A stretch of DNA of 64,000 nucleotides from Acidobacteriota bacterium (GTDB taxonomy: Bacteria > Acidobacteriota > Terriglobia > Bryobacterales > Bryobacteraceae). The notes beneath the pieces were generated by a model. It worked only from the letters and a program-made list of their open reading frames with translations, made no database searches and had not been told where the DNA came from. The position numbers and the translations under genes are program-made. Positions 1 to 64,000 of this stretch are shown here, one piece after another. Position 1 is the stretch's first letter, and each line of letters starts with the position of its first letter. The stretch is taken from positions 62,001 through 126,000 of the forward strand of contig JAFKEE010000025.1 in assembly GCA_017307505.1 (NCBI GenBank), read 5' to 3'.

Positions 1-1050
1 GATCCCTTCCAGACCGACACCTACCGCAAGTCGATCCTGAACAACGGCACGCCCATCTTCTTCAACATCAGCACCGGGCCGGGCACCGCGTACGCGCCGT
101 CATTCCCCAGCGTGTTCACCGGCATTCCGGCCGGCTTCACCCTGGCGCTGCAGGACATTACCACCGTGGCTTCCGACTTCGCCACACTCTATTCCGCCAA
201 TGCGAATGTGAGCATCAGCCGCGAGCTGGCCAACAACCTGGGCTTCACCGCCACCTATCTCTATACACGCGGCAACCGCCTGCCCGTCTGGCGGAACATC
301 AATCTCGGCCTTACCGGCCAGACGCTGGCTGACGGACGTCCGATCTTCGGTGGAGCCCGCCCCAACGCCGCCTACGGCAACGTGCTCTCGGCCGAGTCAG
401 TGGGCCAGTCGAGCTACAACGGCCTGAACCTCACCTTGAACCGGCGCCTGACGCACGGCCTGGAAGTCTTCGGCACCTACACCTGGTCGCACGCCATCGA
501 CGATGCTCCGGAGCAGAACAACATCGACAGCGGCGCGTTCCTGCTGTCGGATCCCACCAACCGCCGCCGCGACCGGGGCAACGCGCTCACCGATCGCCGC
601 CACGCCTTCAATGCGAATGCACTCTGGACGCCGACCGTCAGCCTCGGCAATAAGGCCGTCAATTATCTGGCGAACAACAACCGCATCGCGCTGGCCGTCG
701 TCATGCAGAAGGGCGAGCTGTTCAACATGGGCAGCAACCGCTCCCTGAACGGCGACGCCTCCACCGCCGGCACCTACCAGCGCCCGCTGTTCATCGGCCG
801 CAACACGCTGAACGCGCCCGCGACCTATGAGTTCAACGTGCGCTACTCGCGCATCTTTGCCATCGGCGAGCGGTGGAAGCCCGAGTTCTTCGCCGAGACG
901 ACGAACATCTTCAACCACACCAATGTCACCGGCATCAACAGCAACGCCACGGTCGACACGCTGGGCAACATCACGGCCCTGCCGAACCAGGCTTGGACCT
1001 CGGCGATGGACCAGCGCCTGATCCAATTTGGCCTCAAGCTGAACTTCTAA
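1..1050 (+). CDS. TonB-dependent receptor, Oar-like (C-terminal part, 5' end outside window)
   Basis: The frame is open from base 1, so only the last 349 residues or so are present. The sequence is rich in alternating beta-strand patterns, with Asn/aromatic-rich turns (YLYTRGNRLP, GTYTWSHAIDD, FFAETTNIFNHTN), and ends in LKLNF with a terminal Phe, typical of an outer-membrane beta-barrel. The DPTNRRRDRGNAL...RRHAFN stretch is characteristic of the Oar/carboxypeptidase-regulatory TonB receptors that are strongly expanded in Acidobacteriota. The N-terminal CarboxypepD_reg and plug domains would lie upstream. The likely role is transport or outer-membrane structure; the substrate cannot be inferred. 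A strong hairpin follows the stop codon. Confidence 0.85.
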   Translation, partial: DPFQTDTYRKSILNNGTPIFFNISTGPGTAYAPSFPSVFTGIPAGFTLALQDITTVASDFATLYSANANVSISRELANNLGFTATYLYTRGNRLPVWRNINLGLTGQTLADGRPIFGGARPNAAYGNVLSAESVGQSSYNGLNLTLNRRLTHGLEVFGTYTWSHAIDDAPEQNNIDSGAFLLSDPTNRRRDRGNALTDRRHAFNANALWTPTVSLGNKAVNYLANNNRIALAVVMQKGELFNMGSNRSLNGDASTAGTYQRPLFIGRNTLNAPATYEFNVRYSRIFAIGERWKPEFFAETTNIFNHTNVTGINSNATVDTLGNITALPNQAWTSAMDQRLIQFGLKLNF

Positions 1051-1058
1051 ACGCAATA

Positions 1059-1099
1059 CGGCCCCGGTGAGCGAGCTCGCCGGGGCCGCCTTTCTTTAT
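1059..1099 (+). terminator. Rho-independent terminator, probably bidirectional
   Basis: Left arm CGGCCCCGGTGAGC (1059-1072) pairs with GCTCGCCGGGGCCG (1075-1088) with one G-T type mismatch, then a T-rich tail (CCTTTCTTTATA). It sits 8 bases after the TonB receptor stop and directly abuts the stop of the convergent thiolase gene, so it probably ends transcription from both sides. Confidence 0.8.
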
Positions 1100-2298
1100 A
1101 CCGGCTTCAGGACGGTACACACCGAAGCACAGATGGGCCCGCCGATATTGAACGTGGCCGCCGCCCGCGCATTCCTTACCTGCAGCTCCGCAGGGACCTT
1201 CCCCAACAACTGCCAGGCGCTCCAACCGATCATGGCGATCCCCGTGGCGCCAATCGGGTGTCCTTTGGCGATGAGGCCGCCGGAGGTGTTGATCCCGCAT
1301 TCGCCATCCGGCCGCGCCTTGCCATCCACCCAATATCGGGCGCCCTTGCCAGGCTCGGCTTTGCCAATGACCTCGGTCCCCAGGGCACCCATCACGGTGA
1401 AGCAATCGTGGACCTCGGCCACATTCACGTCAGCCGGCCCCAGGCCCGCCATCGCATAGGCGGTATTCATGGCCCGCCGGGCCCCGGCCGGACGCAGCAC
1501 GTCGCGCCCTTCCTTCTTCAAGGGATCCGTGGCCTGCCCCCAGCCGGCGATCTCAACGCAATCGGCCTTGCCGACACCCAACCGGGCCAGCCCTTCCTCG
1601 GTCGCCAGGATCAGCGCCGCATAGCCATCGGTGATTTGTGAGCAGTCGTAGGTCTTCAGCGGCAGGCCGTCCACGACGTAGCGGTTGATGCCCTCGATCG
1701 TCATGGCCTGAGCGAGCGTGATCTGGACCTTGCTCATCTGGGCATACGGGTTGAACTTCGCGTTGGCATACTCCTCCACGGCGATCTGCGCGAGGTGCTC
1801 CTCGGGTACGCCATGCTCCGTCATGTAGGTCTGCATGACCTCGGCGAAGATGTGCGGGAAGACAAAGGTCTTCCCTGCCCGCTCGTCCGGATGGGAGAAG
1901 TAGCCCAGCACCTTGCCGATGAGCTTGCCGTCCATCTTGCCTTCGGCATCGCGCATCTTCTCGTAGCCCACGGCGATGCCGGTCTCGCCCATCCCGAGTT
2001 GCAGCTTCTGAATGACGGAAAGCACGGCCTGACCGCCGGAGGCGCAGGCGTTCTCGACAGCCTCCATGGGCTTGCTCTCCAGGCCGGGCACCATGGCCAG
2101 CAGGCCCGACAGCAGCCCTTGCTCATTCAGCGAAAAGTTGCAGGCCGCTCCGACGGAAGCGACATCCAGGGCCGAGGCCTCGACGCCGATGGACTGGCAG
2201 GCGCCGGTGACGGCGTTGCTGAGAATCTCAGGAACGGATTGCCCCAACAGCTTCCCGAACTTCGAGGTGTGGAAAGCGGCGATGTAGATCTTTTTCAT
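1096..2298 (-). CDS. Thiolase family protein (acetyl-CoA acetyltransferase / SCP2-type thiolase)
   Basis: A 400-aa protein of normal thiolase length. The nucleophilic Cys is visible at residue 85 in VENACASGGQA, the GHPIGATG active-site His motif lies near the C-terminus, and VAEVHDCF is the internal His motif of SCP2-like thiolases. Members of this group cleave or form 3-ketoacyl-CoA in fatty-acid or side-chain beta-oxidation. The SDR gene 38 bp upstream on the same strand could supply or use the 3-hydroxy/3-ketoacyl intermediate, so the two probably form an operon. Biosynthetic versus degradative direction cannot be told from sequence. Confidence 0.88.
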   Translation of the reverse strand: MKKIYIAAFHTSKFGKLLGQSVPEILSNAVTGACQSIGVEASALDVASVGAACNFSLNEQGLLSGLLAMVPGLESKPMEAVENACASGGQAVLSVIQKLQLGMGETGIAVGYEKMRDAEGKMDGKLIGKVLGYFSHPDERAGKTFVFPHIFAEVMQTYMTEHGVPEEHLAQIAVEEYANAKFNPYAQMSKVQITLAQAMTIEGINRYVVDGLPLKTYDCSQITDGYAALILATEEGLARLGVGKADCVEIAGWGQATDPLKKEGRDVLRPAGARRAMNTAYAMAGLGPADVNVAEVHDCFTVMGALGTEVIGKAEPGKGARYWVDGKARPDGECGINTSGGLIAKGHPIGATGIAMIGWSAWQLLGKVPAELQVRNARAAATFNIGGPICASVCTVLKPV

Positions 2299-2336
2299 GT
2301 CTCAACCTTATTGTCCAGCCAGGAGCACGCGGAAGG

Positions 2337-3089
2337 CTAGGTGCCCACCACCACGCCGCCATCCACAGAGAGAACCGTGCCGGTGACGAAGGAAGCCGCG
2401 TCCGAGGCCAGCCACAGGTAAGCGTTCGCAATATCTTCGGGCTGACCCATGCGTCCGATGGGCGTGCGGCCGACCATGCCCTGCAGGATCTTCTCGGGCA
2501 TCTGTTTCACCATCTCCGTACCGATGAAGCCGGGGGCGACGGCGTTGACGCGGATTCCGAATTTGCCCAGTTCGCGAGCCCAGGTCTTCGTCATGCCGAT
2601 GACGCCGAATTTGGTGGCGACATAGTTGGTCTGCCCGAAGTTGCCGTAGAGCCCCACGACGGAGGAAGCGTTCAGGACCACACCGCCGCCACCGGCGATC
2701 ATGTGCGGCGCAACGGCCCGCGTACAGAGGAACACGCCCTTGAGGTTGACCCCCACCACGGCGTCGAAGCTCTCCTCGGCCATGAGACCGGCGACAGCGC
2801 CATCCTTATATTTGATGAGCTGTGCATCGCGCAGGATCCCCGCGTTATTGACGAGGACGTGAACTCCGCCCCACTTTTCCACTACGGTCTTCGCCGCTTC
2901 TTCCACTGCCGCAGCGTCGGTGACATTCACCTTCTGAAAGAGGCCGCCGCCAGTGGGCGCGGCTTCCGTCACGTCCCACCACGCGACCCGGCAGCCTTCC
3001 TGCGTGAAGCGTTCCGCCGTCGCTCGGCCGATGCCCGCCGCCGCGCCCGTCACGATCACGACTTTGCCTTCTAAACCCGTCTCGATCAT
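2337..3089 (-). CDS. SDR-family 3-oxoacyl-[ACP/CoA] reductase (FabG-like)
   Basis: A 250-aa classical short-chain dehydrogenase. It shows the cofactor motif TGAAAGIG near residue 15, NNAG in strand 4, catalytic Ser in NASSVVG, YxxxK as NYVATKFG, and the PGFIGTEM segment after it. The C-terminal VTGTVLSVDGG is typical of FabG-type enzymes. It is the first gene of a two-gene minus-strand unit with the thiolase, which suggests acyl-CoA metabolism (3-hydroxyacyl/3-ketoacyl interconversion) rather than housekeeping fatty-acid synthesis. Asp after the second beta-strand (WWDV) hints at NAD(H) preference; this is inference. Confidence 0.88.
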   Translation of the reverse strand: MIETGLEGKVVIVTGAAAGIGRATAERFTQEGCRVAWWDVTEAAPTGGGLFQKVNVTDAAAVEEAAKTVVEKWGGVHVLVNNAGILRDAQLIKYKDGAVAGLMAEESFDAVVGVNLKGVFLCTRAVAPHMIAGGGGVVLNASSVVGLYGNFGQTNYVATKFGVIGMTKTWARELGKFGIRVNAVAPGFIGTEMVKQMPEKILQGMVGRTPIGRMGQPEDIANAYLWLASDAASFVTGTVLSVDGGVVVGT

Positions 3090-3192
3090 CGAAGCCCTCC
3101 TGGCTTAGTCTACCCAGCGGGGCTGCTTCGTGGCCCGCCCCTTGATTTCGTGCTTCCCCATCGAGCGTCCTTCCCCGATAATTAAAAAGCCT

Positions 3193-4590
3193 ATGGATGA
3201 AGAGCGCCGCAAACGCGTCCTGATCGTCGACGATGAGGCCAATCAGCGATCCGCCGTCTCCCGCATGGTGGAGCGATGGGGCTTCGCGATTGAAACCGCC
3301 GCCGACGGGCAGGAAGCCCTCGACAAGATCCCGGTCTTCCAGCCGCACACCATTGTCACCGACATCATGATGCCGGGCATGGACGGGATGGAGCTCCTGA
3401 AGCGGTTGAATGAGGCCGGCGGGGCTCCGCCGGTGATCGTGCTGACGGCATTCGGCAGCATGGATGCGGCGGTCACTACGGTTCACGAGCTGGGGGCGTT
3501 CTGGTTCGTGGAAAAGCCCATCCGCCCGCGGGCGTTCCACGTGCTGCTGGACCGTGCCGTCTCGCACCATCGCCTCTATGAAGACAAGGAGAGGCTGGAG
3601 CGGCAACTGAGCAACCGGGGCGTGTTCGGGAAGCTGATCGGCTCCAGCGCGGCGATGCAGCAGGTGTACTTTCTGTTGCGGCAGGCCGCGCCTTCCAGCG
3701 CCAACATCCTGATTCAAGGCGAAAGCGGCACCGGCAAGGAGCTCGTGGCACGGCTGGTGCACGACCTGAGTCCACGGGCCGGCGGCCCCTTTGTGGCGAT
3801 GAACTGCGCCGCCCTGCCCGAGACCCTGATCGAGAGCGAGTTGTTCGGCCACGAGAAGGGCGCGTTCACCGGGGCCCTGGCGGCGCGGCAAGGCTGCTTT
3901 GAGCTGGCGAACCACGGCACGCTGCTGCTGGACGAGATCGGGGAGATGCCGCTGACCCTGCAGTCGAAGCTGCTGCGGGTGCTGGAAGACCAGCGCATCC
4001 GGCGCGTGGGTGCGGAGCGGGAGATCCAACTGGATGTCAGGGTGCTGGCCGCCACCAACCGGGACCTGGGCGCGATGGCGAAGGAAGGAAAGTTCCGCGA
4101 GGATCTGTACTACCGGCTCACGGTGCTGCCGGTTTCGCTGCCGCCCCTGCGCGACCGGTTGGAGGATATCCCCGACATCAGCGAAGCGATGCTCGCCGAC
4201 CTGAACCCCAAGCACGGCACACGGATTACCGGCATCCAGCCGGCGGCCATGCAGGCGCTGATGCGGTATAACTGGCCGGGCAATGTGCGCGAGCTGCGCA
4301 ATGTGGTCGAGCGCGCCTGTGTGCTGGCGGCGGAAGGCGACATCCGGCTGGAGCACCTGCCCGCGCAGATTGCCGGGGCAAGCGGCGAGGTCGCGCGCCG
4401 GTCGCTGGGTCCGATCCCGTCCATCACCTTCCAGGTGGGCGCGACGCTGGAGCGCGCGGAGCGGGACATCATCGAACTTACGCTGATGCACACGAAGAAC
4501 AACCGGACGCGGGCCGCTGAAATATTGGGCATCAATCAGAAGACGCTTTACAACAAATTGAAGGAGTACGGCGAGGAACCCGGCGAATGA
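3193..4590 (+). CDS. Sigma-54-dependent response regulator, NtrC family
   Basis: A 465-aa protein with a receiver domain (DD acidic pair at residues 13-14, phosphoacceptor Asp57 in VTDIMMPGMDG, Lys in EKP), an AAA+ domain (Walker A GESGTGK at 176-182, sigma54-contacting GAFTGA at 223-228, Walker B LLLDEIGEM), and a Fis-type HTH at the C-terminus (RAAEILGINQKTLYNKL). It should activate RNA polymerase-sigma54 after phosphorylation. The start is placed at the ATG at 3193 because the receiver domain begins right after it; the frame is open 63 bases further upstream. The stop overlaps the kinase start by 4 bases (ATGA), so the pair is a translationally coupled two-component system. Confidence 0.93.
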   Translation: MDEERRKRVLIVDDEANQRSAVSRMVERWGFAIETAADGQEALDKIPVFQPHTIVTDIMMPGMDGMELLKRLNEAGGAPPVIVLTAFGSMDAAVTTVHELGAFWFVEKPIRPRAFHVLLDRAVSHHRLYEDKERLERQLSNRGVFGKLIGSSAAMQQVYFLLRQAAPSSANILIQGESGTGKELVARLVHDLSPRAGGPFVAMNCAALPETLIESELFGHEKGAFTGALAARQGCFELANHGTLLLDEIGEMPLTLQSKLLRVLEDQRIRRVGAEREIQLDVRVLAATNRDLGAMAKEGKFREDLYYRLTVLPVSLPPLRDRLEDIPDISEAMLADLNPKHGTRITGIQPAAMQALMRYNWPGNVRELRNVVERACVLAAEGDIRLEHLPAQIAGASGEVARRSLGPIPSITFQVGATLERAERDIIELTLMHTKNNRTRAAEILGINQKTLYNKLKEYGEEPGE

Positions 4591-6380
4591 TCTCGCTGAA
4601 GGCGAAAATCCTGCTGTTCACCGTAGCGCTGGTCTCCGCCCTGGTTGCGGCTCTGTCGGTTCTGCTGCTCAACAACCTGATTGAGTCGAACCTGCAGAAT
4701 TCGATGCGTCTGACGGAGATGGCGGCGCAGCAGACGAAGGAGATGCTGCTGCTGCGGCTGGAGGATTCCTGGAAAGGCGGCGCCTCGGACCGGACCCTGT
4801 GGAGCGAAGCCATCGCTTCGGACCCGCGGCTGGCGGCCTTTCTCAAGAACAGCGTGGCCCAGGCTCCGGCGCTGGTGGAGATCTCGATTGCCGGAGCAGA
4901 TGACCACATTCTGATCTCCTCGATCCGTTCCGACGTGGGGCGAATTCTGCCCCAACGGCCCACCCTGCGGGAGTTGCTGGCGCTGGGGCCGATCGACCGG
5001 CTGCAGCGTATCTTCGACCGCGGACCGGATTATGAGCTGCGGATCCCGATCGGCCTGCTGGACGAGCCCGGCACGATATTTACGATCCAGGTGCTGGTCT
5101 CAACCGTGCTGATCCGGGACGCCTTGCGGCCTGGTTTGCGATGGATTGGTCTGGCCAGCCTGATTACCCTGGGGGTGTCCCTGCTGCTGGTGACGCTGCT
5201 GGGCGGGTATGTGTCCCATAACCTGAACCTGATTGAGCAGGACATCGACCTGATCCGGCAAGGGCAGCAGCCCTCGATTCTGCCCACGCGAACCTCGTCG
5301 CCCGAGTTTGCGGCCGTGCAGTCGAAGCTGAGTCTGCTGGGCGCCGAGGTCCGCGATACGGCGAAGACCGCGGCCGACTTTCGTGCGCGCGTGGCGAATG
5401 TCCTGGAGCGGCTGGAGGAGGGCATCCTGCTGTTCGACGCCAACCAGCGGCTGATCCTGAGCGGAGGCGCCGCCGAGTCCCTGCTTGGCCTGTCGCCGGA
5501 GAAGCTGGATCTGGAAACCTCACCGCTGGGCCCGATGGTGCGAGCGGCGATCCAGGACGGCCGCAGCCTGGCGGAGCGGCTCATTGAATGGCCCGGCCAC
5601 ATCGAGCATCCGCACCTGCTGGTCACACTCGACTATTTCGCCGACGGCCGGGTGCTGGTCCATTTGCGCGATCCCGAGGCGCGCCAGCAGATCGAATCGC
5701 AAATGGAACTGTTGTCGAGGCTCGACGCCATCAACCGCCTGACGGGCGGAGTGGCGCATGAGATCAAGAACCCGCTGAACTCAATTGCCGCGCGGATCGC
5801 TCTGCTGGAGTCGATGGTGGGCGAAGAGTCGGCGGAGGCGGAAGAGGAGATCCGAGTAATTGGGGAGGAAGTCCAGCGGCTCGACCGGGTGGTGCGTACG
5901 TTTCTGGAGTTCACCCGCCCGGTGGAACTCGCCCACGTCGAGCTAGATATAGTCCATCTGGCTGCTGAAGTGACGGGCTTCATCCAGGCTGATGCAGACC
6001 GGCACGGGGTGGAGGTGCTGTGTACCGCCCAGCCGGAGAGGATCCTGGTACGCGGCGATGCCGATCTGCTGCGGCAGGCGCTGATGAACCTGGCCGTCAA
6101 CGCGATCGAGGCGATGCAGCAGGGCGGGACGCTACGCCTGCGCCTGGAGCAGGGCCCGCGTGACGTGCGGATTATCGTTTCCGACACAGGCCCCGGCATC
6201 CCCCGGGAACAGCGAGAGAAGATCTTCCAGCTGTACTACACGACCAAGAAGGGTGGGTCAGGCTATGGCCTGGCCATGGTTTACCGCGCCGTCCAGCTTC
6301 ATGGCGGTAGGATTGAAGTGGACAGCGAACCCGGCCACGGCGCGCGGTTCATCCTGATACTACCCGCAGTCGCCAGCTAA
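4587..6380 (+). CDS. Membrane sensor histidine kinase (partner of the NtrC-type regulator)
   Basis: A 597-aa kinase with an N-terminal transmembrane helix (about 7-29), an extracytoplasmic sensor region, a second helix around 183-207, a PAS-like segment (EEGILLFDANQRLIL), a HisKA box with phosphoacceptor His391 in GGVAHEIKNPLN, and an HATPase_c domain (N-box NLAVNAIEAM, DTGPGIP, GSGYGLAMVY). It phosphorylates the regulator encoded immediately upstream, with which it overlaps by 4 bases. The ligand is unknown. The H-box sequence is of the NtrB/ZraS-like type that commonly partners sigma54 regulators. Confidence 0.92.
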   Translation: MISLKAKILLFTVALVSALVAALSVLLLNNLIESNLQNSMRLTEMAAQQTKEMLLLRLEDSWKGGASDRTLWSEAIASDPRLAAFLKNSVAQAPALVEISIAGADDHILISSIRSDVGRILPQRPTLRELLALGPIDRLQRIFDRGPDYELRIPIGLLDEPGTIFTIQVLVSTVLIRDALRPGLRWIGLASLITLGVSLLLVTLLGGYVSHNLNLIEQDIDLIRQGQQPSILPTRTSSPEFAAVQSKLSLLGAEVRDTAKTAADFRARVANVLERLEEGILLFDANQRLILSGGAAESLLGLSPEKLDLETSPLGPMVRAAIQDGRSLAERLIEWPGHIEHPHLLVTLDYFADGRVLVHLRDPEARQQIESQMELLSRLDAINRLTGGVAHEIKNPLNSIAARIALLESMVGEESAEAEEEIRVIGEEVQRLDRVVRTFLEFTRPVELAHVELDIVHLAAEVTGFIQADADRHGVEVLCTAQPERILVRGDADLLRQALMNLAVNAIEAMQQGGTLRLRLEQGPRDVRIIVSDTGPGIPREQREKIFQLYYTTKKGGSGYGLAMVYRAVQLHGGRIEVDSEPGHGARFILILPAVAS

Positions 6381-6385
6381 TCCAA

Positions 6386-6958
6386 ATGCACATGACGAAG
6401 CCAGTCACCGCCCAATCCGCTCTCGCCCTGCTGCTGATGCTATCCTCCACCGGCTGCACCTGGTTCGGCCGTAAACCCAAGGTGGCGCAGCCCCCGCGGC
6501 AGCCGCAACCGGTCGTGGTCGTACCACCGGCGACCACACCCGAGCCAGAACCCGCACCACCCCCGCCGCAAGTGCAACCCGAGCCGCAGCCCGTTCCGGC
6601 GCCGCAGCAACAGCAGCCGCCGACGCCGCCCAAGCCCAAGCCCCCCGCGCCGACCCCGAAGCCGCCGGTGCAGACTCCGGTTCCGGCTCACGAACCGCCC
6701 TCGTTTGGGCAGATCCTGAGTCCGCAGCAACAGACGGAGTTGCGGAACTCGTACCAGCAGAACGCCCAGTTTGCCCGGCAGGTGCTGGGTCAGGTGAAGG
6801 GCCGGGCCCTCTCCCGCGAACAGGCGGAGGCGGCGAACCGGATCCGGTCGTTCCTGAGCCAGGCGGACGAAGCGCAGGCCAAGGACCCGGCGACGGCGGC
6901 GCGGCTGGCGCAGCGTGCGCAGATCCTGGCTCGGGATTTGCAGTCGACGCTACGGTAA
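6386..6958 (+). CDS. Proline-rich lipoprotein, third gene of the two-component operon
   Basis: A 190-aa protein with a signal peptide and lipobox ending LSSTGC, so the mature N-terminal Cys should be lipidated. Residues about 35-100 are very rich in Pro, Gln and Lys (repeated PEPQP / PPKPKPPAP), a likely extended spacer across the periplasm or peptidoglycan. The remaining C-terminal part (LSPQQQTELRNSYQQN...ARLAQRAQILARDLQSTL) is predicted helical. It starts 5 bases after the kinase stop, so it is co-transcribed and may take part in envelope sensing; that role is inference. A second ATG two codons in is an alternative start. No specific family is recognised. Confidence 0.75.
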   Translation: MHMTKPVTAQSALALLLMLSSTGCTWFGRKPKVAQPPRQPQPVVVVPPATTPEPEPAPPPPQVQPEPQPVPAPQQQQPPTPPKPKPPAPTPKPPVQTPVPAHEPPSFGQILSPQQQTELRNSYQQNAQFARQVLGQVKGRALSREQAEAANRIRSFLSQADEAQAKDPATAARLAQRAQILARDLQSTLR

Positions 6959-7008
6959 GGAACATTGGTGGGCGATCTGCCCCCGGAGAGAGCTGCAAGG
7001 CCGGGCGG

Positions 7009-7440
7009 AATGGGTTTGTTCCCTCAAAAAATGGAATTGCCGTGGGTGGGTGGCGCTCCCTTCCGGTGACGGCTCGAATGGCTTTGTTCCCTCACGGAGA
7101 GAGGTTTCTGCCATCCGGACCGGTCAGCGCCCTGATTCCATACCGCAGAGTCCGGAAGCCATCGGTCTAGCTGACTTCAAGGATGGGTTTGATCCCTCAA
7201 AAAGAGAGGATTCTGCTACACCGGGCGGCCAGCGATCTGATTCCGTGCGGCGAAGTCTGGAATCGACCGGCAAGGCCGGTCGCCAGAATGGCTTTGTTCC
7301 CTCATAGAGAGAGGATTCCGCCCCTCCGGCCAGCCAGTGGTCTGATTCCATACTACTGAGTCAAAAATCGATCAGCCGTGCCGGCCACCAAAATGGCTTT
7401 GTTCCCTCACGGAGAGAGGATTTCCAGACGAATGGCTGCG
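7009..7440. repeat. Tandem array with exact 105-bp period (intergenic)
   Basis: A core AATGGCTTTGTTCCCTCA followed by GAGAGAGGATTC occurs at 7077, 7182, 7287 and 7392, giving three intervals of exactly 105 bp. A degenerate fifth copy lies at 7009, 68 bp earlier and out of phase. Within a unit, CTGATTCC about 55 bases after the core is also conserved. Because 105 is 35 codons, one plus-strand frame reads as NGFVPS-x-RED repeats, but it has no clear start and contains TAG in the third unit. It lies downstream of the lipoprotein gene. It could be a decayed coding repeat or a non-coding repeat; the sequence does not decide. Confidence 0.8.
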
Positions 7441-8016
7441 TCCAGGCGCAGCAATCGCGAGCAGGAAACGAACGATGCAAATGTCAAAGAGCGACGTCCG
7501 GGCGTGCCGCCCAGCCGAACTCCGATCCGGAACGAGCACACACGTTCCCGTTCGCGCGTTATGATCTGACACTTCACCAAGCGTTTCCGTTCGGGGTGGC
7601 GGCATCTGCCTGAAAAGACGCAGATTATTTTCCTGCCATGACCCGGACCGGTTTCAGCGACCAACCCGATTCCGCCGGATTGGGGACCGACGATTGAACT
7701 CAGGCTGTTTCTCTCACCTGAGCGGCAGGAAACGGAAGCCGCATCCGGCCGCACGAGCGGAGCCGGTCGAGGTGGTTCGCAACTCTACCTGTCTTTTGAC
7801 CCCGCTCCGGTCAAAACCGCCGGAGCTGTTACAGAATATGACTGATGAGTCCGATTGCTGCCGGTGGGGGTGAGTTGTAGAGGCCAGCGGTTCGGGCTTT
7901 CTGGGCAGCTACCTTTTGATGGGCGCTGATCGAGGGACGTTCCGCCTCCGGCCGGTGCTGATCCGGTCGCTTGCCTGCGACTCGACGGTTGACTTCGGCA
8001 GCCAGGTCATTGATCG
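7441..8016. other. Intergenic stretch without recognisable gene
   Basis: About 575 bases between the 105-bp repeat array and the next gene. Open frames here lack ribosome binding sites, family resemblance or plausible composition (Arg/Ser-rich shadow translations). A promoter for the downstream EF-hand gene must lie here, but no convincing hexamers were recognised. Confidence 0.5.
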
Positions 8017-8685
8017 ATGAAGCGAACGCTAGCCATTGTTGTCTCCATCCTGCTGTCGACGGGCGGGTATCTGCACGCGCATCCATCGGGCGAATACGAG
8101 CAGTCCTCGACGATCTCCGTCCTGAGGGGTCAGGTGCAAGTGCAACTATGCCTGAGCCCTGGTGTCGCCGTGTATCGCAGCATACTGACGATGATTGACC
8201 TGAACGCCGATGGGGCGGTTTCGGAATCCGAACAGCAAGCCTATGCGCAAAGGGTGCTCGGGGATGTTTCGTTGACTGTCGATGGGCAGCGCCTGCCGCT
8301 GCGGCTGGCAGCGAGCAAATTCGCGGCGCCAGAGGCACTCAAGGAGGGCCGGGGCACGATTGAGGTCGACCTTACGGCTGATGTCCCAGCCAACGGTCAG
8401 AACCGGAAGCTGGTCTTCGAGAACAAACACCGGCGGGACATCTCGACTTATTCGGTGAATGCACTCACGACGGGCGCTCCGGGCATCCAGGTGGCGAAGC
8501 AAGAGCGCAACCCCGAGCAATCCGAACTTCGTTTGGATTACGTGCAATCGGGGGAGAGCCAAAGCCCGATCGAGTTTTTGCTGTCGCCGGCCCTGAGGAG
8601 CACGCTGTGTATGTTTGCGGTGCTGTTACTTTCCGCGGGCGGGTACTACTGGCTGCAGCGAAGAGGGAGCGGGGGCGTGCAGTAG
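8017..8685 (+). CDS. Exported EF-hand protein with C-terminal membrane anchor
   Basis: A 222-aa protein with a signal peptide (residues 1-21, cleavage near LHAHP), an EF-hand calcium loop at about 61-72 (DLNADGAVSESE, with D1, N3, D5, G6 and E12 all canonical), and a C-terminal transmembrane helix (about 193-212) followed by RR. The AHPSGEY opening, the segment around the EF-hand and the following VSLTVDGQRLPL resemble the extracytoplasmic N-terminal part of HupE/UreJ-like proteins, but the multi-spanning transporter part is absent. The function is unknown. The gene stands alone between a repeat region and the convergent secreted-protein cluster. Confidence 0.75.
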   Translation: MKRTLAIVVSILLSTGGYLHAHPSGEYEQSSTISVLRGQVQVQLCLSPGVAVYRSILTMIDLNADGAVSESEQQAYAQRVLGDVSLTVDGQRLPLRLAASKFAAPEALKEGRGTIEVDLTADVPANGQNRKLVFENKHRRDISTYSVNALTTGAPGIQVAKQERNPEQSELRLDYVQSGESQSPIEFLLSPALRSTLCMFAVLLLSAGGYYWLQRRGSGGVQ

Positions 8686-8771
8686 GCGGGACGAGCCGCT
8701 GAGAACGGTGATCTGGCTCGCATTGAAGAAGCTCGAAGCCTATCGAACACCTCACCGGTTGTGGATCGGGG

Positions 8772-8797
8772 CCCGGGGGCGCGGCAACGCCCCCGGG
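8772..8797 (-). terminator. GC-rich hairpin after the last 920-aa paralog
   Basis: A perfect 10-bp stem CCCGGGGGCG / CGCCCCCGGG with a 6-base loop begins 8 bases past the stop codon of the 8806-11565 gene (minus strand). There is no clear U-tract, so it may be a processing or stabilising hairpin rather than a classical intrinsic terminator. Confidence 0.55.
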
Positions 8798-8805
8798 TCC
8801 GGGTG

Positions 8806-11565
8806 CTAGGGAACCTGATAGGTCCCTACGAATTGAAAACCGGAATCCATCTTCAACGCGTCCAGAGTGCGCATGTACATCTTCTTTGGACCCTGCATTG
8901 GGGCCTTCAGCGTCACTCTTACGGACAACGAGAAGATCGGGCCTGAGAATGGAGGCGGGCCGGATTGAGCCGTGTCGACGGAACAGGCCGAGCTGTTCAG
9001 GAGATTCGATGCGGTATAAGGTTTCACCGGGCCGAGGAAGAAGCCCACATCGGAGGAGTACATCCAAAATTCCTGGCCTGCCCGGTCCCAGTGTATGAAG
9101 CAGAAGGGTTGGCCGCCACCGGTCGAATCGGCCGCGATGAGGAACTGGGTCCAGCCGATGGGCGCAGCGCTGAGATAAAAGTGTTGGCCCCACGAACTGC
9201 TCAATTCGAACGATTGAGAGGCCGCACCGCCGGAATTGGGATAGACCGCCATCTCCGGCAGCGGCGGTAGCTCCTGAGTCCATGTGCCGTGCTGAACCCA
9301 GCCGGTATCCACCCCTGCTTCGTCCAGAGCTCGCAGGTAGATGTTCCTGGCGCCGGCAGTCTTGAAGATCAGCGGCACGTTCATGGTCAACCGCGGCCCG
9401 TTAGAACCCGGGCTCAAGGTGAGGCTCGAATCCATGAGGCACGAGGAGCCCTGCAATTCGGCAGAGGGAGATGCTGGCGACACGGGGCCGTGAAAGAAGC
9501 CGTCGATGTCGGAGTACACCCAGAACATGCGTCCGGGCACGTCGTAGTGGACAAAGCAGAAGGGCTGGCCGCCACCGTCCGGGGCAGTAGCCAGGAGCAA
9601 CTGCACCCACTTCAGGCTCTGGGCCCCTTGCGAACCTTCGTAAGTGGCCTGGAGAGTCACGTCGCTCCCACTACCCGAGGCCGGAGTAACACCAACTGTG
9701 GAGGAGACCGCACCGGCCTTCACGAAGGTTGCGGTCATGCTCAACGGCTTCCACATCCGCAGATATTGCGACGTGTAAGGAGAGCTCACATCACCCGAGA
9801 AGCCGCTGAAGCTGTAGAGCGGAGCTAGGGAGACAGCGAGTTGAACGTTGGTATCCGGATCGTAATAGCCATCCACCGAGGATGGCGTTGCGGTCACAGT
9901 ACCGCCGGCCGCCGGAACCACCTTCACGTCCAACAGGTACTGGTTCTTATAGGAGGCTACGTAACTCGTGGGCGACTGGGGCACGGTGATGGTGTGCGTC
10001 AGTCCACCGCCATCGCTCCAGCCAGTGGCAGTGTAACGGGTGCCCGTAGCAATCGGAATGGTTGCAGCCGCGCTGATGGTGTGTGTGCTGCCCGGTTGCC
10101 AGGGAAAGGACTTGGGCGAAGTATAGGTCTGGCCGTCAACAACCACCGGAAGAAAAGCGGGCGATGTCGTCACCAGATACTGCGTACTGGGACACATGTT
10201 GATGGTGGTCAGGAGTGGAAGGGTTGTAGCGGCATCCGCGAAGCGTGGAATCCAAGCCGTTTCACTGGCTGCCGTTTCAGTGGAGACAGGGCCGAGGCGC
10301 ATGCTGACGCTGGCCGTTCCCAGCCCCACCGAGTTGCCAGGGAAAGAGATCCAGACAGGAAAATCGAGATCAATCGGCATCCCGATGCTGCCTTTCACGA
10401 CCTCCCACACCACTGCCGCCGAACCTTGAGTGACGGGCACCGCAACCACGGGGATTCCATCCAGTGTGTCGGTAGCCGCCACTGGAGCAAAGGCCCCCTC
10501 AGCAGCCGCTGTCATCCGAGCCTGCGCCGTGGGGTTCGTGTTTGGCGCCGGGACTCCGTCGGTGTATGTCACGGCCACGGTAGAGACGTAAATTGTCGCA
10601 CCGGCAGGAAGCCCGCTGATCACCGCCTGGAGGCGTGTTCCTGAATCCGCGAGTCCAGCCTGATTGAGGTGGTTGGCCGGAGGAAAAAGAGGGTTGTAGA
10701 AGCCTGACTCAGTGTTGTAGATCGTGCCGGGCAACGCCTGTCCGTTTGGTGCGCCGGGCGCTCCGGTCACCAGATTGTATATCCAGTTCGGCGGCAGCAA
10801 TTGAAACCCTGTTTGATCGGAAAACCGAAGATTCGCGAAGCGTTGTCTGGTTACGGTGCTGCAGTTTGGAAACTCGACACCATTCGCGCTGGCCTGCAGG
10901 ACATTGCCGGTCGCATCGCGCACCTGTGTCCGCACGATCGACTGTGTGTACCCGACAATCAGGCCGTTTGCATTATGAAACGACAAGCCGGCCGCCGAAA
11001 CACTAGCAGTCACGGCTTGCGGATCTCCGGAGGCCAAAGGCGGTTTAGAGGAAGCATCCACCCGGAGGTTCACAATCCTGAACCATCGCTGGGTGAAATC
11101 GCCGGGAGGATCCACTGGTACCCCGTAGAAGGCAATCGCATTCGGCGCCAACACCTTGCCCTGGAAGACATTCGGGCCCTTCGTGCCACCGGTCCAGCCG
11201 CACAAGCTGACATCGGTTGAGCAGGGCACCTGCGCTTGCGGTGCGGGCTCGTCGATCAACAGAAGCGAATCCAACAGATCGCCTGTTTTGCGCCCGGTGT
11301 GATTCAGATCGAGATAGACCAGGAAATCCCTGGTGGGCACCGCTTGTCCTGCGGGGGTGGGTGTGCCGCCCGAGCAACCGATCACAATGTCACCTAACCG
11401 GGCGGTAATCTCTGAGCGGCGCAGGGGTGGGGTTGTGCCTGCATTAGCTACGCAGACGAGGGGCGTGAATTGTCCGTACGCCGGCGCTATTGCCGTAAAC
11501 ATCAGGCAGGCGAGTACCGCTCTCGAGGCAATCCAGGGGTATGGTTTTCGTTTTGTCTTGTTCAT
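8806..11565 (-). CDS. Large secreted repeat protein, paralog 4 of 4
   Basis: A 919-aa protein starting at the ATG at 11565 (MNKTKRK). The open frame extends to a TTG at 11616, but that lies inside the terminator hairpin of the upstream gene, and the ATG start gives the same length as the paralogs. Signal peptide to about residue 32 (PAYGQ). The N-terminal module (about 35-190) carries CSGGTPTPAG, SLLLIDEPAP, CGWTGGTKGPNVFQGKVL and FYGVPVDPPG, a layout common in acidobacterial secreted proteins. The middle holds divergent InlB/'bacterial repeat'-like segments (AGGTVTATP, YSFSGFSGD). Two approximately 145-residue C-terminal repeats each contain GGGQPFCFxH and FFxGPV, and the protein ends in GTYQVP. 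Role unknown; extracellular adhesion or binding is a guess. Confidence 0.85.
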   Translation of the reverse strand: MNKTKRKPYPWIASRAVLACLMFTAIAPAYGQFTPLVCVANAGTTPPLRRSEITARLGDIVIGCSGGTPTPAGQAVPTRDFLVYLDLNHTGRKTGDLLDSLLLIDEPAPQAQVPCSTDVSLCGWTGGTKGPNVFQGKVLAPNAIAFYGVPVDPPGDFTQRWFRIVNLRVDASSKPPLASGDPQAVTASVSAAGLSFHNANGLIVGYTQSIVRTQVRDATGNVLQASANGVEFPNCSTVTRQRFANLRFSDQTGFQLLPPNWIYNLVTGAPGAPNGQALPGTIYNTESGFYNPLFPPANHLNQAGLADSGTRLQAVISGLPAGATIYVSTVAVTYTDGVPAPNTNPTAQARMTAAAEGAFAPVAATDTLDGIPVVAVPVTQGSAAVVWEVVKGSIGMPIDLDFPVWISFPGNSVGLGTASVSMRLGPVSTETAASETAWIPRFADAATTLPLLTTINMCPSTQYLVTTSPAFLPVVVDGQTYTSPKSFPWQPGSTHTISAAATIPIATGTRYTATGWSDGGGLTHTITVPQSPTSYVASYKNQYLLDVKVVPAAGGTVTATPSSVDGYYDPDTNVQLAVSLAPLYSFSGFSGDVSSPYTSQYLRMWKPLSMTATFVKAGAVSSTVGVTPASGSGSDVTLQATYEGSQGAQSLKWVQLLLATAPDGGGQPFCFVHYDVPGRMFWVYSDIDGFFHGPVSPASPSAELQGSSCLMDSSLTLSPGSNGPRLTMNVPLIFKTAGARNIYLRALDEAGVDTGWVQHGTWTQELPPLPEMAVYPNSGGAASQSFELSSSWGQHFYLSAAPIGWTQFLIAADSTGGGQPFCFIHWDRAGQEFWMYSSDVGFFLGPVKPYTASNLLNSSACSVDTAQSGPPPFSGPIFSLSVRVTLKAPMQGPKKMYMRTLDALKMDSGFQFVGTYQVP

Positions 11566-11593
11566 TGTTCTCTCGTAAAGCGGAGTCAGTATT

Positions 11594-11629
11594 GAGCCGG
11601 GGCGTCCTTTCGCCAAGGAGCCCCGGCTC
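11594..11629 (-). terminator. Strong hairpin after paralog 3
   Basis: A perfect 10-bp stem GAGCCGGGGC / GCCCCGGCTC, with a second inner stem TCCTT / AAGGA around the loop TCGCC, lies 7 bases past the stop of the 11636-14383 gene. Its position between two paralogs suggests that each gene is separately terminated or processed. Confidence 0.7.
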
Positions 11630-11635
11630 GGACTG

Positions 11636-14383
11636 CTAGGGGACCTGATAGGTGCCGACCTGCTGCCAGCCGGAGTCGCGCATCAGCTCGTCCATCATGC
11701 GCATGTAGAGCTTCTTCGCACCGGACATGGGGGCTTTTAGTGTCAACGGCAGCTTCAGATCGGAGCTGAAGTTGGATCCAGCTCCGGCGGAGGCGGCCGC
11801 CGTGTTCAGGGAACAGGCGGAGCTGTCCAAGGTGGTGGATGCGGCCCCTGGCGCGACGGGCCCCACGAAGAAGCCGAAGTCTGAAGAGTACATCCAGAGC
11901 ATGTTCGCGGCGCGATCCAGATGGACGAAACAGAAGGGCTGACCGCCGCCGGTCGAATCGGCCGCGACCAGGAACTGCTGCCAACCGCGGGGGAGCGAGC
12001 CCTGTTGACCATACTCGTCGAGGGAGTAGTTTGCCTGGAAATAGGGGAAGGCAGAGACTCCATTCGACGGGACGACTGTCATTGCCGGCGAGGGCATGGC
12101 GGCCATGTTCCAGGTGCCATTTTTCACCCAGCCGGAGTCCGTGCCGGAGAAGTCCAGCGTGCGCAGGTAGACGTTGTCCGCGGCCGCGGTTTTGAACAGC
12201 AGCCTGAGGCGCAGAGTAAGTTGCGACCCGTTCACAGCGGGCGAGGAGTTGAAGGTGTCCAAGGCACAGGCTGAGCTCTGGAGGGTGTCTGAGGGAGCTT
12301 GCGGGCTGACCGGCCCCTGGAAGAAGCCGTAGATGTCGGAATAGACCCAGAACGAATTGCCGGGGACGTCGTAGTGGACGAGGCAGAACGGCTGACCGCC
12401 GCCATCGGCGGAGGCCGCGACCAGCATCTGAACCCAGCGAAGGGTGTTGGCGCCCTGGGCACCCTGGAAGACGGCCGTGAAGTTCTGCTTGGAGCCCGAC
12501 CCGGAGGCGGGCGTGACGCTGACCGGCTTCGTGCCACCAGCGGCGGGCACAAAGGAAGCGGTGATATTCAGGGGCTTGTTCATGACCACATTCGTTGTGG
12601 GCTGAGAGGAGACTGTATCGCCGCTGAAGCCGGTGAAGTAGCAGGGTCCGCTCGGGGCGGCGGTGAGGGCAACGGTCTGGCCGACATCGAAGAAGGAGGC
12701 GGATCCGGCTGGATTCAGCGTCACACTGCCGCAACCGGCGGGTGTTACGGTTGCATTCAACTGGTACTGGGTTTTGTAGTTGGCTGTATAGGTGGCCGAA
12801 CCCTGCGGTGCGACGATGGTGCGGGCCGACAGGTTGCTGTCGGTCCAACCGGTGTATACCTGGCGAACCCCAGGACCCGTGATGTTCACAAGAGTGGCCC
12901 CAAGAGTATGGGAGCTGCCAGGCTGCCAGGAGAACGATTTCGGAGATGTATAGGTCTGCCCGTCGACGACCACCGGCAGGTAGAGAGGTGAGGTCGTTAC
13001 GAGGTAAGGCGCACTCGAGCAGGTCGCGGGCGCCGTCAGCAGGGGCAGAGTGATGGGCGAGTCAGCGAAGCGGGCCAGGTGCGCGGTATCGCTCGTCCCG
13101 GTTTCGCTGGAGACGGGTCCGAGTTGCATCGCGACGGTGGCGGTACCCACGCCTTCGGAGGCACCCGAGAAAGAGATCCAGACGGGGAAATCGAGGTTTG
13201 AGTTTTCGCCGGGTTTACTCTTGAGTATTTCCCAGACCGCGGTAGCGCTGCCCTTGTCGAGCGGCAATACAGCAACGGGAATCCCGTCGAGTGTTTCTGT
13301 GGCCGCCACGGGAGCGAATGGACCTCCGGCGCTCGCCGTGAGGCGTGCTTCTTCCGGGCCATTCGCATTCGGCGCCGGAATACCATTCGTGTAGGTCACT
13401 GCGACAGTGGAGACATACAGTGTCGCTCCGGGTGGAAGCCCGCTGAATGTCGCCTGCATGCGTGTGCCGGAATCGGCCAGACCGGCCTTGTTGAGGTTGT
13501 TCGTGGCAGGGAAATTCGGATTGTAGAAGCCGGAGGCGGTGTTGTAGACGGTCGCCACTGTCGCCTGGACGTTCGGGGTACCTGGCGCTCCAGTAACCGG
13601 ATCGTAGGTCCAATTGGGCTGAAGCAAGGCCGTGCCAAACAGTTCGCTAAATCGTAGATTGGCGATCCGCTGTTTCGTGACAGGAGTGCAGTTTGTGAGT
13701 TCGACGCCGTTCGGGCTGGTCACCGTTGCATCGCCAGCCGCATTCCGGATACTTGCAGCTATGGGATCCAGCACGTAGCCGACTAACAAGTCCGTATCGT
13801 TTGCCAGCGAGACCCCGGAGATGGAGATGCTTGCCTGCGCCTGCGTCGGAAGATAATCCTGAGACAGTGGCAGCTTGGAGGTATTCAGGCGCAGGTTGAC
13901 GATCCGCAGGGACCGCACGCCAGACGCGGGTGGATCCAGCGGCACGCCGTAGAAGGCCACCGCATTTGAGGCCAGAACCTTGCCCTGGAGGACGTTTGGC
14001 CCCGTGCTGCCTCCGGTCCATCCGCAGAGACCCGGATCGGTTGTGCAAGGCACCTGCGCCGACGGAGCCGGGTTATCGATGAGGAGGAGTGATTCCGTGA
14101 ACACACCGGTCGTCCGCCCCGTGTAGTCCGAGTTGAGATAGATCTGAATGTCATGGGTGGGCACGGGCTGGCCAGCAGGAGTTGGGGTGCCGCCCTGGCA
14201 AGTGATCGAGATTTCGCCGACAGCGGTGGTGATTTCCTGGTGGCGGACAGGCGGCGTAGTCGTCGCATTCGCCACGCATTGCAGCGGTGCGGTCTGACCG
14301 GCTGCGGATGCGGCGAGGGCGATCAGAACGAGCAAGTTCCAGGCGAGGCGCCTGGTTGTCGTAGCAGATGAGAGGAGTGTCAT
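11636..14383 (-). CDS. Large secreted repeat protein, paralog 3 of 4
   Basis: A 915-aa protein with a signal peptide ending near ASAAGQ. The N-terminal module repeats the cluster signature: CQGGTPTPAGQPVPTHD, SLLLIDNPAP, CGWTGGSTGPNVLQGKVL, FYGVPLDPP. A shared central region has ASGFYNPNFPATNNLNKAGLAD, LPPGATLYVSTVAVTYTNG, an 'IAPV..TETLDGIP' segment and InlB-like repeats (PAGCGSVTLNPAG, YFTGFSGD). The C-terminus has two domains, each with VTP/VVP...FxA, WxQxLVAA, GGGQPFCxVH, FWVYSDIYGFFQGPV and LYMRMMD-like segments. It is predicted to be exported. Tandem duplication with its neighbours is clear from the shared order of motifs. Confidence 0.87.
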   Translation of the reverse strand: MTLLSSATTTRRLAWNLLVLIALAASAAGQTAPLQCVANATTTPPVRHQEITTAVGEISITCQGGTPTPAGQPVPTHDIQIYLNSDYTGRTTGVFTESLLLIDNPAPSAQVPCTTDPGLCGWTGGSTGPNVLQGKVLASNAVAFYGVPLDPPASGVRSLRIVNLRLNTSKLPLSQDYLPTQAQASISISGVSLANDTDLLVGYVLDPIAASIRNAAGDATVTSPNGVELTNCTPVTKQRIANLRFSELFGTALLQPNWTYDPVTGAPGTPNVQATVATVYNTASGFYNPNFPATNNLNKAGLADSGTRMQATFSGLPPGATLYVSTVAVTYTNGIPAPNANGPEEARLTASAGGPFAPVAATETLDGIPVAVLPLDKGSATAVWEILKSKPGENSNLDFPVWISFSGASEGVGTATVAMQLGPVSSETGTSDTAHLARFADSPITLPLLTAPATCSSAPYLVTTSPLYLPVVVDGQTYTSPKSFSWQPGSSHTLGATLVNITGPGVRQVYTGWTDSNLSARTIVAPQGSATYTANYKTQYQLNATVTPAGCGSVTLNPAGSASFFDVGQTVALTAAPSGPCYFTGFSGDTVSSQPTTNVVMNKPLNITASFVPAAGGTKPVSVTPASGSGSKQNFTAVFQGAQGANTLRWVQMLVAASADGGGQPFCLVHYDVPGNSFWVYSDIYGFFQGPVSPQAPSDTLQSSACALDTFNSSPAVNGSQLTLRLRLLFKTAAADNVYLRTLDFSGTDSGWVKNGTWNMAAMPSPAMTVVPSNGVSAFPYFQANYSLDEYGQQGSLPRGWQQFLVAADSTGGGQPFCFVHLDRAANMLWMYSSDFGFFVGPVAPGAASTTLDSSACSLNTAAASAGAGSNFSSDLKLPLTLKAPMSGAKKLYMRMMDELMRDSGWQQVGTYQVP

Positions 14384-14471
14384 TGGAGTTGTTTTGTAGA
14401 GTTATGGATTCGCCCGGCGAGCTCGTCAATCTCTCAGTATGGGGTGGCTGCTTTCGCCTCGCCTGGAAAGC

Positions 14472-14514
14472 AGGAAAGGAGGGCGGCTATGCCAGCGCGC
14501 CCTCCCGGTTTCCT
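14472..14514 (-). terminator. Hairpin after paralog 2
   Basis: Stem GGAGGGCG (14478-14485) / CGCCCTCC (14498-14505) is extended outward by GGAAA / TTTCC. On the minus strand it starts about at the stop of the 14514-17270 gene and is followed by TTTCCTGCTTT, consistent with an intrinsic terminator. Confidence 0.65.
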
Positions 14515-17270
14515 CATGGGACCTGATAAGTCCCTACCTGCTGCCAGCCGGAGTCCCGCAGGAGGGGATCCATGATCCTCATGTACAATTTTTTTGCACC
14601 GGACATGGGCGCTTTCAGAATCAGCGGAAGGGTCAGATTAGAGCTGTAATCCCCAGCGATACCTGCTACTGCGGCAGCAGTGTTTACCGTGCAGGCGCTG
14701 CTGTCCAGCGTGCTGGAGGCCGTGCCGGGAGTGACCGGTCCCAGGAAGAACCCGACGTCTGAGGAGTACATCCAGAAGGCGCCTCCAGCGCGGTCGTAGT
14801 GCACGAGGCAGAAGGGCTGCCCGCCGCCGGTGGAGTCCGCAGCAACGAGGAACTGCTGCCAGCCGAGTGGCAGGGAGCCCTGATTGCCGTAGGCATCGGA
14901 AGTGAACTTCGCCTGGAAGACCGGGGTAGAGGAATTCACGGATGCCGGCGTCACGGTCATCGTGGGCACGTCCAGCGGCACCTGAGTCCAGGCTCCGCGT
15001 TGGACCATTCCGGTATCCGCGCCGCTGTCATCGTAGGCGCGTAAGTAGACCTTTCGGGCCGCCGACGACTTGAAGACAAGCCGGAAATCGACAACCAACT
15101 GGTTGCTTAGTACGGCGGCTGAAGAATTGGCGGTGTCCAGGGCGCAGCTCGAACCTTGCAGCGTGCCCGAAGGAACATGGGCGGCGACGGGACCGTGGAA
15201 GAAGCCGTCGACATCCGAGTAGACCCAGAAGGCATTCCCGTGCGCGTCATAGTGGACGAGGCAGAATGGCTGGCCGTCGCCGTTCCCGGCCGCGGCGATT
15301 AGCATCTGGACCCATGACAACGAACCGGCCCCCTGAGCTCCCTTGAAGAATGCCGTGAATGTCTGTGTGCTTCCGGTGCCGGAAGCCGGAGTTACGGTTC
15401 CGACTTCGACCCCTGCGGTTGCGGTGACGAAATTGGCCTGAAGGTTCTTTGCGCTCGTCATGGCTATAGCAAGTGGGTTGGAGGATGTCGTGTAACTCCC
15501 CGTGAAGCCCGAGAAGCTATACCCGGCGGCCGGTGTTGCGGTCACCGTGACGCCGGTGTCCGGAGCGTAGAAGCCATCTGCCGAGGCGGGCGAGGCCGCG
15601 ATCGTGCCGCCTCCCTGAGGGGCGACGGACAAGCTGAGCTGGTATTCCGTGTTGAAGCCCGCTGTGTAAACCGTCGGAAAATCAGGCGCGGTGATGGTGT
15701 GCGTAGCCGTACCGGAATCGCTCCACCAGAGAAAGGTGTGACGGACGTTAGAACTGGAAAATTGCGGTGTGGTCACGCTGAGCGTGTGAGTGGATTTGGG
15801 TTGCCAGTTGAACGAATGGGGCGCGGTGTAAGGCTGCCCGTCCACCGTGACGGTCAGTCCCGCCGGATTGCTGGTGACGACATAGCCGTCTCCGGGACAC
15901 ATATTGCGAACTGTCACCAGTTGCATTCCGTTGAAAGTATCGATGAACCGGGGCAACGGCGCCGTTTCGTCCGACGTCCTCACAGTCGAGACGGGACCCT
16001 GGCGGAGGTTCACGGAGGCGGTGCCGAGCCCAACGGTGTTGGCGGGATAGGAGATCCACAACGGGAAGTCGGCATTGTCCAAAGTGCCAGGATTGCTCTG
16101 CAGGACCTCCCAAACGGCCTGGGCGGAGCCCTGTGTAATGGGGATGGCTGCGGCCGGAATGCCGTCCAGGATCTCAGTGGCGGTGACGGGTGCGAAGGAA
16201 CCGGTAGCGGAAGAGATGAGGCGCGCCCGCAGTTGTGACTCGCCGTTGGGCGCAGGGACACCGTTGGTGAAGGTCACCGGGACGGTGGCGACGTAGAGGG
16301 TCGCGCCTGAAGGCAGGTTGGTGAAGTCCGCCTGGATCCGGCTGCCGAAGTCGGCCAGGCCGGCCTTATTCAGATTGTTCGTTGCGGGCAAGTCCGGCGC
16401 GTAGAATCCGGTTTCCGAGTTGTAGAGGGTACCGATTGTGCTTTGCGCCGTGGGGGTGGGCGAGGTTTCGGTATCGATGAACGCCGCAGCCGAACGCGGG
16501 AGCAAGGCGGTTGCGAAGCTCTTGCTGAACCGCAACGTCGCGAAACGCTGCTTGGTGGCGGCAGTGCAATTGGGCAGTTCGACGCCCCCGGTGGCCGGAA
16601 GTTGGAGATCCGCGGTCGAATTCATGACGGCCGTGGCCAGCGGTTTCTGGATGAATCCGACCATCACATCGGGATTCGCCACGGACACAATGTGGCTGCC
16701 CGAAGCGGAAATGGAGGCATAAACCGAGTTGGGGATCATCGAGCTGGATATGCCCAGAGAAGCTGCGTCAACACGTATGTTCGTGAAGCGGAAAGAGCGG
16801 ACCGTAGCGGACCCGGGCGGGTCGAACGGGATGCCCTGAAACGAGATGGCGTTCAGTCCCAGCACTTTTGCCTGGTAGACATTCGGACCACCCGTGCCAC
16901 CGGTCCAGCCGCACAAACTGGCATCCGTCGTACAGGGAACGCGGTTGGCCGCCGAAGGTTCGTCGATCAGAAGGAGTGATTCCGTCAAGGTGCCAGTGGT
17001 GCGGCCCGTATAGTATGCGTTGAAGAAAATCAGAAAATCCACGGTCGGCACAGGCGCACCGGCCGCAGTCGGGGTCCCGCCGGTACAAGTAACCACGATC
17101 TGACCCGCCAGCGCGGCGATTTCGGTCGATGCCATCACCGGCACGGTTGCCGGCGAAGCGGAGCATTGGAGCGGAGATGACTGCGCAAATGCAGGAATCG
17201 CCAGTAGGAGCAGCGGGCATGCCAGCCCGCGGATCCCGGCACTCAACAACTTGAAGAAGCTTATATTCAT
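14514..17270 (-). CDS. Large secreted repeat protein, paralog 2 of 4
   Basis: A 918-aa protein with a signal peptide (LLLAIPAFAQSSPLQC). The N-terminal module has CTGGTPTAAGAPVPTVD, SLLLIDEPSA, CGWTGGTGGPNVYQAKVL and FQGIPFDPPG. The centre holds InlB-like repeats (QGGGTIAASPASADGFYAPD, YSFSGFTGSY). The C-terminal tandem domains contain GDGQPFCLVH and GGGQPFCLVH, each followed by FW(V/M)YSDVxGFF(H/L)GPV, and the protein ends in VGTYQVP. The C-terminal domain pattern (VTPASGTGSTQTF, Cys-aromatic pair, LYMR, SGWQQVGTW-like end) resembles a domain widely repeated in acidobacterial extracellular proteins; this is from memory of the family, not a search. The gene follows paralog 1 by 36 bases. Confidence 0.87.
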   Translation of the reverse strand: MNISFFKLLSAGIRGLACPLLLLAIPAFAQSSPLQCSASPATVPVMASTEIAALAGQIVVTCTGGTPTAAGAPVPTVDFLIFFNAYYTGRTTGTLTESLLLIDEPSAANRVPCTTDASLCGWTGGTGGPNVYQAKVLGLNAISFQGIPFDPPGSATVRSFRFTNIRVDAASLGISSSMIPNSVYASISASGSHIVSVANPDVMVGFIQKPLATAVMNSTADLQLPATGGVELPNCTAATKQRFATLRFSKSFATALLPRSAAAFIDTETSPTPTAQSTIGTLYNSETGFYAPDLPATNNLNKAGLADFGSRIQADFTNLPSGATLYVATVPVTFTNGVPAPNGESQLRARLISSATGSFAPVTATEILDGIPAAAIPITQGSAQAVWEVLQSNPGTLDNADFPLWISYPANTVGLGTASVNLRQGPVSTVRTSDETAPLPRFIDTFNGMQLVTVRNMCPGDGYVVTSNPAGLTVTVDGQPYTAPHSFNWQPKSTHTLSVTTPQFSSSNVRHTFLWWSDSGTATHTITAPDFPTVYTAGFNTEYQLSLSVAPQGGGTIAASPASADGFYAPDTGVTVTATPAAGYSFSGFTGSYTTSSNPLAIAMTSAKNLQANFVTATAGVEVGTVTPASGTGSTQTFTAFFKGAQGAGSLSWVQMLIAAAGNGDGQPFCLVHYDAHGNAFWVYSDVDGFFHGPVAAHVPSGTLQGSSCALDTANSSAAVLSNQLVVDFRLVFKSSAARKVYLRAYDDSGADTGMVQRGAWTQVPLDVPTMTVTPASVNSSTPVFQAKFTSDAYGNQGSLPLGWQQFLVAADSTGGGQPFCLVHYDRAGGAFWMYSSDVGFFLGPVTPGTASSTLDSSACTVNTAAAVAGIAGDYSSNLTLPLILKAPMSGAKKLYMRIMDPLLRDSGWQQVGTYQVP

Positions 17271-17306
17271 GAACTGCCTTTGCTGGGACTGATAAGACTC
17301 CGTATG

Positions 17307-20066
17307 TTATGGAACCTGGTAAGTCCCCACCTGATTCCAGCCGGAGTCGATGCCTAATGCGTCCATCATCCGCATGTAGAGTTTCTTCGGGCCGCTGAGT
17401 GGCGGCTTCATGGTGATGGGTAACCAGAGGAACAGCACACCTGGTTGGGCTTCCGCTGTGCTGTAACCCGTGTCGACCATGCAGGCAGAACTGTCGAGCG
17501 CGGTCGAGGACGTGCCTGGCGCGACGGGTCCCAGGAAGAAACCTACGTCGGAGGAGTACATCCAGAGTTGTTTACCGGCCCGGTCGTAGTGGACGAAGCA
17601 GAAGGGCTGTCCGCCGCCGGTGCTGTCCGCGGCGATCAGGAACTGCGTCCAGCCTTTATCGACGCTCAGGAAGCCGGCCCGGTCGGAGTAGGCCAAGCTG
17701 AACCCTTCGATCCATCGATTGCCGAAGTCGGGGAATGCACTCATGTTTGCTGTCAGCTGCGTCGTCTGGGTCCAGGCCCCGCGACGGACCCAACCGGTAT
17801 CGGTGGAATCAGTTTCCATTGCGCGCAAATAGATATTGCGGTCGCCGGCAACTTTGGAGGATATTGACAGCGTCAGTTCCAGGGATTGACCGCCTGCCTG
17901 CACGCTGGAGTCGGCGGTACTCAAGACGCAGGCAGATCCACTCAGGTCTGAGGAGGTGACGCCGGGCTTCACCGGCCCCATGAAGAAGCCGTAGAGGTCC
18001 GAATAGAGCCAGAATTCGCCGCCTACAGCGTCATAGTGCACGAAGCAGAAGGGCTGGCCGCCGCCGTCCGGAGCCACCGCCGCCAGCACCTGCACAAACA
18101 GGATCGACTTGAAGGTCTGAGCCGCCTGGAAGGAGGCCTTCAGGGTAGTGGACTCTCCCCAGGAGAAGTTTGGCGTTGCCGAAAGACTTACGGGCGGAGT
18201 TCCGGTCCTGGTGAACTTCGCGACTACGCTACGGGCTTTCAGCGTGTTGAGACGCTGCGGGTTCTGGTTGCCCGTCAAATCTCCCTCGAAGCCGACGAAG
18301 GTGTAACCGGAGTTCGGCACGGCGCGCAACTCCACGTCGTTCAGAGAGCTGACGACGTAGTAGCCGTCTGGGGAGGTGGGTGTGGCCTGGATGGTGCCGC
18401 CGTCTGCAGGGATGGAGGCCAGATCCAGGCGGTATTGCGTGTCGGTAAATGCCCAGTACTGGGTTGGCGTGGCGGGCGCGATGATGGTGTGAGTTGGCGC
18501 CCCTCCATCACTCCACCTCCATCCAGTCCGGCTGGTGCCGTCATGTGATGGGGCCTGAACGATCCCCCGCAAGGTATGAGTGCTACCCGGTTGCCAGTTG
18601 AAGTGCGTGGGACGGTTGTATTTGATTCCATCCACTTCGAAGTACACGAACAAATGAACCAACGCACCAACCTGATAGGGTCCCGTGGGACAACCTTCCT
18701 GCAGCGCGAAGAGGGGCACATCCGCGCCCTCCGCAGCGAAGCGGGGGATTGGAGCCGTTTCGTCCGCAGAATGAGCGTTGGACACTGGTCCCATGTACAA
18801 TCGCACCGTCGCCATGCCGGCTGACGAACTGTCGCCGGGATAAGAGACCCATACCGAAAACCGGGCCGATTCCCCGGCGCTGCCGCTGGTGGAAAGGACT
18901 TCCCATACTGCAGTGGCCGATCCCTGGTTGGCGGATAGCGCGGCCACTGGAACTCCGCCGATGGTCGCGGCAACGGGCACAGGCGAGAAGGCCCCCTGCT
19001 CTGAAGAGGTGAGGCGTGCCTGGAATGGGCCCGGTCCGATTGGGGAGGGGACTCCGCTTGTAAAGGTCACGGGGACAGTGGAGACATAGAGCGTTGCTCC
19101 GGCCGGCAACCCCGAGAAGGTGGCCTGCAAACGAGTACCGGAATCCGCCAGGCCGGCGACGTTTAGTCCGTTCGTGGCCGGCAGGGCGGGCGCAAAGAAG
19201 AGCGACTGGGTTCCATAGACGGCACCCGGGAGGTTCTGCGCCGCTGGCGAAGGGCTGGTCTCGGTATTCAGAAAAGATGCGATGGTCCGGGTGCGGAAGG
19301 CACGGTCCACACTCGATTGAAACTGCAACGTCGCCAGGGGCCGCATCGAGCTACTCGCACAGTTAGAGATTTGAAGTCCTGTGTTTTTGTCCAGGGCTCC
19401 TGAGCCGGACGCATCGTAGACCCCAACATTGATCAGGGGCTTCGGCATCCCTGCATCGAGCGGCGTTGCGAGGATGCTGGAACCGCTCATCGAGACAGCG
19501 GCCCGGACCACGTAGCCGTACGAGGCGGCGGGACCTAGTTGGGAGGCATCCACCCTGATATTCGTCATGCGGAACTTTCTCGTTCTGCCGTCTCCGGGTG
19601 GATCCAGCGGGATCCCTTGGAATGTGACAGCGTTCCGGGCGAGAATTTTCCCCTGGTAGACGTTAGCGCCCTGGGTCCCTCCGGTCCAACCGCAGATGAG
19701 CAGGTCGTCCAGGCATGGCAACTGGCTGGCGGGCGGCGGATCGTCCACCAGGAGCAGCGCCTCAGCCAGTGGGCCGGAGGTCCTCACCGTGACGGCGGTA
19801 TTGAAATAGATTTGGATCTCTACGGTGGGGACGGGGGCCCCTGCCGCGGTGGGAGTTCCTCCTGTGCAGGAAATGAGAATGTCGCTGGAAGCGGCGGATA
19901 TTTCTGTTGGATGGATGGGACGCCATTCCCCTGCGACGGCTGAACAGAGGAGAGGAGCCGTTTGAGCCCGGCAGGGCAGCCCACTAAGCAGCAATAGAAA
20001 GGGAATGAAGGCAAATCCGGGGGCGAGCGCGGAGAGCGCCGCGGGGTATCGAAACCTTATAGACAC
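17307..20066 (-). CDS. Large secreted repeat protein, paralog 1 of 4 (first in transcription order)
   Basis: A 919-aa protein starting at a GTG (20066) with a purine-rich GGGGGAA stretch just upstream that can serve as ribosome binding site. The signal peptide ends near GLPCRAQ. It has the cluster's N-terminal module (CTGGTPTAAGAPVPTVE, ALLLVDDPPP, CGWTGGTQGANVYQGKIL, FQGIPLDPPG), a central InlB-like region (ADGGTIQATPTSPDGYYV, YTFVGFEGD) and two C-terminal GGGQPFCFVHYD domains ending in VGTYQVP. It looks the most divergent of the four, judging by altered NLNKAGLAD-equivalent (GLNVAGLAD) and shifted spacers. No hairpin was seen between it and paralog 2, so those two may be co-transcribed. Confidence 0.87.
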   Translation of the reverse strand: MSIRFRYPAALSALAPGFAFIPFLLLLSGLPCRAQTAPLLCSAVAGEWRPIHPTEISAASSDILISCTGGTPTAAGAPVPTVEIQIYFNTAVTVRTSGPLAEALLLVDDPPPASQLPCLDDLLICGWTGGTQGANVYQGKILARNAVTFQGIPLDPPGDGRTRKFRMTNIRVDASQLGPAASYGYVVRAAVSMSGSSILATPLDAGMPKPLINVGVYDASGSGALDKNTGLQISNCASSSMRPLATLQFQSSVDRAFRTRTIASFLNTETSPSPAAQNLPGAVYGTQSLFFAPALPATNGLNVAGLADSGTRLQATFSGLPAGATLYVSTVPVTFTSGVPSPIGPGPFQARLTSSEQGAFSPVPVAATIGGVPVAALSANQGSATAVWEVLSTSGSAGESARFSVWVSYPGDSSSAGMATVRLYMGPVSNAHSADETAPIPRFAAEGADVPLFALQEGCPTGPYQVGALVHLFVYFEVDGIKYNRPTHFNWQPGSTHTLRGIVQAPSHDGTSRTGWRWSDGGAPTHTIIAPATPTQYWAFTDTQYRLDLASIPADGGTIQATPTSPDGYYVVSSLNDVELRAVPNSGYTFVGFEGDLTGNQNPQRLNTLKARSVVAKFTRTGTPPVSLSATPNFSWGESTTLKASFQAAQTFKSILFVQVLAAVAPDGGGQPFCFVHYDAVGGEFWLYSDLYGFFMGPVKPGVTSSDLSGSACVLSTADSSVQAGGQSLELTLSISSKVAGDRNIYLRAMETDSTDTGWVRRGAWTQTTQLTANMSAFPDFGNRWIEGFSLAYSDRAGFLSVDKGWTQFLIAADSTGGGQPFCFVHYDRAGKQLWMYSSDVGFFLGPVAPGTSSTALDSSACMVDTGYSTAEAQPGVLFLWLPITMKPPLSGPKKLYMRMMDALGIDSGWNQVGTYQVP

Positions 20067-20626
20067 GTTCCCCCACAGGAATAAGAGAATCGCCCTTGTC
20101 CGAGAGACCGGGGATGACCGAAGAACTAATATACTCCTATGGGGTGAATGTCCGCTCGTTCGATGGGGTTATTTTCCGATTGTGAAGGAATTTTATTGAG
20201 CGTCACGAGAGGGGTTTCTCGCCTGGGCCTCGGCTGATTGAGGGTGCGGAGGGTGCAAGGAGGGCGCTCCCGGCGCTGCTAATCTGTGGAACCTACTGTG
20301 CGGCAATGGTTTACGGGGAAGGCACCAGGGGGATGGCGAGTCTCGTGTATCGGGCAGTACTGCCCGTGCAATTGGGCCAGTCGCAGCGTATTTCGAAATG
20401 GCGCCACGGCTGAGACTTCGTGGATGGTTGTGTACTTATTTGAATGATGTAATCGGAAATGAGCAGTGGGGCAATTTCTTTCCGATGCTGCTGCCGGACG
20501 ATATTTTGCAAGTTGCGGGTGCCAGGAAGGGATGGGTTCGGCGCGGACGAATTTTGGTTAGGATCGGGTGGACGACGGGGGCGATTTCCGGGTAAGGTGG
20601 AGGTTTTTTGGGGTGCTGGCGTGGGC
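20067..20626. other. Intergenic region upstream of the secreted-protein cluster
   Basis: About 560 bases, notably less GC-rich near 20120-20200, where the promoter of the four-gene minus-strand cluster would be expected. On the minus strand, TATATT near 20130 is a possible -10 element, but no well-spaced -35 was found. The reading frames that cross into the neighbouring repeat array have low-complexity translations and are not called. Confidence 0.4.
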
Positions 20627-20962
20627 GGGGTCTGGGGACCCCGCGCGGACCTGGGGGTCCGCCTTACCTGGGATTGTTTGGGGCTGAGGGGTGAAGTGGA
20701 GGATTTGGTTTGGTTGCGGCAGCGGGGTCTGGGGACCCCGCGCGGACCTGGGGGTCCGCCGTCCTGGGATTGTTTGGGGCTGAGGGGTGAAGTGGAGGAT
20801 TTGTTTGAGTTGCGGCAGCGGGGTCTGGGGACCCCGCGCGGACCTGGGGGGCCGCCGTCCTGGGATTGTTTGGGGCTGAGGGGTGAAGTGGAGGATTTGG
20901 TTTGGTTGCGGCAGCGGGGGCTGGGGACCCCGCGCGGACCTGGGGGTCCGCCGTCCTGGGGA
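20627..20962. repeat. GC-rich tandem array, 96-bp period, with internal hairpins
   Basis: A GC-rich block starting GGGGTCTGGGGACCCCG recurs at 20627, 20724, 20820 and 20916 (spacings 97, 96, 96). CCTGGGATTGTTTGGGGCTG recurs at 20667, 20763 and 20859. Each block contains the stem GCGGACC / GGTCCGC with a TGGG loop; the third copy has a substitution in one arm. A degraded half unit precedes the array. As 96 is 32 codons, long frames stay open on both strands, but their translations are pure repeat and not convincing proteins. The array lies between the divergently oriented flanks of the 920-aa cluster promoter and the 3' end of the TPR/protease-like gene. Confidence 0.85.
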
Positions 20963-21005
20963 CGTGGCATTTCGCGGAGCACCGTGGAGTCGAGGCGGGG
21001 GACGG

Positions 21006-22388
21006 CTATTGGCCCGAAGGAGTGGTTGGCCAGGTTTCGCCGGGATTCGGCGTGCGATGGAGGCCGGGCCGGCGGGCCGCTTGCGGGAGGAACCCGGCGC
21101 GACCATGACGATAGTCGAGCACCAGCGTGTATCCACTCAAGAAGGAGTAGCCCAGAATTCCTGCGACCGGGAAGCCAACCGCGCGGTTCAAGTCGGGCAT
21201 TTTGCAGGAGGTGGCCTCTCCCTTCCAGGTGGCGGGCCCCACGGTGGCCTTCAGGCGAAACACGCCCAGGGTCCGGGCTGAAGAACAGAGCCAGCCCGTC
21301 AGCGGGTAAGTCAGGCCGCCGCCGGTCTGCTTCACACCAGCCGGCAGTTTGCCCATCTGCAGGATTACCTCTGAAGTGATGTTGCTCACGGCGAAATAGC
21401 TGGCTTGCTCCGGATTGATCTGGACCGGGGCGAGTAGAAAGGGTCCGTAGCGCCGGATGCCGAGGAAGTACCTGGAGGTTTCCACGGGATCTTCCTGGGC
21501 ATGGGGGACGAGGACGAGATCCGCGGCGGAATTGCCAAGTTCCACGCGGAAATCCTTGAAGACTTCCGCTCCTATGATGCCGTCGACGCCGTACATGTAG
21601 GAACGGGAGGCGTGGCGGACGAAGACCGGGCAGTTGAGCAAAGTGAGTTCGCCGAGGTGGAGTCTGTCGATGATGCCGAAGTCGCCGTCGAGCAAATCGC
21701 CTTGGGCCACCCAGGGGTAGGCTGAGGGGAACAGGATGCGAGCACCCAGGGCTTTGGCCGCGCTCTTCCGCAGCCAGATGCCCTCGATCGCCGTAGCGAT
21801 GAGCAGCTTGAGTTTGTGGCCATCCGGAGTATCGATGGTAAGGACGGGGACGGTCATGCCGGGGGGCACATCGCGTCCGGGATCCTCCAACTGAAAAGAG
21901 TAGGAGCGCGCGGGGTCGACAGTTTCGAAAGTGGGGCGATCGCCGAGGGCCTCCATCTGCCGCAGCTGCAGGCGGGCCAGTCTCGCCTGTGCGCCCCGCC
22001 CGGCAGCGGCAAGGTTTTGAGTGGCGGAACGGCGTTCCTGCCAGGTGGGGGCGGTACGCGAGAGGCCTGACAGAGCTTCCAGGTTTTTAGGATCGATCGC
22101 CAGAGCTCGGCGAAAGAGTACGACGGCCTGATCGCGCTGAAAGCCGCTCTCCAGGATTCTCGCGGCGGCGACCAGGCTCGGCACTCGGGCGGGGTCCTTT
22201 TCGAGGGCCTTTGCGTAGAGGGGGAGCGCGAGGTCCGGCTTGCCGCTCTCGTAGCGGGCTTCGCCGAGCTTCTCGAGCTGTTCCGCCGTGTAGGAGTCGA
22301 GTAGGACCTGGGCGGGGAGAGGGGACACCAGGATCCACGCCAGCGACATCGCCAGGAGAAAAACCGGGCTTTTCCCGCGACCGAACAT
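21006..22388 (-). CDS. TPR protein with retropepsin-like aspartyl protease fold, catalytic Asp apparently missing
   Basis: A 460-aa protein with a signal peptide (SPLPAQ), TPR-like repeats around residues 35-150 (YESGKPDLALPLYAKALEKDP, RRALAIDPKN), then a two-lobed retropepsin-like region. Structural hallmarks of the fold are present (GIIGAEVF...VELG, and GILGYSFLSGYTLVLDY near the C-terminus). The first-lobe catalytic position, normally DTGA, instead reads LLIATAIEG, with Ala where Asp is expected, and no DSG/DTG is seen in the second lobe. It is therefore probably a non-catalytic binding protein. TPR plus retropepsin-like fusions are common in Acidobacteriota; the function here is unknown. 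Confidence 0.78.
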   Translation of the reverse strand: MFGRGKSPVFLLAMSLAWILVSPLPAQVLLDSYTAEQLEKLGEARYESGKPDLALPLYAKALEKDPARVPSLVAAARILESGFQRDQAVVLFRRALAIDPKNLEALSGLSRTAPTWQERRSATQNLAAAGRGAQARLARLQLRQMEALGDRPTFETVDPARSYSFQLEDPGRDVPPGMTVPVLTIDTPDGHKLKLLIATAIEGIWLRKSAAKALGARILFPSAYPWVAQGDLLDGDFGIIDRLHLGELTLLNCPVFVRHASRSYMYGVDGIIGAEVFKDFRVELGNSAADLVLVPHAQEDPVETSRYFLGIRRYGPFLLAPVQINPEQASYFAVSNITSEVILQMGKLPAGVKQTGGGLTYPLTGWLCSSARTLGVFRLKATVGPATWKGEATSCKMPDLNRAVGFPVAGILGYSFLSGYTLVLDYRHGRAGFLPQAARRPGLHRTPNPGETWPTTPSGQ

Positions 22389-22440
22389 GCGAGGGGTTCC
22401 ACCGGAATTCTAATGCATTTCGCTGGAGACAGCCACGGGC

Positions 22441-22450
22441 GGGGGGGGGG
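22441..22450. repeat. Homopolymer of ten G
   Basis: Ten consecutive G between the start of the TPR/retropepsin-like gene (about 50 bases upstream of its ATG) and the end of the next gene. Slippage here could change promoter spacing; no promoter hexamers were identified to test this. Confidence 0.7.
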
Positions 22451-22520
22451 AATTTGGGAACTGAGGAATCATTCGAGCAGGAATGGGCTCAGACAGAACA
22501 CCGTCCACCAGACGCAAATA

Positions 22521-22545
22521 GAGCCGGAAGACTAGCTTCCGGCTC
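22521..22545 (-). terminator. Hairpin terminator of coiled-coil gene copy 1
   Basis: A perfect 10-bp stem GAGCCGGAAG / CTTCCGGCTC with a 5-base loop lies 28 bases past the stop of the 22574-23461 gene on the minus strand and is followed there by TATTTGCG. A sibling hairpin occupies the same place behind the second copy. Confidence 0.7.
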
Positions 22546-22573
22546 TCTCCGCCAACCGCGTGACTGGTTGCCA

Positions 22574-23461
22574 CTAGCGCCGGGCCGTCCTCACCTGGGG
22601 GACCGCCAGATAACCGATGACCTGATCCTTGCGGATTTCGTTGACGACCACTTCATACGGAGTGCGGGCGCCGGAGGTGTAGAACTGCACGGGCTCGTTC
22701 ACGTTCTTGTCCTTCTTCTCGACGGTCTTGTCGTCGGCCAGGACGTTCATCGTGAACCTGTTGCGCTTCACGTCGGTCTTCTTCAGCGCCAGGCGGATCT
22801 CGCCGACCTTCTGGGGCTGACCGTTGCGAGGCAGGGTGAATTCGTAGTAGTCCTTGTCACCCCGCTTGCGCAGTTCACTCAATTCGGTGGCATTGGTCGC
22901 GATGAGACCGCTCATGACGCCCATGTCGCCGGTCATGCGCTTGAGGTCTTCCTTCGTCTGCGACAGATCGGTCCGCGTGGTGTCCACGTCGGTACGGACA
23001 GTGCCCACGTCACCCTTGATGCCGTTGAGGGCCTCCTCCACCTGAGTGGACTTCTGATCGACGGACTGCTTGTAGTCTTCCAGCTGCTTCGTCAACTCCT
23101 GGTTCTTGGCAGTGAGTGTCGAGAGCACCCGGCCGGCCTGCTGTTTTGCGGCACGTTGTGAGCTGGCCAGCGCTTCCTGCCGCGCTTTGGCGACTTCGTC
23201 ATTCATCCTGGCGAGGGTCTCGTCGACCTGAGCCTTCGCCACAGTGGCGCTGGTCTGCATCTTGCTCTGCAGTTGTTCCAACTGCTGTTGGGACTGGGCC
23301 ATTTCCTGGCGGACCGAAGAGACCTGATTGCTCTGGTACCACCAGCCTCCGAGGGCAGCCACCAGGGCCACCGCCACGGCCGCGGTCGTTACGGCGCCAC
23401 CGGAGCTATGACGCTCCTCATTACGGATTACTGTCTCGTTGTTTTCGTTATAGCTCGTCAT
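22574..23461 (-). CDS. Membrane-anchored coiled-coil protein, copy 1
   Basis: A 295-aa protein with a short cytoplasmic tail (MTSYNENNETVIRNEE), a single transmembrane helix (about residues 24-45, AVAVALVAALGGWWY), a long coiled coil rich in Gln, Lys and Glu (about 50-190, with QQQLEQLQSKMQ and KNQELTKQLEDYKQ), and a C-terminal globular domain (KVGEIRLALKKTDVKRN...VIGYLAVPQV). GAGGAG lies 8 bases before the ATG. The 23938-24828 gene is a close paralog with the same layout, including the region upstream. Function unknown; the topology suggests an extracytoplasmic coiled-coil and sensor-like tip. Confidence 0.85.
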   Translation of the reverse strand: MTSYNENNETVIRNEERHSSGGAVTTAAVAVALVAALGGWWYQSNQVSSVRQEMAQSQQQLEQLQSKMQTSATVAKAQVDETLARMNDEVAKARQEALASSQRAAKQQAGRVLSTLTAKNQELTKQLEDYKQSVDQKSTQVEEALNGIKGDVGTVRTDVDTTRTDLSQTKEDLKRMTGDMGVMSGLIATNATELSELRKRGDKDYYEFTLPRNGQPQKVGEIRLALKKTDVKRNRFTMNVLADDKTVEKKDKNVNEPVQFYTSGARTPYEVVVNEIRKDQVIGYLAVPQVRTARR

Positions 23462-23520
23462 GCTGGCATCTCCTCAAAGAGTCTTGTGTCTGACGCTTTC
23501 GGCGTCACGCCTCTCTTAAT

Positions 23521-23596
23521 GCAGATGTGGTGCCAAACTTTAAGTGCAGCAGAATCAATGGAGTTGCAAAAATAATGTTTAAATTCGGCAATTCTA
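23521..23596 (-). promoter_or_regulatory. Conserved upstream block of coiled-coil gene copy 1
   Basis: A block about 60-135 bases upstream of the start shares GCAGATG...GTGCCAAA-TTTAAGT and GAGTTGCAAAAATAATGT followed by ATTCGGCAATTCT with the region upstream of copy 2. It is AT-rich against the local background, so it probably contains the promoter; exact hexamers are uncertain. Confidence 0.5.
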
Positions 23597-23875
23597 CCTG
23601 AGGGAGAGGCGACGCCCCCGATTGCAACTGTGCCCGCATTGAAGGCACAAGGGAGGCCGGCGCATTCAGGTCGTGAAAAGGAGAGCGGGCTGTTCCTCAA
23701 CGAGCCTGGTATGGCGCGCATGGGATCGGGCTGGCGGAAGGGTTCAGGCGGCTCGAGAGCGCTTCGGACGCGTTGGTGGAGGAGATCCTGGGGGATTGGC
23801 AGGGCGGGTGGAGCCAGGCGGGTGGTAAGGCGGGAGAACCGGACCGAAGGAGAAGACCGGCTGAGGGTTCAATAA
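23597..23875. other. Spacer between the two coiled-coil gene copies
   Basis: No gene or recognisable element is seen in this stretch. It is GC-rich and differs from the conserved block next to it, which implies that the duplicated unit spans the gene, its promoter block and its terminator but not this spacer. Confidence 0.5.
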
Positions 23876-23908
23876 ACGCAAAAACAGCCGGGAGACTGGC
23901 TCCCGGCT
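23876..23908 (-). terminator. Rho-independent terminator of coiled-coil gene copy 2
   Basis: A perfect 9-bp stem AGCCGGGAG / CTCCCGGCT with loop ACTGG, followed on the minus strand by TGTTTTTGCG. It lies 29 bases past the stop of the 23938-24828 gene. Confidence 0.85.
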
Positions 23909-23937
23909 ATTTGCCCCAACAATGTGGGCTATGGTCC

Positions 23938-24828
23938 CTAGCGCTTTGCCATTGTTTTCACTTTAGGCACCGCCAAGTAGCCGATCACCTGGTCCTTACG
24001 GATCTCGTTCACGACTACTTCATAGGGAGTCCGGGCGCCGGCGGTATAGAACTGCACCGGCTCGTTCACGTTCTTGTCCTTCTTCTCGACGGTCTTGTCG
24101 TCGGCCAGGACGTTCATCGTGAACTTATTCCGCTTCACATCCGTCTTCTTCAGCGCCAGACGGATCTCGCCCACCTTCTGGGGCTTGCCATTGCGAGGCA
24201 GGGTGAATTCGAAGTAATCCTTCTCGCCCAATTTGCGCAGTTCGCCGAGCTCGGTGGCGTTGGTCGCGATCAGACCGCTCATGACGCCCATGTCGCCCGT
24301 CATGCGCTTCAGGTCTTCCTTGGTCTGCGACAGGTCTGTGCGGGTCGAGTCAACGTCGGTCCGGACGGTGCCTACGTCACCTTTGATTCCGTTGAGGGCC
24401 TCATCCACCTGGGTGGACTTCTGGTCAGTGGCCTGCTTGTACTCCTCCAACTGCTTGGTCAGCTCCTCGTTCTTGGCGGAGAGGGTGGTCATGACCTTGC
24501 TGGCCTGCTGTTTGGCGGCCCGCTGAGAGCTGGACAACGCTTCCTGCCGTGCCTTGGCGACCTCGTCGTTCATCTTGGCGATGGTCTCATCGACCTGGGC
24601 CTTCGCCACCGTTGCGCTGGTCTGCATCTGACTCTGCAGCTGTTCGAATTTCTGCTGCGATTGGGCCATTTCCTGGCGCACCGAGGATACCTGGTTGCTT
24701 TGGTACCACCAGCCTCCGAGGGCAGCCACCAAGGCTACGGCCACAGCCACCTTTGTCACAGCTCCGCCGGAACTATCACGCTCCTCGTTCCGGATTACGG
24801 TTTCGTTGTTCTCGTTATAGCTCGACAT
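23938..24828 (-). CDS. Membrane-anchored coiled-coil protein, copy 2
   Basis: A 296-aa paralog of the 22574-23461 product, with the same tail (MSSYNENNETVIRNEE), single transmembrane helix, long coiled coil and C-terminal domain (KVGEIRLALKKTDVKRNKF). The start is set at 24828 because GAGGAG lies 9 bases upstream; the frame is open further upstream, and an ATG three codons earlier directly abuts the same Shine-Dalgarno sequence. Both copies have their own promoter block and terminator, so they are independently transcribed units. Most differences are conservative changes in the coiled coil. Function unknown. Confidence 0.85.
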   Translation of the reverse strand: MSSYNENNETVIRNEERDSSGGAVTKVAVAVALVAALGGWWYQSNQVSSVRQEMAQSQQKFEQLQSQMQTSATVAKAQVDETIAKMNDEVAKARQEALSSSQRAAKQQASKVMTTLSAKNEELTKQLEEYKQATDQKSTQVDEALNGIKGDVGTVRTDVDSTRTDLSQTKEDLKRMTGDMGVMSGLIATNATELGELRKLGEKDYFEFTLPRNGKPQKVGEIRLALKKTDVKRNKFTMNVLADDKTVEKKDKNVNEPVQFYTAGARTPYEVVVNEIRKDQVIGYLAVPKVKTMAKR

Positions 24829-24886
24829 CCTGTGCATCTCCTCAAAGATTCTTGTCTGACGCTTTTGGCGCCACGCTCTTCCTAAA

Positions 24887-24964
24887 GCAGATGCCGTGCC
24901 AAAGTTTAAGTTCTTTATTTTCAACTGAGTTGCAAAAATAATGTGTAGATTCGGCAATTCTGCC
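24887..24964 (-). promoter_or_regulatory. Conserved upstream block of coiled-coil gene copy 2
   Basis: Shares GCAGATG..GTGCCAAAGTTTAAGT, GAGTTGCAAAAATAATGT and ATTCGGCAATTCTG with the block upstream of copy 1, at the same distance from the start codon. Probable promoter region; the element boundaries are inferred only from this conservation. Confidence 0.5.
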
Positions 24965-25038
24965 CGATCTGACTGTTGCTCTACCCGCGCAACAGTGCCC
25001 GAAGAAAAGGCACAGGGCCCCGGCATCCCCCGAAACCA

Positions 25039-26331
25039 CTACAATCCAGGCCGGAAAGACACCAGCCAGCGCAGAAGCTGAACCGGTAAAGGATACAGCC
25101 ACCAGACGCCGCTGCCGCCTTCCAGGTAGAAAGGAGGGACGAAGAAGGAGAGAACCGCGGTGGCAGCCACCAGGCGGGGGAGGCGTTTCGGCGATTCAGT
25201 CTGCTGGAGAATGGCCAGACCGGCGAAAACCGCCGGCAGCAGGTAAGCCATGCTGCGGGTGGTATCAATCACGCAAAAGGCGCCGAGAGACAAAGCAGAG
25301 ACGAAAGCGGCGAAGAACAATCCGAGCGCGTAGCGCTTGCGCAGGAACAATACGATGGAACCGCCAAGGACGGGGAACCAGCAGCCGCCCAGGCCGCTCC
25401 AGAGGGACAGCGGGAGAACATTCAGTTGCTGGGCGAAGAGGCGGAAGCCGATGCCGTCGAGAGCCGGCTGATAGCCGCCGGCGGCCGCCATGTACAGACG
25501 AGAGAGGCCGTAGGCGCCCAGGCCGAGGACCACGCCTAAACCGACTCGCACCCCGTTGGCCCGGTGGATGGCATGGAAGAGCAGGACGCACGGGGCGGCG
25601 AGCAGCGCGCGTTCGTCGGTCCAGGCGGCAGCGCAGGTGAACAGGGCTACGAGCGCAGGCGGGCGGGCGCAGAGTGCCAGCATCAGCAGGCAGAGCGCGG
25701 CCGCATCGTAGTAGCCGCCGCGCAGTTCGTGAAAGGCGGCTTCTCCGGACCAGGAGCAGCCGACGGAGAGGCTCATGAGGAGGGCGGCCTGGCGGCTGCG
25801 CGTGATCTCAAAGGCGGCGTGCAACACCAACCCCAGCAGCAGGCCGCCCAACAGAGCGGAGAGCACCAGCACTCCGGCCATGCGCAGATGGAGCAGGCGC
25901 GCCGCCAACGGCACCGTCAGCCGGAAGGTGAGTTTGCTCTCGTGGGACTGGGGCGGATAGAGCTTGCCCATATCGGCGAATGGCTGGTCAGCTTTGACCA
26001 GAGCGTCGTGCCACTTCTGCTGGACGAAGGCGGATTGAAGCGCGTCGTAGCTGGGGAACGCACGGAAGAGGACAAGGGCGAGGACGGTGATGAGGGCGCG
26101 GGCTTTCCAGTGGGGGCCCGATACCACTGCTTCCAGAGTGCGGTCCACCAAAGCCCGGACGCGGAGCAGCAACTGCTCCAGGCTGGCCGGCTCGTGGATG
26201 GGAGGGGCGGAAGTCATCAGCGGATCCGGTAGACACACCGGTTGCTCCGGCGTGGAGCGAGCATCGCTCACGTTCGGGCGCACCTGCGGCCACAACTCGG
26301 CCAGGCGCGTTCTTAGGGAATCGACAGCCAT
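25039..26331 (-). CDS. Polytopic membrane protein of unknown function (GT-C-like appearance)
   Basis: A 430-aa protein with a soluble N-terminal 75 residues or so, then about nine or ten hydrophobic helices (for example VLALVLFRAF, VLVLSALLGGLLLGLVL, CLLMLALCA, LFFAAFVSALSLGAF). A long extracytoplasmic loop follows the first helix (SYDALQSAFVQQKWHDALVKAD...HESKLTFRL). This layout resembles GT-C-type glycosyltransferases, but I could not identify the diagnostic acidic motif with confidence. It is divergent from hypF, with 143 bases between the starts, and ends 210 bases before the coiled-coil gene start. Confidence 0.7.
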   Translation of the reverse strand: MAVDSLRTRLAELWPQVRPNVSDARSTPEQPVCLPDPLMTSAPPIHEPASLEQLLLRVRALVDRTLEAVVSGPHWKARALITVLALVLFRAFPSYDALQSAFVQQKWHDALVKADQPFADMGKLYPPQSHESKLTFRLTVPLAARLLHLRMAGVLVLSALLGGLLLGLVLHAAFEITRSRQAALLMSLSVGCSWSGEAAFHELRGGYYDAAALCLLMLALCARPPALVALFTCAAAWTDERALLAAPCVLLFHAIHRANGVRVGLGVVLGLGAYGLSRLYMAAAGGYQPALDGIGFRLFAQQLNVLPLSLWSGLGGCWFPVLGGSIVLFLRKRYALGLFFAAFVSALSLGAFCVIDTTRSMAYLLPAVFAGLAILQQTESPKRLPRLVAATAVLSFFVPPFYLEGGSGVWWLYPLPVQLLRWLVSFRPGL

Positions 26332-26339
26332 TCGCTGGA

Positions 26340-26364
26340 GTTGACCGTTGCGAAAGCTGTCAAC
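26340..26364. promoter_or_regulatory. Inverted repeat between divergent genes
   Basis: GTTGAC and GTCAAC are separated by 13 bases, immediately upstream of the membrane-protein start and 110 bases upstream of hypF. It could be an operator for either gene; only the dyad is seen. Confidence 0.3.
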
Positions 26365-26474
26365 CCTAAGACCCTGGGGCGGACAAAGGAACTACACCGG
26401 CGATGCAATTGCTGTCTGGCTGAGGCGCGGTGGTCCGGCCGGACCCGCAGGCATATGATGGATCTGCGTTCTTC

Positions 26475-28667
26475 ATGCGTCTGCGTATCCGTATTACCGG
26501 AGCCGTGCAAGGCGTCGGCTTCCGCCCTCACGTCTATCGCCTCGCCGCGTCGGCGGGGCTGGGGGGTTTTGTTCAGAACTCCTTCCAGGGCGTGCTGATT
26601 GAAGTGGAGGGGCCGCCGCGTGTGACGCGCTGGCTGGAGCAGAAACTGAAAGAGGCTCCGCCGGCCCACGCGCTGGTGCACTCGTTCCGTTCCGAGGAGA
26701 TTCCGGAACAGGGCATGGCGCTGTTCCGTGTGGATGACAGCGATGCGACCGGGGAACCGGGCGCGTTCCTGCTGCCGGATCTGGCCCTCTGTCCGGCGTG
26801 CCTGGCGGAGATCCGGGATCCACATAACCGGCGCTACCGGTACCCGTTTACGACGTGTACGCACTGCGGTCCGCGGTATTCGATTGTCGAAGGAATCCCT
26901 TACGACCGGCCGCTGACCTCGATGCGACGGTTCCCGCTTTGTGCAGAGTGCGAGGCGGAATACCGGGATCCGCAGAACCGGCGCTTCCATGCGCAGACGA
27001 ACTGTTGCCCGGCGTGCGGTCCGCAGCTTGCGTTCTGGTCGGCGGAGGGGGCGGTGCTGGCCGGAAGGCACGAGGCGCTGATGGCGGCGGCGCAGGCGCT
27101 GCGCGAGGGGCGGATCGTGGCGATTAAGGGGATTGGCGGGTTCCACCTTTGCTGCAATGCCAAGGATCCGGCGGCGATCCGGCTGCTGCGGGATCGCAAG
27201 CACAGGCCCACGAAGCCATTTGCGGTGATGGCGGCGGCGTGGCACGTGCGGCCGGAGGCGGACCGATTGCTGCGCTCGGACCAGGCACCGATTGTGCTGA
27301 TTGAGCATCGCGGACTGCTGCCGGACGAGATCGCTCCGGGCAATCCGTATCTGGGGCTGATGAGCCCGTACTCGCCGCTGCATGCGTTGCTGCTGGACGA
27401 GTTCCAGGGCCCGATCATCGCGACCAGCGGGAATCTGACGGATGAGCCGATCTGTATCGACGAGCACGAGGCGCTGCGACGGCTGGCAGGGATCGCCGAC
27501 TTCTTTCTGGTGCATGACCGGCCGATTGTGCGGCCCGTGGATGACTCCATCGTGCGCTTTATCGATGGCCAGGCTGTGCTGCTGCGGCGGGCGCGCGGGT
27601 ATGCTCCGCTGCCCTTCCCCGCGCCGTGCGTGCTGCCCGAAATGCTGGCGACGGGTGCGCACATGAAGAACACGGTCGCCTTTTCACGGGGCAAGCTGGT
27701 GTTCGTCAGCCAGCACCTGGGCGATCTGGAGACGGTGCCCGCGCTGGAGAATCATGCGCGGACGTTGGAGGATCTGCGGCGCACCTATCAGCTCGAGCCT
27801 CGGGTGGTGGGCTGCGACCTGCACCCGGATTACGGCTCCACCCAGGCGGCACAGCAGATGGGCTTGCCCGTGGAGCCGGTGCAGCATCACGAGGCGCACG
27901 TGCTGGCGGGGGTGCTGGAGCACGGCATCGAAGGCGCCGTGCTGGGGGTGGCCTGGGATGGAACGGGTTACGGTCATGACAAGACGATCTGGGGCGGCGA
28001 GTTCCTGGTCTTTCGCGACAACCGCTTCACGCGCGCGGCGCACCTGAGGCCCTTCCACCTGCCCGGCGGGGAGCAGGCGGTGCGCGAACCGCGGCGTTCC
28101 CTGCTGGGGGTTCTGCATGAGTTCGGACGCGCCGGCCTGGCCCGGCCGTTGTTCCAGGCCAATCAGTTCGATGTGCTGCAGCAGATGCTTGCCATGGGCT
28201 TGAACTGTCCGGTGACGACCAGCGCAGGCCGACTGTTCGACGCCGCGGCCGCGCTGCTGGGCCTGTGTCCGGTTTCCACCTTTGAGGGGGAGGCCGCGAT
28301 GGCGCTCGAATTCGCGGCGCGCCGGGCCGAGCCGTGTGCCCTGCCCCGGCCTTCCACGGACTGGCAGGAATTGTTCGAGGTCCTGGCCACTCCCACGCTT
28401 TCCGTGGCAGCGCGCGCGGCGGGCTTTCACCACGCGCTGGCGGCCATGATCCTGGAACAGGCGAAGCAGATAGGGATCGAGCAGGTCCTGCTGACGGGCG
28501 GCTGTTTTCAGAATGCGATGCTGACGGAGCTCGCCGCGGCCCGGTTGCGCGAGGCGGGCTTCCGCGTGTTCACCCACCGGGCGATGCCTCCGAATGATGG
28601 TTCCATCGCCGCCGGTCAGATTCTTGCGGCCGCCCTGCGCGGCCAGGAGCCTTCCCCATGTGCCTAG
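26475..28667 (+). CDS. hypF: Carbamoyltransferase HypF, [NiFe]-hydrogenase maturation
   Basis: About 730 aa, close to the usual HypF length. It has an N-terminal acylphosphatase domain (RLRIRITGAVQGVGFRPHVY), two zinc fingers (CPACLAEI...CTHCGP and CAECEAEY...CCPACGP), a YrdC-like domain (GRIVAIKGIGGFHLCCNA) and a C-terminal Kae1-like domain (VQHHEAHVLAGVLEH, GVAWDGTGYG). HypF uses carbamoyl phosphate and ATP to carbamoylate HypE, the first step in making the CN ligands of the NiFe site. The start at 26475 is the ATG in front of the acylphosphatase domain. First gene of a plus-strand operon; its end overlaps hypC by 10 bases. Confidence 0.95.
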   Translation: MRLRIRITGAVQGVGFRPHVYRLAASAGLGGFVQNSFQGVLIEVEGPPRVTRWLEQKLKEAPPAHALVHSFRSEEIPEQGMALFRVDDSDATGEPGAFLLPDLALCPACLAEIRDPHNRRYRYPFTTCTHCGPRYSIVEGIPYDRPLTSMRRFPLCAECEAEYRDPQNRRFHAQTNCCPACGPQLAFWSAEGAVLAGRHEALMAAAQALREGRIVAIKGIGGFHLCCNAKDPAAIRLLRDRKHRPTKPFAVMAAAWHVRPEADRLLRSDQAPIVLIEHRGLLPDEIAPGNPYLGLMSPYSPLHALLLDEFQGPIIATSGNLTDEPICIDEHEALRRLAGIADFFLVHDRPIVRPVDDSIVRFIDGQAVLLRRARGYAPLPFPAPCVLPEMLATGAHMKNTVAFSRGKLVFVSQHLGDLETVPALENHARTLEDLRRTYQLEPRVVGCDLHPDYGSTQAAQQMGLPVEPVQHHEAHVLAGVLEHGIEGAVLGVAWDGTGYGHDKTIWGGEFLVFRDNRFTRAAHLRPFHLPGGEQAVREPRRSLLGVLHEFGRAGLARPLFQANQFDVLQQMLAMGLNCPVTTSAGRLFDAAAALLGLCPVSTFEGEAAMALEFAARRAEPCALPRPSTDWQELFEVLATPTLSVAARAAGFHHALAAMILEQAKQIGIEQVLLTGGCFQNAMLTELAAARLREAGFRVFTHRAMPPNDGSIAAGQILAAALRGQEPSPCA

Positions 28668-28924
28668 CCGTACCCGGCCAGATCCTGAACCTGCAAGGCG
28701 ACGATGAGATCACACGCATGGCCCGCGTGTCTTTTGACGGCATCGTCAAGGAGGTGTCGCTCGCTTATGTCCCGGAGGCGCGCAGCGGCGACTATGTGCT
28801 GGTGCACGCGGGGTTCGCGATCCAGAGGATTGACGAGGCGGAGGCCGAGCGGACGTTGAAGATCCTGCGCGAGATGGGGGAACTCGAGGAGGAGACCGGC
28901 AAACCGGACGCTTCCGATGCATGA
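28658..28924 (+). CDS. hypC: Hydrogenase assembly chaperone HypC
   Basis: An 88-aa protein beginning MCLAVPG, with the essential Cys2 that becomes the N-terminal residue and binds iron together with HypD. The DGIVKEVSLAYVPEARSGDYVLVHAGFAI segment is the OB-fold core of the HypC/HupF family. It carries the Fe(CN)2CO intermediate and delivers it to the hydrogenase large subunit precursor. It overlaps hypF and hypA by 10 and 8 bases, so it is translationally coupled to both. Confidence 0.95.
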   Translation: MCLAVPGQILNLQGDDEITRMARVSFDGIVKEVSLAYVPEARSGDYVLVHAGFAIQRIDEAEAERTLKILREMGELEEETGKPDASDA

Positions 28925-29252
28925 GCTATCCATCACGGAGTCGATCCTGGAAATTGCCCTGCGCCATGCGGCCGGACGGCGCGTGGCCTCGGTGCACCTG
29001 GTGATCGGGGAGCTGTCGTCGTATGTGGACGAATCGATCCAATTGTTCTGGCAGGAGCTGACTCGGGGGACGCTGGCGGAGGATGCGGTGCTGCGGTTCG
29101 CCAGGGAGCCGGGGGAACTGCTCTGTGTGGATTGCGGCCGGCAGTTTCCCGTCCGTACCCCCGACTTTGTCTGCCCGCACTGCCAGTCCGGCAGCGCGGT
29201 GCCGGCTACCGGCAAAGACTGTTACGTTGATTCCATCGAGGTGTTCGAATGA
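28917..29252 (+). CDS. hypA: Nickel metallochaperone HypA
   Basis: A 111-aa protein starting MHELSIT, where the N-terminal Met-His-Glu contributes nickel ligands. A zinc site is formed by CVDCG and CPHC (about residues 71-97). It delivers nickel to the hydrogenase large subunit together with HypB. It overlaps hypC (8 bases) and hypB (ATGA, 4 bases). Length and motifs are typical of the family. Confidence 0.95.
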   Translation: MHELSITESILEIALRHAAGRRVASVHLVIGELSSYVDESIQLFWQELTRGTLAEDAVLRFAREPGELLCVDCGRQFPVRTPDFVCPHCQSGSAVPATGKDCYVDSIEVFE

Positions 29253-29905
29253 ACCCCATCAGAATTCCAGTTGTCGAGAAGGTTCTTTCGGCCAACGATT
29301 CCGTGGCGGCCGAGACGCGGGCGCGGCTGGATGCGCAGGGCATCTTTTCGTTGAATCTGATGGCCTCGCCTGGCGCCGGGAAGACCTCGCTGGTGGAACG
29401 GACGGCCCGTGCGCTGAAGGATTCGCTGCCTGTCGGGATGGTGAACGGCGACACGTCGGAAGCAGCCTTCGACGCCGAGCGCAGCCAGCGGGCGGGGGCT
29501 CTCTCCGTCCATATCAATACAGGGGGCAAGTGCCATCTGGAGGCGGCGATGGTGCGCGATGCGCTCAAGCTGCTGCCGCTGGAGCAGATCCGGTTGCTGA
29601 TCATCGAGAATGTCGGGAACCTCGTCTGCCCTTCGGCCTGGCAGCTGGGCGCGCACCGAAGTGTACTGATCGCCTCGATTCCAGAAGGCGATGATAAGCC
29701 CTACAAGTATCCGAAGATGTACTCGGGTGTGGATGTGCTGATCATCAACAAAATCGATCTGCTGCCCTATGTCGACTTTCGAATGGATTATTTCCGGCGC
29801 GGTGTGGAGACCTTGAATCCGGGGCTGATTACGTTTCCCGTTTCGTGTCGGACCGGCGAAGGGCTGGACGCCTGGCTGGACTGGCTGCGGAGCCGCGCGG
29901 CGTGA
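29249..29905 (+). CDS. hypB: GTPase HypB, nickel insertion
   Basis: A 218-aa SIMIBI-class GTPase with P-loop SPGAGKTS, switch region NGDTSEAAFDAER, metal-site stretch NTGGKCHLEA, G3-like IENVGNLVCPS, and base recognition NKIDLLPY. It lacks the N-terminal His-rich nickel-storage tail and the N-terminal CxxC-type high-affinity site found in some HypB proteins. It works with HypA to load nickel. The stop overlaps the start of the protease gene by 4 bases (GTGA). Confidence 0.94.
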   Translation: MNPIRIPVVEKVLSANDSVAAETRARLDAQGIFSLNLMASPGAGKTSLVERTARALKDSLPVGMVNGDTSEAAFDAERSQRAGALSVHINTGGKCHLEAAMVRDALKLLPLEQIRLLIIENVGNLVCPSAWQLGAHRSVLIASIPEGDDKPYKYPKMYSGVDVLIINKIDLLPYVDFRMDYFRRGVETLNPGLITFPVSCRTGEGLDAWLDWLRSRAA

Positions 29906-30420
29906 GCACGCTGATTGCGGGGCTGGGGAACGTGCTGATGGGCGACGATGCGATTGGCCCCACGCTTGTGCACTATTTGAAGGCGCGGTATGAGTTCGCG
30001 GACGAGGTGGAACTGGAGGACCTGGGCACACCGGGTATCGACCTGGCCCAACATCTGGCGAACCGGGATACGGTGATTGTCCTGGATGCGATCGAGGATC
30101 CGGCGAGGCCGCCGGGCACCGTGTGCCGGTTCGATGCGGGGACACTGGCGGCGGCGCGCACCTCGACGCGGCAGGATGCTCATGCTCCGGACCTGGGCGA
30201 GTCGTTGAGGCTTTCGGTGCTGCACGGTGCAGCCCCGCGACGGATGGTCCTGATTGGCGTGGTCGCAGCGTCGTGCGAATTAGGCGATCGAATGTCCGCC
30301 GGGCTGCAAAACGAGTTCGAGGCAATTGTGCGGCAGGTGGTGACCGCGCTGGGGGAACTGCAGATCCCGATGGTCCCCCGCCAGAACGCCGAGGTTCCGG
30401 ACTGCTGGTGGCTGCGCTGA
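29902..30420 (+). CDS. Hydrogenase maturation protease (HyaD/HycI family)
   Basis: About 172 aa, starting from the GTG that overlaps the hypB stop; the open frame extends 57 bases upstream, but the conserved LIAGLGNVLMGDDAIGP begins right at this start. GDD and the following VIVLDAIED carry the acidic nickel-sensing residues, and DLGESLRLSVL / VLIGVVA match the later part of the fold. The protease removes the C-terminal peptide of the hydrogenase large subunit after nickel insertion. Its presence implies that a NiFe hydrogenase is encoded elsewhere. It ends 4 bases before the convergent gene's stop. Confidence 0.88.
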   Translation: MSTLIAGLGNVLMGDDAIGPTLVHYLKARYEFADEVELEDLGTPGIDLAQHLANRDTVIVLDAIEDPARPPGTVCRFDAGTLAAARTSTRQDAHAPDLGESLRLSVLHGAAPRRMVLIGVVAASCELGDRMSAGLQNEFEAIVRQVVTALGELQIPMVPRQNAEVPDCWWLR

Positions 30421-30424
30421 GCCG

Positions 30425-31834
30425 TTATCTCGACTGCGCGAACTTATCGAAGGTGATCGTGGAGGACGATCCGAACTTGCGGTAGTTCCGGAAGACGAGC
30501 TGGTTTTTGAAGCAGGGGGCATCGCCGCCCACGCATCCGACACTCTCCCCGCGCATGGGCAGCAGGTAAGTGCCGGAATCGAGCTTCAGGAAGCCGAATT
30601 CCACGGAAGTTTCGGCACTCTCGTAGGGCATGTCTTTCGTGATGATGGCCTTCTGGTCGATGCGGAGAACCTTGTGGGTGGCCTTGTCGATCCAGACCTG
30701 GCCGGTATACGCGGGCTTGACCTGCCTGCCGTCCTGGCTCATCAGGATCCAGTGCGAGTTCTCGGCTGCTACGCTGATGTCGAAGAGGAGGGCGGTGCGG
30801 CCGCCCAGCTGCTCCTCACCGCGCCGGGTGAACCGGGCGTTCGTGACGGGCGACATGATGTCCTGCAGGGTGACGACGAACTCCCCGGTGGTCCAGGCCC
30901 CTGTTTTGCCGATGGGATCCTGCGTCGGACGGCCGTTGATGCGCAGGTTCTTATATTCTTCCTTTCCGTTTAAAACCGAGACGTCGGCAGAGACGATGTC
31001 GACGACGCGCCAGCGAGGCGGATCGGTAAAGCCGCTGGACCGGGTGGTGGTTTGCTCGGCTACGAAATTGGGCATGTCCTGCAGGATATTGGCAGAGGCT
31101 TGGCGGGCATCGTCCACAGCCTGGGGTTCGCCGCGGGCCTCTTTTTTCGGGCGAGCTTCGTCGTCCGCCGGGGGCTTGGAGTCTGCGGCTTCGGCCGGCG
31201 GCTTGGAACCGGCCGGCCCATCCGGGGCCGTACCATCGAGATCAGCGGAAGTGGGCGCGTGGATCAGCGCCGCCTCTACTTTCTTTTCCGCTTCCTTGCG
31301 CTCATCCGGGGTGCCTACCCGCACCTGTGTTACGCGGTAGGCCGTCTCGGTATCGTCGGCGCTCACCTGAACCATCAGGCGGTCACCCGGATGGAGCAGC
31401 GAGTCCCGCATCGACTCCCCCTCGGAGTTGCGGAACTGCGTCTTGGGTAACAGGCGGAAGCGGAGCACCCGCGTGGCCGAAGTCTCCAGCAGGAGGTCCT
31501 TTTCGCCGAAGTTGCGTAGCGTTCCGTCGACGGAGCGTAGGGCAATCTTCAGCTCCTGGTCTGAGCCTTCCTTCTTTTCCTTCTCTTCCTTCGGCTTCTT
31601 CTTGGGCCACTTAATGCGGGGGATGGGGAGACCGCCTCCCGTGCCGCCTGGATATTGGCCGCCTGGATACTGACCGGGGGGATATTGGCCGGGCGGGTAC
31701 TGCCCGGGCGGGTACTGGCCCGGCGGATATTGCTGAGGATATTGTTGCGGGTATTGCGCCATCGCTTCACCCGCTCCGGCGGCGATCCAGACTGCCAACA
31801 TCCCTCGAACGGCCAGTTTGCTGTAACGCCGCAT
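30425..31834 (-). CDS. Secreted protein with N-terminal QYPPG repeats
   Basis: A 469-aa protein with a signal peptide ending AGEAMAQ. Residues 27-64 are a Pro/Gln/Tyr/Gly repeat (QYPQQ x2 then QYPPG/QYPGG x6), followed by a Lys/Glu-rich charged stretch (KWPKKKPKEEKEKKEG). The middle contains an OB-like segment with LHPGDRLMVQVSADD and an Ala/Pro-rich linker. The C-terminal 230 residues (MPNFVAEQTTTRSSG...WRVVDIVSADV, RTALLFDISVAAENSHWIL, AYTGQVWIDKATHKVLRID) look like an outer-membrane lipoprotein-carrier-type sheet common in acidobacterial secreted proteins. Function unknown. Convergent with the hyp operon. Confidence 0.8.
   Translation of the reverse strand: MRRYSKLAVRGMLAVWIAAGAGEAMAQYPQQYPQQYPPGQYPPGQYPPGQYPPGQYPGGQYPGGTGGGLPIPRIKWPKKKPKEEKEKKEGSDQELKIALRSVDGTLRNFGEKDLLLETSATRVLRFRLLPKTQFRNSEGESMRDSLLHPGDRLMVQVSADDTETAYRVTQVRVGTPDERKEAEKKVEAALIHAPTSADLDGTAPDGPAGSKPPAEAADSKPPADDEARPKKEARGEPQAVDDARQASANILQDMPNFVAEQTTTRSSGFTDPPRWRVVDIVSADVSVLNGKEEYKNLRINGRPTQDPIGKTGAWTTGEFVVTLQDIMSPVTNARFTRRGEEQLGGRTALLFDISVAAENSHWILMSQDGRQVKPAYTGQVWIDKATHKVLRIDQKAIITKDMPYESAETSVEFGFLKLDSGTYLLPMRGESVGCVGGDAPCFKNQLVFRNYRKFGSSSTITFDKFAQSR
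31643..31756 (-). repeat. 15-bp coding repeat (QYPPG units)
   Basis: Within the secreted-protein gene, 15-base units encoding QYPQQ, QYPPG and QYPGG follow each other about eight times, giving a Tyr/Pro-rich, probably extended and possibly sticky segment directly behind the signal peptide. Such arrays change copy number easily. Confidence 0.8.
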
Positions 31835-31891
31835 ACTATGGGCTCCCCGTAGATATTATATGGAGCCGGGGCAGAAACGGTTACCGCAACT

Positions 31892-32974
31892 TTAGGCAGG
31901 TCGAAAACGAGCCAGCAGTTGGCCCATGCGCAGCAAGCCTTCCTGGAACATTTCGGTGTTCACGCCCATGCCGATGCGGAAGTGATCGGGGCTGTCGAAG
32001 AAGCGCCCCGGGACTACGGAGGTTTCGTATTCGGCCCGCAGACGGTCGACAAACCCGGCGGAATCGCCTCCGGCGAGGCGAACAAAGGCCGTCGTGCCAT
32101 GTGCTGTCCGGGGGGCGATCACCTGGGGATGCTCGTCGAGAAAGGCATTGAATAGAGCGCGGTCGGCCTCCACGACGCGGCGAGCCCGGGTCCGCACCAT
32201 ATCGAGGTGCTGCAGCACACGCAAGGCGATCAGATTCCCCGGGTGGGAGGGAATCGACCCGAACAGGTCGTTCAGCCGGTACATCGCCCAGGCGAGCGCC
32301 GGTTCCGCCAGGATCCAGCCACAGCGCAGGCCGCTCACCCCATAGACTTTGGTCAGGCTGTTGGTGACGACGAATTCGGGTCCCAGGTGGAAGACGCTGG
32401 GCGGGGTGTTCTCGTAGATGGCATCGACGTAGATCTCGTCGACCAGGACGCGGGCTCCGGCCTCGCGGGCCAGGGTTCCGATTTGCCGGAACACCTCGGG
32501 GTCTGCCTGCACGCTGGTGGGATTGTGCAGGTTCGTGATCACGATGAGCCGGGTCCTGGGCGTGACGTTGCGCCGGATCTCTTCCACGTCGAGCGCGTAG
32601 CCCTCTTCTTCCCGGCGTAGAAAATGTTTCACCGTGGCGCCGGTGAACTGGGCGGCGGAGACCAGCAGTTCGTAGGCTGGTTGCTCGATGAGCACCTCAT
32701 CGCCGGGATTCAGGATGGTGGCCATGGCCAGATAGTTGGCCTGGGACGCCCCGTCGGCCGTGACGACGCAATCGGGACTGACGCCGCACTTGGCGGCCAA
32801 CGCCTCGCGCAGCGGCGGGAAGCCGTACTTCGTGTCGCCGTTGATCTCCAGTTCCTCGATGCCCACCGGCAGTTCCCTGAGCGGGAACGAACCCACGCCG
32901 CTGGTCGCCAGGTTGAACTTTGCGTGGCTCCGGGTCTTGGCCCAGTTCATGTAATCCGAGTGCTTTTGAATCAT
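31892..32974 (-). CDS. PLP-dependent aminotransferase, class I/II
   Basis: A 360-aa protein starting at the ATG at 32974, which overlaps the upstream permease stop by 4 bases. Fold-type I motifs are present: DGASQANYLAM in the cofactor phosphate region, NLHNPTS, VLVDEIYVD with the PLP-binding Asp, SLTKVYG with Lys209 as the Schiff-base lysine, and GLRCGW; SPDHFRIGMG contains the Arg that binds the substrate carboxylate. It is slightly short for the family and lacks an extended N-terminal arm. The amino-acid permease directly upstream in the same operon suggests catabolism of an imported amino acid; substrate unknown. Confidence 0.88.
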   Translation of the reverse strand: MIQKHSDYMNWAKTRSHAKFNLATSGVGSFPLRELPVGIEELEINGDTKYGFPPLREALAAKCGVSPDCVVTADGASQANYLAMATILNPGDEVLIEQPAYELLVSAAQFTGATVKHFLRREEEGYALDVEEIRRNVTPRTRLIVITNLHNPTSVQADPEVFRQIGTLAREAGARVLVDEIYVDAIYENTPPSVFHLGPEFVVTNSLTKVYGVSGLRCGWILAEPALAWAMYRLNDLFGSIPSHPGNLIALRVLQHLDMVRTRARRVVEADRALFNAFLDEHPQVIAPRTAHGTTAFVRLAGGDSAGFVDRLRAEYETSVVPGRFFDSPDHFRIGMGVNTEMFQEGLLRMGQLLARFRPA

Positions 32975-34308
32975 GCTTCCTTCCCGCCGGGCCGGCGTTT
33001 CCAACGGCCCCAGTAGAAATAAACCGGAATGCCGGCGGCCAGAATTGTGAGACCCACCAGGCTGTTGCGCGGCGAACTCGAAACCGTCCCCGTCACGATG
33101 CCCGCGCAGGCAAGGACAAAGAGGGCGGTGGTCCAGGGGTGCCCTGGCGTATGAAAGACGTCTGCAGCGGGCAGACCTCGACGCCGGGCGCGCACGACGA
33201 ACAGGGCTGCTGCCGTCAGTCCAAAGCTGATGAAATCGACGGACACGACGTAGTCAAGGATCTGTTCATATCGGCCCGACAAGGCGATCAAGGTCGCCAT
33301 CACGCCTTGCAGGATGATGGCCACCACCGGCACGCCGGACTTGGGAGACAGCCGCCCTACGCTTTCGAAGAACAGTCCGTCGCGCGCCATGGTGTAGTAG
33401 ACGCGCGGAGCCGTCAGGATCCCCTGACTGAGGAAGCCGAGGGTCGAGACGGCGATGCCGATGGCGATCCACCAGGCGCCGCTGCTTCCCAGAATGGCGC
33501 GCATCACAGCCGTGGCCGGCGTCCTTGTTCCTTCCAGGCCCTGAGCGCCCAGCACCTTCAGACAGACGAAATTGACGGACAGGTAAAGCAGCACGACACC
33601 GGACACACCCAGTACGAGTCCGCGAGACAGATCGCGTCCGGCGTTCCGCATTTCCCCGGTGACGAAGCTGGAGGTCTGCCAGCCGCCATAGGCAAACGCG
33701 ATGGGCACCATGGCTGCGCCGAGTGAGGCGACGAGGCCGAACGAGACGGGCTGATCGAGTGCCGGCGACCAGTGCAATTGCCCGCCGCCGAGGAACAGGC
33801 CAAGCAGCACCATGGCCGCGATGGCGCCGGCGCGCAACAGCATCAGGACGGTCTGGGCATTGCTGCCCGCGCGAACGCCCAGGCAGTTGATCGCGGTGAG
33901 GCCCAGCAGCGCGGCGGCGGCGATTGCACCGTCGCTGAACTGGAGACCGGAGAGTTCCCGGAAATAACGCGCGAAGGTGATGGCGACGGCCGCCATGCCG
34001 CCGGTCTGGGTCACCAGCAGCAGCACCCAGCCATAGAGGAAAGCGACCAGCGGATGGTACGCTTCGCGCAGATACATGTACTGGCCGCCGAAGCCGGCCA
34101 GGCGGGTGGCGAGTTCGGCCCAGATGAAAGCGCCCATCATGGCCAGCGCGCCACCCAGCAGCCATGCACCCAAGATGAGCAGCGGGGTGTGGACGTGCAG
34201 GGCCACGACGTAGGGGTTAATGAAGATGCCCGACCCGACGATGCCGCCCATGACGATCATCGTCGCGTCGAAGACACCCAGCGCTCGTTTCGGCCGTACT
34301 TCCGCCAA
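32971..34308 (-). CDS. APC-superfamily amino acid permease
   Basis: A 445-aa protein with about 12 hydrophobic helices. The first helix carries the APC signature GGIVGSGIFINP, followed by FIWAELATRLAGFGGQYMYLREAY. It should be a proton- or exchange-driven amino-acid transporter of the LAT/AdeC-like branch. The start is a TTG at 34308: the in-frame stop of the upstream gene lies six codons earlier and no ATG precedes helix 1. Second-last gene of a minus-strand operon; 15 bases after the quinone oxidoreductase gene and overlapping the aminotransferase start by ATGA. Confidence 0.9.
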   Translation of the reverse strand: MAEVRPKRALGVFDATMIVMGGIVGSGIFINPYVVALHVHTPLLILGAWLLGGALAMMGAFIWAELATRLAGFGGQYMYLREAYHPLVAFLYGWVLLLVTQTGGMAAVAITFARYFRELSGLQFSDGAIAAAALLGLTAINCLGVRAGSNAQTVLMLLRAGAIAAMVLLGLFLGGGQLHWSPALDQPVSFGLVASLGAAMVPIAFAYGGWQTSSFVTGEMRNAGRDLSRGLVLGVSGVVLLYLSVNFVCLKVLGAQGLEGTRTPATAVMRAILGSSGAWWIAIGIAVSTLGFLSQGILTAPRVYYTMARDGLFFESVGRLSPKSGVPVVAIILQGVMATLIALSGRYEQILDYVVSVDFISFGLTAAALFVVRARRRGLPAADVFHTPGHPWTTALFVLACAGIVTGTVSSSPRNSLVGLTILAAGIPVYFYWGRWKRRPGGKEA

Positions 34309-34323
34309 AGGCGCGCCCGCTTT

Positions 34324-35292
34324 CTAGGGGACGAGGATCAATTTGCCGGTGGTGGCACGCGACTCGAGGTCCGTGTGGGCCTGGCCCGCTTCCGCGAGCG
34401 GGTACACCTTGTGGATCTGCAGTTTCAGGGTGCCGTCTTTCAGCCACCGCAGCACGTCGGAGGCGCGCCACTCGAGTTCGGCGCGCGTCGCCGTATAGTC
34501 GCCCAGCTTGGGCCGGGTGAGGTAGAGGGAGCCCTTCTGATTCAGCACCAGCGGAGCCATGGGCGGCACAGGACCGCTCGCATTGCCAAAGGTCACCATC
34601 ATGCCGCGCGGCTTGATGGAGTTCAGGCTGCGCTCCCAGGTGGCGGCGCCCACCGAGTCGTAGACGACGTCGACGCCCCGGCCCTCGGTGAGGCGGCGCA
34701 CTTCGGTGTCGAACTCCCGCTCGGAATAATTGATGACTTCGTCGCAGCCGGCCCGCCTGGCGACTTCGGCTTTGGCCGCCGAGGAGGTCGTGCCGATGAC
34801 GCGAGCGCCGCGCAGCTTGGCGGCCGTGACAATCCATTGACCGGCGCCGCCGGCGGCCGCGTGCACGAGGCAGGTGTCGCCCTGCTTCAGCGGGTAGGTC
34901 GAATGGGTGAGGTAGTGCGCCGTCATGCCCTGGAGCATCGCTCCGGCCGCCGACTGGAAGTCGACCTCGTCGGGCACGGGCACGAGTTGCCAGGCGGGAA
35001 TGGCGGCATATTCGGCGTATGCACCGCGGACTGTGCCGAAGGCTACGCGGTCGCCCACTTTCACGGCTTTCACGTCCGGAGCGACGGCTTCCACGACGCC
35101 CGCGGCTTCCATTCCAAGGATGACGGGGGGCGCGGCCGGATAGAGGCCCGTGCGGAAGTAGATATCGATGAAATTGACACCGATGGCATGGATGCGAACC
35201 AGCGCCTGGCCCTCGGTGGGCTCCGGAACCGGCAGTTCTTCGTAGCGCAGCTTATCGACGCCGCCGAATTCAGTAACAAAGACAGCTTTCAT
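34324..35292 (-). CDS. NADPH:quinone oxidoreductase, zeta-crystallin type (zinc-free MDR)
   Basis: A 323-aa medium-chain reductase starting at the ATG at 35292 (MKAVFVTEFGG), which overlaps the upstream stop by 4 bases. GroES-like N-terminal half with GMEAAGVVEAV and VGDRVAFG; Rossmann motif AAAGGAGQ; VYDSVG; C-terminal LESRATTGKLIL, the usual QOR ending. No catalytic zinc ligands are seen, as expected for this subfamily. It probably reduces quinones or related electrophiles with NADPH. Operon context (permease and aminotransferase downstream) does not define a specific substrate. Confidence 0.9.
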   Translation of the reverse strand: MKAVFVTEFGGVDKLRYEELPVPEPTEGQALVRIHAIGVNFIDIYFRTGLYPAAPPVILGMEAAGVVEAVAPDVKAVKVGDRVAFGTVRGAYAEYAAIPAWQLVPVPDEVDFQSAAGAMLQGMTAHYLTHSTYPLKQGDTCLVHAAAGGAGQWIVTAAKLRGARVIGTTSSAAKAEVARRAGCDEVINYSEREFDTEVRRLTEGRGVDVVYDSVGAATWERSLNSIKPRGMMVTFGNASGPVPPMAPLVLNQKGSLYLTRPKLGDYTATRAELEWRASDVLRWLKDGTLKLQIHKVYPLAEAGQAHTDLESRATTGKLILVP

Positions 35293-35837
35293 GCTCGAGC
35301 GATCCTCCGCAGATGATAGTACGCTGCGCACAGCAGCAGGTAAGTGAACGTGAACGGAAACAGCAGGACCCGCAGTACGGTGTTAACGCCGGCTGAGCCG
35401 CTCAGGCCCGCGCGGAAAAGGATGAAATGCTTGATCGTCCGCCAGTTGGACTTCTCAAACCAGAAGTAGTCGCCGTTCTCATTCAGGATGAAAAGCTTGG
35501 CCTGTACCTGCCAGGCGAGAACCCACTTCCACTTCGTCATGATGGGCTCGCCGGAGCAGATTATGCCGGTGATCTCGTAGCCTTGCGCCTGCAGTTTTGA
35601 GTAGAAACGGGTGCGGGCCTCGGACCCGGCGTAGTCCGTGACCCGGTGGACCTGCCCGCGCGTGGTGTCGAAGCCTTTGGGCAGACCCGGAAAGCAGGTG
35701 ACCAGATCCACCTGCTGGCCCTGGGTGAACTTGGAATAGATGCCGGGCAGCAGGCCCTCTATCAGGTACCGAGAACCGCTCTCGACCAGCAGCACGCGCC
35801 GGAAGTGCGGAATATGCCGTGAAAAGAATAAGCGCAA
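35289..35837 (-). CDS. Conserved hypothetical protein with C-terminal transmembrane helix
   Basis: A 182-aa protein, first gene of the operon, starting at a TTG (an in-frame stop lies three codons upstream and no ATG is available nearby). The N-terminal part reads like an alpha/beta Rossmann unit (RRVLLVESGSRYLIEGLLPG, VDLVTCFPGLP, QGYEITGIICSGEPI) and vaguely resembles the first half of ADP-heptose-type glycosyltransferases. The C-terminus has a hydrophobic segment (VLLFPFTFTYLLLCAAYY) followed by basic residues. I do not recognise the family. Confidence 0.65.
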   Translation of the reverse strand: MRLFFSRHIPHFRRVLLVESGSRYLIEGLLPGIYSKFTQGQQVDLVTCFPGLPKGFDTTRGQVHRVTDYAGSEARTRFYSKLQAQGYEITGIICSGEPIMTKWKWVLAWQVQAKLFILNENGDYFWFEKSNWRTIKHFILFRAGLSGSAGVNTVLRVLLFPFTFTYLLLCAAYYHLRRIARA

Positions 35838-35937
35838 ACTATGATTCTAACTGTTGACGACGCTTCCTTCGAAGCCGGCGCAGTTCCTGGCCCGATGACT
35901 GCGCTGTGCCGGATGGCACCAGGCGGCAGAGCAGGAG

Positions 35938-37740
35938 CTACCAGGCGACCGCGGAGCGGTACCCGTAGGGGTCGGCTCCGGCTTCGATAACACCATTGGG
36001 CCGGATGCGGATGGCGACCGGGGCGGCTCCGCTGCCGTAGCGGGAGCGGACCTCGACGCGATGGCCGCGCTGCATCAACTCCCTCTGAACTGTCTGGCCC
36101 ATGCGCTCATCCAGGATCAGGTCGGCCGGGCTCATGGAATGGTTATCGAAGCTGGAGACCAGGTGCCGGGTCTGGTACCGGGCGGCTTCCACGGCCTGCT
36201 GGGGGTTCATCCCGAAATCCAGAATATCGAGCAGCACCTGCAGCAGCGACTGTTCCTGGTTGTCGCCGCCGGGCGTGGCCAGCGCCAGATACGGTTTGCC
36301 CTGGAAAGTGACCAGGGTGGGGCTGAGCGTGACCCGGGGGCGCTTGCCGCCGGCCACGGCATTGGGGTGGCCGGCAATCAGCAGAAAGCTCTGAGCGCGC
36401 TGTGTGAGCGGGATGCCGGTGTCGCCGGCGATGACGGCCGGGGTCCAGGCGCCCGATGGGGTGGAGGAAAAAACGATGCCGTCTTTGTCGGCGGCGGTGA
36501 CGCAGGTGGTATCGCGTTGCATCAAGGCGTCGTCGATGTTGGCCACTTTGCCGGCATGGGCCGAGGGGTGCTGGCCGGTCTTGCCGTGGAGTTGGCCGGG
36601 CCGGAACTCGGCCGAGGCCTTCGGGCCCAGCAACTGGGCGCGCTGGCGGGCGTAATCGAGGGTGAGGAGTTCCCGGGGTTCGGGCGTGAACTTGGGATCG
36701 CCGTACCAGGTATCGCGGTCCGCGTAGGCGAGTTTCAGAGCCTCGACGGAATTGTGAATGTATTCGGACGAGTTCCAGCCAAAACGCGTGAGGTCCTGGA
36801 GGCCCAGGATATTGAGGGCCTCGATCATGGACGGGCCCTGAGACCAGAAACCGGGCTTGTAGACGGTGTAGCCGTGGTAGACGCCGGAAACCGGTTCCTC
36901 CGGGGCCAGGTGGAACGCGGCCATGTCTTCGTAGCGGAGGAGGCCGCCGTTCGCCTTGGAGAATTCGCCAATGCGGCGGGCGATGTCGCCGCGGTAGAAG
37001 AAGTTGCGGACAGCCTCGATGGCCTGCTTGCGGGAGGGTCCCTTTTCGGCGGCGATCATCGCCTGGATGGTGCGGGCCAGGTCGGGTTGATGGAAAAGGT
37101 CCCCGGGCCGCGGCACTTTGCCGTCTGGCAGGAAGACGGCCTTTGAGGTAGGCCAGAGAGCCAGGATGTGGCGGGTCGCCTGGATCTCGCGGACCCGCGG
37201 CTCGTCGATGGCGGAGGACTGGGCGAGCTCGAGGGCAGGTTGGGCCACTTCGGCAAAGGTGAGGGAGCCGAACTCCTGGAGCGCGACGAGAACCGCGTCG
37301 ACCATGCCGGGCACCAGGGCGGCGTGGAGGCCGGCGGTGGGCAGCATATGGTCGAGGCCGTTTTCCTCGATCTCGTAGACCTCTTCAGTTTTGAGCTTGC
37401 GGTTCAGGAAGTACTCAAAGGTGGCCGCTTTCGGCATGGTGCCGACGCCCGCGATGCTGTAGACCTTGCCCTGCGCGGTGCGGATGAGGATCGGCGCTTC
37501 TCCGCCGAAGCCGAAGTGGGAGTACTCGGTAACGGCGGCGGCGAGCGTGGCTGCGACGCCGGCGTCGACGGCATTGCCTCCGCGGTGGAGGATGCGGAGC
37601 CCGGCCTCAGTAGCATAATCGGATCCGGCGGCGACGGCGCCGTGAAGACCGCGGGCGGAGTAGCGTACCGGAATAGTGGGCCGCTGCGCGGGAAGGAGGG
37701 CTGTCCATGCGGCGAAGACGACGAGAAGTTTCTTCAGCAT
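35938..37740 (-). CDS. Gamma-glutamyltranspeptidase family protein (Ntn hydrolase)
   Basis: A 600-aa exported protein (signal MLKKLLVVFAAWTALLPAQ; start ATG at 37740, although the frame is open much further upstream). The propeptide processing site is seen as DTTCVTAADKDG, with the expected nucleophile Thr411; the usual TTH is TTC here. PGGDNQEQSLLQ replaces the more usual PGGSRI motif and FGFGGEAP contributes to the large subunit, as in YwrD-like GGT homologs. Autocleavage would yield two subunits that hydrolyse or transfer gamma-glutamyl groups in the periplasm. It stands alone on the minus strand. Confidence 0.88.
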   Translation of the reverse strand: MLKKLLVVFAAWTALLPAQRPTIPVRYSARGLHGAVAAGSDYATEAGLRILHRGGNAVDAGVAATLAAAVTEYSHFGFGGEAPILIRTAQGKVYSIAGVGTMPKAATFEYFLNRKLKTEEVYEIEENGLDHMLPTAGLHAALVPGMVDAVLVALQEFGSLTFAEVAQPALELAQSSAIDEPRVREIQATRHILALWPTSKAVFLPDGKVPRPGDLFHQPDLARTIQAMIAAEKGPSRKQAIEAVRNFFYRGDIARRIGEFSKANGGLLRYEDMAAFHLAPEEPVSGVYHGYTVYKPGFWSQGPSMIEALNILGLQDLTRFGWNSSEYIHNSVEALKLAYADRDTWYGDPKFTPEPRELLTLDYARQRAQLLGPKASAEFRPGQLHGKTGQHPSAHAGKVANIDDALMQRDTTCVTAADKDGIVFSSTPSGAWTPAVIAGDTGIPLTQRAQSFLLIAGHPNAVAGGKRPRVTLSPTLVTFQGKPYLALATPGGDNQEQSLLQVLLDILDFGMNPQQAVEAARYQTRHLVSSFDNHSMSPADLILDERMGQTVQRELMQRGHRVEVRSRYGSGAAPVAIRIRPNGVIEAGADPYGYRSAVAW

Positions 37741-37870
37741 CGGATCTGGCCAGTATAGCGGGACGGGGCGGAGTGGCGGGATTCGGGCTGCCGGCAGGAG
37801 CGAGTGACGCACGGAGGCGGCATGGGCGCCGGCAGGCGGAGCACGCACCCGGCAGGGGTACACTGATCGA

Positions 37871-38050
37871 ATGGATTTTGACCGGGAACAGGACGGGGCA
37901 GGAGCTGGGTCAGCCGAGGCGAAGGCAGAGGGAGCCGCGGAGGAGCCGATGTTGTGGTGTCCGGTTTGCTCGTCGCGGCTGACGCCGCATAAGTGCAAGC
38001 TGGTGTGCGAGAAATGCGGCTATTATATGAGCTGCGCCGATTACTATTGA
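37871..38050 (+). CDS. Small zinc-ribbon protein (59 aa)
   Basis: ATG at 37871 to TGA at 38050 gives a 59-residue protein. The N-terminal half is acidic and Gly/Ala-rich (DREQDGAGAGSAEAKAEG). The C-terminal half is a zinc-ribbon: CPVC, then CKLVCEKCGYYMSC, ending ADYY. The two CxxC pairs plus an extra Cys are strongly suggestive of zinc binding. It is located between the GGT promoter region (divergent) and the acyl-CoA ligase gene, 63 bases upstream of the latter, so it may be the first gene of the ligase-prmA operon. No function is known to me. Confidence 0.72.
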   Translation: MDFDREQDGAGAGSAEAKAEGAAEEPMLWCPVCSSRLTPHKCKLVCEKCGYYMSCADYY

Positions 38051-38113
38051 GCGCGTCCGGTTCGGAGATCCAATGCGAGCCTGCAGCTCGAATCCACGCC
38101 TTGGAGGCGCCCC

Positions 38114-39703
38114 ATGAATGTGCCCCTCACTCCCCTGCGCTGCCTGCAAAGGGCGCAGGAGTTGTTTGGGCAGAAGACCGGAGTCGTCTGCGGCCCGCTG
38201 TCGTTCACCTATCAGCAGTTTGCGGAACGATGCCAGAAGCTGGCCATGGCGCTGCCGAAGCACGGCGTCGCCGCGGGCGACCGGGTAGCCTACCTGAGCT
38301 TCAATACGCACAAACTGCTGGAAGGCTATTACGGCGTGATTCAAGCCGGCGCCATCGTGATGCCGCTGAACGTACGCCTGTCCTCCGGGGAACTGATCAC
38401 GATCCTCAACCACGCGGGCGTGAAGGTGCTGCTGTTTGAGAATGACTTCGCCTGCCTGGTGGAACAGCTGAAGCCGCACTGCCCCACGGTGCAGCGCTGG
38501 GTCTCGCTGGACGACGGGCATGCGCTGGCCGATTGCCCGTATGAAGCCCTGCTGGCCGAGGGACGGCCGGAGGAGCCCGATATTCTCTCGGTCGACGAGA
38601 ACGCGGTGGCCGAACTGTTCTATACCAGCGGGAGCACCGGCACGCCCAAGGGCGTGATGCTCACGCACCGGAACCTGTACCTGCACGCCCTGGGCGTGGT
38701 GAACCTGGCGCAGGATCCGAATTACACAGTGGACCTGCACACCATCCCGTTGTTCCACGCCAACGGCTGGGGCAAGCCGCAGTGCTCCACCATGAGCGGG
38801 TTCAAGCAGGTGATGGTGCGGCGGTTCGATCCCGTGACCGTCTTCGGACTGATCCAGGAGCACAAGGCCACCGAGATGAGCCTGGTGCCGACGATGGCGA
38901 ACATGCTGCTGAACTCGCCGGAGCTGGGCAAGTACAACCTGTCGAGCATGCGGGTGATCATGCTGGGCGGCGCCGCAGCCTCTCCGGAACTGGTCGCGAG
39001 GATGGAGGCAGCCTTCCACTGTGATGTTCGCGCCGGATATGGGTTGAGCGAGACCTGCCCGGTGCTGACGTGCGCGCGGCAGAAGTCCACGGTGACCTAC
39101 ACCGATGACCAGGACCGCTACCGGCATCAGGCGATGGCCGGCTGGCCCATCGTGGGCGTGCGGGTACAAGTGGTGGATCTCTACGACAAGCCGGTGCCCA
39201 AGGACGGGCAGACGATTGGCGAGGTAGTGGCGCAGGGCGACAACATCATGTCCGGCTACTACCGCGAGCCCGGGGCGACCGAGGCGGTGATCCGGGACAA
39301 CTGGTTTCACACGGGCGATATGGCAGTGTGGGACGAAGAAGGCTATATCCATATCGTCGACCGCAAGAAAGAGATCATCATCAGCGGCGGCGAGAACATC
39401 TCGTCGATCGAAGTGGAGCGGGCCATCTGCATGCACGACGCGGTGCTGGAGTGCGCGGTGGTGGCGGCTCCGGATGCCGAGTGGGGTGAAGTGCCGGCGG
39501 CCGTGATCTCGGTGAAACCGGGGTACGAACTGACGGAAGAAGCGCTGATGGCGTTTCTGAAGACCCGGCTGGGCAAGTTCAAATTGCCGCGCATCTGCGA
39601 GTTCATCGACGAGCCTTTGCCGAAGACCGGAACCGGCAAGATCCGGAAGCTGATCTTGCGCGAGAGGTTCTGGTCTGATAAAGAGAAGCGGGTACAAGGT
39701 TAG
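38114..39703 (+). CDS. AMP-forming acyl-CoA synthetase (fatty-acid CoA ligase-like)
   Basis: A 529-aa ANL-superfamily enzyme. The ATP-binding P-loop motif is YTSGSTGTPKG, followed by GYGLSETCP, the hinge region DRKKEIIISGGENIS and the C-terminal lysine motif PKTGTGKIRK. The family activates carboxylic acids to acyl-AMP and then acyl-CoA in the cytoplasm. IPLFHANGWG is typical of medium/long-chain ligases related to plant AAE-type enzymes. A TonB receptor, thiolase and SDR elsewhere in the window could share the pathway, but there is no direct link. prmA follows 11 bases later. Confidence 0.92.
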   Translation: MNVPLTPLRCLQRAQELFGQKTGVVCGPLSFTYQQFAERCQKLAMALPKHGVAAGDRVAYLSFNTHKLLEGYYGVIQAGAIVMPLNVRLSSGELITILNHAGVKVLLFENDFACLVEQLKPHCPTVQRWVSLDDGHALADCPYEALLAEGRPEEPDILSVDENAVAELFYTSGSTGTPKGVMLTHRNLYLHALGVVNLAQDPNYTVDLHTIPLFHANGWGKPQCSTMSGFKQVMVRRFDPVTVFGLIQEHKATEMSLVPTMANMLLNSPELGKYNLSSMRVIMLGGAAASPELVARMEAAFHCDVRAGYGLSETCPVLTCARQKSTVTYTDDQDRYRHQAMAGWPIVGVRVQVVDLYDKPVPKDGQTIGEVVAQGDNIMSGYYREPGATEAVIRDNWFHTGDMAVWDEEGYIHIVDRKKEIIISGGENISSIEVERAICMHDAVLECAVVAAPDAEWGEVPAAVISVKPGYELTEEALMAFLKTRLGKFKLPRICEFIDEPLPKTGTGKIRKLILRERFWSDKEKRVQG

Positions 39704-39714
39704 CCCCGATCAAC

Positions 39715-40524
39715 ATGTATTCCTTATTCCTCGAGTGTCCGGAGCAAGACGCGGAGCTGCTCTCCTCGGAGCTGTGGGAGGAGGGAGCGAGCGGCATCCA
39801 GGAGGAGTCGCTGCCGGGTGCGCGCTGCCAGTTGCGGGCATGGTTCGACGACCCCACGGGTCTATTGCAGCGCTTTGCTCCCTTTCAGCCGAGGCTGGAG
39901 GCCGACCAGGAGATCGACTGGGAGCAGGCCTCGCGGCAGGCATGGCAGCCCTTCGAGATCGGAAGGAAACTGTACCTGGCGCCCGAGTGGGACGAGGATC
40001 CTACTCCGCGCGGCCGCTTACGGCTGACGATCCATCCCGGGCAGGCACTGGGTACGGGCGATCATCCAGCCACGCAGCTCTGCCTGGAAGCGCTGGAGAA
40101 GCATCTGCCGCCTTCGGCTGTTGTTCTGGACGTCGGGGCGGGCAGCGGAATCCTGATGGCCGGCGCGGCGCTGCTGGGCGCGCGGCATGTGGCAGGCTGC
40201 GATATCGAATATGATTCCATTGCGGTGGCGTACCGGAACCTGCTGACGGACGCGCTGCCGCCGCATGTTTTCGCGGGCTCGACGCGAGCCGTGCGGTCGC
40301 AATCCGTGGACCTGCTGGTGGCCAACATCAACGCAGTCACCCACGAGACGCTGGCCGATGAGTATGCAAGGGTGGCGCGGCGCTGCCTGATTCTGTCCGG
40401 TTTTCCTGACCGGCATGCCCCGCGCGTCCGGGCGGCACTGCAAGGCCACGGATTCGACGTGGTGGAGACGATCGAAAAGAACGAGTGGGTGTGTCTGGTG
40501 CTATGGAACGAAGACAATTCCTGA
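39715..40524 (+). CDS. prmA: Ribosomal protein L11 methyltransferase
   Basis: A 269-aa SAM-dependent methyltransferase. The N-terminal substrate domain has YSLFLECPEQDAELLSSELWEEG; the catalytic domain shows HPGQALGTGDHPATQLCLEAL, SAM motif I VLDVGAGSGIL, acidic CDIEYDS, and LVANINA where the family has D/NxN-L. It trimethylates L11. It is slightly shorter than Escherichia coli PrmA. Its end overlaps the downstream enolase-superfamily gene by 22 bases. Confidence 0.88.
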   Translation: MYSLFLECPEQDAELLSSELWEEGASGIQEESLPGARCQLRAWFDDPTGLLQRFAPFQPRLEADQEIDWEQASRQAWQPFEIGRKLYLAPEWDEDPTPRGRLRLTIHPGQALGTGDHPATQLCLEALEKHLPPSAVVLDVGAGSGILMAGAALLGARHVAGCDIEYDSIAVAYRNLLTDALPPHVFAGSTRAVRSQSVDLLVANINAVTHETLADEYARVARRCLILSGFPDRHAPRVRAALQGHGFDVVETIEKNEWVCLVLWNEDNS

Positions 40525-41753
40525 CTGCTCTGGCCGGTGCGCCGGCCCTGATGGCGGCTCCGGCGCCGTCGAAGATTTCGGCCGTGGAGATGTGGAGGCT
40601 GACCGGCCGGCGCATGGTGACCCCGGGGCAGGACGGGCAGTATCAGGTGCAGGCCACGCACATCTATGACGCGCTGAGACCGAAACCGTACAAAGATAAT
40701 CCGCAGGCACAGCGCGAAGCGGCGGTAAACGCCATCTACCTGAACATCAAGACCGCCGATGGGCTGGAAGGCTGGTACGGGCCGGTCGACAATGAGGCCG
40801 CGCTCGTCATCGAGACGCAGATCAAGCCGTTCCTGATGGGCAAGGACGCCCTGGCCGGTGAGGCCCTCTGGGACCAGATGTGGCGATCGAACCGCCATGC
40901 GCGGGCCGGCCTGTTTCTGATGGGCATCTCAGCGGTGGACAACTGCCTGTGGGACCTGCGTGGCCGCTACTACAAGACGCCGGTGTACCGCCTGCTGGGC
41001 GGACCAACGCGGGCGGATGTGGAAGTCTACGGCTCGTGCCTCGGGTTCTCGCTGGAACTGGAGCCGGCGTTCCGCAAAGCACAGGAGCTGAAGGCGGCCG
41101 GCTACCGCCACCAGAAGTGGTTTCTGGCCTATGGGCCCGGCGACGGCGATGAGGGTCTGGAAAAGAATGTCGCCCTGGTGCGTACCCTGCGCGAGGCGGT
41201 AGGCGAGAATGTCGAGCTGATGTTCGACGTCTATTCGGGCTGGTCGCTGGACTATGCGATCTCCTGGGCGAAGCAGGTGGAAAAGTACCATCCACGCTGG
41301 CTGGAAGAGGCGTTCAATCCCGACAAGCTGGAGTCGTTCGTGGCGCTGCACAAGGCGACCTCGATCCCCATCGCTTCCGGCGAGCACTTCTATGGGCGCT
41401 GGGAGACGAAGCGCTATCTGGAGTCGGGCGCAATCTCGGTGGTGCAGGCGGATCCGGAGTGGTGCGGCGGCCTGAGCGAACTGGTCAAGATCTGCGGCAT
41501 TGCGTCGCTGTACGACGCGCAGGTATTGCCGCACGGCCACAGCATCCATGCCGCGCTGCACGTGATTGCTTCACAAAGCCCCGCGGTCTGCCCGCGGGCG
41601 GAGTATCTGATCACGAAGATGCGGTCCTACTACTGGTTCGAGAAGAACCAGATGACTCCGGTACAGGCGCGCATTGCCCTGCCCGACGGCCCCGGATTCA
41701 GCATCGAATTCGACGAAGCGAAGGTCGAGAAGAAAACCTTGTTCAAGGTGTAG
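40503..41753 (+). CDS. Tat-exported enolase-superfamily (mandelate racemase/muconate lactonizing) enzyme
   Basis: A 416-aa protein starting at the ATG at 40503, where ERRQFLTALAGAP forms a twin-arginine signal, so a folded periplasmic enzyme is predicted. The N-terminal capping domain is followed by the barrel: GYRHQKWF at the second strand in the acid/base Lys position, metal ligands in MFDVYSGW (Asp), WLEEAFNPD (Glu) and ASGEHFYGRWE (Glu), and a catalytic-type His in PHGHSIHAAL. This set matches sugar-acid dehydratases of the MR subgroup, but substrate assignment needs more evidence. Overlap with prmA indicates co-transcription with an unrelated gene. Confidence 0.85.
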   Translation: MERRQFLTALAGAPALMAAPAPSKISAVEMWRLTGRRMVTPGQDGQYQVQATHIYDALRPKPYKDNPQAQREAAVNAIYLNIKTADGLEGWYGPVDNEAALVIETQIKPFLMGKDALAGEALWDQMWRSNRHARAGLFLMGISAVDNCLWDLRGRYYKTPVYRLLGGPTRADVEVYGSCLGFSLELEPAFRKAQELKAAGYRHQKWFLAYGPGDGDEGLEKNVALVRTLREAVGENVELMFDVYSGWSLDYAISWAKQVEKYHPRWLEEAFNPDKLESFVALHKATSIPIASGEHFYGRWETKRYLESGAISVVQADPEWCGGLSELVKICGIASLYDAQVLPHGHSIHAALHVIASQSPAVCPRAEYLITKMRSYYWFEKNQMTPVQARIALPDGPGFSIEFDEAKVEKKTLFKV

Positions 41754-41797
41754 CGGAGGCCCGCCCGGCAGGCCTCGCTTCCATTTGTGCGCGCGGC

Positions 41798-43216
41798 TCA
41801 GGCGAAGGCGCTCGCCGCCTCCGCGACGGTGATGGCGGCTGCGCGAACCGGGATCGGTCTGCGCTCGACGACCTTGTCTTCCTCAAGAATCTCCCCGGGC
41901 TTGGGCGAATTGTAGGTCATGGGCGACACACGATTTTCCAGGATGGCGTCCTTAAAATCCTGCATCCCCTCGCCAACAGCGACAATGCGTAGCCCATCGT
42001 GGCGGAGGTGGCGGCGAATGGCGGAGTTCACGTCTTCCAGCGTGAGTTGGGACAGGCCGGCCCGCACATAGTCGGGGTAAGCCGGAATGCCGTAATAGGT
42101 GCTGTCCACCGCGTAGCCCAGCTCCTCGGATTTCGTCTTCAGCAGCAGGTTGACGTACTTCGAGAGGAAGCTGCGGGCGCGTTGGAACTCCTCCTGCGTC
42201 AGGCCATCCGTGACGAAGCGTTCCAGTTCGTGCAGGGCCAGGCGCAGGGCAAAGAGGGACTGCTCGCGGTCGACGGGACGGATCCAGAGCTGGAAGATGT
42301 CGTTGGCGCGGGCATGGTTCGGACTGGGCTGGAGCGTGTACATGCCTCCAGGAAAGTACTCGATGTAGGCGTAGTCGCCGTAGTTGAGGCCGCGGTACTG
42401 CCGCATGCGCGTGAAGAGACGGCCGCTGCTCATGCGGTGCTGGCCCAGGGCGGATGTCGCCAGCAGGAGGGCCGGGTAGTCAGGATGGCCGCGGCGCACG
42501 GCGATGGGGAATCCCAGCGAGATGGCGACGCCGCGGGCGGGCTTTTCGAGCAGGTAGAGTTCCGTCTCGGACACAGGCGGAGCGGGCGGGATTTCCACGG
42601 CGGCTCGTGCCCGGAGAGGCAGAACAGAGAAGTCCTTGCGGAGGCGCTGTTCGAACCCATCGGGATAGCCCCCGCCGAGGGCGATGATCAGGTTGGAGGA
42701 AGCGAATTCGGCCAGATAGAAGGCTTTGAGCTGGTCGAGGGTCAGCGACTGCAGGGAGGAGACCGTGCCGGCGTCGTGACGCTCGTAGGGGTGGCCCTGG
42801 TAGATGCGCTGGTAGAGAATCTCCTTGGCGAGCTCCTCGTCATTCTGGCCGCGTAGTTCCACTTCCAGCATGTTGACGGCATCGTCGGTAAGGCGTTCGA
42901 AGTCCTCCTCGCGCCAGCCGGGGTCCAACAGCATCCCGCGGAAGATTTCGTAGAAAGCGTCGAGGTGATCGGCGTGGACTTCGGCGGTGAAGGTGATCAA
43001 TTCCTTGTCCACCTGGCACCCCACCGACACGCCCATGGGGAAGAATGCGTCGAGGATCTGCTTATACGTCAGGGTACGGCTGCCGCCGCCGGCCAACATC
43101 ATGGCGGTCATCCAGGCGACGCCGCCCTGATCCGGCGGATCCTGCGAGGCTCCGGTCTGGAAGACAATCCGGAGGCTGATGAGCGGGGTGGTGTCGGGGA
43201 GAGTGATGAACTTCAC
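41798..43216 (-). CDS. M16-family peptidase homolog lacking the zinc motif
   Basis: A 472-aa protein with the M16 fold but without the HxxEH zinc motif; the equivalent position reads WMTAMMLAGGG. The C-terminal half contains the conserved QYRGLNYGDYAYIEYFPGG and the Arg/Tyr motif region. In two-subunit M16 peptidases (PqqL/mitochondrial-processing-peptidase-like arrangements) one partner is catalytic and the other structural. It overlaps the catalytic partner by ATGA, so the two are made in equal amounts and are likely to form a heterodimer. Confidence 0.9.
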   Translation of the reverse strand: MKFITLPDTTPLISLRIVFQTGASQDPPDQGGVAWMTAMMLAGGGSRTLTYKQILDAFFPMGVSVGCQVDKELITFTAEVHADHLDAFYEIFRGMLLDPGWREEDFERLTDDAVNMLEVELRGQNDEELAKEILYQRIYQGHPYERHDAGTVSSLQSLTLDQLKAFYLAEFASSNLIIALGGGYPDGFEQRLRKDFSVLPLRARAAVEIPPAPPVSETELYLLEKPARGVAISLGFPIAVRRGHPDYPALLLATSALGQHRMSSGRLFTRMRQYRGLNYGDYAYIEYFPGGMYTLQPSPNHARANDIFQLWIRPVDREQSLFALRLALHELERFVTDGLTQEEFQRARSFLSKYVNLLLKTKSEELGYAVDSTYYGIPAYPDYVRAGLSQLTLEDVNSAIRRHLRHDGLRIVAVGEGMQDFKDAILENRVSPMTYNSPKPGEILEEDKVVERRPIPVRAAAITVAEAASAFA

Positions 43217-44493
43217 TTCGCGTCTCCATTGGCGAGCGTGACGATGGTGCGGCCGTTGGGCTGGAAGTAGCGGGCCGCTACGGATTGGAGCAACTGCGGG
43301 GTGACCTGTTCGTACAACCGGTAGAGCCGGTTGATGGTCTCCGGAGTGCGTCGCAGCGAGACGTAGTGGGCAAGCGTTGACGCGATCGCTTCGCTGTTGT
43401 CGAGACTGAGCGCGAAGCGGTAGCGGAGGTGGCTTTTCACCTTGGCCAGCAGCGACTCGTCGACAGGCGTCTCCGCAAAGCCGCGCAGCGTGGCGAGAAC
43501 GGACTCACGGACGGCCGGCACCATCGAGTCCTCCTTGACGCGGGTCATCACAGTAAACAGGTACGGGTCGACGTGATCGGAATTGCTTGCCCAGAGGAGG
43601 TCGACACTTTGATCCTCAATGACAAGCTTCTCGTAGAGCGGCGAGCTTTCCGAGAAGCCGAGGAAACTGATGAGATCGAGGGCCGCGCCATCGATGGAGT
43701 CATCGCTATAGGCGGGCGCATGGTGGGCCACAAGGAGATAGGGCAGCGTGTGGGTCGGCCAGGGGATGTGCGCTTCGCGCGGCGCGGTCTGGGCGGGCTC
43801 GGCTGTGGGCTTGCAGAGATACCGGCCGCGCTGCCAGGCGCCCCAGTGGCGCTCGACCTGCGCGCGCACTTCGGCCGGATCGACATCGCCGGCGACGATC
43901 AGCGTCGTGTATTCGGGCCGGTAGAACCGGTCGAAGAACGTGCGGCTGTAGTCGTACATCTGAGGCATGCGCTCGATGTCGCGCAGGAAGCCCATGGTGG
44001 TGTGCTTGTAGGTATGCGCGTCGAAGGCGGTGTCGCGCAGAACCTCCATGAGCTTGTTGATGGGCTCGGTGCTGTCTTTGTTGTACTCGCCGAGGACGGC
44101 CAGGGCTTCTGTCTGGAAGCCTTCCAACGGATAGTCGAGGTGCTGGAAGCGGTCGGCCTCCATGGCCAGGACGGTTTCGAAGTCTTCCTTAGTGAGGGTC
44201 GTGTGGTAGACCGTGCGGTCGTCGTCGGTATAGGCGTTGGAGGAGGCTCCGGTCTCCTGGAGCACGGCCTCATAGCGCTCCGGCGGGAAGGCGGGGGTGC
44301 CGCGGAACATCATGTGTTCGAAGAAATGGGCGAAGCCGCTGCGGCCCTCCTCCACCTCGTTGCGCGAGCCGGCCTGGACCACAATGTACAGGCTGACGAC
44401 CTGCGGGTAGGGCGCGGGCACGGTGATGAGTCTCAGACCGTTGGGGTAGTCGTGTTGGTCGTAGTCGTAGGCAAAGATCTTTGCGTCAGCCAT
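43213..44493 (-). CDS. M16-family zinc metallopeptidase, catalytic subunit
   Basis: A 426-aa protein starting at the ATG at 44493 (MADAKIFAYDYDQ); the frame is open another 64 codons upstream inside the amidase gene, but that part is of Arg/Pro-rich shadow composition. The inverted zinc motif is HFFEH (residues 56-60), with the distal Glu in VLGEYNKD. PFAM M16_C-like domain follows (DYSRTFFDRFYRPEYTTLIVAGDVD). No signal peptide is seen, so it is predicted cytoplasmic. The start lies 60 bases inside the end of the amidase gene. Confidence 0.9.
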   Translation of the reverse strand: MADAKIFAYDYDQHDYPNGLRLITVPAPYPQVVSLYIVVQAGSRNEVEEGRSGFAHFFEHMMFRGTPAFPPERYEAVLQETGASSNAYTDDDRTVYHTTLTKEDFETVLAMEADRFQHLDYPLEGFQTEALAVLGEYNKDSTEPINKLMEVLRDTAFDAHTYKHTTMGFLRDIERMPQMYDYSRTFFDRFYRPEYTTLIVAGDVDPAEVRAQVERHWGAWQRGRYLCKPTAEPAQTAPREAHIPWPTHTLPYLLVAHHAPAYSDDSIDGAALDLISFLGFSESSPLYEKLVIEDQSVDLLWASNSDHVDPYLFTVMTRVKEDSMVPAVRESVLATLRGFAETPVDESLLAKVKSHLRYRFALSLDNSEAIASTLAHYVSLRRTPETINRLYRLYEQVTPQLLQSVAARYFQPNGRTIVTLANGDAK

Positions 44494-45812
44494 CGGCTTC
44501 CTCTTGCGGTTTCGAGCCGGACACCGAAGTCCAGCAGTAATTCGTCGGTCCAGGGGGCGCCAATCAGTTGGACGCCGGCGGGCATTCCATCGGGGGTGGT
44601 GAGCATGGGGACGACCAGGGCCGGCATGCCCAGCAGATTCCAGGGTGACACGGGCCGGATGGCATCCATCAGGTCCATGGGGCACTGGCGGTGGGGGTAG
44701 GCGGTGACGCCAAAGGCTGGGGCAACGAGAACTGAGTCATTGCCCAGGAACTCGAGCAACCGGGCGCGCATACGGTCGCGTTCCAGCAGAATGCCCGCGA
44801 GCCTTGGAGCGTCGATGGTTTCCCGGGCGTAGCGGGTGAGTTCCAGGCCGGTCCAGGCGCAGTCCTCTTCCCTGCCCTTCACCATGGAGCGGATGCCGTC
44901 CGTCAGGTAGTCGACGAAAAGCAGGCGCCACAGCTCGTGAGCATTTTCGATGAGTGAAAAGGGGAACTCCTCGACCGTGTGGCCGAGGCCGCCCAGCAGC
45001 ATGGCCGCCTTCTCCGCGGCCTGCGCGCAGGCGGGTTCCGTGCGATAGCCAGTGATGACGAAGATGCGGGCGTGAGCGGAGGGCTGGGTCTGCAGCGGCA
45101 TGGGCACTGAGAATGGATCGCGTGGATCGTGGCCGGCCAGCACTTCAAACAGCAGGCGGACATCGGCGGCGGTACGGGCCATGGGTCCGGCGACGCCCAT
45201 GAAGCCGGTGGGGTGCGCGATCTCAGGCCAGTGGCCGCCGGCGCCAACGCGGCCTGGTGTGGGTTTGAGTCCGCAAATGCCGCAGAAGTGGGCCGGTTCG
45301 CGGATGGAGCCGCCGCCGTCGCTGCCGACGCCTCCGGCGGACATGCCGGAAGCGATGGCCGCGGCCTCTCCACCGCTGCTTCCCCCGCTGGTGCGGGTTT
45401 CGTCCCATGGGTGATTGGTGCGCCCGATCAGACGGTTGTCGGTCTCGTAGTAGTAAAGGAATTCCGGAGTCGAAGTCTTGCCGATGAGGATGGCGCCGGC
45501 GTCGAGCAACCGTTCCACAGCGGTGGAATGGCGCGCCGCAATGGCGTCGCCGCGCAGCAGGCTGCCGCAGTTCGTGACCCGTCCGGCGATATCGAAGGAG
45601 TCTTTCACCGTGACGGGCACTCCCGCCAGCGGACCGGAGAGCGGCTCCTTGGCCTGGGCTCGGGCCTGGTCGACATAGACTTCGATGAAGGCGTTGATGC
45701 GGGGGTTCTGGGCCTCGATGGCCTGCAGGTGGATGTTCGTGAGTTCGAGAGGGGAGATGGAGCCCTGCGCCACCGCGCCCGCCATCTCTGTGAGTCCCAG
45801 CAAATCGAACAT
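44433..45812 (-). CDS. Amidase signature family protein
   Basis: A 459-aa protein with the Ser-cisSer-Lys triad of the family: VKDSFD with Lys70, TSGGSSGGEAAAIASG with the cis-Ser near 145-146, and GSDGGGSIREPA with nucleophile Ser169 (the usual GSDTGGS reads GSDGGGS). The rest is typical (HFCGICGLKPTPGRVG, GPMARTAADV). It hydrolyses a carboxamide; the GatA role is unlikely without GatB/GatC neighbours. The last 20 codons overlap the M16 start by 61 bases and end in a low-complexity TTTTNTTTPTV tail, suggesting loss of an original stop. It is divergent from moeA, with 20 bases between starts. Confidence 0.87.
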   Translation of the reverse strand: MFDLLGLTEMAGAVAQGSISPLELTNIHLQAIEAQNPRINAFIEVYVDQARAQAKEPLSGPLAGVPVTVKDSFDIAGRVTNCGSLLRGDAIAARHSTAVERLLDAGAILIGKTSTPEFLYYYETDNRLIGRTNHPWDETRTSGGSSGGEAAAIASGMSAGGVGSDGGGSIREPAHFCGICGLKPTPGRVGAGGHWPEIAHPTGFMGVAGPMARTAADVRLLFEVLAGHDPRDPFSVPMPLQTQPSAHARIFVITGYRTEPACAQAAEKAAMLLGGLGHTVEEFPFSLIENAHELWRLLFVDYLTDGIRSMVKGREEDCAWTGLELTRYARETIDAPRLAGILLERDRMRARLLEFLGNDSVLVAPAFGVTAYPHRQCPMDLMDAIRPVSPWNLLGMPALVVPMLTTPDGMPAGVQLIGAPWTDELLLDFGVRLETARGSRWLTQRSLPTTTTNTTTPTV

Positions 45813-45832
45813 TTCAACAGGGTAGCAATTGG

Positions 45833-47047
45833 ATGGCCGCTGCTACACTGGGCATTGTGGAAGCTCTTTCGTTTGAAAAGGCCCGAAGCGAAGTGCTGGC
45901 ACGCGTACGGGCCGCGCGGATGATCCCACATCTGGAAATCCTGCCATTGGAACAGGCCGGCGGGCGCGTATTGGCCGAACCTGCGTTCGCGGATCGCGAC
46001 TACCCGCCCGAGCCGCGGTCGATGCGCGACGGCTTTGCCGTGCGGGCCGCCGACTTACCCGGCGGGTTTACGGTCGTCGGCGAAGTGCGGGCCGGGCAAC
46101 CGGCGAACTGCCGGGTGGAGCCAGGTGAAGCCGTGGAGATCATGACGGGATCGTCGGTCCCCGCCGGCGCCGATACCGTGGTCATGATCGAGCACACGAC
46201 GGTCACCGGCGACCGCATGGAGACCACGAAGGCGCTGGAGATGGGCACGAACGTGAACCCGCGAGGCCGCGATGCGATGGCGGGTGCGTTGATCCTGAAC
46301 CCCGGCTGCCGCCTGGGCTATGCGGAGATCGCACTGCTGGCCTCGATTGGTGTGGGGGAAGTGGCGGTCTTCAAACGGCCGCGAGTGGCGATCCTGGCGA
46401 CCGGCGACGAACTGGTGGAACTGGAAGTTCGACCGGAACCGCACCAGATCCGCAATTCCAACTCGTGGTCGCTGGCCGCGCAGGTGGTCCGGGCCGGAGG
46501 CGAAGCGGTGGTGCTGCCCGTGGCTCCGGATGAGTTGGAGACGACCAAGTCGTTGATCGCCGAGGGGCTGGAGTGCGACCTGCTGCTGCTGTCGGGCGGC
46601 GTCTCCGCGGGCAAATACGACCTGGTGGAGAAAGCCCTGGACAGCTTCGGCGCCGAATTCTTCTTTGACCGGGTGCTGATCCAACCGGGGCAGCCCTGTG
46701 TCTTTGGCCAGGCCCAGGGCGTCTTCTTCTTCGGCTTGCCCGGCAACCCGGCCTCGACAATGGTGTGCTTCGAGATCTTCGCCAAGGCGGCTTTGGAAGT
46801 GATCGGCGGGGTCGCGGAACCGCTGCTGCCTATGACCTGCGCACAGTTGAAGGCCCCGTTCCGGCAGAAGCCGGGGTTGACGCGGTTTTTGCCGGCGCGA
46901 TTGGACGCGGAGGGTCTGCTGACGCCGGTGGGGTGGTCGGGCTCTGGGGACATCGCGGCCGTGACGCGAGCAAACGCGTACCTGGTTTCGGATCCGGAGA
47001 AGGCGGAGTATGCAGCGGGGGAATGGATCAAGGTGATGGCGCGATGA
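45833..47047 (+). CDS. moeA: Molybdopterin molybdenumtransferase MoeA
   Basis: A 404-aa protein of normal MoeA length. Domain I has [11 protein letters not shown]; domain II has VMIEHTTV; the MPT-binding domain III has ATGDELVE and [18 protein letters not shown], and [14 protein letters not shown]. It inserts molybdate into adenylated molybdopterin. A GTG at 45857, right before LSFEKA, is an alternative start and would remove eight residues. First gene of the moeA-moaC-moaB operon, overlapping moaC by ATGA. Confidence 0.93.
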
Positions 47048-47508
47048 AGAAGAAACTGTCGCACTACGACGAGGCGGGGGTGGCGCGCATGGTGGACGTC
47101 AGTGAAAAGACGGCCACGAAGCGCACGGCGCGGGCGCGCGGGTTTGTGCGGATGAAGGCGGCCGTCCTGAAGGCGCTGCCTGACAATCCGAAGGGGAATC
47201 CGCTGGAAGTGGCGCGAATCGCCGGCGTGATGGCCGCCAAGCGAACCCACGAGCTGATTCCACTCTGCCACCCGCTGGCGCTTTCGCATGTCGATGTAGA
47301 CGCCAAGGTGAAGAAAGAGGGAATCGCGGTAGAGGCCACCGTGTCCACGACTTCGCAAACCGGGGTGGAAATGGAGGCGCTAACCGCGGTGAGCGTGGCG
47401 GCGCTGACGATCTACGACATGACCAAGGCTCTGGATAAGTCGATCACCATCGAGCGGATCGAACTGGTGGAGAAAACAGGCGGGAAGTCGGGGCACTACA
47501 AGCGGTGA
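47044..47508 (+). CDS. moaC: Cyclic pyranopterin monophosphate synthase MoaC
   Basis: A 154-aa protein with the MoaC signatures [34 protein letters not shown] (catalytic His/Lys region) and [20 protein letters not shown]. It converts the MoaA product to cyclic pyranopterin monophosphate in molybdenum-cofactor synthesis. The ATG at 47044 overlaps the moeA stop, and the stop overlaps the next GTG start, giving tight translational coupling across the three genes. Confidence 0.94.
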
Positions 47509-48011
47509 TCCGGGCCGTCGTTCTTACCATTTCGGATTCCACGTATGCCGGTACGCGGGAAGACCTGTCAGGGCCGGAACTGGCCGGGCTGTGCGAGTCG
47601 CAGGGCTGGGCGGTGATCCACCGGCAGGCGTTGCCGGACGAAGCTGCACAGATTAGTGCGGCCCTGGTCGAGTGGAGTCCCCAGTGCGAACTGATCCTGA
47701 CGACAGGCGGCACTGGCGTGGCCACCAGGGACGTGACTCCGGAGGCCACTAAAGCCATACTGGAGAAAGAGTTACCTGGCCTGGGCGAAATGATGCGCTC
47801 AGCCGGGCTCAAGTACACGCGAAGAGCCGTTTTATCACGCGGCGTGGCAGGTACGAGGGGACGGTGTCTCATCGTAAACGTACCGGGGTCGCCCAGGGGA
47901 GCCCGGCAGTCGATGGATGCTATCTTGGATCTCGTACCCCACATTGTGGAATTATTGGCGGGCAATACCGCCCATCCCGAAGCGGGTCCAGACGAAGCGA
48001 AACGCCGGTAG
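47505..48011 (+). CDS. Molybdopterin adenylyltransferase-type protein MoaB/MogA
   Basis: A 168-aa protein starting at a GTG that overlaps the moaC stop (GTGA). It has the MoCF_biosynth pattern: [65 protein letters not shown]. It should adenylate molybdopterin before MoeA acts, or be the MoaB variant. moaA, moaD, moaE and molybdate transport genes are not in the window. Confidence 0.9.
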
Positions 48012-48031
48012 GTCTTGAAGCATCCAATTCT

Positions 48032-49210
48032 ATGATGAGAATCGTCCTTTTGATCGCCACCATCTGTCTGCTGCCGATGTTGCCGGCGCAGACACAGACG
48101 AGGATCATGCCGGGCACTCCGGCCCCTAAGCCGCCGGAACAGGAAAAGCGAGTCGCGCCTGGAACACCAGCGCCGAAGGACGAAGGACAGAAGCCGGACG
48201 CCCAAAAAGCGGATGAAGGCGAAACGATCTTCAAAACGCAGGTTCAGGTAGTGCTGGTGCCGACGACGGTCACGGACAAGAAGGGCCATACTGTCAACGG
48301 ATTGAAGCCACAGGACTTTGTCCTGCTGGACAACGACAAGGCGCAGCAGATCAGCCGCGACGTCACGTTCCTGCCGTTGTCGATGGTTGTCTGCATCCAG
48401 CGCAGCAGCAACGTGGACATGGTGCTGCCGAAGATCAAGCAGATGGGCAACGTGATGCACGACCTGCTGATCGGCCAGGATGGCGAAGCGGCCATCATCG
48501 GCTTTGATCACCGGGTTGAGGTCCTGCAGGGGTTCACGAACGATGCGGAGAAGATCAACGCCGCCGTCGAGAAGCTGAAGCCGGGCAGCCGCACCAGCCG
48601 GTTGAACGATTCCATCCAGGAAGCCGCGCGGATGTTGCGGTCGAAGAAAGACCGGCGCAAGACGATTCTGCTGGTTTCCGAGACGATGGATCGCTCGAGC
48701 GAAGCCAAGGTGAAGGAAGTAGCCACCGAGCTGCAGCTCTACAACATCGACGTGTTTACGCTGAACATCAGCCGCATCATTACGCGGTTTGGTGAAAAGC
48801 CGGGCATTCCGCGGCCGGATCCCTTCCCCCCGGGTGCTCGTCCCTCGCCCGGCATCGCCAGCAACGATCCCACAACGCAGAGCCAGATGTATGGGACCCC
48901 GGGTTACAGTGTCGACTTCGTGCCGGTGATCCAGGAAATTTTCACGGCCACCAAGGCGATTTTTATCAAGAATCCGGCTGAGGTGTACACTCAGTTCACC
49001 GGCGGGCGTGAATATTCGTTCATGTCGCAGAAGGATTTGGAGACGGCCATCGCCGCGATTGGCTCTGAGATACGAGCGCAATACATTTTGTCTTACTCGC
49101 CCAACAACAAGATTGAGGGCGGATTCCACAAGATCCAGGTGACGGTAAACCGCCCCGGCCTCAAGGTGCGAACGCGGCCCGGCTACTGGATGGCTGGTGT
49201 TCCTAACTAA
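48032..49210 (+). CDS. Secreted VWFA-related protein (acidobacterial TIGR03436-like)
   Basis: A 392-aa protein with a signal peptide (MMRIVLLIATICLLPMLPAQ; two adjacent ATGs) and a Pro/Lys-rich linker. TVTDKKGHTVNGLKPQDFVLLDNDKAQQI is the short beta module found before acidobacterial VWFA domains. The VWFA domain follows, but the metal site DxSxS reads QRSSN after MVVCI, so metal-dependent adhesion is probably lost. The C-terminus (GGREYSFMSQKDLETAIAAI, QYILSYSPNN, HKIQVTVNRPGLKVRTRPGYW) is typical of the family. It starts 20 bases after moaB, perhaps by chance read-through of the same transcript. A strong terminator follows. Confidence 0.88.
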   Translation: MMRIVLLIATICLLPMLPAQTQTRIMPGTPAPKPPEQEKRVAPGTPAPKDEGQKPDAQKADEGETIFKTQVQVVLVPTTVTDKKGHTVNGLKPQDFVLLDNDKAQQISRDVTFLPLSMVVCIQRSSNVDMVLPKIKQMGNVMHDLLIGQDGEAAIIGFDHRVEVLQGFTNDAEKINAAVEKLKPGSRTSRLNDSIQEAARMLRSKKDRRKTILLVSETMDRSSEAKVKEVATELQLYNIDVFTLNISRIITRFGEKPGIPRPDPFPPGARPSPGIASNDPTTQSQMYGTPGYSVDFVPVIQEIFTATKAIFIKNPAEVYTQFTGGREYSFMSQKDLETAIAAIGSEIRAQYILSYSPNNKIEGGFHKIQVTVNRPGLKVRTRPGYWMAGVPN

Positions 49211-49214
49211 CGGT

Positions 49215-49408
49215 AAACAATAATCTTACGAGGCAACTACCGCCCTGCTCCGGCCGCCCCCGGAGGAGGGCGGTTCGCTTTTTGCGGTCTCCAAAAAGTC
49301 GGCCGGCCATTGGAGGAGGTAACGGCCGGCCGATAATTCGGAGGAGGAGAATCTTGTTCTCTACCGTAAGATTGTCTTGTTTTCCACAGGAACTCACGGT
49401 CTCCTGTG
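49215..49408 (+). other. Highly structured convergent intergenic region, possible small RNA
   Basis: Between the stops of two convergent genes lie nested dyads. AAACAA + AATCTTACG (49215-49230) pairs with CGTAAGATT + TTGTTT (49365-49382), enclosing a 15-bp hairpin (49239-49274), a perfect 10-bp hairpin TCGGCCGGCC / GGCCGGCCGA (49299-49333, loop 15 with GGAGGAGG) and a third GGAGGAGG at about 49340. A further hairpin CACAGGA / TCCTGTG follows (49385-49408). GGAGGAGG occurs three times (about 49262, 49312, 49340) with no gene behind it. The folding is read by eye; expression and strand are unknown. Confidence 0.4.
49239..49283 (+). terminator. Rho-independent terminator after the VWFA-type gene
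   Basis: Stem ACCGCCCTGCTCCGG / CCGGAGGAGGGCGGT (15 bp, one mismatch, 6-base loop), followed by TCGCTTTTTGC. It lies 28 bases past the plus-strand stop and is also the first hairpin of the larger structured region. Confidence 0.85.
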
Positions 49409-49440
49409 AAATTTAGGACATGTGCTTATTGTACTAGTAC

Positions 49441-50691
49441 TCACATTTCTTTGTGAAATGCAATGGCTCCGAAGCTGACGACGCTCTCGGGGTCGATGTT
49501 CCACTGTTCATAGTGGCGCAATTGCCCCACGGCTTGAGGCACGGTGCTGAGGAAGGTGTAGAACGGAGCGCTGCCACACCATTTCAGGTCGTCATGATCC
49601 GGCTGAACCCGATCCCAGAACCCGTGAGCATCGCCCGCAGCCAGTTGTTCGATCCGTTCCTTATCGCGGGCGGCGACGGCCAGCATCTCACCGGTGTGCG
49701 CCTCGGCCACCAGTTCATCGCCATACCTCCGCCCGATGTGCGCCATGTCGACACCGAGCACCCACCGCAGGCGATCGGCTTCACTGGCATAGAGTTCGCC
49801 CAGCGCACCGAAGAACTCCGCGACCCCCTCGTCTTCTTCCGGCTTCCCGCCTACGTAGAGACTGCGGGCGAACGGGCCGCAAAGGATGGGGAGTATTTTC
49901 ACATCCGGACCGTAGACGGACTGGAGGAATACGATCTGGAATTCGATGGAGTGCTCGATGGCGTGGCAGTAGTCTTCCATGCGGACGGCGCGGGGCGCCT
50001 TGGAAGCCAGGCGGTTCACGAGATCGAGATCGGTCCGGGCGGTTCCAAAGGGAGTCACAAACTGCTTGCGGGTGAGGCCGAAGGTCTCGGGCTCGCCGTA
50101 GTGGGAAGTGCCCAGGACGATAAAGGTCTTGTCGGCCAGGTCCGGCGTGAGGGCACGGTAGGCCGCGCGGTAAGAATCCCACCCGCCATCGGGGCTGACG
50201 TGAGGGGCGGCGATACCGATCAGCCCGTTGGCGGCCGCGGCCGGACTGGCGGAGACGCCCATGTTCTCGCTCATCCAGTCTGCGAGCTCAGCGGTTTCTC
50301 CGGGATAGGCTCCGTTGGCATGCGCCGCTTCGCGGATGCCCGCTTCAGCGAAAGCCCGCTGCGTCGCGGCGCGCATCTCGTCAAACCTCTCGCCTTCCAG
50401 AAAGCCCGCCTGTTCGAGTGATTCCACGAGGTGACGCTGCAACTCGCCCACACGGACGTCGCCTGTCATGTCGAGCAGGACCCGGCACATGGCGTCCTCG
50501 GTCTGCTCTCCATCGAACATGGAAAGAACCGGCACGAGGGGCGGAGGGATGATGAGCGTGACGTCGGAGTAGTGAAACGGGTCACGCATCAACAGCCCGG
50601 GCCGGTCCTCGACGGGAGAGGGCATGAAGTCGAGGTCCATGCGCAGGCGCGGTAGAGGTTTAGACACCACTCCATCATAATGAGATTTCAT
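49441..50691 (-). CDS. MEMO/AmmeMemoRadiSam system protein B family
   Basis: About 416 aa when started at the ATG at 50691, which has AGGAG 7 bases upstream; the frame is open further. The N-terminal 150 residues are family-specific; the MEMO domain follows with APHVSPDGGW, GTSHYGEPE, EHSIEFQIVFLQ, VDMAHIGRR and WCGSAPFYTFL, which match the metal-binding residues of MEMO proteins. The AMMECR1 and radical-SAM partners are not adjacent. The role is unclear. The start codon overlaps that of the divergent SDR gene in a shared CATG. Confidence 0.88.
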   Translation of the reverse strand: MKSHYDGVVSKPLPRLRMDLDFMPSPVEDRPGLLMRDPFHYSDVTLIIPPPLVPVLSMFDGEQTEDAMCRVLLDMTGDVRVGELQRHLVESLEQAGFLEGERFDEMRAATQRAFAEAGIREAAHANGAYPGETAELADWMSENMGVSASPAAAANGLIGIAAPHVSPDGGWDSYRAAYRALTPDLADKTFIVLGTSHYGEPETFGLTRKQFVTPFGTARTDLDLVNRLASKAPRAVRMEDYCHAIEHSIEFQIVFLQSVYGPDVKILPILCGPFARSLYVGGKPEEDEGVAEFFGALGELYASEADRLRWVLGVDMAHIGRRYGDELVAEAHTGEMLAVAARDKERIEQLAAGDAHGFWDRVQPDHDDLKWCGSAPFYTFLSTVPQAVGQLRHYEQWNIDPESVVSFGAIAFHKEM

Positions 50692-51376
50692 GAAGCTGCT
50701 CCTGGGCAAGACCATTCTTATTACCGGCGCTACCGGCGGACTGGGCGAGAGCGTGACAGCCGCCTTTGTGGAAGCAGGCGCCTTCGTGGCGGCGTCGGCG
50801 CGCAAGGTGGACAGTTCCAGCCCGGCTCAACTGGCGGTGCCCGCGGACCTCACGACGGCGGCAGGCGCGGAAGAAGCGGTACGCACGGTGCTGCAGGCAC
50901 GCGGCCAACTGGACGGAGTCCTGCACATCCTGGGCGGGTTTGCGACGGACGGCGAGACGCAGGAGACCTCCGAACAAACCTGGGATAAGATGTTTGCGCT
51001 GAATACGAAGTCGCCGTTCCTGGTCTTCCGGGCGGCGCTGAAGCCGATGCGGGCGGCGGGCCGGGGGCGCATTATCGCAGTGGGCTCGCGGGCCGGTGAA
51101 ACCGCGCCCGCGGGTATTTCCGCCTATGCGGCTTCAAAGGCGGCGATGCACACGCTGGTCCAGGTGATCGCGGCGGAGAATAAATCCACCGGCATCACAG
51201 CCAATGCCGTGCTGCCGTCGACGATCGATACAGCGGTGAACCGGGCGGCCATGCCCGGTGCGGATTTCACGCAGTGGGTGAAACCGGAGTCCATCGCGGG
51301 GCTGCTGGTTTGGCTGGCCTCGGATGCTTCGGCCGATGTGAGTGGTGCCCTGATTCCCGTTTACGGAAAGGCATGA
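50690..51376 (+). CDS. SDR-family oxidoreductase
   Basis: A 228-aa short-chain dehydrogenase with TGATGGLG, an altered NNAG region (HILGGFA), catalytic SRAGE...YAASKAAM (YxxxK) and VLPSTIDT. The C-terminus (GLLVWLASDASADVSGALIPVYG) is standard. The variant around strand 4 is frequent in dihydropteridine-reductase-like SDRs, and the next gene encodes pterin carbinolamine dehydratase; together they could recycle a tetrahydropterin. This is inference from context. ATG at 50690 overlaps the divergent MEMO start. Confidence 0.85.
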   Translation: MKLLLGKTILITGATGGLGESVTAAFVEAGAFVAASARKVDSSSPAQLAVPADLTTAAGAEEAVRTVLQARGQLDGVLHILGGFATDGETQETSEQTWDKMFALNTKSPFLVFRAALKPMRAAGRGRIIAVGSRAGETAPAGISAYAASKAAMHTLVQVIAAENKSTGITANAVLPSTIDTAVNRAAMPGADFTQWVKPESIAGLLVWLASDASADVSGALIPVYGKA

Positions 51377-51379
51377 CCC

Positions 51380-51670
51380 ATGAAGAAACTGACAGCGGAA
51401 GAACTCCAGGCCGGCCTGGCCGGATTGGCCGGATGGTCCGTCAAGGAGGGGAAGCTGCACAGAGAGTATAAATTCCCCGATTTCACCCACGCCTTCGGCT
51501 TCATGGCCACGGCGTCCACCGCCATTGAAAAGATGGATCACCATCCCGAATGGTTCAACGTCTACAACCGTGTCGTGGTGGATCTGACGACGCACGACGC
51601 GGGTGGCATCACGAAAAAAGACCTGGAATTGGCCGCGCTCCTGGAATCGTTCGCTAAGAAACTGCAATGA
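51380..51670 (+). CDS. phhB: Pterin-4a-carbinolamine dehydratase
   Basis: A 96-aa protein with the PCD motif KMDHHPEWFNVYNRV and a downstream H...D as in the PhhB family. It dehydrates 4a-hydroxytetrahydrobiopterin formed by aromatic amino-acid hydroxylases; in bacteria it may alternatively be moonlighting or molybdopterin-related. It lies 3 bases after the SDR stop and overlaps the next gene by ATGA. No hydroxylase gene (phhA) is seen in the window. Confidence 0.92.
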   Translation: MKKLTAEELQAGLAGLAGWSVKEGKLHREYKFPDFTHAFGFMATASTAIEKMDHHPEWFNVYNRVVVDLTTHDAGGITKKDLELAALLESFAKKLQ

Positions 51671-53994
51671 AGTCATCCATTCTCGTCCCGCTGTGCGCCC
51701 TGGCGGCGCAGATGCTATACGCGCAGGAACCCGTCTCCTACTCGGCTTCCCCCGACGTGGACCGCGTCATTGAAGAAGCAATCAAAGAGGATCGGATTCC
51801 CGGCGCGGTGGCGCTGATCGGGCAACCCGGCAAGATCCTGCACTTCAAAGCCTATGGCTACCGGGCGCTGGTGCCCGAAAAGGAGGCGATGACGCTCGAC
51901 ACCATCTTCGATGCGGCTTCGCTGACTAAGGTGGTAGCCACGACTTCGTCGATCATGAAGCTGTTCGATGAGGGTCGCATCCGGCTGAACGACAAGGTGA
52001 CGGTGTACCTGCCCGGCTTCCAGGGCGGCAAGAGCGACATCACGATCCGCCAGTTGCTGACTCACTTCTCAGGAATGCGGCCGGACCTGACGCTCACGCC
52101 GGAATGGTCAGGATACGATACGGGCATTTCCAAAGCGCTGGTGGATAAACCCGTGGCCGAACCGGGCGAACGGATGATCTACTCCGACATCAATTTCGAA
52201 CTGTTGGGCGAGATCGTGCACAAGGTGAGTGGAGTGCCGCTGGACGAGTACGCGCGGCGCGAGATTTTCCTGCCTCTGGGCATGAAGGAATCGATGTTCA
52301 ATCCGCCGGCCTCGTGGAAGCCGCGGATCGCGCCCACGGAGATGTGGAAGGGTTCAGTGCTGCGCGGGGTCGTCCACGATCCGACATGCCGCTTCATGGG
52401 CGGCGTGGCGGGCCATGCCGGATTGTTCACGACGGCGATGGATCTGTCGAGATTTGCCACATTCATGCTGAATCTGGGCCTGCTGGAAGGCTCGCGCATC
52501 GTATCTCCTTTGACCGTGAGGAAGTTTACCGAGCCGCAGACACCGCCCCTGCAGACGACCATGCGCGGACTGGGTTGGGATATCGATTCGCCGTTCTCAG
52601 GCAATCGAGGGGAATTATTCCCCATCGGCAGCTATGGTCATACCGGCTTTACCGGTACCTCCATCTGGTTGGACCCCTACACCAAGACCTACGTGATCCT
52701 GCTGACGAATAGCGTGCATCCGCATCTCCGGCCCGCGACGACCGCGCTGAGGGCGAAGATCGCGACCATTGCCGCCGCGGCCGCTGGCATCGATGTACAG
52801 AATGTGACGCTCACCGGTTTCAACGAATTGCTGCCGGCACGGGCCGTGGGCCGGACTGCCGAAACATTAACAGGTATTGATGTTCTTGTGCAGGAGAAGT
52901 TTGCGCGGCTGGCGGGCAAGCGGGTGGGCCTGATCACGAATCACACCGGCCTGACACGAACCGGTGAGCGCAATATCGACGTCATGCTGGCGGGCGGTGT
53001 GAAACTGACGGCATTGTTCTCTCCAGAGCATGGAATTTCCGGGAAGGAAGATCAGGAGAACGTCGCAAACGCGAAGGACGAGAAAACAGGTCTTCCAATT
53101 TACAGTCTTTACAAAGGCGAAGACCGCACGCCGGGGGCTTCAGTACTGAAGGGCGTAGAGGTACTAGTGTTTGATATTCAGGATATCGGCACGAGATTCT
53201 ACACATATCCATCCACAATGAAGAATGCGATGAAGGCGGCCGCGACTGCCCGGATTCCCATGATGATCCTGGATCGTCCGAACCCCATTACGGGGCTTCG
53301 GGTAGAAGGTCCTGTCCTGGAAGAGGATAAGATCTCGTTTGTAGGCTGCGCTACACTTCCCCTGCGGCATGGGATGACCATCGGGGAATTGGCGCGGTAT
53401 CTGAACGAGGAAGACGGCATCCATGCGCGGCTTGAGGTCGTGAAGATGAAGAATTGGCGGAGGGCTGACTGGTTTGATGCCACAACCCTGGGGTGGGTGG
53501 ATCCTTCGCCGAACATGCGGAGCCTGAATGCGGCGCTGCTTTATCCCGGTGTTGGCATGCTGGAATATGCCAAGAATTATTCGGTGGGCCGCGGCACGGA
53601 TGCACCGTTCGAGCAGGTGGGCGCGGACTGGATCAACGGCCCGCAGCTGGCGGCTTACCTGAACCACCGCATGGTGCCCGGCGTGCGGTTCTATGCGACG
53701 CGTTTCACCCCCACGGCTTCGAATCTAAAGGGGAAAGCGGTGCAGGGCGTGCGGTTTGTCATCATCGACCGGGAAGGCTTCTCATCGCTGCGGCTGGGCC
53801 TGGAACTGGGCGTGGCGCTGCAGAAGCTGTATCCGGGGAAGATCGACGTGAAGCTGAACAAGAACCTGATCGGATCGAACGAGGCAATCGAAGGGATTGA
53901 GCGCGGGGAGGATCCGAGGAATCTGGAACCGAAGTTACAAGAGGAATTGCAACCGTTCCTGGCGAAGCGGGCGAAGTATCTGCTCTATCAGTAA
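51667..53994 (+). CDS. Fusion of class C beta-lactamase-like hydrolase and NamZ-type exo-muramidase (DUF1343)
   Basis: A 775-aa exported protein (signal to about residue 20, LYAQ). Residues about 30-375 are a serine-hydrolase/penicillin-binding fold with Ser85-x-x-Lys (SLTK), Tyr172 in YSD (usually YxN) and His325-Thr-Gly (GHTGFTG). Residues about 405-775 are a NamZ/DUF1343 domain: RVGLITNHTG, LFSPEHGISG, DIQDIGTRFYTY, ILDRPNPI, EYAKNYSVGRGTDAPFE. NamZ enzymes release MurNAc from peptidoglycan fragments, and the hydrolase domain could trim amide or ester decorations. Fusions of these two are known in Bacteroidota and Acidobacteriota; the pairing suggests cell-wall recycling. Confidence 0.92.
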   Translation: MKSSILVPLCALAAQMLYAQEPVSYSASPDVDRVIEEAIKEDRIPGAVALIGQPGKILHFKAYGYRALVPEKEAMTLDTIFDAASLTKVVATTSSIMKLFDEGRIRLNDKVTVYLPGFQGGKSDITIRQLLTHFSGMRPDLTLTPEWSGYDTGISKALVDKPVAEPGERMIYSDINFELLGEIVHKVSGVPLDEYARREIFLPLGMKESMFNPPASWKPRIAPTEMWKGSVLRGVVHDPTCRFMGGVAGHAGLFTTAMDLSRFATFMLNLGLLEGSRIVSPLTVRKFTEPQTPPLQTTMRGLGWDIDSPFSGNRGELFPIGSYGHTGFTGTSIWLDPYTKTYVILLTNSVHPHLRPATTALRAKIATIAAAAAGIDVQNVTLTGFNELLPARAVGRTAETLTGIDVLVQEKFARLAGKRVGLITNHTGLTRTGERNIDVMLAGGVKLTALFSPEHGISGKEDQENVANAKDEKTGLPIYSLYKGEDRTPGASVLKGVEVLVFDIQDIGTRFYTYPSTMKNAMKAAATARIPMMILDRPNPITGLRVEGPVLEEDKISFVGCATLPLRHGMTIGELARYLNEEDGIHARLEVVKMKNWRRADWFDATTLGWVDPSPNMRSLNAALLYPGVGMLEYAKNYSVGRGTDAPFEQVGADWINGPQLAAYLNHRMVPGVRFYATRFTPTASNLKGKAVQGVRFVIIDREGFSSLRLGLELGVALQKLYPGKIDVKLNKNLIGSNEAIEGIERGEDPRNLEPKLQEELQPFLAKRAKYLLYQ

Positions 53995-54090
53995 GGATTG
54001 GTAGCGGTTTAGAGAAACAATAAGGGGCCGGGCCGCCTACTCAGCGGTTTGAGCCCCATTTTCCTGCTGCCAGACGGGGTGCGGTTGCAC

Positions 54091-54312
54091 CTAGTCGGCC
54101 GGCTGGCTGGCTGACTTGGGGGGGCGGCCGCGGCGCTTGGGTGTAACCACCACTTTCTCGTCAAGTTTCTTCTTGTTGATTGCCGCCATCCAGGCCGGGG
54201 GGCGCCCACGCCGCTTGCCCTGACCCCGGGCCAAGCGTTCGAGGGTTAGAATTGCTTCCTCAATCGCCTCGCGTTCCTGGCGTAAGTCCGCCAACATTTT
54301 CATTACGTCCAT
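54091..54312 (-). CDS. Small AT-hook protein
   Basis: About 73 aa, starting from the ATG at 54312, which has GGGAG 7 bases upstream (an ATG two codons earlier is too close to that site). A helical N-terminus (MLADLRQEREAIEEAILTLERLA) is followed by two AT-hook cores: GKRRGRPPAW and KRRGRPPKS, with a Lys-rich linker. It should bind the minor groove of AT-rich DNA, a nucleoid-type or regulatory role. Such mini-proteins are numerous in Acidobacteriota. Two palindromes lie in its upstream region. Confidence 0.78.
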   Translation of the reverse strand: MDVMKMLADLRQEREAIEEAILTLERLARGQGKRRGRPPAWMAAINKKKLDEKVVVTPKRRGRPPKSASQPAD

Positions 54313-54366
54313 TGTCATGCTCCCTGCGTTTCTGACCCGGCTGGATCCGTGTCTTGCTTCGGGGTA

Positions 54367-54382
54367 GTTCTGAAATCAGAAC
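54367..54382. promoter_or_regulatory. Operator-like palindrome 1 upstream of the AT-hook gene
   Basis: GTTCTGAAATCAGAAC: a perfect 7-bp inverted repeat with a 2-base spacer, about 55 bases upstream of the AT-hook start. The half-site GTTCTGA is shared with the second palindrome. Confidence 0.55.
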
Positions 54383-54447
54383 AGAACCGAGCGCCAGTCC
54401 AGGTCTACACGCAGTTGTACCCCATTTTGTGCTAGGAAACAAGATTC

Positions 54448-54467
54448 TTGTTCTGAAAACAGAACAA
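54448..54467. promoter_or_regulatory. Operator-like palindrome 2 upstream of the AT-hook gene
   Basis: TTGTTCTGAAAACAGAACAA: perfect 8-bp arms and a 4-base AAAA spacer, centred 83 bases from the first palindrome, roughly eight helical turns. The shared GTTCTG / CAGAAC half-sites and the phase suggest cooperative binding by one dimeric regulator, possibly with looping. The regulator is unknown. Confidence 0.55.
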
Positions 54468-54497
54468 AACTTCCGAACGAGAGGCAGTTGGCCGGTT

Positions 54498-55862
54498 TCA
54501 GCGGCCATTGATGAGCTGGCGTTTCCAGTGACGGTAAAAAGGGAATCCCGCGGCAATCAAAACGAGCCCGAGGATAGATTCCCGAGGGGAATTCCGCAGC
54601 GTGAAATACAAAAGCAGGACGGCCACCAGTACAAATAGAACCGGTACGACAGGATATCCGAGAGTTCGGTAGGGCCTGTGGAGATCCGGCCGCTTCCTTC
54701 GGAGAACGATGACAGCCGCGGTGGCCATACCGTAGAGAATCCAACTTGGAAAGATGACCAGGCTGAGCAATTGATCGTAGCGGCCGCTGAGCAGAAGCAC
54801 GCAGGACCATGCGCTGAGAGCAATGATGGAGAAGCCTGGGGTGCGGTGTTGTTCATTGACTGAGGCGAAACGGCGGAAAAAGTACCCATCGCGGGCCAGG
54901 GCATACGGCACGCGCGAACCCGTGAGGATGGAACCGTTCAGTGCAGCGAAAATAGAAACCATCGCCGCAACGGAGACGGCATTGGCGCCCCAACTTCCGA
55001 GCACACGATGCATCATCGTGGCGGCCACACGATCGGAGTGCCCGACTTCATTGGCGTTGAGCACGTGGAAGTAGGCAAAGTTGGTTGCCAGGTAAATAGC
55101 AACCACGGCGAACGTACCGTAAATCAGGGCGAGCGGAAGATTGCGTTGAGGATTCTTCACCTCGCTTGAGACCATACTGACGTTGTTCCAGCCGTCATAG
55201 GCCCAGAGCGCAGCGACGAGGGCAGCAAAGAAGCCCGCGGCTCCGCCCGTGGCGCCGGCAAAGGCTCCGCCGGCATTCGGCCCGGCGCTGCCGAAGCAGC
55301 CAACGCCAATAATGCCGCCAATCAGGGCGACTTTCAGAATGGTGACTCCGATCTGGACGCCGCCACCTACCTTGACGCCGAACCAATTCAACACAGCTAA
55401 GGCCAGAATGAGTCCAATTGCGAAGAGTTGTCCGGTGCGCACTTCCAGCGGCGCGAAATTCTCACCCAATGGCAGAGGGATGACGAAAGCCGTGACCGCG
55501 AGTTCAGGACGGAAGTTGGCCAGGTAAAGATAAAAGCCGGTGGCCAGGGTTGCGATGGAACCGCTCTTGGCGACCCACATCTGGGTCCAGCCGTAGAGAA
55601 AGCCCCAGAAAGGCCCGTATGCTTCGCGCAGGTAGTTGTACTCGCCGCCAGCCTCGGGCAGCATCGCAGCCAGTTCGGCATAGGTGAGCGCGCCGGCCAG
55701 GGAAAGAACGCCGCCGAAAATCCAGACGGCGAAGAGCATCCACGGGTCGCCCACCTGCTGGATCATGGTCTTCGGCACGAGGAAAATGCCGCTGCCGATG
55801 ACTGTACCGACCACGATGGAGGCGGCGCCCCAGAGCCCCAGATCCCTACGCAGTTGTGCCAA
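54498..55862 (-). CDS. APC-superfamily amino acid permease
   Basis: A 454-aa protein with about 12 helices and the signature VVGTVIGSGIFLVP in helix 1, then LTYAELAAMLPEAGGEYNYLREAYGP. It is more similar in pattern to LAT/Ser-Thr exchanger-like bacterial permeases than to the APC protein at 32971-34308, and clearly a separate gene. The start is a TTG at 55862 with GGGAG upstream; the first 17 bases overlap the end of the SSS symporter gene, so the two are probably co-transcribed. Substrate unknown. Confidence 0.9.
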   Translation of the reverse strand: MAQLRRDLGLWGAASIVVGTVIGSGIFLVPKTMIQQVGDPWMLFAVWIFGGVLSLAGALTYAELAAMLPEAGGEYNYLREAYGPFWGFLYGWTQMWVAKSGSIATLATGFYLYLANFRPELAVTAFVIPLPLGENFAPLEVRTGQLFAIGLILALAVLNWFGVKVGGGVQIGVTILKVALIGGIIGVGCFGSAGPNAGGAFAGATGGAAGFFAALVAALWAYDGWNNVSMVSSEVKNPQRNLPLALIYGTFAVVAIYLATNFAYFHVLNANEVGHSDRVAATMMHRVLGSWGANAVSVAAMVSIFAALNGSILTGSRVPYALARDGYFFRRFASVNEQHRTPGFSIIALSAWSCVLLLSGRYDQLLSLVIFPSWILYGMATAAVIVLRRKRPDLHRPYRTLGYPVVPVLFVLVAVLLLYFTLRNSPRESILGLVLIAAGFPFYRHWKRQLINGR

Positions 55863-57300
55863 TCGATTTCTCCCGAATAAATGAAGATGCGATCAATGCG
55901 GTGCCGGCGGTGATGATGGTGCCGATGAGGACGTACCAGGTCCAGGCAACGGGTGTAGCAAATTTAACGTAGAGGTTGATGGCAAGCCCGGCGCTCATGC
56001 CGACCATGGCGGCGCGTTCGCCCACCTTTTTCGTGAGCACGCCGAGCAGGAAAACGCCCAGGAGTGCGCCGTACAGGATCGACGCAATCCCGAGGCCCGC
56101 TTCCAGCACGCTGTTCACGCTGCGGGCCAGCAGGCCGATGACGAAGAGGACGCAGCCCCAACCGACGGTGGCCCATTTCGCGAGCCGCAGATAGGAGGAT
56201 TCCTTCCTGCCCGGCCGCATGATGCGGTAGAAATCCATGATCGTCGTGGAAGCCAGGGCGTTGAGTGCGGCGCTTAGGTTGGACATCGCCGCGGCGAGGA
56301 TGGCGGCGATTACCAGGCCGGCGACGCCGACAGGCAACGAGTTCCAGATGAATTGCGGGTAGATGCGGTCGGCCGGTTTCGGCGGGGTTTGGCCGGAGTC
56401 ACGGTAATACACCCAGAGGATCAGCCCGATGACGAGGAAAAGCGTGAACTGGAAAAGGATGACCGCCCAGCTGGTAAACAGTGCCAGGCGGCTTTCCCGC
56501 TCGTTGCGGGCGGACAGCAGACGCTGCACCATCAACTGTTCCGTGCCGTGGCTGGCAGTGGTGAGGAAACAGCCGCCCAGGAAGCCGGCCCAGAATGTGT
56601 AGGGCAGTTTAAAGAATTCCATGCTCCAGGCGAACTGGAAGTCGAACAACTGCAGTTTGCCGGCCTGGCCCGCGGCCTGCCACACTTCGGGCCAGCCTCC
56701 GGGAATCTTCCCGAGGATGACAAAGAGGCTCACAATCGCGCCGCCGACGTAGAGGATCATCTGAACCACGTCGGTCCAGATCACCGCCGTCATACCCCCT
56801 TCAAAGGTATAGAAGAGAGTCAGGCACACGATAAGGACGATAGAGGCTACCTCACCGGTTCCCAGGATGATTGACACGACGATCGAAATGGCGAAGACCC
56901 GGACGCCCTCGGCAAGAGCGCGAAGGAGCAGGAAAGTACCAGCGGTTAGTTTTCGCAGGCGGGGCCCGAAGCGGCGCTCCATTAGTTCATAGGCGGTGAA
57001 CAGCTCGCCGCGAAAGTAATGGGGAAGGAACAGAGCGGAAATGAAGATCCGGGCAAGAAGGTAACCCAGGACCACCTGCAGGAAACCGAAGTTGCCATAG
57101 AAGGAGAGTGCGGGCGTGCCGATGACTGTAAGGGTACTGGTTTCAGCGGATACGATAGAGAAACCGATGGCCCACCAGGGCGTATTGCGGCCGCCCAGGA
57201 AATAGTCGCGCAGGCTCTTCTGCGACTCCTTGAAACGGGCACCAAACCAAGTGATGCCGATGAGATACAGGACGATGACCGCGAGGTCGACATACCGCAT
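55846..57300 (-). CDS. Sodium:solute symporter family protein
   Basis: A 484-aa SSS-family transporter starting at the ATG at 57300 (MRYVDLAVIVLYLIGITWFG; the frame stays open 42 codons upstream). About 13 helices, with ESQKSLRDYFLGGRNTPWW after helix 1, FSIVSAETSTLTVIGTPAL containing the usual sodium-site Ser/Thr, GTEQLMVQRLLSARNE and ALASTTIMDFYR, all family markers. It is likely to import a sugar or small carboxylate with Na+. The APC permease gene follows in overlap; the NamZ fusion upstream in the window suggests cell-wall sugars as one possible, unproven cargo. Confidence 0.9.
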   Translation of the reverse strand: MRYVDLAVIVLYLIGITWFGARFKESQKSLRDYFLGGRNTPWWAIGFSIVSAETSTLTVIGTPALSFYGNFGFLQVVLGYLLARIFISALFLPHYFRGELFTAYELMERRFGPRLRKLTAGTFLLLRALAEGVRVFAISIVVSIILGTGEVASIVLIVCLTLFYTFEGGMTAVIWTDVVQMILYVGGAIVSLFVILGKIPGGWPEVWQAAGQAGKLQLFDFQFAWSMEFFKLPYTFWAGFLGGCFLTTASHGTEQLMVQRLLSARNERESRLALFTSWAVILFQFTLFLVIGLILWVYYRDSGQTPPKPADRIYPQFIWNSLPVGVAGLVIAAILAAAMSNLSAALNALASTTIMDFYRIMRPGRKESSYLRLAKWATVGWGCVLFVIGLLARSVNSVLEAGLGIASILYGALLGVFLLGVLTKKVGERAAMVGMSAGLAINLYVKFATPVAWTWYVLIGTIITAGTALIASSFIREKSIGTTA

Positions 57301-57477
57301 GATGAGCTTCCAGATTCTCACATTGGACCCTGAACCGGGGCCGGGCGAAAGGTTGTCATCCATCGCGCTTGCGCATTTGATAGTGTGGAAAGCCGCGGGC
57401 GGGAACAATTTAGGAACCGCCAGCATCTAACCGGCAGTCAGTACTATGATGATGTGTTTACGGCGTGGTTCTAAGGC

Positions 57478-57507
57478 TTGCGGCTGAATCAGCCCTTCGG
57501 CTATACT
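57478..57507 (+). promoter_or_regulatory. Candidate sigma70 promoter for the TPR gene
   Basis: TTGCGG (57478-57483) and TATACT (57502-57507) are separated by 18 bases, about 90 bases upstream of the start. The -10 hexamer is good and the -35 is moderate. Predicted from sequence only. Confidence 0.45.
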
Positions 57508-57597
57508 CCGCAATTGCGAAGCTGGTAGGCGAGCGGGGTTCCCAGTCGCGGCCCGGAGCCTGCAAGGATTGCATCTGACCCGACCTTTAGGAGGCAT

Positions 57598-58926
57598 GTG
57601 GTGCTGTTTTCATGGAAACGTGCAGTTGTGGGAGTCGCTACGGCTTCGCTGCTTGGTCTTACCCTCTGGGGCCAGGCGGCCGCGCCGCAGTGGAAGGATC
57701 GAGCCGAGTACGACCTAGTCGAATCGATCAAGAAAGAGACAAACGCTCAGACCAAGCTTGGCTTGATTCAGAGCTGGGAGCAGAAATATCCCACTTCTGA
57801 CTTCAAGGAAGGCCGCTATGAACTTCTGGTCGGCACCTATCAGGCCATGGGCAATGCCAAGGGCATGATGGATACGGCCAAGGCGTGGCTGGCGGCGAAC
57901 CCGAAGGCGGTTCAAGCTCTGGTCTGGGTCAACCTGCTGACGATCAGCATGAACGATACCTCTCCGGCCGCGCTGGATGCCGGCGAGCAGGCCGCGAAGA
58001 CCATGCTGGGCCTGATGGACGACACATTTAGCCCGGCCCGCAAGCCTGCCCAAGTCACCGATGAGCAGTGGAAGCAGCAGCGGACCGGCACGGAATCCGT
58101 GGCCTACCGGACCCTGGGCTGGGTGGCCCTGCAGCGGCAGCAATATGAAGAAGCCGACAAGCAGCTCGTGGAATCGCTGAAGCGCAACCCGGGCGACGCG
58201 CAGGCTTCGGCCTGGGCCGGTACGGCGAATCTTCGCACGAAGAAACTGGAACGTCAGGGCATCGCTCTGTTCCATTTCTGCCGCGCGGCGGTGTACGAGG
58301 GCCAGGGCGCCTTCCCTCAGCAGACTCGCGATCAACTCCGGAAATCATTCGAGAATAATTACAAGAACTTCCATGGCGACACCAACGGCATGGATGACGT
58401 CATCGCGAAAGCTAAGGCGAGCCCCATTCCTCCGGAAGGCTTCAAGCTCGAGTCTAAGGATGAAGTCCTGATCAAGCAGGAAGAAGAGCTGAAGAAGACC
58501 AATCCGTCGCTGGCGCTCTGGATCAGCATCAAGCGCAGTCTCTCCGGCGAGAATGGCGCTGCCTACTTTGATTCCACCCTGAAGAATGCCGCCATCCCGG
58601 GCGGCGTGGATGTGGGTGGCACAAAGGTGGAGAAGTTCAAGGGCAAAGTGGTGAGCTGCGATGCGCCGAAGAAGGCCAAGAAGGTGGTTGTCGGCATCAG
58701 TTCGCCGGATATGAGCGAAGTATCGCTGGTATTCGAAAACCCGCTGGCAGTCTGCCCCGACCCTGGGATCGAGTTGGAGTTCAGCGGAGCGGCTTCTGCG
58801 TTCACGCCTGATCCTTTCAACCTGAGCCTCGATGTGGAACCGAAGGACGTATCCGGTCTGCCGGCACCTCCGGCCCCGGCGGCCCGCAAGGCGGCTCCGG
58901 CGAAAAAGGCCGCACCAAAGAAGTAA
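57598..58926 (+). CDS. Exported TPR-containing protein
   Basis: About 442 aa, starting from a GTG; TTTAGGAGG lies 3 bases before 57598 and 6 bases before a second GTG at 57601, which may be the better start. An ATG at 57596 is out of frame. Signal peptide ends around LWGQAAAP. TPR-like helical repeats occupy roughly 40-230 (LVGTYQAMGNAKGMMDTAKAWLAANPK, LGWVALQRQQYEEADKQLVESLKRNP). A beta-rich C-terminal domain (KVEKFKGKVVSCDAPKKAKKVVVG) is followed by an Ala/Pro/Lys tail. No enzyme motif. A strong terminator follows. Confidence 0.82.
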   Translation: MVLFSWKRAVVGVATASLLGLTLWGQAAAPQWKDRAEYDLVESIKKETNAQTKLGLIQSWEQKYPTSDFKEGRYELLVGTYQAMGNAKGMMDTAKAWLAANPKAVQALVWVNLLTISMNDTSPAALDAGEQAAKTMLGLMDDTFSPARKPAQVTDEQWKQQRTGTESVAYRTLGWVALQRQQYEEADKQLVESLKRNPGDAQASAWAGTANLRTKKLERQGIALFHFCRAAVYEGQGAFPQQTRDQLRKSFENNYKNFHGDTNGMDDVIAKAKASPIPPEGFKLESKDEVLIKQEEELKKTNPSLALWISIKRSLSGENGAAYFDSTLKNAAIPGGVDVGGTKVEKFKGKVVSCDAPKKAKKVVVGISSPDMSEVSLVFENPLAVCPDPGIELEFSGAASAFTPDPFNLSLDVEPKDVSGLPAPPAPAARKAAPAKKAAPKK

Positions 58927-58957
58927 CAGCGACGCCGAAACGTCGTGATGTTTGGAA

Positions 58958-58988
58958 GGGCGGGTCCCCTCGGGGATCCGCCCTTTTT
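58958..58988 (+). terminator. Rho-independent terminator after the TPR gene
   Basis: Stem GGGCGGGTCCCC / GGGGATCCGCCC (12 bp with one G-T pair, loop TC) followed by TTTTT. It lies 32 bases past the stop and could also end the convergent small-protein gene. Confidence 0.9.
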
Positions 58989-59001
58989 GCGTCTGCGCCC
59001 G

Positions 59002-59262
59002 CTAGAACCGGAGCCGGGCAGTGGCGGGCGGCCCGGGTTGGCGCGGATTGGGTCCGGAGAGGATGAGGCTGTAAGTAACCCTGTCCCAGAAGCCCAGCTT
59101 CTGGCCGCTCTCCTCGATGGCATGCATGTAGGAAATGAACCGTTGCGCGGTGGCGGGCAGCGCCCGTACCGGTTCGATCGCCCCCAGCCCCAAGGAGACC
59201 ATCACCAGTACGGCACCGGCGAGCACCGGAGTGGATGTTCCGAACTGAATTGGCCTGCTCAC
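59002..59262 (-). CDS. Very small exported protein, family copy 1 of 3
   Basis: An 86-aa protein from a GTG at 59262 (the same start context, GGTGTGA, as its two siblings). A hydrophobic segment (LAGAVLVMVSLGLGAIE) is followed by PVRALPATAQRFISYMHAIEESGQKLGFWDRVTYSLILSGPNPR, which is nearly identical in layout to the copies at 61206-61466 and 61612-61863. It is likely exported or membrane-anchored. No known domain. It is divergent from the TIGR03118 protein, with 151 bases between starts, and carries the shared upstream motif 44 bases before its start. Confidence 0.75.
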   Translation of the reverse strand: MSRPIQFGTSTPVLAGAVLVMVSLGLGAIEPVRALPATAQRFISYMHAIEESGQKLGFWDRVTYSLILSGPNPRQPGPPATARLRF

Positions 59263-59305
59263 ACCCTCTAGGACGACTGAACCCGCGCGGAAGTCCACCC
59301 GCGGC

Positions 59306-59323
59306 ACTTTAAGATCTGTAAAA
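59306..59323 (-). promoter_or_regulatory. Shared upstream motif of small-protein copy 1
   Basis: On the minus strand TTTTACAGATCTTAAAGT lies 43 bases before the GTG start. The same motif is found 44-45 bases upstream of both other family members. Confidence 0.5.
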
Positions 59324-59413
59324 CTACCCGTTCCCGCCCAACCGCGGCAAATAGAATGTTCCGCACGGATGAGCCCTGTGTCTCAACACCACAGTTCCAA
59401 CTGGAGGGTGTTA

Positions 59414-61054
59414 ATGAAGAAAATTCTGGGTACAGGGATTTTTTGCCTCGCGCTGGCTTCGCTGCCGGCGAGCGCATTCAGCAGCGGACCGCGGGTGCGG
59501 TTTACGGGCGCACCTGGCGACAACCCGCTCGCCTGCACGCAGTGCCACGCAGGCACGCTGAACTCCTTCAGCGGGTCAGTCAGAGTGGTTTATCCGGGAG
59601 GCACTTCCTACAAACCAGGCGCGACTTACCGGCTGATCGTCCAGGTAAGAGACCCCGAGCAGTCCCGCTGGGGGTTTGAATTGACGGCCCGGCTGGCGTC
59701 AGAGCCTATTAACGGCCAGGCCGGTGACCTGAACAATGTCGACGGCAATGCCCGCGTCCTGTGCGACGGCAGCGTCGCAGGGACGCCGAAACCCTGCTCA
59801 GCCGACAAGCCGGTGCAGTTCGCCGAGCATGTCTCGGCCGGCACGCGGCCCGGCACACCTAACGGAGTGGACTTCGAAATCGACTGGACAGCACCGCCGG
59901 CCGGGTCGGGCGCAGTCACGTTCTATGTCGCGGGCAATGCGGCCAACAACAGCGGAACTCCGGCAGGCGACCATATCTACACCAGCAGCCTGAGCATCAC
60001 CGAGGCCACGGGCAGCGGCGGCGGGTTGCAGGTGCCCTCGACCGCGTATGACGTGCGTCACATGACGTCCGACCTCACGGGCGGCTGGGGCGAGCGGCTG
60101 GATCCGAACCTGAAGAACCCCTGGGCCATCGCCATGAGCCCGACTTCGCCTTTTTGGATCTCCAACGCCGGCAGCGGCACCGCGACCGTGTACGACACGA
60201 ATGGAGCACCGGCGCCGGCCGCGAATCCGCTGATCGTAAAGATTCCAAATGGCGCGGGCCAGAATGGTCCCGGGCGCCCCACCGGGCAGATCTGGAACGG
60301 CACTCCGGGCTTCGAAGTGGCCAGCGGCAAGCCGGCAACCTTCCTCTTCTCCACCGAGAATGGCGGTATCGCAGGCTGGAACCGAGACGTGGACCCCGGC
60401 AATGCCGTGCTGAAAGTGGACAACTCGGGGGCGGTTTACAAGGGCCTGGCGATGGGCATCAGCGGCAACGGGCCGATGTTGTATGCGCCGAACTTCAGTT
60501 CGGGCAATATCGACGTGTTCGACTATACCTTCCAGGCAGTTCCCGCGCCGGGCGGCTTCAAGGATCCGAACCTGCCGGCCGGTTTCGCTCCGTTCAACAT
60601 CCAGCGCTTCGGCAAGCGCCTCTTTGTGGCCTATGCCAAGCAAAACGCGGCGAAGACACAGGATGTGCCCGGAGACGGCAACGGGATCATCAGCGTGTTT
60701 GACCTGGACGGCAACTTCCAGCAGAGGCTGGTGACGGGCGGCGTGTTGAACTCCCCGTGGGGCATGGCGATCGCGCCGGCGTTCTTTGGGGATTACAGCA
60801 ACACCCTGCTGGTGGGCAACTTCGGCGACGGGCGCATCAATGCGTTCGATCTGACAAGTGGCAAGCCTGTGGGCATGTTGACGTACCGGGACGGCTCACC
60901 GGTGGCTCTGGAGGGCCTCTGGGGGCTCACATTCGGCAACGGACGCAGCGGTGGCGACGCTAACACACTGTATTTCACAGCGGCGGTTTCCGGGGGCCCG
61001 TCCGGGGCCAAGGGCGACCACGGGGTGTTTGGCTCCGTCACAGCGCTGCCTTAG
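59414..61054 (+). CDS. Secreted protein with N-terminal CxxCH module and TIGR03118-like propeller
   Basis: A 546-aa protein starting at the ATG at 59414 (MKKILGTG); the frame is open 15 codons further. Signal peptide ends near ASAF. Residues about 25-205 form a choice-of-anchor/Reeler-like beta domain beginning TGAPGDNPLACTQCHAG, whose single CTQCH could bind a c-type heme, although no other heme ligand can be assigned. The rest follows the TIGR03118 pattern (LDPNLKNPWAIAMSPTSPFWISNAGSGTATVYD, VLNSPWGMAIAP, LWGLTFGNG), probably a beta-propeller. Function unknown; surrounded on both sides by members of the 86-aa family. Confidence 0.85.
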   Translation: MKKILGTGIFCLALASLPASAFSSGPRVRFTGAPGDNPLACTQCHAGTLNSFSGSVRVVYPGGTSYKPGATYRLIVQVRDPEQSRWGFELTARLASEPINGQAGDLNNVDGNARVLCDGSVAGTPKPCSADKPVQFAEHVSAGTRPGTPNGVDFEIDWTAPPAGSGAVTFYVAGNAANNSGTPAGDHIYTSSLSITEATGSGGGLQVPSTAYDVRHMTSDLTGGWGERLDPNLKNPWAIAMSPTSPFWISNAGSGTATVYDTNGAPAPAANPLIVKIPNGAGQNGPGRPTGQIWNGTPGFEVASGKPATFLFSTENGGIAGWNRDVDPGNAVLKVDNSGAVYKGLAMGISGNGPMLYAPNFSSGNIDVFDYTFQAVPAPGGFKDPNLPAGFAPFNIQRFGKRLFVAYAKQNAAKTQDVPGDGNGIISVFDLDGNFQQRLVTGGVLNSPWGMAIAPAFFGDYSNTLLVGNFGDGRINAFDLTSGKPVGMLTYRDGSPVALEGLWGLTFGNGRSGGDANTLYFTAAVSGGPSGAKGDHGVFGSVTALP

Positions 61055-61096
61055 TCTGCGGACAGGGTGGTTAGAGAGATCCACCCTGATCCCAGT

Positions 61097-61145
61097 GGCC
61101 GGCGTGCGCGCCTGAGACTCTTTCAGCGCACACGCCGGCCTTTTT
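61097..61145 (+). terminator. Rho-independent terminator after the TIGR03118 gene
   Basis: Stem GGCCGGCGTGCGCGC / GCGCACACGCCGGCC (15 bp, one mismatch, 14-base loop), followed by TTTTTGCG. It also faces the convergent small-protein gene. Confidence 0.9.
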
Positions 61146-61205
61146 GCGTCGGGGCAACCCCGCGGTCAGAAGGCGAAGGAGGAAGGCAAGTCCGGAGCAG
61201 CTCCG

Positions 61206-61466
61206 CTAGATGCGGCCGGTGGCCGGGCGGACCGGACGGACCTGCTTGGGATTCGGTCCGGACAGAATCAGGCTGTAGGTAATCTTGTCCGCCAGGCTCA
61301 AGTCCTGGCCACTCTTGTCGATGGCGTGCATGTAGGACACGAAGCGGTGGGCGGTGATGGGCAGAGCGCGCACGGGCGAGATGGCTGCTAGGCCGAGCAA
61401 GGTGAGAGCCAGTGCGGCCGATGCGACCACCGGAGTGCTTTTCCCGAACTGTTTATTTCTTCTCAC
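61206..61466 (-). CDS. Very small exported protein, family copy 2 of 3
   Basis: An 86-aa protein from a GTG at 61466 in the family context GGTGTGA; an in-frame ATG lies eight codons further upstream but is not conserved among the copies. Hydrophobic VVASAALALTLLGLAAIS, then PVRALPITAHRFVSYMHAIDKSGQDLSLADKITYSLILSGPNPK, with a variable Pro/Arg C-terminus. Likely exported or anchored. Its transcript is probably separated from copy 3 by a hairpin at 61536-61576. Confidence 0.75.
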   Translation of the reverse strand: MRRNKQFGKSTPVVASAALALTLLGLAAISPVRALPITAHRFVSYMHAIDKSGQDLSLADKITYSLILSGPNPKQVRPVRPATGRI

Positions 61467-61509
61467 ACCACTTAAGACGAGCGGATTCATGGAATGGGCA
61501 CTCCGGCGA

Positions 61510-61526
61510 ACGTAAGGTTCTGTAAA
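61510..61526 (-). promoter_or_regulatory. Shared upstream motif of small-protein copy 2
   Basis: On the minus strand TTTACAGAACCTTACGT lies 43 bases before the GTG start, matching the copy 1 and copy 3 motifs in 12 or more positions. It is not inside a gene. Confidence 0.5.
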
Positions 61527-61535
61527 TCTGTGAAA

Positions 61536-61576
61536 CCTCGGGCCTGCACGCACGAAGGCCCGCAAAGAGCCCGAGG
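61536..61576 (-). terminator. Hairpin between small-protein copies 3 and 2
   Basis: Perfect arms CCTCGGGC (61536-61543) and GCCCGAGG (61569-61576) with a 25-base partly self-complementary loop. On the minus strand it is downstream of copy 3 and followed by TTTC. Moderate candidate for an intrinsic terminator. Confidence 0.5.
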
Positions 61577-61611
61577 CTCCGCGCCAGCCGATGAGTTGCA
61601 ACGGCCGGAAG

Positions 61612-61863
61612 TCAGATGCGGGCCTGGGTGGGGTTAGGTTGTTTGGGATTAGGTCCCGAGAGCATCAGGCTGTAGGTGACTTTGTCCCACAGGCTGAGGT
61701 GCTGGCCGCTCTGGTCCAGGGCGGTCATGTAGCAGACGAAGCGCTGAGCCGTGGCGGGCAATGCACGCAACGGAGAGAGAGCGCCCATCCCGGACAGGAC
61801 GAGAGCGAGCACAGCCAGGGTCGCCATCGGGGCGCCGGTTCCGAACTGTGTTTGTCTCTTCAC
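61612..61863 (-). CDS. Very small exported protein, family copy 3 of 3
   Basis: An 83-aa protein from a GTG at 61863. Hydrophobic MATLAVLALVLSGMGALS is followed by PLRALPATAQRFVCYMTALDQSGQHLSLWDKVTYSLMLSGPNPK. The LSLWDKVTYSL-LSGPNP core is shared with the other two copies; YMHA is YMTA here and a Cys appears just before it. It starts 30 bases downstream of the end of the 61894-62205 gene on the same strand. Function unknown. Confidence 0.75.
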   Translation of the reverse strand: MKRQTQFGTGAPMATLAVLALVLSGMGALSPLRALPATAQRFVCYMTALDQSGQHLSLWDKVTYSLMLSGPNPKQPNPTQARI

Positions 61864-61893
61864 ACCTAGTAATACGGTGGAAAGGGGCAGATG

Positions 61894-62205
61894 TTAGCGC
61901 AAAGCTGACTTCAGATCTGTAAAAAGCCGGCGGGCGGCTTCGGCTTCGCCAGGCTGGGCCGGGCGTTCTTCGCCCTTGGCGACAAACCACGCCTTCCCCG
62001 CCCTGTCCACCAGGGCCGCGAAGCCGCCTTTTTCGCTGAGCAGGCCGGGCGAACCGATCGCGCCAAAGCCTTCGCCCCGGCGCTCGACCAGGACGACACA
62101 GCCATCGCGCGAGAAGACGAAGTGCGAAGGTGTTTGCGGCGTGGGAATGATCTCGATGCCCGCGGCCGCGAGCTTTTCCAGTTGAATCAGGATGTCCGGG
62201 GTCAC
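61894..62205 (-). CDS. Hypothetical protein downstream of the DUF151 gene
   Basis: About 103 aa from a GTG at 62205, 7 bases past the DUF151 stop. Sequence such as GIEIIPTPQTPSHFVFSRDGCVVLVERRGEGFG and GLLSEKGGFAALVDRAGKAWFVAKG is consistent with a compact alpha/beta or beta protein. No family is recognised. The open frame extends to 62277 but would overlap the DUF151 gene. Position in the miaB operon suggests co-expression. Confidence 0.6.
   Translation of the reverse strand: MTPDILIQLEKLAAAGIEIIPTPQTPSHFVFSRDGCVVLVERRGEGFGAIGSPGLLSEKGGFAALVDRAGKAWFVAKGEERPAQPGEAEAARRLFTDLKSALR
61908..61925 (-). promoter_or_regulatory. Shared upstream motif of small-protein copy 3
   Basis: On the minus strand TTTTTACAGATCTGAAGT lies 44 bases before the GTG start. 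It overlaps the last codons of the hypothetical gene at 61894-62205, so its conservation here is not explained by being non-coding. Confidence 0.5.
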
Positions 62206-62212
62206 GGCAAAC

Positions 62213-62698
62213 CTACATTTTGTAGCGCCCGAAGTCCTCGTCGTTGAGCCCTTCCAGCCAGCGCCGGAGTTCCTCATTGGTCACCTTATCGGAGACATTG
62301 GCCGTGCTTTTCGAGGTTTTGAGGACCTGCTCTTCTACGTAGATGGGGCAGTCCAGCCGCAGTGCGAGGGCCAGGGCGTCGCTGGGACGCGAATCGATGC
62401 TGATGATCTCGCCGTTCCGCTCCAGCCAGATGACGGCATAGAACGTATCGTCGCGCAGCTCGCTCACAACAACTTTGCGTACTCCTGTTTCGAGGCCAAG
62501 CAGCACATTCTTGATGAGATCGTGCGTCATGGGGCGCGGCGTGCTCACCTTCTCGATCTCCAGGGCGATCGCGTTGGCTTCGTAGATGCCTACCCAGATG
62601 GGCAGGATCTGGCCGCCGTTGGCATCCTTGAGAATCACGATGGGCATATTGGTGACAGGGTCCATCATCAGCCCGCGAATCTTCATCTCGACTTCCAT
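62213..62698 (-). CDS. Bifunctional nuclease family protein (DUF151)
   Basis: A 161-aa protein with the DUF151 core: LPIWVGIYEANAIALEIEKV, RPMTHDLIKNVL, AVIWLERNGEIISIDSRPSDALALALRL, PIYVEEQVL. The family is widespread, and some members have RNase/DNase activity in plants; the bacterial role is unclear. The ATG at 62698 may be replaced by an ATG four codons in, which has GGAAG 5 bases upstream. It starts 16 bases after the miaB end, in one operon. Confidence 0.88.
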   Translation of the reverse strand: MEVEMKIRGLMMDPVTNMPIVILKDANGGQILPIWVGIYEANAIALEIEKVSTPRPMTHDLIKNVLLGLETGVRKVVVSELRDDTFYAVIWLERNGEIISIDSRPSDALALALRLDCPIYVEEQVLKTSKSTANVSDKVTNEELRRWLEGLNDEDFGRYKM

Positions 62699-62714
62699 TG
62701 GAGTCCCGCCTTCC

Positions 62715-64000
62715 TTACACCGCTATAGCACATTCGCCCACCAGAGAGTTCGGACCCGCCCGGGTCACTCGCACCGGCAGGTAGTTGCCGATCATCCTCT
62801 CACGCGGAATCAGTGTGCCGTCGGGGCGTGGCGCGGTGGTGAAATTCAGGATGCGGTTCTGCGAGGTGCGGCCGATCCATTGCCCGGTGGAGCTGTTGGA
62901 GCCCTCCACCAGGACCTCCTGGCGGCCGCCCACCAGGTTGGTGTTGCGGCGCATCTGGATGGCGCGCTGCCGCTCCTGCAGGATGGTAAGGCGGCGGCTC
63001 TTCTCTTCCTCGGGAATCTGGTCTTCCAGCTTCAAGGCAGGCGTATTGGGCCGCTGGGAATACTTGAAGCTGAAAATGCTGTCGTACTCCACTTCCTCCA
63101 GCAGGCGGAGGGTCTGCTCGAAGTCCTCGTCCGTCTCACCGGGGAATCCCACAATGATATCGGTGGAGATGGCGATATCGCGCTTCGCGTTCTTCATCCA
63201 CTCGATGCGCTGCATGTACTGATCGCGCGTGTACTGCCGCTGCATGGCCGCCAGCACGCGGGATGAGCCGCTCTGGACAGGCAAGTGCACCTGGTTGCAG
63301 AGCGTCTCGGTGCGGTCGATGGCATCGATGATCTCTTTCACGAAGTCGCGCGGATGCGACGTGGTAAACCGCACGCGGCGGATGCCCGGTACGCTGCCCA
63401 CGGCCTCCAGCAGGCGCGCGAAGTCCCAGCCGGCCGGCGAGGGATCGCGGTAGCTGTTCACGTTCTGGCCCAGCAGTTGAATCTCGGAATAGCCGTTCGA
63501 GGCCAGCTTTGCGGCTTCGTCGATGACACTCTGCGAGGTGCGGCTGCGCTCCGGTCCGCGAGTGAAGGGAACCACACAGTAGGCGCAGCTCTTGTCGCAG
63601 CCTTCGATGATCGTGATGTAGGCGCGGTGCGGGTTGTCGCGGCGCGTGAGGGGCGTTTCGAACGTGTCCTCGGTGTCCAGGCTCAGGCCCGTCACCTTTC
63701 GCTCGCCGGCTTCGATGCGGACCAGCAACTCACCCAGCTTGGTGTAACTGGCGGAACCAACCACCAGGCTGACATGCGGGGCGCGTTCGAAGATCTTCTC
63801 GCCTTCCTGCTGAGCAACGCAGCCGAGGACACCGAAAACCTTGCCCTTGACCCGTTTGCCTTCCTGCAGGCGGTGGAAGACTTTCTGTTCGGCTTTGTCG
63901 CGGATGCTGCAGGTGTTGTACAGGACCAGGTCGGCCGCATCGGCCGTGTCGACCTGAGCATAGCCGCGCTGCTCCAGCGTGCCGATGACCTTTTCCGAGT
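62715..64000 (-). CDS. miaB: tRNA-2-methylthio-N6-dimethylallyladenosine synthase MiaB (5' end outside window)
   Basis: A partial gene of about 428 residues, running off the right edge; translation is open from the edge (SEKVIGTLEQRGYAQVD). The N-terminal methylthiotransferase domain retains NTCSIRDKAEQK and GVLGCVAQQEGEKIF (two of the three auxiliary-cluster Cys). The radical-SAM motif is CDKSCAYC, and the C-terminal TRAM domain contains VLVEGSNSSTGQWIGRTSQNRIL. It adds the methylthio group to i6A37 in tRNA. Operon with DUF151 downstream. Confidence 0.93.
   Translation of the reverse strand, partial: SEKVIGTLEQRGYAQVDTADAADLVLYNTCSIRDKAEQKVFHRLQEGKRVKGKVFGVLGCVAQQEGEKIFERAPHVSLVVGSASYTKLGELLVRIEAGERKVTGLSLDTEDTFETPLTRRDNPHRAYITIIEGCDKSCAYCVVPFTRGPERSRTSQSVIDEAAKLASNGYSEIQLLGQNVNSYRDPSPAGWDFARLLEAVGSVPGIRRVRFTTSHPRDFVKEIIDAIDRTETLCNQVHLPVQSGSSRVLAAMQRQYTRDQYMQRIEWMKNAKRDIAISTDIIVGFPGETDEDFEQTLRLLEEVEYDSIFSFKYSQRPNTPALKLEDQIPEEEKSRRLTILQERQRAIQMRRNTNLVGGRQEVLVEGSNSSTGQWIGRTSQNRILNFTTAPRPDGTLIPRERMIGNYLPVRVTRAGPNSLVGECAIAV

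Follow-up and report, generated by a model that had tools for sequence, protein, structure and literature searches.

Local triplication of a small-protein gene in an acidobacterium, probably with an ECF-type promoter region at each copy

Introduction

Three short, similar genes lie close together on an acidobacterial contig, each preceded at almost the same distance by a common sequence motif, in one case within the coding region of another gene. Is this motif a regulatory signal, and which signal drives the expression of the genes? To our knowledge, regulation in Acidobacteria is poorly known. We compared the three genes and their upstream regions within the window (the whole analysed stretch of DNA, 64,000 nucleotides) and with the genomes of relatives.

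Results

Three paralogous small genes

The first-pass annotation had described three related genes starting with GTG, and this description is borne out. All three are minus-strand ORFs at the coordinates it gave (Table 1), each GTG start lies in the context GGTGTGA, and the products are paralogs, with identities to copy 1 of 65% for copy 2 and 62% for copy 3 in the paralog alignment. The two protein blocks that it had pointed out, P(V/L)RALP.TA.RF..YM.A and ..TYSL.LSGPNP, are common to all three copies. Between orthologs from three genomes, dN/dS is 0.11-0.25 for copy 1, 0.09-0.16 for copy 2 and 0.02-0.09 for copy 3; these values, between 0.02 and 0.25, indicate that all three ORFs are protein-coding, with purifying selection on each copy.

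Table 1. Positions of the genes and candidate regulatory elements in the window
Feature	Positions	Strand	Basis or remark
TPR-like protein (Pfam TPR matches below cut-offs)	57598..58926	+	convergent neighbour
Copy 1, 86-aa small protein, N-terminal hydrophobic segment, GTG start	59002..59262	-	ORF and paralog alignment
-10-like CGTCCTA of copy 1	59269..59275	-	family pattern
Weak -35-like GGAC of copy 1, 17 nt before CGTC	59293..59296	-	
Upstream element of copy 1, TTTACAGATCTTAAAGT	59306..59322	-	noncoding
Choice-of-anchor V / TIGR03118 protein, likely start 59411	59369..61054	+	between copies 1 and 2
Copy 2, 86-aa paralog, GTG start	61206..61466	-	ORF and paralog alignment
-10-like CGTCTTA of copy 2	61473..61479	-	family pattern
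Upstream element of copy 2, TTTACAGAACCTTACGT	61510..61526	-	degenerate
Copy 3, 83-aa paralog, ancestral position, GTG start	61612..61863	-	ORF, paralog alignment, synteny
-10-like CGTATTA of copy 3	61870..61876	-	family pattern
-35-like TAAC of copy 3, 16 nt before CGTA	61893..61896	-	
Upstream gene of copy 3, 127-aa ORF, start uncertain	61894..62277	-	
Upstream element of copy 3, TTTACAGATCTGAAGTC	61907..61923	-	also codons FTDLKS of upstream gene
Bifunctional nuclease domain protein (PF02577)	62213..62698	-	conserved neighbour

Within one acidobacterial family, 83 of 237 genomes encode a member of the small-protein family, and a sample of the phylum beyond that acidobacterial family yielded marginal matches in three further genomes only. 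Bar these three, the protein has so far been found in a single family of soil Acidobacteria. Relatives usually have one copy; three copies occur only in the window genome and two close relatives. The convergent TPR gene adjoins the small-protein gene in 58 of 79 relatives' loci, and in the three-copy genomes the choice-of-anchor V / TIGR03118 gene separates copy 1 from copy 2.

The earlier remark that no description of this family is known agrees with our database searches. Pfam gave no match for the three window copies and single-member matches only over 21 family members (E 0.045 or worse), NCBIfam gave weak matches only (best E 0.0065 in one member and 0.04 in the window copies), and the best hit of a PDB sequence search had an E of 0.57. 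Judged by these three databases, none of which holds a match above cut-off, the family is undescribed. The hydrophobic segment of a Sec-exported small protein, taken as a 17-aa window near the N-terminus with a mean hydropathy of at least 1.6, is present in 77 of 86 homologs. The protein is probably exported, and the segment would be a signal or an anchor. An A-X-A-like site, VRA, can be read by eye. The predicted structure is poor (mean pLDDT 59).

The upstream element

The invariant core of the upstream element is the 8-mer TTTACAGA, which occurs in all three window copies. The near-constant distance reported in the first pass is confirmed: the first base of the element lies exactly 60 nt before the GTG in 3/3 copies, so that the 17-nt motif leaves exactly 43 nt. 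It is also true that one motif lies inside another gene, since at copy 3 it coincides with codons FTDLK of the upstream ORF. Counted by eye, 13 of the 17 positions in copy 2 agree with copy 1, as do 13 in copy 3, and an invariant run of eight in the three upstream regions was seen in none of 5000 column permutations. Within the window, the full 17-mer with up to three mismatches is matched by copy 1 alone (0.01 expected); a 14-mer version has four matches including all three copies (1.94 expected). In the window genus, 13 of 14 genes have the start of the element at -60 and one has it at -61; in genus g45 it lies at -59 in four of five genes, the fifth also conforming if its GTG start is used.

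Across the whole genome, TTTACAGATCTKAA with at most one mismatch matches at copies 1 and 3 only. A genome-wide regulator site or regulon of the upstream motif is rejected on this count of two sites; of the earlier proposal, the common signal and the common protein family are supported. The motif travelled with the gene in the duplication.

The TTTACAGATC motif could then be a fossil, namely the 3' end of the upstream gene (FTDLK) carried along in the duplication, with no regulatory role. At copy 3, as in those relatives of the genus that have one copy, the element does correspond to codons FTDLK or FTELK of the upstream gene, the similarity among the upstream regions of the copies begins near the motif, the motif is absent elsewhere in the genome, and copy 2 has kept it only in part. 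However, the DNA is conserved beyond the needs of the encoded protein. The first two codons of the element are TTT and ACA in all 13 genomes of two genera that have the gene, and in a gap-free analysis of these genomes its five codons end in A or T in 86% of cases versus 26% for the 24 preceding codons. The element of copy 1, located in noncoding DNA, belongs to a 17-nt run (GTTTTACAGATCTTAAA) that is invariant in three genomes (0/5000 permutations), despite a dS of 0.66-0.95 between these genomes in the coding sequence of copy 1. In genome G005, a noncoding second copy of the element beside copy 3 is also kept at -60. The upstream element is constrained as DNA. As the motif of copy 3 is coding and yet constrained in this way, the idea of a functional signal survives, and we consider a mere fossil unlikely.

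An ECF-type pair before the start codon

A more general signal, overlooked in the first pass, is an ECF-type -35/-10 pair directly before the start codon. The family consensus consists of a -35 element GCTAAC, a spacer of 16 or 17 nt and a -10 element CGTCTTA, with about 9 nt from CGTC to the start codon. The reduced pattern AAC-N16/17-CGTC precedes 65 of the 83 homologs and is represented in 33 of 36 genera, compared with 6 of 190 control genes of the same loci; 200 sets randomised by first-order resampling gave 2.2 on average and 8 at most, versus the 65 observed. The spacer is 16 nt in 23 cases and 17 nt in 42, and lengths of 15 and 18 nt do not occur. An AAC-type -35, a CGTC-type -10 and a spacer of 16-17 nt characterise generic ECF promoters, and the family pattern agrees with them.

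The pair is absent in 18 of the 83 homologs, namely the nine genes of the three-copy genomes, the five g45 genes, both g12 genes and both g71 genes. In the window itself, all three copies have degenerate pairs that deviate from the strict ECF pattern. In the three-copy genomes, copy 1 has GGAC or GTAC in place of AAC, copy 3 has CGTA in place of CGTC, and copy 2 has no recognisable -35. The -35-like TAAC of copy 3 overlaps the TAA stop codon of the upstream gene, whose 3' end thereby holds the upstream part of the putative copy 3 promoter.

The first in-frame ATG or GTG begins 8 or 9 nt past CGT(C/A) in 39 of 70 cases; for 63 of the 70 the distance is 15 nt at most. Counting from the C of CGTC, 50 of 65 sequences have a G at position 11, which could plausibly be the transcript start. 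Leaderless genes are marked by a -10 element some 10 nt ahead of the start codon, and the present genes agree with this. Since the start codon follows CGTC by about 9 nt, transcription would begin on the start codon itself or only a few bases away, and the mRNA would be leaderless or have an ultra-short leader.

Among the relatives examined, the element TTTACAGATCTTAAA was seen in two genera. The comparison of upstream regions of homologs suggested in the first pass recovered the same motif in these two genera and not in the others, which are without it or have a different A/T-rich element about 5 nt further away. One upstream element for all genera is rejected: the best matches outside the two genera lie about 5 nt further from the -35, and we therefore do not claim that they are the same site. 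The g12 and g71 genes, without the AAC/CGTC pair, show no upstream element either. A substitution of the upstream element for a lost -35 is weakened by five single-copy genomes of the window genus that carry both.

The upstream element could instead be an activator or alpha subunit site (UP element) that sets expression from an ordinary sigma-70 promoter and not from an ECF one. Its near-fixed position (-59 to -61), the fixed distance of the A/T-rich elements that some other genera have and the resemblance of TTTACA to a -35 hexamer would fit; however, the family-wide pair is AAC/CGTC with 16/17 spacing, and in no window copy is a TATAAT-like hexamer visible by eye 16-18 nt after TTTACA, which is accordingly rejected as a sigma-70 -35. 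A sigma-70 promoter at these genes seems to us distinctly improbable. It is hardly credible that the conserved stretch from CGTC to GTG acts in RNA, as a translation or processing signal rather than a promoter: CGTC and GGTGTGA are indeed located at the start codon, but an AAC partner at 16 or 17 nt, never at 15 or 18, is the signature of a two-element promoter, and Rfam gave no match at gathering score, its three weak ones falling outside the promoter regions.

Genome-wide search for the strict promoter pattern

The strict pattern GCTAAC-N16/17-CGTCTTA has 45 matches in 237 genomes, 22 of them at the small-protein gene. Its backward control was commoner, and a genome-wide regulon is rejected as the pattern is not enriched; no large regulon therefore supports a sigma factor. 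The 23 other matches include four upstream of a 102-aa protein family, three before PadR regulators, one before a MacB-like permease and a few before genes whose products, judged by eye, are putative exported proteins; for the remainder no clear target is apparent. The 102-aa protein is present in 8 of 121 relatives, and TAAC-N15-18-CGTC lies upstream at 3 of 12 matched places. This protein is therefore at best a partial co-target and is rejected as a general second one.

Discussion

The locus combines paralogy, purifying selection, near-fixed spacing, constraint at the DNA level and a family-wide promoter-like pair. The explanation that we consider probable is a local triplication of a family-specific small-protein gene, each copy with its own ECF-type promoter region. 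An ECF sigma factor would use the GCTAAC/CGTCTTA pair, and the degenerate pairs of the window genome would still act as ECF-type promoters. In the two genera with TTTACAGATCTTAAA, this element upstream of the -35 could be the binding site of an activator or of the alpha subunit of RNA polymerase; in the ancestral position, the final codons of the upstream gene contain it. The small protein would belong to a stress response and act in the cell envelope.

More speculatively, the small protein may be the sole conserved output of an ECF pathway specific to the family, in Bryobacterales-type Acidobacteria, with a dedicated leaderless promoter kept with this gene in 33 genera and, in one clade, three copies and an activator site in the codons of a neighbour; we offer this as a tentative possibility. 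Acidobacteria gain a sharply defined promoter consensus tied to one conserved gene, so the cognate sigma factor can be sought directly. They also gain a small-protein family whose members, being short and often GTG-started, may be missed by automatic annotation. The locus clearly exemplifies a DNA element that is under constraint where it overlaps the 3' coding end of an upstream gene and that was later copied into noncoding DNA; the noncoding duplicate allows the conservation of the element to be tested free of coding.

Comparison with known promoter systems

According to the relevant passages of PMC3426412, ECF41 sigma factors are present in some Acidobacteria and their target promoters have the form TGTCACA-N16-CGTC. 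The promoters described here resemble them in the CGTC -10, the spacer of 16 +/- 1 and the very few target genes; they differ in the -35, which is GCTAAC and not the TGTCACA of ECF41, and in the target, a small hydrophobic protein here versus a COE protein there. Envelope proteins make up about half of the targets of Streptomyces coelicolor sigma-E, as stated in the sections of PMC6767563 drawn on here, and its ECF matrices likewise have a 16 or 17 bp spacer, whereas the species belongs to another phylum and we only infer a sigma factor for the present promoter. Leaderless, TA-led genes average 13.3% in three acidobacterial genomes, in the part of PMC3160421 that treats them. As in the small-protein genes, their promoter -10 signal precedes the start codon by about 10 nt, but it is a sigma-70 TANNNT box, in contrast to the ECF-type CGTC of the present genes.

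Small-protein family

The three minus-strand ORFs lie exactly where the first-pass annotation had placed them; in an alignment of the paralogs, copy 1 shares 65% identity with copy 2 and 62% with copy 3. All three look like real genes, since dN/dS between orthologous copies in the three genomes that carry them is 0.02–0.25.

Features of the window discussed in the text
Feature	Position	Strand	Description
TPR-like protein gene	57598-58926	+	convergent to copy 1
Copy 1	59002-59262	-	86 aa
Upstream element, copy 1	59306-59322	-	
Gene between copies 1 and 2	59369-61054	+	choice-of-anchor V domain, then TIGR03118 (profile matches)
Copy 2	61206-61466	-	86 aa
Upstream element, copy 2	61510-61526	-	
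Copy 3	61612-61863	-	83 aa
Upstream gene	61894-62277	-	~127 aa
Upstream element, copy 3	61907-61923	-	
Bifunctional nuclease gene	62213-62698	-	

A profile built from 21 relatives (E <= 0.001) detected the protein family in 83 of 237 genomes and 40 of 76 genera of the window's taxonomic family; an earlier profile at E <= 0.01 gave 81 of 237. In their own genome, the three copies are the sole members at convincing scores. In the phylum sample (396 genomes), four marginal matches turned up in three genomes other than this one, each within a larger open frame. Among the named records that carry it are Candidatus Solibacter, Bryobacterales and Solibacteraceae assemblies (15 loci). Searches of the protein against Pfam, NCBIfam and PDB sequences gave nothing above cut-off, and among open-licence papers we recognised none describing the family or its promoter in Acidobacteria, in agreement with the first-pass annotation, which knew of no description. 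The gene is real and conserved, and undescribed in the searches made.

The family core, A..F..Y...L......W/VERFVxSLVLA, lies C-terminal to a hydrophobic segment at the N-terminus; by a simple hydropathy test, 77 of 86 homologs have such a segment. The structure predicted from 18 sequences has three helices at low confidence (mean pLDDT 59). A putative envelope function is suggested only by the N-terminal segment and the type of promoter.

Gene order and origin of the copies

Five relatives within the genus have a single copy, and in all five the genes for MiaB, the bifunctional nuclease and the ~127-aa protein precede the small gene on the same strand. In four of them a convergent TPR gene comes next (the fifth contig ends there), with two transporter genes beyond it in two. 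Over 79 loci, some shortened by contig ends, the neighbours are a convergent TPR gene (58), the nuclease (27) and the ~127-aa gene (21). The TPR-like gene is thus the commonest neighbour, and from this neighbourhood the two proteins may share a process.

Three copies were found only in the window and two close relatives, G005 and G006; the choice-of-anchor V/TIGR03118 gene separates copies 1 and 2 in all three genomes. Copy 3 occupies the ancestral position. By eye, the protein encoded between copies 1 and 2 contains a haem-binding-like CTQCH motif, and its gene shares its upstream region with the divergent copy 1.

Conserved upstream element

The motif that had been reported at a nearly constant distance begins exactly 60 nt upstream of each copy's GTG, with the invariant core TTTACAGA. 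Of the 14 genes of the genus, 13 have its start at -60 and one at -61; in another genus (g45) it starts at -59 in four of five genes, and in the fifth too if that gene begins with GTG instead of the script's TTG. As had also been noted, one instance falls within another coding region: TTTACAGATCTGAAG of copy 3 encodes FTDLK close to the 3' end of the upstream gene, whose TAA stop overlaps the -35-like TAAC of copy 3.

The first two codons of the element are TTT and ACA in all 13 gene-holding genomes of both genera; in these genomes its five codons end in A/T in 86% of cases vs 26% for the 24 preceding codons. Before copy 1, where the element is noncoding, a 17-nt run that includes the motif does not vary among three genomes, against 44% invariance of the whole region (0 of 5000 permutations). 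Conservation is weaker before copy 2, where ATTTACA is kept but the longest invariant stretch, of 9 nt, falls at CTCGTCTTA (55 of 5000 permutations). Given the codon bias and the noncoding invariance, the motif acts like a functional DNA element, one overlapping a coding end and carried along in the duplication. Before copy 3 of G005, the 3' end of the upstream gene occurs twice in tandem; the coding duplicate is further off and the noncoding one, at -60, retains the motif.

The common regulator or processing signal proposed in the first-pass annotation therefore survives as the idea of a functional cis element constrained at the DNA level. A general regulator site is ruled out, because the genome has no further instance at up to one mismatch. 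In g45 and the three-copy genomes the element accompanies a weak -35; since the five single-copy genomes of the genus combine it with an intact AAC, it is not proposed as a substitute for the -35.

Probable ECF-type promoter

Alignment of the regions before start codons revealed GCTAAC and CGTCTTA separated by 16 or 17 nt, with the start codon following. The strict pair AAC-N16/17-CGTC precedes 65 of 83 homologs (86 matches from the window and 79 fetched loci, minus three lacking upstream DNA), compared with an average of 2.2 and at most 8 in 200 randomised sets. No spacer is 15 or 18 nt long, and a few other lengths occur in one to four cases each. Related genomes are not independent, so we also counted by genus: 33 of 36 have the pair, vs 6 of 190 neighbouring control genes. 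In 63 of 70 cases, CGT(C/A) is followed by the first in-frame start codon within 15 nt. The family promoter is probably ECF-type and near-leaderless.

The strict pair is missing from all nine genes of the three-copy genomes: copy 3 has CGTA, copy 1 lacks AAC and copy 2 lacks a clear -35. The genera g45, g12 and g71 likewise lack it. The window contains three gene copies, each with a degenerate version of this putative promoter. A different, A/T-rich element has a fixed position in some other genera: the 12 best matches (score >= 11) all begin 32 or 33 nt before AAC (~1.2 expected). In L137, L140, L144 and related loci of other genera, the conserved element at -33/-32 from AAC is CGTTAAGTTTTGTCAA-like.

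Genome-wide, the strict motif occurs rarely and shows no enrichment over its backward control, and no regulon can therefore be defined. Among 45 strict matches, 22 are at the small gene; the 23 others, all inspected, include four upstream of a 102-aa protein family, three upstream of PadR regulators and one upstream of a MacB-like permease. At loci of other genera (L207, L208, L209, L170), the string is 18–27 nt before PadR genes and 30 nt before the MacB-like permease ORF. The 102-aa family, preceded by the string in four genomes (L162, L163, L166, L180), has nothing above cut-off in Pfam.

Comparison with known promoters

ECF promoters usually have a 16/17-nt spacing and a CGTC -10 (PMC3426412, PMC6767563); the family promoter resembles them in both features. 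A section of PMC3160421 reports that leaderless genes make up 13.3% on average in three genomes of Acidobacteria, and uses a promoter box ~10 nt before the start codon as the criterion for calling them; the -10 of the family is similarly close to its start codon.
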